From a virus, in the IMG/VR virus record IMGVR_UViG_3300042350_001536, positions 1 through 30,135 of that record: a DNA stretch of 30,135 bases. The stretch is one strand, 5' to 3'. How positions within the stretch are numbered: the first letter of the stretch is position 1; every line of letters begins with the position of its first letter. Below are positions 1-30,135 of the stretch, piece after piece. The translations under genes and the position numbers were made by a program. The notes beneath the pieces are model-generated. The model saw nothing but the letters and a program-made list of their open reading frames with translations. It was not told the origin of the DNA and did not search any database.

Positions 1-20
1 AACGATAATTTTTACAAAGG

Positions 21-1250
21 ATGGAAATAAAGGTTAGTGAAAAGTATGAAGCCCTTTGGCAACCTAAAACCCGTTATTTCCTGATTACTGGGGGGCGTGG
101 TTCGGCAAAGTCATTCACCGTGGGGCTTTGGGCTTGTAACATGCTCCTTGCCAACAAGGGTTGGAAGGTACTTTTCACACGTTATACCTTATCAAGTGCT
201 AACATATCCGTGATTCCTGAGTTCAGGGAAAAGATTGACTTATTAGGCGTGGGCGATGAGTTTCAAATGACCAACGCGCAAATAAGCCACAAGGTCACAG
301 GAAGTGAGATCATCTTTTCAGGTATTAAAACAAGTTCTGGAAACCAGACGGCAAAGTTAAAGTCGATACCAAAGTTAAATGTTTTCATCGTTGACGAGGC
401 TGAGGAGTTTGTAAGCGAAAAGGACTTTGATACCATTGACGAATCAATTCGTATGCCTGACACGCCTAACATTGTTATCCTTGTAATGAACCCTCAAGAC
501 GTGGAACATTGGATTTGGAAGAGGTGGTTTGAAAAGTCACATCGCATGGAAACAATCGACGGGCAAATGGTCCCGATAAGCACGCATGCAGATATAACGC
601 ACATTCATACAACTTACTTTGATAATTACCATAACCTAAGCAAGGATTACATTGCAAAGATTGATGCAATAAAAACAAAGTCACCTGAGGCATACGCGCA
701 TAGATTCTTAGGTAAATGGCTGGATAAGAAACAAGGGGTAATATTTGACAATTGGATTGAGGGGGAGTTCGATGTTAGCCTGCCTTTTGGTTACGGGCTT
801 GACTTCGGCTTCTACCCCGATCCTTTGGCATTGGTGAAAGTGGCGGTTGACAAAGGGGCAAAGAAAATATACGTTGAGGAAGTTATTTACAAACAGTCGC
901 TTTCATACGAGGCAGTCATTGAACAAATGAATCATTACGTTAGCCCCAACGCTATGGTAATTGCGGACACAAGTGAGCCACGGTTAATTGAGGCATTGCA
1001 ACAACGGGGCTTGAATGTTCAAAAGGCTGATAAAGGGGCTGGGTCAATCGTGGAAGGAATTAAGAAAATGTTGGATTATCAAATCATTGTAACTTCTGAG
1101 TCGTATAATCTAAAGCATGAGTTAAGGAATTACATTTGGAACGATAAGAAATCTTCCACGCCTTTAGACGCGGATAATCACGGGTGCGATTCCCTTAGAT
1201 ACATATTTTCAAGACTTGCGCAAGGCAGCGATTTACTTGCATTTAATTAA
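21..1250 (+). CDS. terL: Phage terminase large subunit
   Basis: This is the DNA-packaging motor: an ATPase joined to a nuclease that cuts the concatemer and docks on the portal. The ATPase half shows Walker A GGRGSAKS (residues 24-31) and Walker B VFIVDE (121-126). The nuclease half has an RNase H-like acidic motif GLDFGFYPDP (about 258-267), a second acidic patch at VIADTSEP, and a final Asp in DNHGCDSLRY (D390). At 409 residues it has the normal length for the PBSX-type large terminase. The start follows AAAGG directly. No small terminase is visible; it may lie left of the window edge. The gene opens the late plus-strand block. The family call is secure. Confidence 0.96.
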   Translation: MEIKVSEKYEALWQPKTRYFLITGGRGSAKSFTVGLWACNMLLANKGWKVLFTRYTLSSANISVIPEFREKIDLLGVGDEFQMTNAQISHKVTGSEIIFSGIKTSSGNQTAKLKSIPKLNVFIVDEAEEFVSEKDFDTIDESIRMPDTPNIVILVMNPQDVEHWIWKRWFEKSHRMETIDGQMVPISTHADITHIHTTYFDNYHNLSKDYIAKIDAIKTKSPEAYAHRFLGKWLDKKQGVIFDNWIEGEFDVSLPFGYGLDFGFYPDPLALVKVAVDKGAKKIYVEEVIYKQSLSYEAVIEQMNHYVSPNAMVIADTSEPRLIEALQQRGLNVQKADKGAGSIVEGIKKMLDYQIIVTSESYNLKHELRNYIWNDKKSSTPLDADNHGCDSLRYIFSRLAQGSDLLAFN

Positions 1251-1261
1251 AATAAAGAAAC

Positions 1262-1480
1262 ATGACACCAGAAGAAAAAGCAAAGGAATTGTTTAACCAT
1301 TACTATAACCTTATTCAAAGAATTGGCGGTTATTTAGAGCAGGAAATACTTGTATCAATATTGGCAAAGCAATGCGCATTGATTGCAATTGATGAAATTT
1401 TAAATATAAATTCAGTTGATAAAGACTTTAGTTTAAGTCATTATTGGTTAGATGTAAAAGACGAAATAGAAAACTTATGA
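1262..1480 (+). CDS. Hypothetical small phage protein
   Basis: This 72-residue protein is mainly helical and acidic, with no recognisable domain. It begins 11 bases after the terminase stop and its TGA overlaps the next start as ATGA, so it is almost certainly co-translated with its neighbours. Its position between the terminase and tail genes suggests a virion-assembly or packaging role, but nothing in the sequence shows which. Confidence 0.75.
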   Translation: MTPEEKAKELFNHYYNLIQRIGGYLEQEILVSILAKQCALIAIDEILNINSVDKDFSLSHYWLDVKDEIENL

Positions 1481-1770
1481 CAGATAAAGAAAAGGCGTTA
1501 ATCATCATTGACTTAATCGAAAAGATTACGCAAGAAATCATTGATAAGCCAATGCAGCGCAAAAGGTTATTACAAATGCGTGGACACCTTGAAAAAGCCG
1601 TGAAGCTCACAGGGAACGGAATCAAAAGAGAATGGACACGCCCTCCGTCACTTCCATTGGTTAGCCACGCGAAAGCAGAACCAGTACCTTTTAAACCAGC
1701 AACAACGGAAACCAATGGCGATTTATTAGCTGATAACATTCCTGTAACCAAAAAAGCAAGGAGAAAATAA
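1477..1770 (+). CDS. Hypothetical small basic-tailed phage protein
   Basis: The protein has 97 residues, with a helical N-terminal half and a Pro/Ala-rich C-terminal tail that ends in the basic KKARRK. An in-frame ATG lies upstream at 1444, but the start at 1477 forms a perfect ATGA junction with the preceding stop, so I chose it. The stop overlaps the next start as TAATG. I recognise no family. A disordered basic tail could contact nucleic acid or capsid, but that is a guess. Confidence 0.72.
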   Translation: MTDKEKALIIIDLIEKITQEIIDKPMQRKRLLQMRGHLEKAVKLTGNGIKREWTRPPSLPLVSHAKAEPVPFKPATTETNGDLLADNIPVTKKARRK

Positions 1771-2651
1771 TGGTAATATTTAACATAGGCAACAAACAAA
1801 TAAAGTACAATTATCCCGAAACGGCTTCGGATATTACATTGGAGCAATATATCTACTTTGCGAAGTTCCTTTTGCCTCAGCATCCAAAGGTTGAACTTGA
1901 AGCGATTCAATACATGAATGAACGTGACGCGGTTTATCAAAAGATTTTACCGTATTCAAAGAAGTTGAAGGTAATAACTAAGGATGCTTTACAAATAAAT
2001 GTTGTTTGTGACTTAGGCAAAATATTACAAGAGAATGAAGTCAAAGACAATGTACGTCGTTTCCTTCCGCCTTTGATTGAACAATGGAATACGCTTGACA
2101 AAGAACTTACAACACGGTTGGAAATCATGGACGAGGTCTGGGAAGCAAATGTAAGATACCCATACATGGCAAAGGTGGTAAACTACTTTACAGGCATTCC
2201 TTTAGATGCTTGTTTTGGTAAGGTGGCAGATAGTTTAGAATTAAAATACCTTGTATTCATTTACACTAAGATAATGAGTGCCATTAACACACCAACGGAA
2301 ACAAAGTATAAACAACTGTACGATTTTAACGGCAAGGTTTACACCCTTCCAGAAAGGTTAATGGAAAAATCGACGCTCCTTGAATTTACAATGGCGGCTC
2401 AGTATGACAAGGCAATGAACCAGGTTAAAAACGGTGAGCCTGAGGGATTGCTTAACATCATGGCGGTATTATTAAAACCATTGGGCGAAGATTACAGCGA
2501 TGAACTCTTTGAACAAAACAAGGTTGACTTTTTACAAATGTCGTTACAGACATCGTATGAGGTTGCTTTTTTTTTGACGAAGTTAAGCGAGAAATATATG
2601 TTAGATTTGCAGACCTCTATGTTGGAACGGGCAATGGCAAATCTCAATTAG
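1770..2651 (+). CDS. Phage protein with a -1 frameshift site near its end; possible tail assembly chaperone
   Basis: The zero-frame product has 293 residues, is soluble and mostly helical, and starts MVIFNIGNKQIK. I recognise no named domain. Its key trait lies near the 3' end: codons 267-269 are read through nine T's (2567-2575). A -1 slip there leaves the zero-frame C-terminus and enters an open frame that runs to a TGA at 2849-2851, which overlaps the next start as ATGA. The shifted product would be about 360 residues. This two-product layout is what lambda G/GT-type tail assembly chaperones use, hence the tentative call. The tape measure, however, is about 7 kb downstream rather than adjacent. 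Confidence 0.82.
   Translation: MVIFNIGNKQIKYNYPETASDITLEQYIYFAKFLLPQHPKVELEAIQYMNERDAVYQKILPYSKKLKVITKDALQINVVCDLGKILQENEVKDNVRRFLPPLIEQWNTLDKELTTRLEIMDEVWEANVRYPYMAKVVNYFTGIPLDACFGKVADSLELKYLVFIYTKIMSAINTPTETKYKQLYDFNGKVYTLPERLMEKSTLLEFTMAAQYDKAMNQVKNGEPEGLLNIMAVLLKPLGEDYSDELFEQNKVDFLQMSLQTSYEVAFFLTKLSEKYMLDLQTSMLERAMANLN
2567..2576 (+). promoter_or_regulatory. Slippery site for -1 ribosomal frameshifting
   Basis: Nine T's followed by G are read as gcT TTT TTT TTG in the zero frame, which fits the X XXY YYZ slip pattern twice. The -1 frame has a stop at 2558-2560, only six bases before the run, and is then open to 2851 without an ATG until 2744. I see no obvious strong stem just downstream. 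A homopolymer length error in the assembly would look the same, but would also imply that the downstream 92 codons are real coding sequence. Confidence 0.65.
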
Positions 2652-2851
2652 CAAGTGAACGGCTCAATGAAAAATACGGTTGGTATCTTACAATTAAGAA
2701 AGTGGCGGAGTCAGGATTGTTTAATTTAAGCGGTTATACACCTATGGAATCAGCAGAAAAAGCAAAATTGTATCAAGTCTTTCAATACCTTGCGAGCAAA
2801 GCAGCCGAGGAAAAGGTTATCGATGACCTATCAAAGCAAACAAAGAAATGA
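2573..2851 (+). CDS. -1 frame extension of the 1770 gene (frameshift C-terminus)
   Basis: This frame adds 92 residues after the slip, beginning FDEVKREIYVRFADLY and ending DLSKQTKK. It contains a GTGNGKSQL segment that resembles a loop but not a full P-loop ATPase, followed by helical, charged sequence. It fills the roughly 200 bases between 2651 and 2848 that would otherwise be empty, in a genome where every other late gene abuts its neighbour. Its TGA overlaps the ATG at 2848. There is no suitable independent start: the first ATG in frame is at 2744 and would give only 35 residues. Expression by frameshift is therefore the simplest reading. Confidence 0.7.
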   Translation, partial: FDEVKREIYVRFADLYVGTGNGKSQLASERLNEKYGWYLTIKKVAESGLFNLSGYTPMESAEKAKLYQVFQYLASKAAEEKVIDDLSKQTKK

Positions 2852-4425
2852 ATATACGCGAGATAAGTGACGTTTTCAAAGACACGGCAAACCAAATCAC
2901 GGCGATAAAAAGCTATAATTTCGGTTGGCCGTCGGATCGCACGCGTTCAAGTAACACGGAAGATTATCAAGAGTTAAACGAATTTCCCCGCGTTTTCTTT
3001 TCCGTGCCAACGATTACAGGCTCAGACCAAACAAGGAAGCAAGACACGTATCAAGTTACCATTTTCTTTGATGACTTGCTGGGATATAACAATGAAGGCG
3101 AAGCCGACCTTACCTTGCAATTAGACAAGTGGGCAGCGTTGCAAGAGTATGCAAATTACTTTGTACAAAGGTTGAACAAGGTAAAGCAAACCATTTTACC
3201 GAATTACCTTTTTATTCCTGAGGCGCCTTCCATTACCTTTGATTCCTTCACAGGGTTGCAGCGAATGATTACCGTGCAGCTTAGTTTTACCTTAGTTGTT
3301 CCGACCAACTGTGAGCCCGTTGTTTCTAAGTTAGTAGAATGTATTGCGAACATTGTAACCTCAAGTAATTTAACGGCAGCATTAAAAAACATATTTGAAT
3401 TAACATCAACTTTACAGGCTTCTTCTTCGCTGAGTGCAAATCTGCAATTAACAAGGTTTGCATCATCATCTTTAAACACGGCATCAAGTTTAGCCGCAAG
3501 TGCATTGGTAAGCAAGTTGGCGGCATCATCTTTGACAGGGGCTGGAACATTGGCAGCGGATTTGACGGTGACGGGTTCAGCAACTTTACTTTTGGACTTA
3601 TATCCAAATGCAGCAGCCGCATATTCTTTTCGTAAATTGCGCACGGCTTACACGGGTAATGCGATAAGGGTAAGGAGGTCATCGGATAACACGGAGCAAG
3701 ACATTGGATTTGTATCTGGAAATCTTGATACAGTTTCTTTATTAGCCTTTTGTGGAGTTGGTAATGGCTTTGTAACAACGTGGTACGACCAAAGTGGTAA
3801 TGGAAATAACGCAACACAATCAACGGCTGCAAATCAACCTCAAATAGTAAGTGTTGGCAGTGTTGTTACTGTTCTTGGAAAACCTACACTTCAATTTGAT
3901 GGAAGTAACGATTTTTTATTAGGAACTTCTGCTATCGACCCATTGTTTATTACCGTTGTAAATAAACCTAGTATAACATCACCTTATAAAACAATATTTG
4001 GTGCAGATACAAGCGATCCTGTGGCAGTTGGCAGTATATATTTTATATACGACTCACCGGTAAGAGTACCAGTATTTTCAAGAACTACATTATTGGATAC
4101 AGTTTCGGGAAGTGATTTTTTAGCAAAAGGAACAACGCAATTAACCAATAATACAGTTAATTTATTAACAGGAACAAGAGATAATACTAATATTCAAATT
4201 AGCGTTAATGGAACACAAGTTGGAAGCGATACAACACTATCAAACTTAAGACCAGTTGGCGGAACTAATTCAGGTAGATTTACAATAATGGCTGGTTATT
4301 ATAATAATTCTGTGGGAGATTTTTTAAATGGAAATTTAACAGAATTAATTCTTTATATATCAAATCAATCTTCAAATCGCACAGGCATTGAAACAAACAT
4401 AAACACACACTATGCAATCTATTAA
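2848..4425 (+). CDS. Tail-completion-like protein fused to an arabinofuranosidase-B-like/LamG lectin domain
   Basis: The 525-residue protein has three parts. Residues 1-160 form a compact alpha/beta domain of the size and place of a tail terminator or completion protein. Residues about 165-245 are an Ala/Ser/Leu repeat linker with units such as SSSLSANLQL and SSLAASALV. From about 250 there is the motif set SFRKLR, RVRRSSDN, TWYDQSGNGNNATQ and LQFDGSNDFLLG, which marks the beta-sandwich seen in arabinofuranosidase B catalytic-like and LamG/concanavalin-like domains. In phages this module generally binds surface sugars. The lectin half is visibly more AT-rich than the N-terminal half, suggesting it was acquired. 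Enzymatic activity is not implied. Confidence 0.78.
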   Translation: MNIREISDVFKDTANQITAIKSYNFGWPSDRTRSSNTEDYQELNEFPRVFFSVPTITGSDQTRKQDTYQVTIFFDDLLGYNNEGEADLTLQLDKWAALQEYANYFVQRLNKVKQTILPNYLFIPEAPSITFDSFTGLQRMITVQLSFTLVVPTNCEPVVSKLVECIANIVTSSNLTAALKNIFELTSTLQASSSLSANLQLTRFASSSLNTASSLAASALVSKLAASSLTGAGTLAADLTVTGSATLLLDLYPNAAAAYSFRKLRTAYTGNAIRVRRSSDNTEQDIGFVSGNLDTVSLLAFCGVGNGFVTTWYDQSGNGNNATQSTAANQPQIVSVGSVVTVLGKPTLQFDGSNDFLLGTSAIDPLFITVVNKPSITSPYKTIFGADTSDPVAVGSIYFIYDSPVRVPVFSRTTLLDTVSGSDFLAKGTTQLTNNTVNLLTGTRDNTNIQISVNGTQVGSDTTLSNLRPVGGTNSGRFTIMAGYYNNSVGDFLNGNLTELILYISNQSSNRTGIETNINTHYAIY

Positions 4426-4651
4426 CGGCTACAAATATACCACGGAAAACCAAGCCATTGAGGCAAAGTTGCAATGTAATGAGTACTATGGCATTCCCTT
4501 GAATCCAAATGATGTAACAAAGAATTGGGTTGATTACCAATTTGCAGAATTAAACACTCCGCAATTTTGGTACATTGTTTACGATGAAACTTTGCTTCCA
4601 GTGTTGGGCGAACCGATTGAATTTACAGTGATTTACCCAGAATTAAATTAA
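4412..4651 (+). CDS. Hypothetical small phage protein
   Basis: This 79-residue protein is rich in aromatic residues (several Tyr and Trp) and begins MQSINGYKYTTE. It overlaps the end of the lectin-bearing gene by 14 bases, so it is coupled to it. A small protein after a receptor-binding gene may be a chaperone or accessory of that tail part; this is inference from position only. No domain is recognised. Confidence 0.68.
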   Translation: MQSINGYKYTTENQAIEAKLQCNEYYGIPLNPNDVTKNWVDYQFAELNTPQFWYIVYDETLLPVLGEPIEFTVIYPELN

Positions 4652-4669
4652 CAAAGAAAAAAAATAAAC

Positions 4670-5059
4670 ATGGCATTTTCAAATTATTTAGAAGACGAAA
4701 TTACAGGGTGGATAAATGGCACCACCTTTGACGCCGCTCCAACTTCCACATTTGTCCAATTATATTCCCAAGACCCAACGGAATCAGGTTCTGCTACGGG
4801 AGCATTGTACACACGTGTTGCGGTGGCGGCTGGTGGATGGACAAGGGTTACAAGTGGCGTTGCATCGTTAGCAAATACGACAGCGATTACCATTACCTCA
4901 AGTGCTTCAAGTGCGGCAACTGCAAGCCATGTAGCTGTTTTCGATGCAAGTGCATCGGGTAATATGTTATTTTACGGTGCTTTAGCCGCGTCAAAGGTTA
5001 TCGCAACGGGTGATGAGGTTAAATTTAACGCTGGTGCATTGGTTTTGACGGTTAATTAA
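4670..5059 (+). CDS. Small beta-rich virion (tail fibre-like) protein
   Basis: The 129-residue protein starts MAFSNYLEDEITGWI and continues with Ser/Ala/Thr-rich beta strands. The N-terminal pattern, a short helix with NYLE followed by a beta sandwich, matches the small structural proteins often annotated as phage tail fibre or Gp80-like. It begins after an A-rich leader without a Shine-Dalgarno, the typical start context here. It sits among tail genes and is probably a virion component. Its exact place in the tail cannot be read from the sequence. Confidence 0.72.
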   Translation: MAFSNYLEDEITGWINGTTFDAAPTSTFVQLYSQDPTESGSATGALYTRVAVAAGGWTRVTSGVASLANTTAITITSSASSAATASHVAVFDASASGNMLFYGALAASKVIATGDEVKFNAGALVLTVN

Positions 5060-5065
5060 AAACGT

Positions 5066-5085
5066 GGTAGCTTGAAAAAGTTACC
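5066..5085 (+). other. GAAA-tetraloop hairpin ahead of the 5098 gene
   Basis: GGTAGCTT and AAGTTACC pair over eight bases (one G-U) around a GAAA tetraloop, a very stable RNA loop type. It lies in the 38-base gap before ATG 5098, the only real gap in this part of the block. The T-rich stretch after it is interrupted (TTACCTTTTATC), so it is a weak terminator at best. A role in RNA stability or in start-site access is possible. Confidence 0.45.
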
Positions 5086-5097
5086 TTACCTTTTATC

Positions 5098-5628
5098 ATG
5101 GAAGCATCTTTACAAAAGTTAGCGGATGAAATAAGCGTGTTAGCCATTTCCGTGGTTGCCAATGAATGGCGGCTACAGGGGCATGAGTTAACAGGCTCAG
5201 CCGTGAAACAAATGGAAACAATGGTAAGGATGGAAATTAATACTTTGATAATTGAGGGCTTTGTTCCTGATTACATGGCAATAAATAATCAAGGTGTGCC
5301 TGCAAATCGAATACCTTATTACCCTGGAAGCGGAAGAAAAGAAAGTGAATACATTAAAGGCTTAATGAAATATGTTCAACAGAGAATGGGTAAAAGTGAA
5401 AAGGAATCTAAAGGCATTGCATTCGCCATCGCAAGTAAGCATAAAAAGGAGGGAATGCCTACGAAAAATAGCGTCATTAAGTATTCCAAAACAGGTAAAC
5501 GGACGGGCTTCATCGAACAGGCTTTGGACAAAAATAGTGCAAAGTTTATTGAATTAATCGAGAATGCCATTACCTTTAGCGTGGAGACAACGATTGAAAG
5601 TTATTACAAATCAATTCTTAACAGATGA
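5098..5628 (+). CDS. Putative neck/tail-junction protein (HK97 gp10-like position)
   Basis: The 176-residue helical protein contains the segment GIAFAIASKHKKEGMP followed by IKYSKTGKRTGFIEQAL, a basic patch followed by a helix that I associate with tail-junction proteins of Bacteroidota phages. Size and location between completion-like and tail genes would fit an HK97 gp10-type neck protein, but I see no signature that proves it. It overlaps the following gene as ATGA. A hairpin sits just before its start. Confidence 0.66.
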   Translation: MEASLQKLADEISVLAISVVANEWRLQGHELTGSAVKQMETMVRMEINTLIIEGFVPDYMAINNQGVPANRIPYYPGSGRKESEYIKGLMKYVQQRMGKSEKESKGIAFAIASKHKKEGMPTKNSVIKYSKTGKRTGFIEQALDKNSAKFIELIENAITFSVETTIESYYKSILNR

Positions 5629-6833
5629 GTTACACGATAAACCCAGACATTTTAAGCAGCCTTCTTTATCCTGTATCTTATCGAAGCATTGAGCCGTCGG
5701 CGGTTGTTCAGCAACAAGTCGATGTTTACGTTGGTGGAAGCCTTGCAGGATCTTTTTTAGCGGCTCAGACGGGAACAAGTGGAAGTAGCGCGGTCTTTGA
5801 TACCAATGTTCAAAGTTTCCTTTATTCCGATGTTGCACCATTGACAGGGGCAAAGACAAGTTTCTTTGGAACACTTGATACTTATTCATTGACAACGAAC
5901 ACCGATGTTATAAAGTCCGTGTTTTGCGTTTCAAAAAACCAAACGGTAAGTAGTGCTGGTTTCCTTGTTACCTCAACCGCAAGTCAATTCAGTTCAACAG
6001 GCTTTGTGATTCCTTCCCAGTTTTACGGCGATGAAAACGACTTTAATCTAAGTGACTTTTATTCACCGTCGGCAAATCCTTTTCGATTCCTTACCACGAA
6101 TAACCAAGACAGGCGATGCAATGATGACGGGAATATATTTCTTTCATTTATTGGTAAAGGTATAAACGCAGCTCAATTTGAATTTTGGACTAAGTCTGGA
6201 AGTTCAGCCGTGACGATTGTAGATTTTGTAAACTCAACCGCAAACAATGACTTATATTCTCTTTCTATTGGTGTCGCTAATGTATTTGGGAGCAGTGCTG
6301 TTTTTCATAGCGGCAACTTCCCCACTCATTCCAGCGCTTATTCGTTTTACGAGGTTAGCGTGGGTAATTACACTGGTTCGTATTCACGACTTTCTGAAAA
6401 GATTCAAGTAAACATTGAACCTAATTGCAATGATAACATTGATTTGCATTGGTTCGGGAAATATGGCGGTGCAGAAAGTTATCAGTTCCGTGGATTAATT
6501 GTTGACTTGCAAAATGCCAATGCGGACATAATCAATATTTCGCAACCGTGGAACGTGGCAGCATCGCCACGGGCAAACAGTTATGATAAAACAATCATCA
6601 AGACAAATCAAAGGGTAAACAAAAGAAAGCAAGTTAAATGCAATATTCCTCATGAAGACGCGGTTTACATTTCATCAATGTTTTATTCCCCTGAGGTGTA
6701 CATCATTGAGAATGGTAAGTATGTCAATGTGACCATTTCCAACGCGGAAACATTGACTGATAATAACAGGGCAACGGATATCGAAGTTAACTTTGAAATT
6801 ACCTACCCAAATAAACCAACCGCCCAGCTATGA
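5625..6833 (+). CDS. Tail structural protein, beta-rich
   Basis: The 402-residue protein is rich in Ser, Thr, Gly and aromatic residues in alternating strand patterns. Its C-terminal region holds NKRKQVKCNIPHEDAVYI and ends in strands typical of virion proteins. It is ATGA-coupled to the gene before and overlaps the large gene after it by four bases. Together with the 811-residue neighbour and the tape measure it forms the tail module, most likely as a distal tail or baseplate component. No specific family is recognised. Confidence 0.74.
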   Translation: MSYTINPDILSSLLYPVSYRSIEPSAVVQQQVDVYVGGSLAGSFLAAQTGTSGSSAVFDTNVQSFLYSDVAPLTGAKTSFFGTLDTYSLTTNTDVIKSVFCVSKNQTVSSAGFLVTSTASQFSSTGFVIPSQFYGDENDFNLSDFYSPSANPFRFLTTNNQDRRCNDDGNIFLSFIGKGINAAQFEFWTKSGSSAVTIVDFVNSTANNDLYSLSIGVANVFGSSAVFHSGNFPTHSSAYSFYEVSVGNYTGSYSRLSEKIQVNIEPNCNDNIDLHWFGKYGGAESYQFRGLIVDLQNANADIINISQPWNVAASPRANSYDKTIIKTNQRVNKRKQVKCNIPHEDAVYISSMFYSPEVYIIENGKYVNVTISNAETLTDNNRATDIEVNFEITYPNKPTAQL

Positions 6834-9265
6834 TAAAATTATTCATCGGTGGACAGGAGGTTGATTTGAATCAAAACGAGGTTAATGTTACCATTGATTA
6901 TTCAATCGAGAATATTGAACTTGGAAACATATCGGGTGCGCATTCTAAAAGAAATGTGACGTTACCAGCAACAAAGACAAACGTAAACATATTTCAAAAT
7001 ATAACCGATGCTGGAGCTATTGTAACCAATGCTTACAAGTTATTATCTGCAAGATTAGAAGCCGATGGCGTGCCGATTCTTACAGGAAAAGCAAGGCTTG
7101 AAGGAGCAGATTTACAGGCAATTAATTCAGGTTTTGTTGCCTCCAATTTCAAAGTTTCATTGATTGGAAACAATGCAGATTGGTTTTCCGACGTAGGAAA
7201 TATATTGGTAAGGGATTTAGGCTGGAGTACAATCGAGGTAAGTGAAACAACGGTTAAGGCAAGTTACAATCCTGTGACGGCTGAGTATTGTTTTATCCTG
7301 ATGAAATGGAAAGCGTGGGAAAACGAAACATACATTTTATACAATGAGTTAAGCCCTGCCATTTTCATTTGGCAAATATTGGAAAAAGCTTTTGCAAACA
7401 AAGGTTATCAGTTAAATAGCATTTTTAAGACGGATCCTTTTAACCGTTTGATTATTCCAATGGGTCTTAACCTTGATGCTGATTACATAAAGGACTTTGT
7501 AAACCTCAGGGCTTCCAATCCAACGCCTTCAAGTTTTGTTTATTCGGCTGGTGATTATGGGACGGTTGACATTGCATTCACCGATGAAACAACGTCACCG
7601 AACTTTGACACAGGGGGCAATTACACAGGCGGCGTTTATACCGCTCCAATAAGTGCCTTGTATGACATTGCGGCTGAGTTAAATGTTACCTTAACTGCTT
7701 CCATCGGTGATATAAACCAGTTCGCGGAACTCATTTTATTCTTTGAGGTCAACGGAAACAACGTTTCAACCTATGATTTGACAAATGAAACAAGTTTAAA
7801 TGATTCAATTCTCCTTGAATTTCTTGGTGATTTAGTTGCAACCGATACCGTGAAACTTAGATTAAGGTACGAAAACGTTACATTTAATCTTTCTATCGCT
7901 GGTTCTTTGTCGGTTGTGGCTGAAAAAGAGGGCTTGGAAACAGGGGAAACGGTAAACATTCAATACATTATTCCAATTTCATGGTATGTTCGAGACATAA
8001 TAGCAGATTTAACCACGGTTTTCAACCTTGCATGGGAAACAGACGTATTAAATAGACAGGTTTACGCATACCCAAAAGATGATTACACGATAAGGTATCG
8101 GGCAAATAGCACGGGAGCCGCAAGCCTTACAAGTTTTGACGGCTTCTTTAAAGGCTCAAACAAGTACGATTTAAATACGCGTGACATTGATGGCTCAGAC
8201 TTTCAAGTGTTGGACGGATACAAATCAAGTCAGGTTCTTGCGTATGCCACGGATGACGATACTACGAATAAGGAAGAAGAAAGAAGAGGGGTAAACATTT
8301 ACTCAGGCGGTTACAATTTCCCCCAGGATAGATTTGAAAATGGTATTGAATTTATTTATACAAAGTTCTTCGCAAAAGCCATTCACATTAACGATGTCGA
8401 AATAACATCGGGTGGAACATACGGGGCACAAATGCCTTTAGTATTTGGTGACGATTATAACACGGTGACAGACGCCGAACCAAATTACAACCTTGCTCCT
8501 CGTTTGCTTTATTACGCTGGAAGACGTGGAGGCTTAGATGGTTATGTACGTTTGTTCGATGAGACAAGTTCAGCGGCTTCGGCTTTTGATTTTCCTGCAG
8601 CCTTCATGGTAAATTACAATGACCCAAGCGGTGCAGATTTTAATCTATCCTTTTCGGACGAGGTTACAAATTATACAAACGTAATGCAAGGCGTTTTTAA
8701 AACATTTCATTTGCAGACTTACAAGCGCATTGAACTTGGTAAGGTTTATACCACATTTGCGAAATGGAAACCAAAAGATATTACACAGCTTTCATTTAGG
8801 CGCAAGGGAATCATTGGTTCATCGAATTTTATAATTCAAAGCTTGGAGTACAATCCAAAATCCAATAGCCCAGCGAAAACGGTTTTATTATACGATGAAA
8901 AACCTAATACAAACGATTTGACAAAAGTTGTCAACACGATTACACTTGCTGGGGCTTCGCCTCAATCGGGAACGGTAACAGGATCGGGCAGCGGCTTAGT
9001 GGGAGCAAATGGAGCAACGGTGAACATCCAATTATCTTATACGCCATTCCTTAATTCAATGACAAATGTTTTGGTACTTGCGCCTAATTCGGGTATTACT
9101 CAGGTGAGCAACACGAATGCAAATGTACTTGTATTCATGAACGGGCAAAAGTTAATACCAACCGTTCAATATATAATTGGTGGCTCAACCATTGGTATTA
9201 ACATTGATACCCATTATGACGGGGCAAATTATGAAGTAGTTGTAAACGGCGTAACAAAAGGATAA
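6830..9265 (+). CDS. Large tail tip/baseplate-like protein
   Basis: The 811-residue protein begins MIKLFIGGQEVDL and continues with a segment (YSIENIELGNISGAHSKRN) that resembles the N-terminus of large tail-tip proteins in Bacteroidota phages. The middle is a mixture of beta domains. The last about 100 residues are a separate strand-rich module, after a Gly/Ser joint (VTGSGSGLVGANGA), suited to surface exposure. The position directly before the tape measure is the reverse of the classic tape measure, Dit, Tal order. A hub or receptor-contact role is inferred from size and neighbours. Confidence 0.74.
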   Translation: MIKLFIGGQEVDLNQNEVNVTIDYSIENIELGNISGAHSKRNVTLPATKTNVNIFQNITDAGAIVTNAYKLLSARLEADGVPILTGKARLEGADLQAINSGFVASNFKVSLIGNNADWFSDVGNILVRDLGWSTIEVSETTVKASYNPVTAEYCFILMKWKAWENETYILYNELSPAIFIWQILEKAFANKGYQLNSIFKTDPFNRLIIPMGLNLDADYIKDFVNLRASNPTPSSFVYSAGDYGTVDIAFTDETTSPNFDTGGNYTGGVYTAPISALYDIAAELNVTLTASIGDINQFAELILFFEVNGNNVSTYDLTNETSLNDSILLEFLGDLVATDTVKLRLRYENVTFNLSIAGSLSVVAEKEGLETGETVNIQYIIPISWYVRDIIADLTTVFNLAWETDVLNRQVYAYPKDDYTIRYRANSTGAASLTSFDGFFKGSNKYDLNTRDIDGSDFQVLDGYKSSQVLAYATDDDTTNKEEERRGVNIYSGGYNFPQDRFENGIEFIYTKFFAKAIHINDVEITSGGTYGAQMPLVFGDDYNTVTDAEPNYNLAPRLLYYAGRRGGLDGYVRLFDETSSAASAFDFPAAFMVNYNDPSGADFNLSFSDEVTNYTNVMQGVFKTFHLQTYKRIELGKVYTTFAKWKPKDITQLSFRRKGIIGSSNFIIQSLEYNPKSNSPAKTVLLYDEKPNTNDLTKVVNTITLAGASPQSGTVTGSGSGLVGANGATVNIQLSYTPFLNSMTNVLVLAPNSGITQVSNTNANVLVFMNGQKLIPTVQYIIGGSTIGINIDTHYDGANYEVVVNGVTKG

Positions 9266-9480
9266 TGGAAGATAAACAGGCATTAGGCAAAAAGGTATTT
9301 CTTGAATTTTATTCTTCCTTTATTCTCGATGATGAAATCGAGAAAACGGGGCGCGTGTTTTACCTTGCTCAAAAGGCTTCCATGATTCATTTGAATTTGA
9401 TACGCGGTGTTTTGCAAAACGATGAATATATTATTAATATGGCATACCTCAAAGATGTCATTAATAAAATAAAAATATAA
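9265..9480 (+). CDS. Hypothetical small protein before the tape measure
   Basis: This helical 71-residue protein is joined by TAATG overlaps to both the large tail gene and the tape-measure gene. Its place immediately upstream of the tape measure is where tail assembly chaperones normally lie, so a chaperone role for the tape measure is possible. It shows no slippery sequence of its own and no recognised domain. Confidence 0.72.
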   Translation: MEDKQALGKKVFLEFYSSFILDDEIEKTGRVFYLAQKASMIHLNLIRGVLQNDEYIINMAYLKDVINKIKI

Positions 9481-12400
9481 TGGCAGAAAAGGTAATAGGT
9501 TTTAAAATCCAGATAGAAGGACTTGCTGGAACGATTGAAACGGCAACGCAACTCAAAAGGCAAATCGCTGATATAAATGCCGAGTTAAAAAAGACAGCGG
9601 ACGTTGACGAAATCAAGAAACTTGAAAAGAAGTTAGTTGATTTAAAAGCCGCTCAGTCACTTGTCAATGATGTTACCCGTGAACAAATCAAGTTAAGGAA
9701 GGAAGAAATCGCGGGTATTGACAAAAGCGAAGGGGCTTACCGCCGTTTATCAAAGGAATTAAACGACCAGCGAAAAAGATACAAGGATTTAGCAGCAGCG
9801 GAACAGGCATCAAGTCAGGAGGCAAGGGATTTAATTGTTTCCATTGGACAATTAGATAAGAAATTAAAAGGCATTGATGCAAATGTCGGACAATTTCAAA
9901 GGAACGTCGGCGGTTATACCGAAGCCTTATCAAACTTTTTTCCTAAGTTAAGCGGAACATTAGGACAGGTAACAGGTGCCATCGGTGGAATACAAAACGG
10001 TTTTGCAAATTTAAGCAAGTCCTCAGGCGCTTTGACAACGGGGCTTGGTGGTATTGGTATTGCCTTAACTGCTTTTCAAGCCATTAGTGAAATTGTTGGA
10101 AGTCTTATCGAAGCCGCAAGGGCTACAAAGGAGTTATCTGCTCAGGTTACCAACTTTACACAAATAACAGGCGATGAACTTGAGGCCGTTGTCGCAACAA
10201 GTCAGGCGATAGCGGTTACATACGGTAAGAATGTCGATGACATTGTTGTGGCGGCTAATAGTGCAAGTAAAGCATTAGGTATTTCTTTTGCTCAGGCTTT
10301 GGACGTGGTTGAAATTGGATTCCGAAAAGGTGCGGACGCTCAGGGACAATTTCTTGACGGCTTAAAGCAATATTCTGTTCAATTTCGAGATGCTGGATTA
10401 AGTGCCGAAGATTTTTTAAGGGTATCTATTGCATCGGCAAATGAAGGTATATTTTCAGACAAAGGACTTGACGCGGTAAAGGAATTTGGATTAAGGATTC
10501 AAGAACAAACAAAGGGTTCAAAGGATGCTTTAACCAATGCTTTTGGCGAAGAATTTACAAGTCAGTTATTTGAGAATATAAATAACGGTTCAGTAACATC
10601 GGGTCAGGCTTTTGGATTAGTTACCGATAAAATAACAGAAACAGGGATAGCAGGGTCGCAGCTTCAAACGGTTATTGCTAATGTTTTTGGCGGACCAGGG
10701 GAAGATATTGGAAAAGATTTTTTACTGACATTGGGCGATGTTTTACAAAGTACGGACGATGTAACCTTATCAACCAACCTTTACCAAAAGCAACAAGAAG
10801 AATTATTTAAAGTTAATGAGCAATTAAAAATAAGCGAGGTCGCATATAACACAACCCTTGCAACAACAGGCGTTGAATTTGAGATTGCAACGGCAAAGGG
10901 TAAGATATTTTTAAATAGTGTTTTGTCTGGAATACTTGGATACTTTGAACAAGTGCCAAACCGTTTAAATGCTTATAAAAAAGCCTTCGCAGAATTTACA
11001 AAGCCTGAGGGTTCAATCCTTTCTTTCTTTAAAGTTTTTAATCAGCAGATAAAAGATGGAAACAAGGAAATAAATTTAATAAACAAAGAAGCGTTAATTG
11101 AACAAGAAAAAAACGCAAAAGCACAGGCAGCCGCATCATTAAATACTCAGGCAGGTTTAGAACAAAAGTTATCTGATTTAAGAAAACAAAGAAAGGTTGT
11201 ATTATTTGGCAGCCCTGAATTTAAAAAGTTAGACGTTGAAATTGCTAAAGTTGATGAACAATTAAGGAAATTTAAACCTGATGTTATTGTAACTAAAGCA
11301 GGAACAAAAGCTGGTGAAACAATAGCTAAGTCATTTACCGAAGGTTCAATCGCTGCCTTAGAAAACGAGCGTGGTAAATTACAAAGCGCCTTCTCCAACG
11401 CCGTGGTTGGTTCTGGAACTCAAAAGGAATTGGCGGTAAAATTAAACGCAATTAATAATCAAATCAAAGATGCCGTTGAACAACAAAACCAAATATTAGC
11501 GGATGCCTCAAGGGGTAATTTACTAAATAACTTAAAAAACGCCGAACAACTTGCTACATTGCCATTGACTACAAAGCCTCCAGAATTATTAAAGAAAGAG
11601 GTTGAAGATATTCAAAAGGTTTTTAAAGAGGTGACAAAAAATGCAGATGAATTTAGGAAAGAGCAAAAGGAAAAAGAAGAACAGGATTTAGAAGATAGGG
11701 CTAAAAGGATTGAAACCTATTTGCAAGCCGCCTCATTAGTTACCGATTTCTTTAGCACTATTCAACAGGCAAGATTTAAAAAAGATGCTGATATTTTAAA
11801 TCAGGAAATACAAAAGACCGAGGAAAATATTACACTTCTTGAACAGAAAGCGGAAAAAGCAAGTGGATCAAAAAAGAAAAGGTTACTAAAAGAAATTGAG
11901 GCAGAAAAAGTATTACTCGACGCAAGAACAAAGCAAGCCGAGGAACTTCAACTAAAAGCGGCTAAGGCTGAAAAGAAAATAGCCATTGCCCAATCAATTA
12001 TTCAGGGTGCTTTAGCCGTTAACCGTGCTTTAGCCGTTCCGCCTGGTCCCCCATTTACTATTGGTTCAGCCATTACCGCTGGTGTTTTCGCTGGAATACA
12101 AACCGCGACTATCATAGCCCAGCCCCTTGCGGAAGGTGGCGTCGTAACTGGTGAAAGAATTAACCGTAAACAAAACATTCCCACGCGTTCAAACGGAGAC
12201 AATGTCCTTGCCTACGTTAAACGTGGTGAGGTTGTATTGAATCAACGCCAACAAAGTTTACTTGGCGGATCTCCGACGTTTAGAAAGATTGGTATCAAAG
12301 GTTTTGCCGAAGGTGGTTTAGTTCCTCCAATTTCTGCACCCATTCAAGCCTTATCAGGCAACAATGATTTAAGTAACTTTTTACAAGTGATTGAGGCAAA

Positions 12401-12512
12401 GACGGACGCAATAAATAATCGCATTGACAGGCTTCAAGCCTATGTCGTTTCGGATGACATTGCGCGCGATCTTGCCGAGGGAAATAAACTAAAAGTAAAA
12501 GCAACTTTATAA
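9480..12512 (+). CDS. Tail tape measure protein
   Basis: The protein fixes tail length and is threaded through the tail tube, then released during infection. At 1010 residues it has the expected length. Residues about 20-130 form a heavily charged coiled coil. Residues about 155-215 are Gly/Ala/Ile-rich hydrophobic helices that could enter a membrane. A second long coiled coil covers about 705-830. Near the C-terminus are the typical tape-measure signatures: an Ala-rich hydrophobic helix, then PLAEGGVV and FAEGGLV repeats around RGEVVLNQRQ. The gene starts at a TAATG overlap, and the next gene begins directly after its stop. The call is firm. Confidence 0.94.
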   Translation: MAEKVIGFKIQIEGLAGTIETATQLKRQIADINAELKKTADVDEIKKLEKKLVDLKAAQSLVNDVTREQIKLRKEEIAGIDKSEGAYRRLSKELNDQRKRYKDLAAAEQASSQEARDLIVSIGQLDKKLKGIDANVGQFQRNVGGYTEALSNFFPKLSGTLGQVTGAIGGIQNGFANLSKSSGALTTGLGGIGIALTAFQAISEIVGSLIEAARATKELSAQVTNFTQITGDELEAVVATSQAIAVTYGKNVDDIVVAANSASKALGISFAQALDVVEIGFRKGADAQGQFLDGLKQYSVQFRDAGLSAEDFLRVSIASANEGIFSDKGLDAVKEFGLRIQEQTKGSKDALTNAFGEEFTSQLFENINNGSVTSGQAFGLVTDKITETGIAGSQLQTVIANVFGGPGEDIGKDFLLTLGDVLQSTDDVTLSTNLYQKQQEELFKVNEQLKISEVAYNTTLATTGVEFEIATAKGKIFLNSVLSGILGYFEQVPNRLNAYKKAFAEFTKPEGSILSFFKVFNQQIKDGNKEINLINKEALIEQEKNAKAQAAASLNTQAGLEQKLSDLRKQRKVVLFGSPEFKKLDVEIAKVDEQLRKFKPDVIVTKAGTKAGETIAKSFTEGSIAALENERGKLQSAFSNAVVGSGTQKELAVKLNAINNQIKDAVEQQNQILADASRGNLLNNLKNAEQLATLPLTTKPPELLKKEVEDIQKVFKEVTKNADEFRKEQKEKEEQDLEDRAKRIETYLQAASLVTDFFSTIQQARFKKDADILNQEIQKTEENITLLEQKAEKASGSKKKRLLKEIEAEKVLLDARTKQAEELQLKAAKAEKKIAIAQSIIQGALAVNRALAVPPGPPFTIGSAITAGVFAGIQTATIIAQPLAEGGVVTGERINRKQNIPTRSNGDNVLAYVKRGEVVLNQRQQSLLGGSPTFRKIGIKGFAEGGLVPPISAPIQALSGNNDLSNFLQVIEAKTDAINNRIDRLQAYVVSDDIARDLAEGNKLKVKATL

Positions 12513-12776
12513 ATGTGTAATTGTATGAAAGGAAATTCTATTTGGGGTGAACTTGCAAGCCGCATACCTCAGGAATATAAAGAGCAAGTCATGGCAACGG
12601 TTGACAGGACTTACAGGGTTTTATCGATTGACCCGTCGGATATGGATTATTTATTTCAGATTTATAACAACTTTGTAAACCATTACGAGCCTGAAAGAAG
12701 GAATTGCCCAGCGTGTCGGACAAAGGTAGTGGGTAAAATGAGGCAAATAGTACAATTTTGGAGAGATGAACAATGA
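12513..12776 (+). CDS. Hypothetical protein with CxC and CxxC cysteine pairs
   Basis: The 87-residue protein starts MCNCMKGN and has CPAC at about residues 70-73. The two pairs could bind one zinc and close the protein into a small ring-like fold, but the pairs are about 65 residues apart, so this is inference. The start abuts the tape-measure stop. It overlaps the next gene by 11 bases. It sits at the joint between tail and head modules. I recognise no family. Confidence 0.74.
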   Translation: MCNCMKGNSIWGELASRIPQEYKEQVMATVDRTYRVLSIDPSDMDYLFQIYNNFVNHYEPERRNCPACRTKVVGKMRQIVQFWRDEQ

Positions 12777-13119
12777 GAAAAATAACATTGATAAGGAATT
12801 ATTAATTGAATTTCAAGAAAGCATCTTGAATAAATTCAAGGCTTTATGTGAAAAGGATGACATTAAGCCAAGTTATCAAAAACTAATTGATTTTCTTTAC
12901 AAAACCAATGTTATAAAAGATTTAACCATTGCAAAATTTATGGTAATGGAATTGTACCCAGCCGCCTTGTTTGAAAATGAAAGCAAGATGAATGCCATTA
13001 TGGATATAAGTATTCAAACGGGATTAAGTGAGAAAACTGTGTATAATATGATACAACACCCTGAGTCGTTTGGCTATGGAATCAGCAAAAAAAGGAATAA
13101 GAAAAATAATAATAAATAA
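12766..13119 (+). CDS. Helix-turn-helix-like protein in the structural block
   Basis: The 117-residue all-helical protein carries a likely HTH near its C-terminus: MDISIQTGLSEKTVYNMI has the helix, Gly-containing turn and recognition-helix pattern. It ends in the basic KKRNKKNNNK. It overlaps the previous gene by 11 bases. A second possible ATG at 12773 is out of frame. It could be a late regulator or could use the HTH for packaging, as small terminases do. Since no small terminase is seen near terL, that alternative deserves weight. Confidence 0.7.
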   Translation: MNNEKNNIDKELLIEFQESILNKFKALCEKDDIKPSYQKLIDFLYKTNVIKDLTIAKFMVMELYPAALFENESKMNAIMDISIQTGLSEKTVYNMIQHPESFGYGISKKRNKKNNNK

Positions 13120-13128
13120 ATTTACCTC

Positions 13129-14508
13129 ATGACTTACGCTGATTATCCAGACACGGCAAAAAATAACGCAAGGAAAGCGTTAAATCATAAGAAGGACAAC
13201 GGTTCTTCCTGTGGAACTCGCGTTGGCTGGTTAAGGGCTAACCAAATCGCAAACGGCGAAGGCTTGAGCGAAGACACCGTGCAAAGAACTTACAGTTTTC
13301 TTTCAAGGGCTGAAACGTATGACCAGGGGAAATACTTTGATGAAGATGGAAATGAGATTTGCGGTTCAATAATGTTTGATGCCTGGGGTGGAAGTGCGAT
13401 GAAAACATGGGCTAAGGCAAAGTTTAAAAAGATTAAAAGGGAAAAGGAAAGTAAAGCGATGGCAAAATATAATATTGATATTTTAGGGGAAATTTCGGAA
13501 TCTGTTAATTCATACAATTCAGTAAGAAGTAAAATTAACGACGCAAAGGGTGAGGAGATTAACTTGGTTATTTCGTCTGGTGGTGGCTCAGTCACCGAAG
13601 GAATGGGAATAGCTGATTTAATTGCCAATTACCCAAACGAAACAACGGCAACAGGAATCGGCTTGGTGGCAAGCATTGCAACGGTTGTACTTTTGTCTGC
13701 GGATAAAGTAAAGATGACTGAGAACGCTTTTTTAATGATTCACAGGCCTTGGAGTTATACAATGGGCAATGCCGACGAACTTGAGGCAACGGCTGAATTA
13801 TTAGACAAGATGGAAGCAAAGTTATTGGACATTTATACCGCCTCAGTTTATAAGCGTAAAGGGAAACAGAAAGACCTTGAAAACAAGATTACAGAAATGA
13901 TGGCGGCTGAAACATGGATGACCGCCCAGGAAGCTTTAGAGTTTGGTTTCATTGATGAAATTGTAAAAGTTGGCGAAAAAAATATTGATTTATTACCGTT
14001 GCAAAATAGCCTTAACAAATTTCTAAATGTCCCAGCTGCATTATTAACCAACAATAAAAAAAATGATGACATGGGTAATTCCATTTTAGAAAAAATTAAA
14101 AATCTGCTTAACGCCGTCGATGAAAAAGTCGAAGATGTTATGACGGAAGAAGAGGTAATAACCGAAGAGCCGAAAAATGATGAAGTTGAAACGGCAATTA
14201 CAATGCTTAGAGATTTAGGGTATTTCGTAATGAGTCCCGAAGAAATGGACGCTATCCATACTAAGCAAAAGGAAGAAATGGAATCAATGTACAAAAAGAG
14301 CGATGAACAAAAGAACTCGATTAATGAGATTGAATCGGTTCTTGAAACATTGGGCAATGAACTTGTAGCACTTAGGGCGCAAGTAAAAAAAGGCGTTGGA
14401 CTTCCCTCGGGCGGATCTGCGCATGAAAAGGTAAAGCAAACAAAAGCAAAGGCAAATCACTTTGATTCTTTCGCTTCATTAGTTCAATCTAAAATTTCAC
14501 AAAGATAA
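13129..14508 (+). CDS. Capsid maturation protease (ClpP/S14-like) with phage N-terminal domain and scaffold-like tail
   Basis: The 459-residue protein has three parts. Residues 1-110 form a domain common in Bacteroidota phages (DYPDTAKNNARKALNH, CGTRVGWLRANQ, LSRAETYD and FDAWGG). Residues about 111-290 are a ClpP-like serine protease, with the nucleophile in GLVASIAT (S182), the histidine in MIHRPW (H205) and the closing motif TWMTAQEALEFGFIDEI. Residues about 300-459 are acidic and coiled-coil-like, as expected of an internal scaffold. Met111 follows a GAAAGTAAAGCG leader and Met at about 315 (MGNSILEKI) could give shorter products. It precedes the capsid genes. It would cleave scaffold and capsid precursors during head maturation. 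Confidence 0.88.
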   Translation: MTYADYPDTAKNNARKALNHKKDNGSSCGTRVGWLRANQIANGEGLSEDTVQRTYSFLSRAETYDQGKYFDEDGNEICGSIMFDAWGGSAMKTWAKAKFKKIKREKESKAMAKYNIDILGEISESVNSYNSVRSKINDAKGEEINLVISSGGGSVTEGMGIADLIANYPNETTATGIGLVASIATVVLLSADKVKMTENAFLMIHRPWSYTMGNADELEATAELLDKMEAKLLDIYTASVYKRKGKQKDLENKITEMMAAETWMTAQEALEFGFIDEIVKVGEKNIDLLPLQNSLNKFLNVPAALLTNNKKNDDMGNSILEKIKNLLNAVDEKVEDVMTEEEVITEEPKNDEVETAITMLRDLGYFVMSPEEMDAIHTKQKEEMESMYKKSDEQKNSINEIESVLETLGNELVALRAQVKKGVGLPSGGSAHEKVKQTKAKANHFDSFASLVQSKISQR

Positions 14509-14972
14509 TGGCAACAGCAAATGTTAATGGCTTTTCAGACTCAAACACTTATGTAGGTCAGAAAAACCTTGCTCGCACTAACCCGTACGCAAATGCTCAG
14601 GGGATAAACGCGGAACAGTTATACGGAATAGATACCTTTGAGGACAGGATTCCCGTATCATTCACTTATGGAACATCAACCGCGGGGGCTCGTTTGAACT
14701 TTGCACCTTTGACGGGTGTAACAAGTGCAAGTGATTTTTACAAGGTTAATGTAATTGACGAATCAGGTAACGAGGCTTATTCAAATTGGCAATCCTCAGC
14801 ACCAACGGCAATTTTACAAATAAATACTTCATCATTAGTAAAAGGTAATGATTGGAAGGTATTATTCGCCACGGCAACCCCAGCGGGTTTAAAAACAGAG
14901 TTTTCATTTGTTATCGAAGATTCATTGGTTATGACCAACACTTCGGCAACAATTTCTTATCCAAATCTTTAA
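14508..14972 (+). CDS. Putative head decoration or minor capsid protein
   Basis: The 154-residue beta-rich protein shares a TAATG junction with the protease and sits directly before the major capsid gene. This is the classical place of head decoration proteins (lambda D-type). It starts MATANVNGFSDSNTYVGQ and is rich in Thr, Ser, Ala and Asn. No named domain is visible, so the role is inferred from position and composition. Confidence 0.7.
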   Translation: MATANVNGFSDSNTYVGQKNLARTNPYANAQGINAEQLYGIDTFEDRIPVSFTYGTSTAGARLNFAPLTGVTSASDFYKVNVIDESGNEAYSNWQSSAPTAILQINTSSLVKGNDWKVLFATATPAGLKTEFSFVIEDSLVMTNTSATISYPNL

Positions 14973-14984
14973 AATTAAAAACAA

Positions 14985-15968
14985 ATGGCATCAGTTGAAA
15001 TAAGCCAATTAGACGTATCCTTCAGAGGTACGGAGGCAAATAATATATTTTTAGAACCAGTCTTTTTTGATGATGATTTACGCGGACAATTCCGTGTACT
15101 TGGTAACGTCGCGAATAAAAAGAAAATGGTATTCGTACAACAGTTGGAAAACATTGTAAGAAAATACTCAGGTTGCGGATTTAACCCCGTTGGCTCGGTT
15201 GACATTTATCAGCGTACAATCGACGTTGAAAAAATGAAGGTTGACCTTGAAATGTGCTGGGACGAATTTGAGGACACCGTTTTTGAAGAGTTATTGAAAA
15301 CAGGAACAAGGCTTCCAGATGTTTCGGGAACTTTGATTGAAAACATTTTATTGACCCGTACACAACAGGCGATAAGAAATGACATTACCCGTCTTTCTTA
15401 CTTCGGTGACCAGTCTTCCAATAATCCAAATTACGATTCATTGGATGGATTTTGGACGGTTTATTACCCTCAGTTAGTTGCGGATGATTTAGTTCCACGC
15501 ACTGACACAGGCTCAGGTTCAGACCTTGCGACTGGTGATGGCTTTGCAATCCTTCGTGCGGTATATGACCAAGCTCCTTTGCAGCTGAAAGGATTACCAG
15601 CTAACCAAAAGGTGTTCAATGTTACTCAAAGTGTTTATTCACAACTTCGTGAAGACATTGAGAACGGCGGCGGCGGTGACTACGGTTTATTACAGTTGAT
15701 TAACGGTGTTGAACAATTCACTTTTAGAGGCGTAACTGTGATTCCTCAATTCCGTTGGGACGATATCGCAACGTCTTTGGGAACAACTAAGCCTCACTAT
15801 GTGGAATACACAACGCCACAAAACAAGGTGCTTGCAACCGACGTGTTGAGCCCTGAAACGGCTTTGGAACTTTGGTATGACCAGAAAGACGAAAAAGTAT
15901 ATATTAAGGCTCGTTTTAAAATGGGCGTTAATTATATTCACCCTTCATTAATCAGCTTAGGCTACTAA
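14985..15968 (+). CDS. Major capsid protein
   Basis: The 327-residue protein has the length and composition of an HK97-fold capsid subunit and follows the protease and decoration genes. It starts MASVEISQLDVSFRG. Family-typical traits include an N-terminal arm, a long charged helix around VDLEMCWDEFEDTVFEELL, a P-domain-like ILLTRTQQAIRNDI helix, and a C-terminal strand set ending MGVNYIHPSLISLGY. It is preceded by an A-rich leader. The fold cannot be proved by eye, but context and composition make this the best candidate by far. Confidence 0.86.
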   Translation: MASVEISQLDVSFRGTEANNIFLEPVFFDDDLRGQFRVLGNVANKKKMVFVQQLENIVRKYSGCGFNPVGSVDIYQRTIDVEKMKVDLEMCWDEFEDTVFEELLKTGTRLPDVSGTLIENILLTRTQQAIRNDITRLSYFGDQSSNNPNYDSLDGFWTVYYPQLVADDLVPRTDTGSGSDLATGDGFAILRAVYDQAPLQLKGLPANQKVFNVTQSVYSQLREDIENGGGGDYGLLQLINGVEQFTFRGVTVIPQFRWDDIATSLGTTKPHYVEYTTPQNKVLATDVLSPETALELWYDQKDEKVYIKARFKMGVNYIHPSLISLGY

Positions 15969-15980
15969 TCTAAAATATAT

Positions 15981-16529
15981 ATGAGTGCAATAACAAGCGG
16001 ATGGTTAAATCAATGCGTCGATGGTACTTGCGCTGGTGGTATTGGAAAACTTTACATTGCCAATGCCAATCAGGTGACAAGCATAACCAATAACGCATCG
16101 GGAGCAACCACGGCAATAACAATGGCTTCCTCAGCCGCCGTATTTTACGAGGTGGAATTTAGAGACAACTCAGGAGCATTCACGGAAACGGTGACTCAAG
16201 ACCCAGACACTTTGTCGGTGGCTATTGAACAAAGTTTAGTAGGTATTATAAACTGCCGCGATCAAGAGTTAAGAAACTTGATTCAAGACATGGCAAATCA
16301 GGCTTGCGGCTTAGTTTGTGTACACGTTGAAAATACGGGTAACTATTGGATTTGGGGCGCTGAGGTAATTGGCTCAAAGAAAAGACCAGCAAGGCTGACA
16401 AGCGCCGAAGGTTTATCGGGTGCTTTATTTACTGACTCAAATCAAGAAACTTTAACCATTACTTGCCGTACCACAAACAAAGCAAGATTCATAGTTAATG
16501 GCGAAACAGTCATGAACGCACTTGACTAA
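15981..16529 (+). CDS. Probable major tail (tube) protein
   Basis: The 182-residue protein contains EVEFRDNSGAFTETVTQDP followed by EQSLVGIINCRDQELRNLI, then YWIWGAEV and a strand set ending NKARFIVNG. The FRDNSG..TE..TQDP, long helix and YW..G order is what I know from tail-tube proteins of Bacteroidota phages. It lies between capsid and portal genes rather than in front of the tape measure, so the assignment is an inference from pattern. Several cysteines are scattered along it. Confidence 0.66.
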   Translation: MSAITSGWLNQCVDGTCAGGIGKLYIANANQVTSITNNASGATTAITMASSAAVFYEVEFRDNSGAFTETVTQDPDTLSVAIEQSLVGIINCRDQELRNLIQDMANQACGLVCVHVENTGNYWIWGAEVIGSKKRPARLTSAEGLSGALFTDSNQETLTITCRTTNKARFIVNGETVMNALD

Positions 16530-16540
16530 AATACAAAAGC

Positions 16541-16765
16541 ATGATAGTACGCGAAAAAAGTAAGCTAATGATTTACGTTGGAAATGATCCAACGGGAAAG
16601 GCAGGAATACTAAAGAAGGCTATCGGAAATTTTACACAGGCAGAATTAAGGGGTTGGTATAATGCCAACCCCAAATCTGTTAGCCAACACGTCATTTTCA
16701 CGCCTGAGAAAAAAACCTATGAGCCAAATAAAGAAGACAATTCAAGCAGTACCGAACAGGGCTAA
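16541..16765 (+). CDS. Hypothetical small phage protein overlapping the portal gene
   Basis: The 74-residue protein contains YVGNDPTGKAGILKKAIG and ends in an acidic Ser-rich tail. Its last 47 bases overlap the portal start chosen here, or 104 bases if the upstream portal start is used. No domain is recognised. It is conserved in position between tail-tube and portal genes in this block. Confidence 0.68.
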   Translation: MIVREKSKLMIYVGNDPTGKAGILKKAIGNFTQAELRGWYNANPKSVSQHVIFTPEKKTYEPNKEDNSSSTEQG

Positions 16766-18146
16766 TAGAAATTTAAAAAGAAATAACAGTCCTTTATTAG
16801 CATCAGTCACTTTGGATACTTCCAATACTATGTTAGTTGTGGAAGATATTTTCAATGAGCCTTCCAGAGAAAGGCTTGATTTCACAGGGGCTAAATGGGT
16901 TAGATTCTTTACACAGAAAGACGACTTTTTAAAAAGTCTTATTGCTATTGTTAACAATTCCCCTACGCTTAGGCGCATCATTGAGGACAAAGTTAACATG
17001 GTTGTCGGTGACGGCTTTATTCCAATGAAAGGAAAATCTAACACCTTGCTCACAACCTCAATGAAGGGTGAGGTAATAACTGATGATTCTTTAAATGAGA
17101 TTGAGGAAGTTATCGGACAAGTTAACTTGCATTCTCAAAACTTACAAGAGGTACTTGGTTCTTTGGCTTTTGATTACGATGCTTTTGGAAATTGCTTTGC
17201 GGAAATAGTACGGGGTAAGGTTGGTAATGAGCCATTTACTTATATTTATCATGTTCCAGTTTATAACATTGGTATAAGAAAAGCCGAAGCGGACCAGATT
17301 ATACGTTCCGTTGGCATTTACGACAACTGGGAAGAAGTGCCATTGACAACCGAAGGTACATTTTACGAAAGCGAAGGATTTCGGGAAGTACCGATTTATC
17401 CTGAGTTTAAGAAATTTGAAGACGGGACGGAGCGTTCAATTATTCATGTGAAGCAATACGCGGCTGGTTATTTTTACTTCGGTTTGCCTGAGTGGATTGG
17501 TGCGAAAATGTGGGCTGAGATTGAATATAGGATCCAGCGTTTTAATACAAGCAAGTTTGAAAACGGCTTTATGCCTTCGGGTATTTTACAATTCTTTGGG
17601 TCGATGAGTCCAGCGGAGGCTAAAAAACTTGTTGAAGGTATTGAGTCAAAGTTTACAGGAATGGGCAATAATCACAAATTATTTGTTCAGGTTCTTAGAG
17701 ATGAGAAATTAAAGGCAAATTTTATACCCACATCAAAAGAAAATGAAGGCGAATTTTTAAACCTTCAAAACCTTGCAGCCTCAGCCATTGTCGTTGCGAA
17801 TAGATGGAGCAAGTCTTTAGCGGGCTTTGCAACTTCGGGACAACTTGGAAGCAATCAGCAGATAAGGCAGGAAATGGAGTACTTGCAAAATACGGTTATT
17901 AAACCGCGTCAAAATCTAATGCTTTCAAAGATCATTAATCCTTTCTTAAAAGAAATTGGGCTTTATAATCCAGCATTCACAGATGTTTCGTTTGGTATTT
18001 CCAACACTTTACCCGTGTCTTTCATGGGTGAAATCAAGGTGGAAGAAAACCTTTCTTTGAATGAAAAAAGAGAAATATTGGGTTACGCACCCGTTGAAAT
18101 AGAACAAACAACCCCAACGAATGAGCCAATTAATACAACCGAGTGA
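16719..18146 (+). CDS. Phage portal protein
   Basis: The portal ring is the DNA gate of the capsid vertex and binds the terminase. Residues from about 55 show portal-type sequence: a region leading to NMVVGDGFIPMKG, a central alpha/beta domain with FDYDAFGNCFAEIVRG and YIYHVPVYNIGIRKAE, then a long helical tail with RQEMEYLQNTVIKP. From the in-frame ATG at 16719 it has 475 residues (from 16662 it would have 494), a normal portal length. I prefer 16719 because it shortens the overlap with the preceding gene. The gene lies downstream of the major capsid gene, the reverse of the usual order. Confidence 0.86.
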   Translation: MSQIKKTIQAVPNRANRNLKRNNSPLLASVTLDTSNTMLVVEDIFNEPSRERLDFTGAKWVRFFTQKDDFLKSLIAIVNNSPTLRRIIEDKVNMVVGDGFIPMKGKSNTLLTTSMKGEVITDDSLNEIEEVIGQVNLHSQNLQEVLGSLAFDYDAFGNCFAEIVRGKVGNEPFTYIYHVPVYNIGIRKAEADQIIRSVGIYDNWEEVPLTTEGTFYESEGFREVPIYPEFKKFEDGTERSIIHVKQYAAGYFYFGLPEWIGAKMWAEIEYRIQRFNTSKFENGFMPSGILQFFGSMSPAEAKKLVEGIESKFTGMGNNHKLFVQVLRDEKLKANFIPTSKENEGEFLNLQNLAASAIVVANRWSKSLAGFATSGQLGSNQQIRQEMEYLQNTVIKPRQNLMLSKIINPFLKEIGLYNPAFTDVSFGISNTLPVSFMGEIKVEENLSLNEKREILGYAPVEIEQTTPTNEPINTTE

Positions 18147-18660
18147 AGTTATTAGCGGTGGGGTTGCACGTCCAACGCCAGCAGATATAAGGCTTGATAA
18201 AACACTTATTAGCCCACACATTCAAGATGCGGAGTTCCGTTGGATTGTTCCAGCGATTGGCATTACATTGTATGATTCAATGGTTGCAGACAAGGGAACA
18301 AGTACCGCGTTTACATCAACGGCTTATCAGGACATTTGGGATAAACAATTAAAATCCTTTTGCGCCAATGCCGTGTTATACGAGGCAGCGCCTTACATGG
18401 TTATGCAACTTGGAACAAATGGTTTATATACTTTGGATAACGAATACGGGCAAAATGTCGGCGTTGAAGGCTTGAAATTTTATCAAGATACTTTATTGCA
18501 AAGGTTGGAGGTAAAAAAGAAAAGGATTAAAGATTTACTTTGCAATTATTCAACGCCATTAACCGCGTTTATACCAAGTGCGATTGGTTGCCCTGAGGCA
18601 ACTTGCGAAGAAGATGAAGAAATTAATGACATTTATAACACCTTAGGGATTGTTTTATGA
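18121..18660 (+). CDS. Head-tail connector-like protein (DUF6712-type)
   Basis: The 179-residue, mostly helical protein follows the portal and overlaps its last 26 bases. The layout, an N-terminal segment with RLDKTLISPHIQDAEFRWI followed by a helix pair around YQDIWDKQLKSFCANAVLYE, fits the small helical connector family annotated as DUF6712 in Bacteroidota phages and the role of a head-tail adaptor. The C-terminus is Cys/Glu-rich. The family label rests on memory of pattern, so confidence is moderate. Confidence 0.7.
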   Translation: MSQLIQPSEVISGGVARPTPADIRLDKTLISPHIQDAEFRWIVPAIGITLYDSMVADKGTSTAFTSTAYQDIWDKQLKSFCANAVLYEAAPYMVMQLGTNGLYTLDNEYGQNVGVEGLKFYQDTLLQRLEVKKKRIKDLLCNYSTPLTAFIPSAIGCPEATCEEDEEINDIYNTLGIVL

Positions 18661-20702
18661 TGGAAAAACCAAAAAAAGAAAGACGTTTTATAAAGACGTT
18701 GGGGAAAATAGGTGAGATTTTAATTCAGGAGGTTTTATTGAAAGTGGGTAGTAATTTGATTAAGAGGATTGGGGGCAAAAAAACATTGCCTTCAATCCTT
18801 ATTTTATTCCTATCCATTTCCCTTTTTGCTCAGTACCCAAATACAGGCAATAAGCAAAGATTAGGTTTCCAGACTACGGCGGACGGCCTTGTTTGGCGTG
18901 GTTCAATCTCCGACACAGCAAGCATTCAGCCTGTATCAAATCAAAACGCCTGGGTTATCCTTGACACCGTTAACCTAAAAATATACTCATTTGATTTTTC
19001 TTCCAACGTTTGGAATCAAGTTGGCACGGGTGGCGGTTCTGCATTCACGCAGCCTGTTGACTCATTATTTTTTAATGTAAGCGTACCTACAAACAACGTG
19101 GACACGGCTAAAATGCGATGGGATTCCGATTTAGCTACAGTGGTACTTGGATTAAATGACAACGTACCAAATGAAATAGGCTTTAAAAACTTTTGGCTTG
19201 TTAAAAATCAAACAGGCGCAACGATTACAAAAGGAAGCCTTGTTTATGCTAATGGCACGGTGGGAGCAAGTGGGAGAATAACAGTTGCAAAGTTTATTGC
19301 TAATGGCACAATAGATGCAAAGTATTTATTAGGAATTACCGCACATGATTTAAGCAACGGTGAAGATGGGTATGTCATTTCATTTGGCAAAATAAGACAA
19401 GTCAACACTGATACCTTTTCGGCTGGGGCTATCCTTTATCCTTCGCCAACGGTGGCAGGTGTTTGGACAGATGTTGAGCCAGTTGCACCTAACCTTGATA
19501 TGCCAATAGGCTTTTGTATTAATTCTCATGTAAATAATGGTACTATTGCCATTCGTGTAGCATCGGGTTATAGTTTAAATGAATTACATGACGTTCAAAT
19601 AATCTCGCCAGTTGACAGGGCCTCTTTATATTATTCTGGTGGATTATGGAGAGATACAACGCCAACACTTTTAGTAAGCGACACGGCTTCAATGCTTACA
19701 AATTACTTGCGCTCAGGTGTTGCAAGTAATACTTATTTGCCTTTGACTGGGGGAACATTGACGGGGGCTTTAAATGGAACAACGGGAAAATTTACAACTA
19801 ATTTAGGAGTTGGTAATACGATTGCAGGTTCACCTATTTTATTTACAAGTGGAGACGGAAATCAAGAAGTTCATTTTGCACATTCTCAAAATATAGCTGG
19901 TGCAACTGTAACTTTAAGATTAACAAACAATAATGCTGGTTTATTTGACCAAGGGGCTTATTTTCAAGGCATAGTAAACAGAGGTATAAATGAAATGTCT
20001 GGGGCATTAGGAACTAATGGTTCTGAATATATTAGATTAAGAGGTGTTGACGATGGAGGCATTGTTGGCGTTGGAATTTTTAATACAAATCCATCTTATA
20101 ATTTAGATTTAACGGGAACATTTAGAGCAACAGGAAACAGTTTAATCGGTGGCACATTTGGTGTTACAGGCGCAACGACATTGTCTGGCGCACTTACCGT
20201 AAACAATGCCACGGTATTAAATGAAGGCTCAGGGGACTTTGATACACGCATTGAAAGTAATGGAAATGCCAACATGGTTTTTGTGGATGCTGGATTAGAT
20301 CGCGTGGGCATTGGCACTGGAACGCCATCAAAGACCCTTGACGTTAATGGTGAGTTAAAAATTGCAACGGTTACAGCAACGCCTACGGCTTTACTTGGCA
20401 AAGATGCAAGTAATGTAGTTGGTGAGGTTACCACGGTTGCGCAAACAGGCTTAATGACAAGGGGTGCTTTGGAAGCATCGACAAGTTCAGTCGAAGGAAC
20501 TTTTTCTGTTACTCATGGACTTGGGGCTACTCCTGTTTCAATTATTATAACATCGGCTGGATTAGAATCTTCCTTTGAAAGAAAGCTTTTGTTTGAGGTG
20601 TACGCAAGAAATAGTACAACCTTTTCCGTGCAAGCATGGAATTTAGACGGTACTGCCGCAACAAGTAAAACTGTAAAAATCTATTGGTTAGCAATAAAAT
20701 AA
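18657..20702 (+). CDS. Tail fibre-like protein with N-terminal hydrophobic signal-like segment
   Basis: The 681-residue protein has a basic N-terminus, then a hydrophobic segment (TLPSILILFLSISLFAQ, about 43-59) that looks like a signal peptide ending LFAQ. The central part is Gly/Thr-rich beta repeats, with TGATTLSGALTVNNAT followed by the fibre motif IGTGTPSKTLDVNG (about 547-560). The last 80 residues contain the lectin-like SVTHGLGATPVSI. It lies after the portal/connector genes and before an exported protein and the holin. A leader sequence in a fibre is odd; start misassignment is one explanation. The segment from about 19800 to 20100 is more AT-rich than its flanks. Confidence 0.78.
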   Translation: MMEKPKKERRFIKTLGKIGEILIQEVLLKVGSNLIKRIGGKKTLPSILILFLSISLFAQYPNTGNKQRLGFQTTADGLVWRGSISDTASIQPVSNQNAWVILDTVNLKIYSFDFSSNVWNQVGTGGGSAFTQPVDSLFFNVSVPTNNVDTAKMRWDSDLATVVLGLNDNVPNEIGFKNFWLVKNQTGATITKGSLVYANGTVGASGRITVAKFIANGTIDAKYLLGITAHDLSNGEDGYVISFGKIRQVNTDTFSAGAILYPSPTVAGVWTDVEPVAPNLDMPIGFCINSHVNNGTIAIRVASGYSLNELHDVQIISPVDRASLYYSGGLWRDTTPTLLVSDTASMLTNYLRSGVASNTYLPLTGGTLTGALNGTTGKFTTNLGVGNTIAGSPILFTSGDGNQEVHFAHSQNIAGATVTLRLTNNNAGLFDQGAYFQGIVNRGINEMSGALGTNGSEYIRLRGVDDGGIVGVGIFNTNPSYNLDLTGTFRATGNSLIGGTFGVTGATTLSGALTVNNATVLNEGSGDFDTRIESNGNANMVFVDAGLDRVGIGTGTPSKTLDVNGELKIATVTATPTALLGKDASNVVGEVTTVAQTGLMTRGALEASTSSVEGTFSVTHGLGATPVSIIITSAGLESSFERKLLFEVYARNSTTFSVQAWNLDGTAATSKTVKIYWLAIK

Positions 20703-20709
20703 ACAAAAC

Positions 20710-21312
20710 ATGAAAAAAATATTAATCCTTTTGTCCTTATTTCCTTCCTTTGTCTTTGCTCAGGATACGGTTATCATTTCTAAAATCTTTGCAGACGATA
20801 CTCTTTGGAGTGTAAAAAAAGTATACACAAATCAAGATGTTCAAGTAAAATTGTTTGAGGATTCTTCAGCCATTTATTATTACATTTTAAACGATGTTGT
20901 AGATGAGGCACGGAAGATGACCGATGCTTTTAACATTTACGAAAACCGTAATAAGTTTTTAAACGCCTTGTATAAACTTGATAAAAGTATGGTTAATGGT
21001 AAGGTGGAAAGTGCTTTTAATTACCTTTCGAATTTATACGCTTCGTTCTGGACAGGCAATTACAATGCCATTGCCAATGGGACAAAGGTTCTTGCTGGGG
21101 CTGAGATATTTGTAAATAAGAATAACGAATTAAGGATTAAGATTGGCGAAAGCATAAATAAGCCTTTTATTGCTGTTGCTGATAGTTATGGCATCATTGC
21201 AAATTATCCAAACACGGGTGACAGATTTATTATTTACAAAACAAATGAAAAGTCATTCAAAGATTTAGATAATAAATTAATTCTCAGGAAACAAAAGCAA
21301 TTAAACCGATGA
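20710..21312 (+). CDS. Exported phage protein with a signal peptide
   Basis: The 200-residue protein has a clear Sec signal: MKK, a hydrophobic core (ILILLSLFPSFV) and a cleavage site after FAQ, giving a mature protein that begins DTVIIS. The mature part is alpha/beta with many Asn and Lys residues, without a recognised domain. It starts eight bases after the fibre gene and overlaps the holin as ATGA. Possible roles are cell-wall contact, tail-fibre assembly in the periplasm, or superinfection exclusion; none is shown by the sequence. Confidence 0.78.
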   Translation: MKKILILLSLFPSFVFAQDTVIISKIFADDTLWSVKKVYTNQDVQVKLFEDSSAIYYYILNDVVDEARKMTDAFNIYENRNKFLNALYKLDKSMVNGKVESAFNYLSNLYASFWTGNYNAIANGTKVLAGAEIFVNKNNELRIKIGESINKPFIAVADSYGIIANYPNTGDRFIIYKTNEKSFKDLDNKLILRKQKQLNR

Positions 21313-21713
21313 AGGCTATAATTTATAACATCTTTAAACTTGGCTACGACGGCATTATTTATTCCATTTGTTGCGGAGTTCTTTTTTCATTTTTTTTCCC
21401 GATAAAGCATTTCTTGATTTTTACAATCTTTGTTGTTTTTGCAGACACGGTCACGGGGATCATCGCAGCAAGGAAAAGGAATGAGGCAATAACGAGCAAA
21501 GGATTATATCGAACATCGCAAAAGGTGGTTGTTTACTTTGTTGGCATCATGATTTTTCACGGCGCAAGTGTTACCTTTGGTTTACCTTCGCAAATCGTTT
21601 ATTCGGTTAGCTTCTTGATAGCATTTACAGAACTTTACAGCATCTCGGAAAATATCAAGTCGATAACTGGTGTAAACATTGGAACATTAATATTAAGATT
21701 TTTCAGACGTTAA
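21309..21713 (+). CDS. Phage holin (class with DTVTGI motif)
   Basis: The 134-residue membrane protein has three or so hydrophobic segments, roughly residues 10-30, 32-50 and 70-110. It carries FADTVTGIIAARKRNEAI followed by SKGLYRTSQKVVVYF, the pattern of the phage holin family 4 (PF05105-like). It would open the inner membrane at the end of infection. It is ATGA-coupled to the exported protein and followed by a small gene and an amidase, forming the lysis cassette. Confidence 0.88.
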   Translation: MKAIIYNIFKLGYDGIIYSICCGVLFSFFFPIKHFLIFTIFVVFADTVTGIIAARKRNEAITSKGLYRTSQKVVVYFVGIMIFHGASVTFGLPSQIVYSVSFLIAFTELYSISENIKSITGVNIGTLILRFFRR

Positions 21714-21723
21714 AATAAATAAT

Positions 21724-22017
21724 ATGCAGACTAATTTAAAAGAAGCGTTAAAAAACGCAGACGGAATAAAATCACCAATGGGTGACGTCGCTTGCTACTC
21801 AATGAACTTTGCTGAGTTAGCCTCGGAGATAAATGTTCATCTTGAAGGTAATAAGGTGAAATTTACATGGCGGGAATATATTCAGTTGGCTCAAATCATT
21901 TGGGATAAAATCAAGGAGACATCTCGCGAATGTGCTGGCAAAGAGATAGAGGTGAAACTTCCTCCAAAATTATCAATCGTTGGTGCGGCTTTTGCGCTCA
22001 TCGGATTTAAGTTATAG
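21724..22017 (+). CDS. Hypothetical small protein in the lysis cassette
   Basis: The 97-residue protein sits between the holin and the amidase. It is helical with a hydrophobic C-terminal stretch, LSIVGAAFALIGFKL, that could be a membrane anchor. Spanin, antiholin and accessory roles are all possible, but no feature decides between them. It starts ten bases after the holin stop. Confidence 0.7.
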   Translation: MQTNLKEALKNADGIKSPMGDVACYSMNFAELASEINVHLEGNKVKFTWREYIQLAQIIWDKIKETSRECAGKEIEVKLPPKLSIVGAAFALIGFKL

Positions 22018-22048
22018 GCGCAGACGATTCGCTACCTTATGCGGCTTC

Positions 22049-22076
22049 AGGGAGGTATATTGATTTATGCCTCCCT
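22049..22076 (+). terminator. Stem-loop between lysis-cassette genes, terminator-like
   Basis: AGGGAGGTAT pairs with ATGCCTCCCT (ten base pairs, one G-T) around an eight-base loop. The tail is short (TTT then AAAA), so full termination is uncertain. It lies in the 75-base gap before the amidase start at 22093 and could attenuate amidase transcription or shield the message. Confidence 0.5.
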
Positions 22077-22092
22077 TTAAAATTGTAAAAAT

Positions 22093-22752
22093 ATGAAAGC
22101 AAGTAAATTTTGTGTTTTTCTCGATGCTGGTCATGGAGGCATCGATGCAAAGAAAAAGTTACCTTTTAATTATACGACCTATCCCTCAAAGTGCTTCCAG
22201 CATAATAACGCAAAGTTCCATGGTTACGGCTGGTTCTTTGAAGGCGTTTTTAATCGTGAAGTCGCGGCAAAGATTGAGCAGTATTTAAAGGATTGGGGAA
22301 TGTCGGTTATTAATGTTTACGACCCCATTATTGATATAAGTCTTCTTAAGCGCGTAGCAAAGGCAAACATAAACGCCCAGAACTATGAGGCTTCGTTATA
22401 TATTAGCATCCACGGCAACGCAGCATCATCGACGGCACGAGGCTTTGAAGTATTTACATCAATCGGACAAACAAAATCGGATATTTGTGCCGAGTTCCTT
22501 TTTAACGAGGTGAAGGAGGCATTTCCAAAATGGTTGTTTCGAAGCGATACTATTGATGGTGATAAGGATAAAGAAGCTAAATTCCTTGTTTTGAGCCAAA
22601 CGAATATGCCAGCCGTGTTATCGGAAAATGGCTTCTTTACCAATTACAAGGACGCTTTAATGATGTTCGACCCAGCCTTCCAGAATACCTTGGCTCTTTG
22701 TCATGCCCGTGCGGTGGTTGATTATGCAAAGACGCAAGGGGTTACGTTTTAA
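22093..22752 (+). CDS. N-acetylmuramoyl-L-alanine amidase (endolysin)
   Basis: This is a zinc amidase of the Amidase_3 family that cuts the bond between muramic acid and the stem peptide. Zinc ligands and catalytic residues are visible: H14 in LDAGHGG, E50 in FFEGVFNREVA, H107 in SIHGNAA and the catalytic E178 in LSENGFFTN. At 219 residues it is a single catalytic domain without signal or cell-wall-binding module, as expected of a holin-dependent endolysin. It is the last gene of the late plus-strand block and ends just before a terminator. Confidence 0.93.
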   Translation: MKASKFCVFLDAGHGGIDAKKKLPFNYTTYPSKCFQHNNAKFHGYGWFFEGVFNREVAAKIEQYLKDWGMSVINVYDPIIDISLLKRVAKANINAQNYEASLYISIHGNAASSTARGFEVFTSIGQTKSDICAEFLFNEVKEAFPKWLFRSDTIDGDKDKEAKFLVLSQTNMPAVLSENGFFTNYKDALMMFDPAFQNTLALCHARAVVDYAKTQGVTF

Positions 22753-22754
22753 AA

Positions 22755-22784
22755 CGAAAAAGGGGCGACGCAAATGTCACCCCC
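22755..22784 (-). terminator. Terminator shared by the converging strands
   Basis: GGGGcGAC and GTCaCCCC pair around GCAAAT, with one mismatch (22762-22783). Read leftward, the minus strand then gives TTTTTCGTTTT, a good tail for termination of the minus-strand operon that ends with the 22821 gene. Read rightward the tail is weaker (CTAATTT), but it can also stop the late block. Confidence 0.75.
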
Positions 22785-22820
22785 TAATTTCAACACTAAA
22801 AAACAAACGTAACCGATATC

Positions 22821-23108
22821 TTAATTTATAACTTTGTTTATAATTTTCAAACATAAATCTTTTATCACATCGCCGTCGGCTTCCTTGTAAATCCTGTATG
22901 CTATGGTTAACATTCTACCCTGATCCATTCTTTCAATCGGTGGCGGAACATCTGGAAGTATTGGTTCAAGGTAAAATTTTAGCATGGCAATCTTTGCCTG
23001 AGTGCCCTGAGCAAATCGAATTTCTTTAGGATAATTTTTGGTTATCTTTTCAATTTCCTTCCATGTTGCGGGACTTAGCCCGTCAATAATTTCAATGTTT
23101 CTTTTCAT
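22821..23108 (-). CDS. Hypothetical protein, DNA-metabolism operon
   Basis: The 95-residue helical protein starts MKRNIEIIDGLSPATW. An upstream in-frame start at 23153 exists, but that would lie deep inside the RuvC-like gene; the ATG at 23108 overlaps it by 17 bases, in line with local practice. The sequence is charged with a helix near EIEKITKNYPKEIRFAQ. It is the last gene of its operon, next to the terminator. No family is recognised. Confidence 0.7.
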   Translation of the reverse strand: MKRNIEIIDGLSPATWKEIEKITKNYPKEIRFAQGTQAKIAMLKFYLEPILPDVPPPIERMDQGRMLTIAYRIYKEADGDVIKDLCLKIINKVIN

Positions 23109-23586
23109 GTTTTTGGTAATTTTTTGCTTGTAATGCCAGGGTAAAACAATCAATTTCGTCTTGACTTATTTTTGCTGGTTTAAAATTTGGTTCAAATTTG
23201 TAGCCTTCGTTTTGAAAGACTTTCATAAATATTTCCTTTCCCCATTTTTTGCCCTTTTGTTCTGGGCTAATATTGTAGGCTTCGCATCCATTTTCTTTAA
23301 TCCATTCGTAAGCAATTCGAGAAGCCGCTTGGTTCATGCCTACATTTCGGGACATACGGGAAAGGATTGCGCGGTTAATGGAAGAATTAAAGGTTACATT
23401 TTGGAGACTGGAATCTTCCACCAGAACGACAGCGTTTTCATAATCTTTATGCCAGTGAAAAGAGTCTTCCAAAAAATCTACAAACCTTTTGTATTTTTTA
23501 AATTCAACTTCTTTATCTGGATTAATAAAACACGCTGCCATTCCGTTTATTCTTATTGCTGGGTCAACCCCTATATATGTTCTCAA
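23092..23586 (-). CDS. RuvC-like Holliday junction resolvase
   Basis: The 164-residue protein has the RNase H fold signature of RuvC-type resolvases: first acidic residue in YIGVDPAIRING (D8), second in VVLVEDSS (E57), and final pair in SQDEIDCFTLA (D143, D146). The length is normal for RuvC. It resolves four-way junctions in replicating phage DNA before packaging. Its start overlaps the membrane-protein gene by four bases. Confidence 0.85.
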   Translation of the reverse strand: MRTYIGVDPAIRINGMAACFINPDKEVEFKKYKRFVDFLEDSFHWHKDYENAVVLVEDSSLQNVTFNSSINRAILSRMSRNVGMNQAASRIAYEWIKENGCEAYNISPEQKGKKWGKEIFMKVFQNEGYKFEPNFKPAKISQDEIDCFTLALQAKNYQKHEKKH

Positions 23587-24119
23587 AGTGTTATTGTTTG
23601 AAACGAAGTTACATAACCGTTACCTTGTTTTGGCGCATCTTCAGTGACTTTTTTTGCAACTGGCTTTCTTTTGCGTCGTTTGATTGGTTCTGGCGCGTTA
23701 ATGCCATAAGCCTCAACTCCTTTGTCAACAAAGTTGATTTCCAGAAGGTATCCAAAAACAACGATTGTGCCAACAAAAAGAAACATGGTTATAAATTCGC
23801 CGCCTTCATACTTTTCCTGTAAGCCGAAGAACACTTCAACCAAAGCTACAACGGTTGCGCCTAAGGCTATCTTAGGTGGGTAAGTACTTCTTCCCTTAGT
23901 GGGATTCAAGAAGTCCATGAAAACGACGGCAAAGCGTCCAAGTTGCAAGATACTAGCTGCAATGATCGCGAGCCAAAAGTCAATCGGTAAAAAAATGGCG
24001 GTTAAATACGCATTGATACCGTAGGTAAGAATGATTGTTAAAAGCATAATTGTAGGAATGTTGTCGCTAATGCTTTCGAAAGTCCATCGAAATTGAGTAT
24101 TAGTGAAATTCTTTTCCAT
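23583..24119 (-). CDS. Four-helix membrane protein of unknown function
   Basis: The 178-residue protein has four hydrophobic segments at about 20-44, 46-68, 84-104 and 110-128, then a cytosolic basic tail with KRRKRKPVAKK. It lies between the RuvC-like gene and the 24186 gene. The 21-base repeat copy 24126-24146 lies upstream of its start. A membrane platform for replication, a superinfection factor or a lysis helper are all possible; nothing in the sequence picks one. Confidence 0.75.
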   Translation of the reverse strand: MEKNFTNTQFRWTFESISDNIPTIMLLTIILTYGINAYLTAIFLPIDFWLAIIAASILQLGRFAVVFMDFLNPTKGRSTYPPKIALGATVVALVEVFFGLQEKYEGGEFITMFLFVGTIVVFGYLLEINFVDKGVEAYGINAPEPIKRRKRKPVAKKVTEDAPKQGNGYVTSFQTITL

Positions 24120-24125
24120 TTGTTT

Positions 24126-24146
24126 TTTGTTTTTTAAGTGGTGAAA
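24126..24146 (-). repeat. 21-base direct repeat, copy 1, leader of the membrane-protein gene
   Basis: An exact 21-base match with 24526-24546, exactly 400 bases apart (on the minus strand TTTCACCACTTAAAAAACAA plus one A). It lies in the leader of the 23583-24119 gene, and its end overlaps the T-tail of the terminator at 24144-24172. The A-rich half looks like the standard translation leader; the CACCACTT part is more specific. Confidence 0.8.
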
Positions 24147-24172
24147 AAAGGCGGGCAGCTGGGGGACTGCCC
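24144..24172 (-). terminator. Rho-independent terminator after the 24186 gene
   Basis: GGGCAG (24153-24158) and CTGCCC (24167-24172) pair around an eight-base loop. On the minus strand the stem is followed by GCC and then six T's. It would stop transcription right after the 24186-24521 gene, so that gene can be its own transcription unit. Read-through would be needed for the membrane-protein gene and the RuvC-like gene, or they have their own promoter. Confidence 0.7.
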
Positions 24173-24185
24173 TGTGAGGATTGAT

Positions 24186-24521
24186 TTAAATTTCTTCTAT
24201 GAATTTGCAAAAAAGATTTTCAAACTCATTCCATGCATCATTAGTCATGTATTCAATTTTAAATTGTTTTTCATCTTCTTTTATAACCCTTGCTTCACAA
24301 AAAATTGAACCATCTTGATTTATCATAAAAATACCATTTAATCCATCTATTCTTATAGATGTTGGGTTATACCATCCTGAATTTGTACTACCTAAATTTA
24401 ATCCTGTTAAACAAGCTTCTAAATTTGTATGAATAGTTGTTCCAGTCCATTTAGTTCCAGCTATTTTTTTAAGTGCCTTTACTTTTGCGTTGTTTTCTTT
24501 TGTTTTTGCTAAAATTGTCAT
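24186..24521 (-). CDS. Hypothetical AT-rich single-gene cassette
   Basis: The 111-residue protein starts MTILAKTKENNAKVKALKK, followed by a mixed alpha/beta region with GWYNPTSIRIDGLNGIF and a C-terminal FENLFCKFIEEI helix. No domain is recognised. The codon choice is more AT-rich than in the neighbouring genes. It has its own promoter/operator-like element upstream, its own terminator downstream, and identical 21-base leader repeats on both sides. This is the profile of a recently inserted moron. Its function is unknown. Confidence 0.7.
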   Translation of the reverse strand: MTILAKTKENNAKVKALKKIAGTKWTGTTIHTNLEACLTGLNLGSTNSGWYNPTSIRIDGLNGIFMINQDGSIFCEARVIKEDEKQFKIEYMTNDAWNEFENLFCKFIEEI

Positions 24522-24525
24522 AATC

Positions 24526-24546
24526 TTTGTTTTTTAAGTGGTGAAA
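24526..24546 (-). repeat. 21-base direct repeat, copy 2, leader of the 24186 gene
   Basis: Exact second copy of 24126-24146, beginning four bases before the start codon of the 24186-24521 gene. The two copies delimit a 400-base unit that contains the gene and its terminator. Confidence 0.8.
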
Positions 24547-24565
24547 TATTTTTCGTTCGTTTCGA

Positions 24566-24618
24566 TATGTAAATATAAATATAATTATTTACATAAAAAA
24601 ATATTTACAAAAATAAAT
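24566..24618 (-). promoter_or_regulatory. Promoter with operator-like inverted repeat, copy A
   Basis: On the minus strand TATTTTTG (24608-24615) fits the Bacteroidota -7 box TAnnTTTG. A clear -33 TTTG at the usual distance is not seen. Just downstream, TATGTAAATA (24566-24575) and TATTTACATA (24586-24595) form a perfect ten-base inverted repeat with centres 20 bases apart, two DNA turns, as for a dimeric repressor. A further TTACA lies at 24605-24609. The layout TGTAA-N16-TTACA-N11-TTACA recurs in copy B at 25767-25814. The site would control the 24186 gene. Confidence 0.6.
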
Positions 24619-24628
24619 GAAAAATAAT

Positions 24629-25474
24629 TCAAAAAACATTGTATTCTTTCTTCAAAGGGAAGTTATCCCGTTTGATTTGCCAGTACTCCGCCATTAATGA
24701 CGCTCTAAATTTGTAATCAGTATCGGTATGGTAACCAGATTTGTAAACACATTTACAAATACTTTCGTACAACCTTATCCCTTTTAACTTGTAATTTGCC
24801 TTTTTACAGGCTGCGTATCTTCCTGAGTTCAAAACACCAGCCCAAAGTTGCATACCTTGTTCGGTTGATTCGGCTTTCATAAATTTAGCCATTATGTACT
24901 TGTTTTTGCCTCTTATAACTTCCCGTGTTTTATAAGTTACATGGTCATGACCTTTAAGGGCCTTAACCCCTCCAGCGTTGGCATGCTTTCTCCAGAGCTC
25001 TGTTTCAACCCCTTGCGAAGTTGCTTCAATAATAAAGAAAGAATAAATCATGCTTACAGGAAAATCAGTTAAAACGTGGACATTCATCAGCATACTTTCA
25101 TAGCAATAAGCAAGGTATATACGACGTAATTTAGACCTATCAACTCCTTTTAAATTTCTAAAACCTCTACCTTCCAATGTTTGCCTCAGTTGTTCGCCTG
25201 ATAGCTTTCTAATTTCCCAGCCGTAGCTTCGAGATCCGTAGGCGCTTTCATCAACTTCCTTTTTTTCATCTTTGCCCTGGATAGTAAGCGACGTTATTTT
25301 GTGAACGTAAACCGTGTCCCTTTGAATTAAAGGAACAAAGGAAGTATAATTGTATTGGGTGTTAATTGGGCTATAAATCAACCCAACAACAAAGGCAACG
25401 CCAATGCCTCCAGCAATCTGGAAAGGAAGGCGTTTGTTCTGCGGGACGTATGTCTCAATAATTGGCTCTTTCAT
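24629..25474 (-). CDS. Membrane-anchored glucosaminidase-like (GH73-type) peptidoglycan hydrolase
   Basis: The 281-residue protein has one membrane segment (IAGGIGVAFVVGLIYS, about 20-35), a linker, and a glucosaminidase-like domain from about 120. That domain shows FPVSMIYSFFIIEATSQGVE with the presumed catalytic E150, HANAGGVKA (the family's NLFGIKA position), MKAESTEQGMQLWAGVL and a final YHTDTDYKFRASLMAEYW, in the order of GH73 enzymes. It would cut the sugar backbone of peptidoglycan from a membrane-bound position. It lies in the minus-strand region, far from the lysis cassette, so a role other than final lysis is likely. The start overlaps the preceding gene as TAATG. Confidence 0.75.
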   Translation of the reverse strand: MKEPIIETYVPQNKRLPFQIAGGIGVAFVVGLIYSPINTQYNYTSFVPLIQRDTVYVHKITSLTIQGKDEKKEVDESAYGSRSYGWEIRKLSGEQLRQTLEGRGFRNLKGVDRSKLRRIYLAYCYESMLMNVHVLTDFPVSMIYSFFIIEATSQGVETELWRKHANAGGVKALKGHDHVTYKTREVIRGKNKYIMAKFMKAESTEQGMQLWAGVLNSGRYAACKKANYKLKGIRLYESICKCVYKSGYHTDTDYKFRASLMAEYWQIKRDNFPLKKEYNVF

Positions 25475-25740
25475 TATTCAACTATTTTTAGTTCTGCATA
25501 AAAATAACCTCCATCGTACTCGATGCTTTCGCTTCCTACTTCAGCAATAACATTGCCGTCGCAGTCGCGAACAAGTCCGTACCACGAAAATTCATCCTCA
25601 GGGAAATAATCTTCATTTCGCATCTTTGAATAAACTTGTTCAACAGCGTGCCGCTTAGAGTAAGCTTCAACTTCTTCGTTTAAATCTTGATACCTTTTGG
25701 CATTGCCGAAATACATCACGGTGTAAATGTTCTTTTCCAT
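25474..25740 (-). CDS. Hypothetical small acidic protein
   Basis: The 88-residue protein starts MEKNIYTVMYFGNAKRYQ, with RHAVEQVYSKM and strand-rich YEYDGGYFYAELKI-like end segments. An in-frame ATG at 25764 exists, but it would lie next to the operator-like repeat, so I chose 25740. It is co-transcribed with the glucosaminidase-like gene (TAATG junction). It follows the promoter element copy B. No domain is recognised. Confidence 0.68.
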   Translation of the reverse strand: MEKNIYTVMYFGNAKRYQDLNEEVEAYSKRHAVEQVYSKMRNEDYFPEDEFSWYGLVRDCDGNVIAEVGSESIEYDGGYFYAELKIVE

Positions 25741-25763
25741 TCTGGTTTGTTTTTTTATTTTCA

Positions 25764-25817
25764 ATATGTAAATTTATATATAAATAATTACAAATAATAA
25801 TATTTACAAAAATAAAT
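25764..25817 (-). promoter_or_regulatory. Promoter with operator-like repeat, copy B
   Basis: TGTAA (25767-25771), TTACA (25788-25792) and TTACA (25804-25808) have exactly the spacing seen in copy A. The -7 box TATTTTTG (25807-25814 on the minus strand) is identical, and 18 bases (25800-25817) match copy A exactly. A possible -33 TTG lies 21 bases upstream, in the loop of the preceding terminator. It would drive the 25474 and 24629 genes. The inverted repeat is less perfect than in copy A. Confidence 0.6.
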
Positions 25818-25819
25818 AC

Positions 25820-25850
25820 AAAAAAAATCCCGTACCAATGAGATACGGGA
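25820..25850 (-). terminator. Rho-independent terminator of the upstream minus-strand operon
   Basis: TCCCGTA (25828-25834) and TACGGGA (25844-25850) form a perfect seven-base stem with a nine-base loop. Read on the minus strand, it is followed by eight T's. It closes the operon that runs from the right edge to the 25887 gene. Promoter copy B begins immediately after it. Confidence 0.85.
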
Positions 25851-25886
25851 CAAAAACAACACTTTTAACAACTTACTACTTCACAT

Positions 25887-26033
25887 TTATCTCCTTTGTT
25901 CGCCAAACTTCGAAATGCTTATCTCAAAGTTTTTAACATCAATTTTTAGTTCTTTAAATTGTTCCAGCGCCTTTTCAGCATTTTCAGCCTCAATAATCAT
26001 TCGCCTGTCATTGTATTTTATTTCAAATTTCAT
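25887..26033 (-). CDS. Tiny hypothetical protein (48 residues)
   Basis: The reading frame starts MKFEIKYNDRRMIIEAEN and ends KFGEQRR. The pattern, a beta strand, a basic turn and an amphipathic helix (AEKALEQFKELKI), is that of a compact small domain. The start overlaps the stop of the next upstream ORF as TAATG, which is the normal coupling in this genome and the main reason to believe it. It is the last gene before the terminator. Confidence 0.6.
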   Translation of the reverse strand: MKFEIKYNDRRMIIEAENAEKALEQFKELKIDVKNFEISISKFGEQRR

Positions 26034-26161
26034 TAGTACCATTTTTTTAGCGTGTCAACAATAAAGTAAATGGCGAAAGCAAGGGTTAGCAACCCTCCAG
26101 CGGCCACAATGATAAGTGCAATGTCTTTACCTAATTTTTGTTTTTCGTTTTCAGTTAGCAT
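26033..26161 (-). CDS. Tiny single-pass membrane protein (42 residues)
   Basis: MLTENEKQKLGKDIALIIV is followed by a hydrophobic stretch (AAGGLLTLAFAIYFIV) and ends TLKKWY. It is a typical short membrane protein with an N-terminal polar part and a positive end. It overlaps the preceding gene by seven bases and the next by three, so translational coupling is likely. Function unknown. Confidence 0.62.
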   Translation of the reverse strand: MLTENEKQKLGKDIALIIVAAGGLLTLAFAIYFIVDTLKKWY

Positions 26162-26412
26162 AATTCTTTTTTAGCTTTTTGTTTTTTACGATATTCGGCT
26201 TGATAAGCCTTGATTTTTTCAATGTTTTTATAATAATAAGCCTTGAATTTATCGTAATTTTTATTCTTACAGCTTATTTTATTCTCCTCGTATCTCCTTT
26301 TTTTGTTCTCAAGGTTTTTCAACCGCCTTTTTTCCTTTTGATAATCGCTCATGTTTAGGTAGTATTTTTTCATATACTCCGATTTCCGTGCTTTTTTTTC
26401 CTCGTCACTCAT
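26155..26412 (-). CDS. Lys/Tyr-rich repeat protein, paralogue 1
   Basis: The 85-residue, highly basic and helical protein contains MSDEEKKARKSEYMKKYY and a second KAYYYKNIEKIKAYQAEYR stretch. It shares layout with the next gene upstream (EE, then charged helix, YY-N-M, KEKR, and a final Tyr/Lys helix), so the two arose by tandem duplication. Basic charge and evenly spaced tyrosines suggest nucleic-acid contact, as in certain small phage proteins. No named family. Confidence 0.66.
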   Translation of the reverse strand: MSDEEKKARKSEYMKKYYLNMSDYQKEKRRLKNLENKKRRYEENKISCKNKNYDKFKAYYYKNIEKIKAYQAEYRKKQKAKKELC

Positions 26413-26656
26413 ACTTACTTTTTAATTTTCGTTCTCGATAGGCTTTTGATTTGATTTTCAATGTCTCGATATTCGCGTAATAATAAGCAAGACTTTTGTC
26501 TTTCCTTGCCTGCCTTTCTTCATCTGTTAACTTCCAGTATTTGTCCCTATTCCTATTCCTTGCATCTTCTTTTCTTTTCTCCTTTACAAAAGGAAGCATG
26601 TTTCGGTAATAATCGCGGTCGTATTTCCTTTGCTTTTCCCTTTCTTCTTCCGTCAT
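26405..26656 (-). CDS. Lys/Tyr-rich repeat protein, paralogue 2
   Basis: The 83-residue protein starts MTEEEREKQRKYDRDYYRNM and ends KAYRERKLKSKYE, with LTDEERQARKDKSLAYYY in the middle. It is the paralogue of the 26155 gene, overlapping it by eight bases. Like it, this protein is strongly charged, helical and without a recognised domain. A DNA- or RNA-binding role is inferred from composition only. Confidence 0.66.
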   Translation of the reverse strand: MTEEEREKQRKYDRDYYRNMLPFVKEKRKEDARNRNRDKYWKLTDEERQARKDKSLAYYYANIETLKIKSKAYRERKLKSKYE

Positions 26657-26658
26657 GG

Positions 26659-27192
26659 CTATTTGTTTAAATAGTTCTTTGAGGCAACTGGATCACTTCC
26701 CTGATTTTTATACTTTGCATCGGCTTTAGAGGCATAATCGGTGTATGGCATTTCTGAAATGTCATGGTAGCAGATTTGGGCTATCTTCATGCCAGGGTAT
26801 ATCTTTACTGGTTGAATGCAAGCAAGTTCCAAAGTCCAATGTCCTTTAAAGTTCACATCACCGAATCCTGCGGTTATGTGGACAAATAAACCAAGTCTTC
26901 CTAATGATGACTTTCCTTGAATAATTGGAACATGGCGAAGTGTCTCCGTATATTCGACAGTTGATGCAAGGTATAAAATGCCCGGCTGCAAAATCATGCC
27001 TTCATCGGGAATAGTAATTTCTGCATAATCGTTTTTATTCCTTGTATCCAACACCTGGTCGGTATAGAGCAACAAAGTTTTAGATAGCGTTAAATCAACA
27101 CTATTTGTACCAATGTTTGCCTCGATTAATGGCTCAATGACGATGTTTTTTAAGGCGATTTCGTCAATAATAGTTTTGTCTGTTAAAATCAT
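26659..27192 (-). CDS. dcd: dCTP deaminase
   Basis: The enzyme turns dCTP into dUTP as a step toward dTTP. The 177-residue protein shows the family order: an N-terminal strand region with IGTNSVDLTL, the motif GKSSLGRLG (93-101), GFGDVNFKGHWTLEL with the catalytic Glu (E122), a PGMKIAQI strand, and the C-terminal lid KYKNQG (160-165). The length is normal. It lies in the nucleotide-metabolism cluster and overlaps the upstream gene as ATGA. Whether it is the mono- or bifunctional (dUMP-forming) form cannot be told by eye. Confidence 0.9.
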   Translation of the reverse strand: MILTDKTIIDEIALKNIVIEPLIEANIGTNSVDLTLSKTLLLYTDQVLDTRNKNDYAEITIPDEGMILQPGILYLASTVEYTETLRHVPIIQGKSSLGRLGLFVHITAGFGDVNFKGHWTLELACIQPVKIYPGMKIAQICYHDISEMPYTDYASKADAKYKNQGSDPVASKNYLNK

Positions 27193-27398
27193 TTTTCTTC
27201 TTTTTTATAAGTTTCGTTGTAATAATTTTCTGCATCTCCTTTATAATTTGGGTCAACAGGGATAAAATCCATACCATGTAAATGAGCCTCTATTATTTGC
27301 TCCTTTTCCATTTGTATCGCTTTCATAAATACTTCAATTCCACGATTTTTATTAATATATTGCTCAATTACCCATTCAACCGCCGTTTGTTTGCTCAT
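27189..27398 (-). CDS. MSKQTAVEW small protein, paralogue 1
   Basis: The 69-residue protein starts MSKQTAVEWVIEQY and has MEKEQIIEAHLHGMDF, a pattern I know from many small hypothetical proteins in Bacteroidota phages. A highly similar gene lies directly upstream. Near-identical DNA at their first 35 bases (one mismatch) shows recent duplication. The protein is helical and acidic, and its function is unknown. It is ATGA-coupled on both sides. Confidence 0.75.
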   Translation of the reverse strand: MSKQTAVEWVIEQYINKNRGIEVFMKAIQMEKEQIIEAHLHGMDFIPVDPNYKGDAENYYNETYKKEEK

Positions 27399-27604
27399 TT
27401 TTCTATGTTTTCTTCAAGTTTTATATAATCATTAAATTCCAATATTCTCATTTCAGTCCTGTCGCATCTTATAGCAAATATGGCATAATTTTGACTTTGC
27501 TCCTTTTCCATTTCTTTGGCTTTTTCTTGCATAGGTACAGGAATCCATACTATATTTTTATGCATTTCCTCAATTAACCATTCAACCGCCGTTTGTTTGC
27601 TCAT
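27395..27604 (-). CDS. MSKQTAVEW small protein, paralogue 2
   Basis: The 69-residue protein starts MSKQTAVEWLIEEM and has AKEMEKEQSQNYAIF. Its N-terminus is nearly identical to paralogue 1, and the two share a TTTGCTCCTTTTCCATTT block on the plus strand. The C-terminal half has diverged (IRCDRTEMRILEFNDYI). It overlaps both neighbours as ATGA. Confidence 0.75.
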   Translation of the reverse strand: MSKQTAVEWLIEEMHKNIVWIPVPMQEKAKEMEKEQSQNYAIFAIRCDRTEMRILEFNDYIKLEENIEK

Positions 27605-27906
27605 TTCTTTAAATCATTTAATTTAGGGTGAGTAAAATAAAACTCTGTCAACATTGCGGCATTTGCCATTAAATGCGCGGAGTGTAAAAGTCCACTTTCT
27701 TCGTCAATCATTTCACCAAGTCGCATGGCTTCAAGGTGACGCATAGCGGAAGCGATAACCACGGAGAAGGAAAAACCTTTTTCCCAATTTCGTTCAGGAT
27801 ATTTTTTAAGTCCCTGAGTCCAAACCTTCGCATATTCCCTTTGCGCAATAGCTGGGCAAAGGTCGTAACGTATTTTGTTTTCGTTGTGTCGAATTGCTTC
27901 TTTCAT
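27601..27906 (-). CDS. dATP/dGTP diphosphohydrolase N-terminal-like protein
   Basis: The 101-residue protein contains NKIRYDLCPAIAQREYAKVW, GLKKYPERNWEKGFSFSVV, AMRHLEAMRLGE and DEESGLLHSAHLMANAAML, the motif order of the dATP/dGTP diphosphohydrolase N-terminal domain (PF18909-like). The His and acidic residues in the last two would bind metal. It is a single-domain protein. It would remove dNTPs or shape the pool together with dCTP deaminase. Coupling to the nuclease gene is by TAATG. Confidence 0.72.
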   Translation of the reverse strand: MKEAIRHNENKIRYDLCPAIAQREYAKVWTQGLKKYPERNWEKGFSFSVVIASAMRHLEAMRLGEMIDEESGLLHSAHLMANAAMLTEFYFTHPKLNDLKK

Positions 27907-28508
27907 TAATATTTATTTATGAAACTTGTATAACATTCGCTTATCTCTTTGCAAGTCTGCTCAATTAATACAATCGCTTTTAAAAGTTCGTCCATCTCAA
28001 AGGTATGGTTTAATTCAAAACTTTCACCTGTAAAAATCAAACCGTTTTTCATTCTCCTTGTTCCCAACCAGTTTATTTGACACTCAGGGATCTGGTCACC
28101 GTTGACAAACATTGCAAGGGAATAAACTTTCATTTGAAGGCTTGTTTTCAGCGTGTCCATTGTCCAAGGCTTTCCTGATGTTTTAAAGTCAATTACCCTG
28201 TTATTATGAACGTCCCACGCGTCAATGAAACCTTTGACTTGAATATCGTTAATACTCAGGCTTATTTCCTTCTCAGCCTCAAGCCCTTTCATGGGGCGTA
28301 TTTTCTCAATGTAAAAATCTGGAAAGGTGTCCATAATGATTCCATCTTTGATATACGCCTCGGTATCTTCGGCAAATTGTTTTCCGAAATTCATGTAAAT
28401 AGAAGGCTCTTCGGGAAGGTTAAGGAAATATCGGTTGATATACTTTTGGCGGTCACTGTACCAAAGGTTTATTTGGCTGACTGAGATATATGGTTTTGGT
28501 AGTAGCAT
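27906..28508 (-). CDS. PD-(D/E)XK family nuclease
   Basis: The 200-residue protein shows the PD-(D/E)XK core: GFIDAWD (D96), RVIDFKTSG (D107, K109) and the downstream helix LQMKVYSLAM with its conserved Gln/Tyr. The N-terminal helix YISVSQINLWYSDRQKYINRY with a Tyr/Trp-rich entry fits RecB/Cas4-type exonucleases (PDDEXK_1). It probably processes DNA ends in phage recombination. No Cys cluster for a Cas4 iron-sulphur site is seen. It lies next to the OB-fold-like protein cluster. Confidence 0.83.
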   Translation of the reverse strand: MLLPKPYISVSQINLWYSDRQKYINRYFLNLPEEPSIYMNFGKQFAEDTEAYIKDGIIMDTFPDFYIEKIRPMKGLEAEKEISLSINDIQVKGFIDAWDVHNNRVIDFKTSGKPWTMDTLKTSLQMKVYSLAMFVNGDQIPECQINWLGTRRMKNGLIFTGESFELNHTFEMDELLKAIVLIEQTCKEISECYTSFINKY

Positions 28509-28517
28509 GGTTATTTG

Positions 28518-28832
28518 TTAAAAGTTGTGGTACATTAAAGCTGCCTCATCCCAGCCATTGTTGTAGGCTTTTATGATTTCCTCAGCATACATTTTTTTAG
28601 CCTCATTCAAAGCATCGACAATGGCTTTGTATTCACTTTCGTAAAACTCTGAGGCAATCAGAACCTTATCGTAAAAGTATTCTATTGACGTTTCTTTTTG
28701 TTCTTGGCTTTCCATTTGTACGTCGTCTGCCTTTTTAAAAACGCGTACCTCATCACCGTTTTTCATTGTAATATAAACATCAACAACTTTTGGGAAAGTG
28801 TTATTTAATTCCTTTTCTTCTTGTTTTTCCAT
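28518..28832 (-). CDS. Hypothetical acidic protein
   Basis: The 104-residue protein starts MEKQEEKELNNTFPKV, with a strand DVYITMKNGDEVRVFKK and a helix set with EAKKMYAEEIIKAYNNGWDEA. A longer start at 28868 would lie inside a perfect hairpin, so I chose 28832. It lies between the PD-(D/E)XK nuclease gene and the OB-fold-like gene. No domain is recognised. Confidence 0.68.
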   Translation of the reverse strand: MEKQEEKELNNTFPKVVDVYITMKNGDEVRVFKKADDVQMESQEQKETSIEYFYDKVLIASEFYESEYKAIVDALNEAKKMYAEEIIKAYNNGWDEAALMYHNF

Positions 28833-28858
28833 TTTACTTTGTTTTTGTATCGGTAAAT

Positions 28859-28882
28859 CCCCAGCCATTTTTCAGGCTGGGG
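28859..28882 (-). terminator. Perfect eight-base-pair stem-loop, partial terminator or RNA element
   Basis: CCCCAGCC and GGCTGGGG pair perfectly around an eight-base loop, in the gap after the 28902 gene. The minus-strand tail is ATTTACC, a poor T tract, so it is probably not a full terminator. It may end some transcripts or stabilise the upstream message, which would make downstream genes less expressed. Confidence 0.5.
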
Positions 28883-28901
28883 CAAACATACCAATATGAG
28901 A

Positions 28902-29360
28902 TTAAAAGAATTTTCCTATCTGTATAAATATTGTCGCGGCTGCTGGCTGGGCTTGCGCTGGCTCAAGTCCTGAGGCTTGCAACTGGTGAAATATGTCGGC
29001 GTAAATACCTGTCATGAAAGTAGCCTTTTCACTTATTTCTTCCGCAGTTAATTTCCCGTTCGTTTTAGGGGCTACATTTGCCGCCTGCTGCACGTTCGTT
29101 TGTTCCGTGGGTGTTTGTACCTTTTCGGGTATTTCGTTTGCGGTAAGCATATCAAAAGCCACCTTGTAAGATTTCCCGTCGTGTATAATCGTAACGACAT
29201 CGTCTTTCTTCAAAGCCATCAACTTGTTATCATCTGGTTTCCCGTAAACGCGGATATCCGTGCCATTATCCAATGTAATGGCGGCGTTGATTGAGGGCCC
29301 GTATTGCCCTTCAAAAACTTTGCCTGCCGTGTATTTAACCTTGCCTTTTAGAATATTCAT
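28902..29360 (-). CDS. OB-fold-like protein, possible single-stranded DNA-binding protein
   Basis: The 152-residue protein has a strand-rich N-terminal half (LKGKVKYTAGKVFEGQYGPS, then TLDNGTDIRVYGKPDD, KKDDVVTIIHDGKSYKV) that looks like a short OB-fold. A disordered Gln/Thr/Ala linker follows, and then a helical C-terminus. The neighbours (PD-(D/E)XK nuclease, resolvase in the same strand block) fit a DNA recombination role. The fold is inferred by strand pattern only, so an SSB role is not proved. Confidence 0.68.
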   Translation of the reverse strand: MNILKGKVKYTAGKVFEGQYGPSINAAITLDNGTDIRVYGKPDDNKLMALKKDDVVTIIHDGKSYKVAFDMLTANEIPEKVQTPTEQTNVQQAANVAPKTNGKLTAEEISEKATFMTGIYADIFHQLQASGLEPAQAQPAAATIFIQIGKFF

Positions 29361-29592
29361 TTCCTGCTTGAATTTGAAAGTTTTGAGAATCGTACCACAT
29401 TTGTTTTTTATGGTTGCTTATTTTTTTCCAGTCTATTTCATCATTGTAGTGAATGGAGTTTCCTGAGACAAACCATTTTTCAAGTTCGCCAACCCCTTTT
29501 TGTCTCCACCATTTTTTCAGGTGATCAGGCTCAACAATGTGAGAAGGGCAAACGGTTAATGAGGCGTTTAACGCAAAGTCTTGTATTTTCAT
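29335..29592 (-). CDS. Hypothetical Trp-rich small protein
   Basis: The 85-residue protein starts MKIQDFALNASLTVCPSH; a longer in-frame start at 29616 exists, but the ATG at 29592 gives an ATGA junction with the gene upstream. It contains several Trp residues (KKWWRQKG, WFVSGN, MWYDSQ) and a C-terminal QIQAGNEYSKRQG. It overlaps the OB-fold-like gene by 26 bases. No family is recognised. Confidence 0.68.
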   Translation of the reverse strand: MKIQDFALNASLTVCPSHIVEPDHLKKWWRQKGVGELEKWFVSGNSIHYNDEIDWKKISNHKKQMWYDSQNFQIQAGNEYSKRQG

Positions 29593-29939
29593 CTTGCTGC
29601 TGTGATTTGTTCGCATTTTGCAATTGCTTCATTGCATCTGGTTATAACCTCAAGTCTTAAGCGATTTATTGAGGTATCCTCAGCCTTTTCGTTGTGCGAT
29701 TCTAAATTTTTCAATATTGTTTTAAGCACATCATGATAATATTCATGTGGTGCTTCCTTGTGAAATATTACATAACTTTCAATCATTCGTTGCGCGTAAA
29801 TCCAAAAATCCAAAGTAATGAGGTAATCAAATCTTGCTTCATTCTGCAAGCGTTCTTTTTCGCCTTCAAGGTATTTAATGCGAAGTTCGTAATACCTGGT
29901 CAATGCGTTGTCTGTAAGTGTTGTTGGTAAAGTGTCCAT
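29589..29939 (-). CDS. Hypothetical helical protein
   Basis: The 116-residue protein starts MDTLPTTLTDNALTRYYELR and is helical throughout, with a charged coiled-coil-like stretch (YLEGEKERLQNEARFDYL) and a helical C-terminus rich in Glu and Lys. It is the first complete gene at the right end of the minus-strand operon. A-rich leader, no Shine-Dalgarno. No domain is recognised. Confidence 0.7.
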   Translation of the reverse strand: MDTLPTTLTDNALTRYYELRIKYLEGEKERLQNEARFDYLITLDFWIYAQRMIESYVIFHKEAPHEYYHDVLKTILKNLESHNEKAEDTSINRLRLEVITRCNEAIAKCEQITAAR

Positions 29940-29962
29940 AATTGGTTGTTTTAAATTGGTTT

Positions 29963-30135
29963 TTAATTATTAATGATTACCCATTCCATTTCGTTTTCAG
30001 AAACAAGGGGCATGAGGTTAAAACGGTTAATTATTGGATATTTTTCTAAATCAATGTCCTCAGGCTCAAATACCCAGCTATGAATCTCAATGTTATCCTC
30101 AGGGGAATGCGGCTTTGTTTGTCCATAAAGACCAA
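29963..30135 (-). CDS. Partial gene: C-terminus of an unidentified protein
   Basis: The frame is open from the right edge of the window to a TAA at 29963-29965 and encodes at least 56 residues, including EDNIEIHSWVFEPEDIDLEK and ending MEWVIINN. It is acidic, with a hydrophobic end. The start lies outside the window. It lies just upstream of the 29589 gene and is probably in the same operon. The family cannot be told from the fragment. Confidence 0.6.
   Translation of the reverse strand, partial: GLYGQTKPHSPEDNIEIHSWVFEPEDIDLEKYPIINRFNLMPLVSENEMEWVIINN

Follow-up and report, generated by a model that had tools for sequence, protein, structure and literature searches.

Among the best conserved devices of tailed phages is G/GT frameshifting, which is assumed to act through the ribosome. 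In lambda, a zero-frame protein and a longer -1 fusion arise from overlapping ORFs in the tail region, with a mixed heptamer as the slip site, and such pairs are recognized by a -1 shift late in the first ORF and by a location directly upstream of the tape measure; further marks are kinship in sequence or fold to known chaperones, binding to the tape-measure and major tail proteins, and absence from the virion. Conserved slip sites of about nine A or T residues are known from Shigella spa13 and mxiE (with extended products), Thermus dnaX (A9) and IS elements, and slippage in spa13 produces a C-terminal extension ending over the start of the next gene (PMC5009743). In many bacteria, A/T runs begin to be avoided because of slippage once they reach nine (PMC1088944). 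We found no description of transcriptional slippage for a phage tail chaperone in the searchable literature; here we propose it for a run of nine T's (T9) in a phage gene. The reading we prefer, with a probability of roughly 0.6, is that RNA polymerase slippage at T9 yields a 360-residue fusion and, with it, a G/GT-like chaperone pair.

The window, that is, the whole stretch of DNA analysed, comprises positions 1-30,135 of the IMG/VR virus record IMGVR_UViG_3300042350_001536 (30,135 nucleotides), and its relatives reach about 40 kb. The features needed for the comparison are as follows.

21..1250, + strand: terminase large subunit (TerL), from PHROG and Pfam matches.
1770..2651, + strand: zero-frame gene of 293 aa, proposed as the short form of a G-like tail-assembly chaperone, from direct reading and homologs.
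2561..2851, + strand: open region of the -1 frame, conserved at the protein level, with dS above dN; its codons from 2573/2576 onward make up an extension of 91-92 codons.
2567..2575, + strand: T9, the putative recoding (slip) site, containing U_UUU_UUU (2567-2573) and U_UUU_UUG (2570-2576); exactly nine T's in all relatives, the wobble T invariant.
2575..2577, + strand: TGA of the +1 frame, which after one U lost or two gained would give a third, truncated product of slipped mRNA.
2576..2651, + strand: apparently dual-coded overlap, reading FFLTKLSE..DLQTSML in the zero frame and DEVKRE..RFADLY in the -1 frame.
2848..2851, + strand: ATGA overlap of the next gene's start with the -1 frame stop, from the sequence.
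9480..12512, + strand: tape-measure protein, from tblastn matches (E to 6e-46) with tape-measure proteins annotated in Elizabethkingia and Bacteroides phages.

Around T9 the zero-frame register is GCT TTT TTT TTG ACG. In the -1 frame, a TGA at 2558-2560 lies six bases before T9 and the terminal TGA (2849-2851) overlaps the ATG of the next gene (2848-2850), just as the sequence-only reading had described; the frame between them is open, as it also held, with a length of 96 codons (2561-2848) instead of the 97 it had counted. The computed -1 fusion has 360 aa (268 zero-frame codons plus 92), and an mRNA with ten U's would encode the identical protein. The +1 frame meets a stop within two to three codons in all 54 distinct regions compared below. 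The recoded gene lies close downstream of TerL, as it does in the Nonlabens phage P12024L. Directly behind it, at 2848-4425, stands a gene for a 525-aa protein whose C-terminal part has stretches resembling arabinofuranosidase and laminin G.

Two protein searches of IMG/VR yielded about 60 contigs and profile searches more, giving 217 locus entries which, many being duplicate copies of the same contigs, represent 54 distinct regions of 600 nt. Exactly nine T's in the same register were present in 217 of 217 entries (54 of 54 distinct regions), and the zero-frame stop after T9 and the open -1 frame recurred in all 54 regions, in every more distant one found later and in both cultured Nonlabens phages, P12024L and P12024S. 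An alignment of relatives, proposed earlier as a check on the run and the frame, thus found both conserved throughout. T9 is also found in L156 and L158, two loci at which the zero-frame protein has only about 30% identity to that of the window, and in all members of the later clades L276-L292, L297/L298 and L356/L357 from searches with distant members; L356/L357 were retrieved via the zero-frame protein and not via the extension. Homologs of the zero-frame protein reach down to 27-31% identity with it, and that of P12024L shares 21%. As about two such runs per 30 kb per strand are expected by chance in DNA of this composition, the evidence lies in the conservation of T9 and not in its occurrence.

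The codon that leads into the run is GCT, GGT or TCT, and the first T of T9 is therefore the wobble base of a four-fold codon, invariant in the 54 regions; elsewhere in the same gene, only 17% of Ala, 22% of Gly and 12% of four-fold Ser codons end in T. Both TTT codons of T9 are likewise invariant, whereas, over the 390 nt upstream, all 11 four-fold and all 3 Phe control columns vary among the same 54 sequences, for which the third-position tree length is about 15.7 substitutions per site. Given that homopolymers invite errors and that several loci stem from metagenomic assembly, it might be suspected that replication-slippage phase variation or a sequencing artefact is at work and that the true run is variable or, with eight or ten T's, forms one ORF. 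Relatives with eight or ten T's, or with one continuous ORF, were looked for and not found; the run showed zero length variants among all contigs, which come from many studies, and in the two isolate genomes, so that sequencing error or a pseudogene is rejected. The zero-frame tail is itself conserved, and we consider a variable or artefactual run hardly credible.

Past the overlap, dS-like values in the -1 extension are 0.25-0.70 against dN-like values of 0.01-0.24, with the changes in third positions. Within the overlap, as dual coding would predict, changes are spread evenly across codon positions and both frames show fewer synonymous changes; an AAGCGA block is invariant. These comparisons indicate that the site is under selection, that both frames are coding, and that purifying selection acts on the zero-frame tail as well as on the -1 extension. 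AlphaFold modelled the zero-frame protein with a pLDDT of 80.7, and its fold matches in BFVD (best E 1.9e-8) are all unnamed phage proteins, including I6R9M9 of P12024S; the extension modelled alone folded poorly (pLDDT 63.5), without a PDB match.

Upstream of the core KYGWYLTIKK motif, the -1 frame has no conserved start codon, and fusion is thus the only conserved route to the -1 segment. The annotators of P12024L called a separate 55-aa gene at a TAATG, which would fit a -1 segment expressed by re-initiation or from its own start. However, TAATG is absent from the window, the only conserved -1 starts are TTG at codons 40 and 50, inside the core domain, and conservation of the -1 frame starts right at T9, upstream of the P12024L ATG; a separate gene is therefore very improbable. 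Since T9, the zero-frame stop and both frames are conserved, T9 is almost certainly a programmed recoding site of some kind, from which a short product of 293 aa and a -1 fusion of 360 aa would be made. The programmed -1 shift that the sequence-only reading had suggested is in this sense strongly supported by the comparative data, and T9 would have been kept in all relatives because slippage gives one gene both a short and a longer, differently ended protein.

A profile of the extension (A3) matched P12024L (E 6e-5), and P12024L and P12024S both carry a homologous gene pair directly behind TerL, with T9 and a -1 open frame. These features are shared with the window, whereas the codon register differs and the zero-frame protein of the Nonlabens phages has 175 aa. 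In the first gene of P12024L, T9 is read as CTT TTT TTT TAT, is followed by A, and the extension lies in the -1 frame; P12024S and an environmental relative (L242) carry this gene pair and T9 as well. The fold predicted for the window also matches a P12024S protein (E 1.7e-4), although this match is not fully independent because P12024L was in the input alignment. In the current annotation, genes _40/_41 of P12024L (JQ823123; L237:19206-19900) and genes _38/_39 of P12024S (JQ823122; L243:2567-3261) are listed as two unrelated hypothetical proteins (phrog_32199 and phrog_38404), which is why the fusion is missing from databases; from their sequences, each pair seems to be one T9 recoded gene split in two, and the annotation of these cultured relatives is corrected accordingly.

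The sequence-only reading had taken the ribosome to be the slipping machine, which the data do not establish. We favour RNA polymerase slippage as the somewhat likelier mechanism, on evidence that is not decisive. T9 is a conserved, uninterrupted T run of nine, the approximate length from which transcriptional slippage is expected, and its length stays constant although the register and the 3' base change in P12024L and P12024S. In addition, long runs are avoided in the other coding sequence of the same genomes: when coding regions of the window and related loci, which are related and not independent genomes, were compared with synonymous-codon shuffles, A/T runs of eight were about four times rarer than expected (6 seen, 26.4 expected) and runs of at least nine besides the T9 site numbered 2 against 7.4 expected, with runs of seven near expectation. 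This depletion could instead stem from replication slippage, and several T's of the run are constrained as well by the amino acids encoded in the two frames.

Classical -1 programmed ribosomal frameshifting, by tandem tRNA slippage on U_UUU_UUU or U_UUU_UUG of an unaltered mRNA, would give the same 360-aa fusion. Both heptamers stand in the zero-frame register as X_XXY_YYZ, re-pairing in the P site would need the conserved wobble T, and G/GT frameshifting of long-tailed phages is known as ribosomal (PMC5009743). As any T9 contains U_UUU_UUU in register, conservation cannot separate polymerase from ribosome. A ribosomal slip, however, needs only seven T's, whereas nine are always kept, even in a different register. 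The downstream stimulatory RNA structure that is usual, if not obligatory, did not appear as a conserved element (RNAalifold -1.6 kcal/mol without compensatory pairs; z-scores 0.5 to -1.75). The GAGG upstream is missing from some clades and is only 4 nt from T9, and Shine-Dalgarno sequences are seldom used in Bacteroidota (PMC8710568). Taken together, ribosomal frameshifting is a serious but less probable explanation.

Under polymerase slippage, most mRNAs would be translated to the 293-aa zero-frame protein, and a minor share would give the fusion with its final 91-92 residues from the -1 frame. RNA polymerase most likely slips on the nine-base U:A hybrid, so that one U is gained (or two are lost); the longer mRNA would then be translated normally into the fusion, and mRNAs short of one U would run into an immediate stop. 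The short and long forms would probably serve as a tail-assembly chaperone pair of the G/GT kind, in which the shared part would bind the tape measure, the extension would recruit tail-tube subunits, and slip frequency would set the ratio of the two forms. We infer fusion production, this ratio, the chaperone role and the polymerase as the slipping machine from the comparisons above.

A chaperone role for the T9 pair is probable by analogy of layout. As in lambda G/GT, the pair consists of a zero-frame protein and a longer -1 fusion from overlapping ORFs, the putative shift falls close to where the first ORF ends, the pair lies in the tail region, and the arrangement is widely conserved. The recoded genes sit in the packaging and tail block, in which this was the only overlapping pair of its kind to be noticed. 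In contrast to lambda G/GT, the T9 pair has a homopolymer and a first ORF of 293 aa, and it stands behind the terminase gene with the tape measure 6.6 kb downstream in the same gene block and several genes between, a distance already pointed out in the earlier reading. Clear homology to lambda G, in sequence or fold, was not found, the recoded gene matched neither a PDB structure nor, strongly, a named family, and its links with known chaperones are weak (Phage_TAC_8, E 0.12 for one member; a TAC fold match to ctRiO19, E 0.45, probability 0.77). Because of this position and these links, we do not file the pair as a member of the G/GT chaperone family; the likeness to lambda G/GT first proposed from the sequence alone holds for the layout, and for function by analogy only. 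In Flavobacterium phage 6H, a related frameshift was considered from a fold match (E 0.015) and rejected, as neither a slip site nor a match to the extension profile was found. Elizabethkingia phage TCUEAP1 (L238, MN732896) shares the gene order of the window (TerL ... about 820 aa, about 80 aa, tape measure, protease, capsid, portal) and has no recognisable recoded pair; a single-ORF equivalent there was not supported.

An equally strict homopolymer was observed in an unrelated tail-chaperone family of Bacteroidota phages, phrog_8914, which is annotated as a chaperone and sits just before the tape-measure gene in Elizabethkingia phage TCUEAP2, Bacteroides phage BKO1-3 and relatives.

L234:11439-11448, L235:12247-12256, L244-L266 and L269-L273: A10 run of the phrog_8914 gene, about 131 codons in.

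All IMG/VR relatives that cover the site (23 of 23; 46-97% identity) have A10 at this one position, and L268 has A9; the isolates B40-8, B124-14, P2559Y and PD691P4 have A10, and BF486P2 has A9. The family extends over phages of Bacteroides, Parabacteroides, Elizabethkingia and Croceibacter. Most of its shifted frames run into a stop only a few codons on, which makes for a truncating design like that of dnaX. No homology between the T9 pair and this family was detectable, so that A10 would represent convergence, and its strictness suggests a recurring strategy. It is conceivable, though we hold it tentatively, that Bacteroidota phages set the ratio of chaperone forms by polymerase slippage on length-conserved homopolymers, a device evolved at least twice (T9 extending, A10 truncating) in place of a lambda-like ribosomal frameshift. 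The exact T9, kept over very wide divergence and in a phylum that rarely uses Shine-Dalgarno signals, offers a clean natural experiment on whether polymerase slippage can take the place of the G/GT ribosomal frameshift.

TerL of the window is closest to phages of Riemerella and Nonlabens, and its tape measure to phages of Elizabethkingia and Bacteroides, so that the host most likely belongs to Bacteroidota; scans of bacterial genomes found no prophage relatives. Among the TerL matches, the record OQ791282, named Shigella phage Henu10, agrees in coordinates and identity with Riemerella phage vB_RanS_PT15, and its host label may be wrong.
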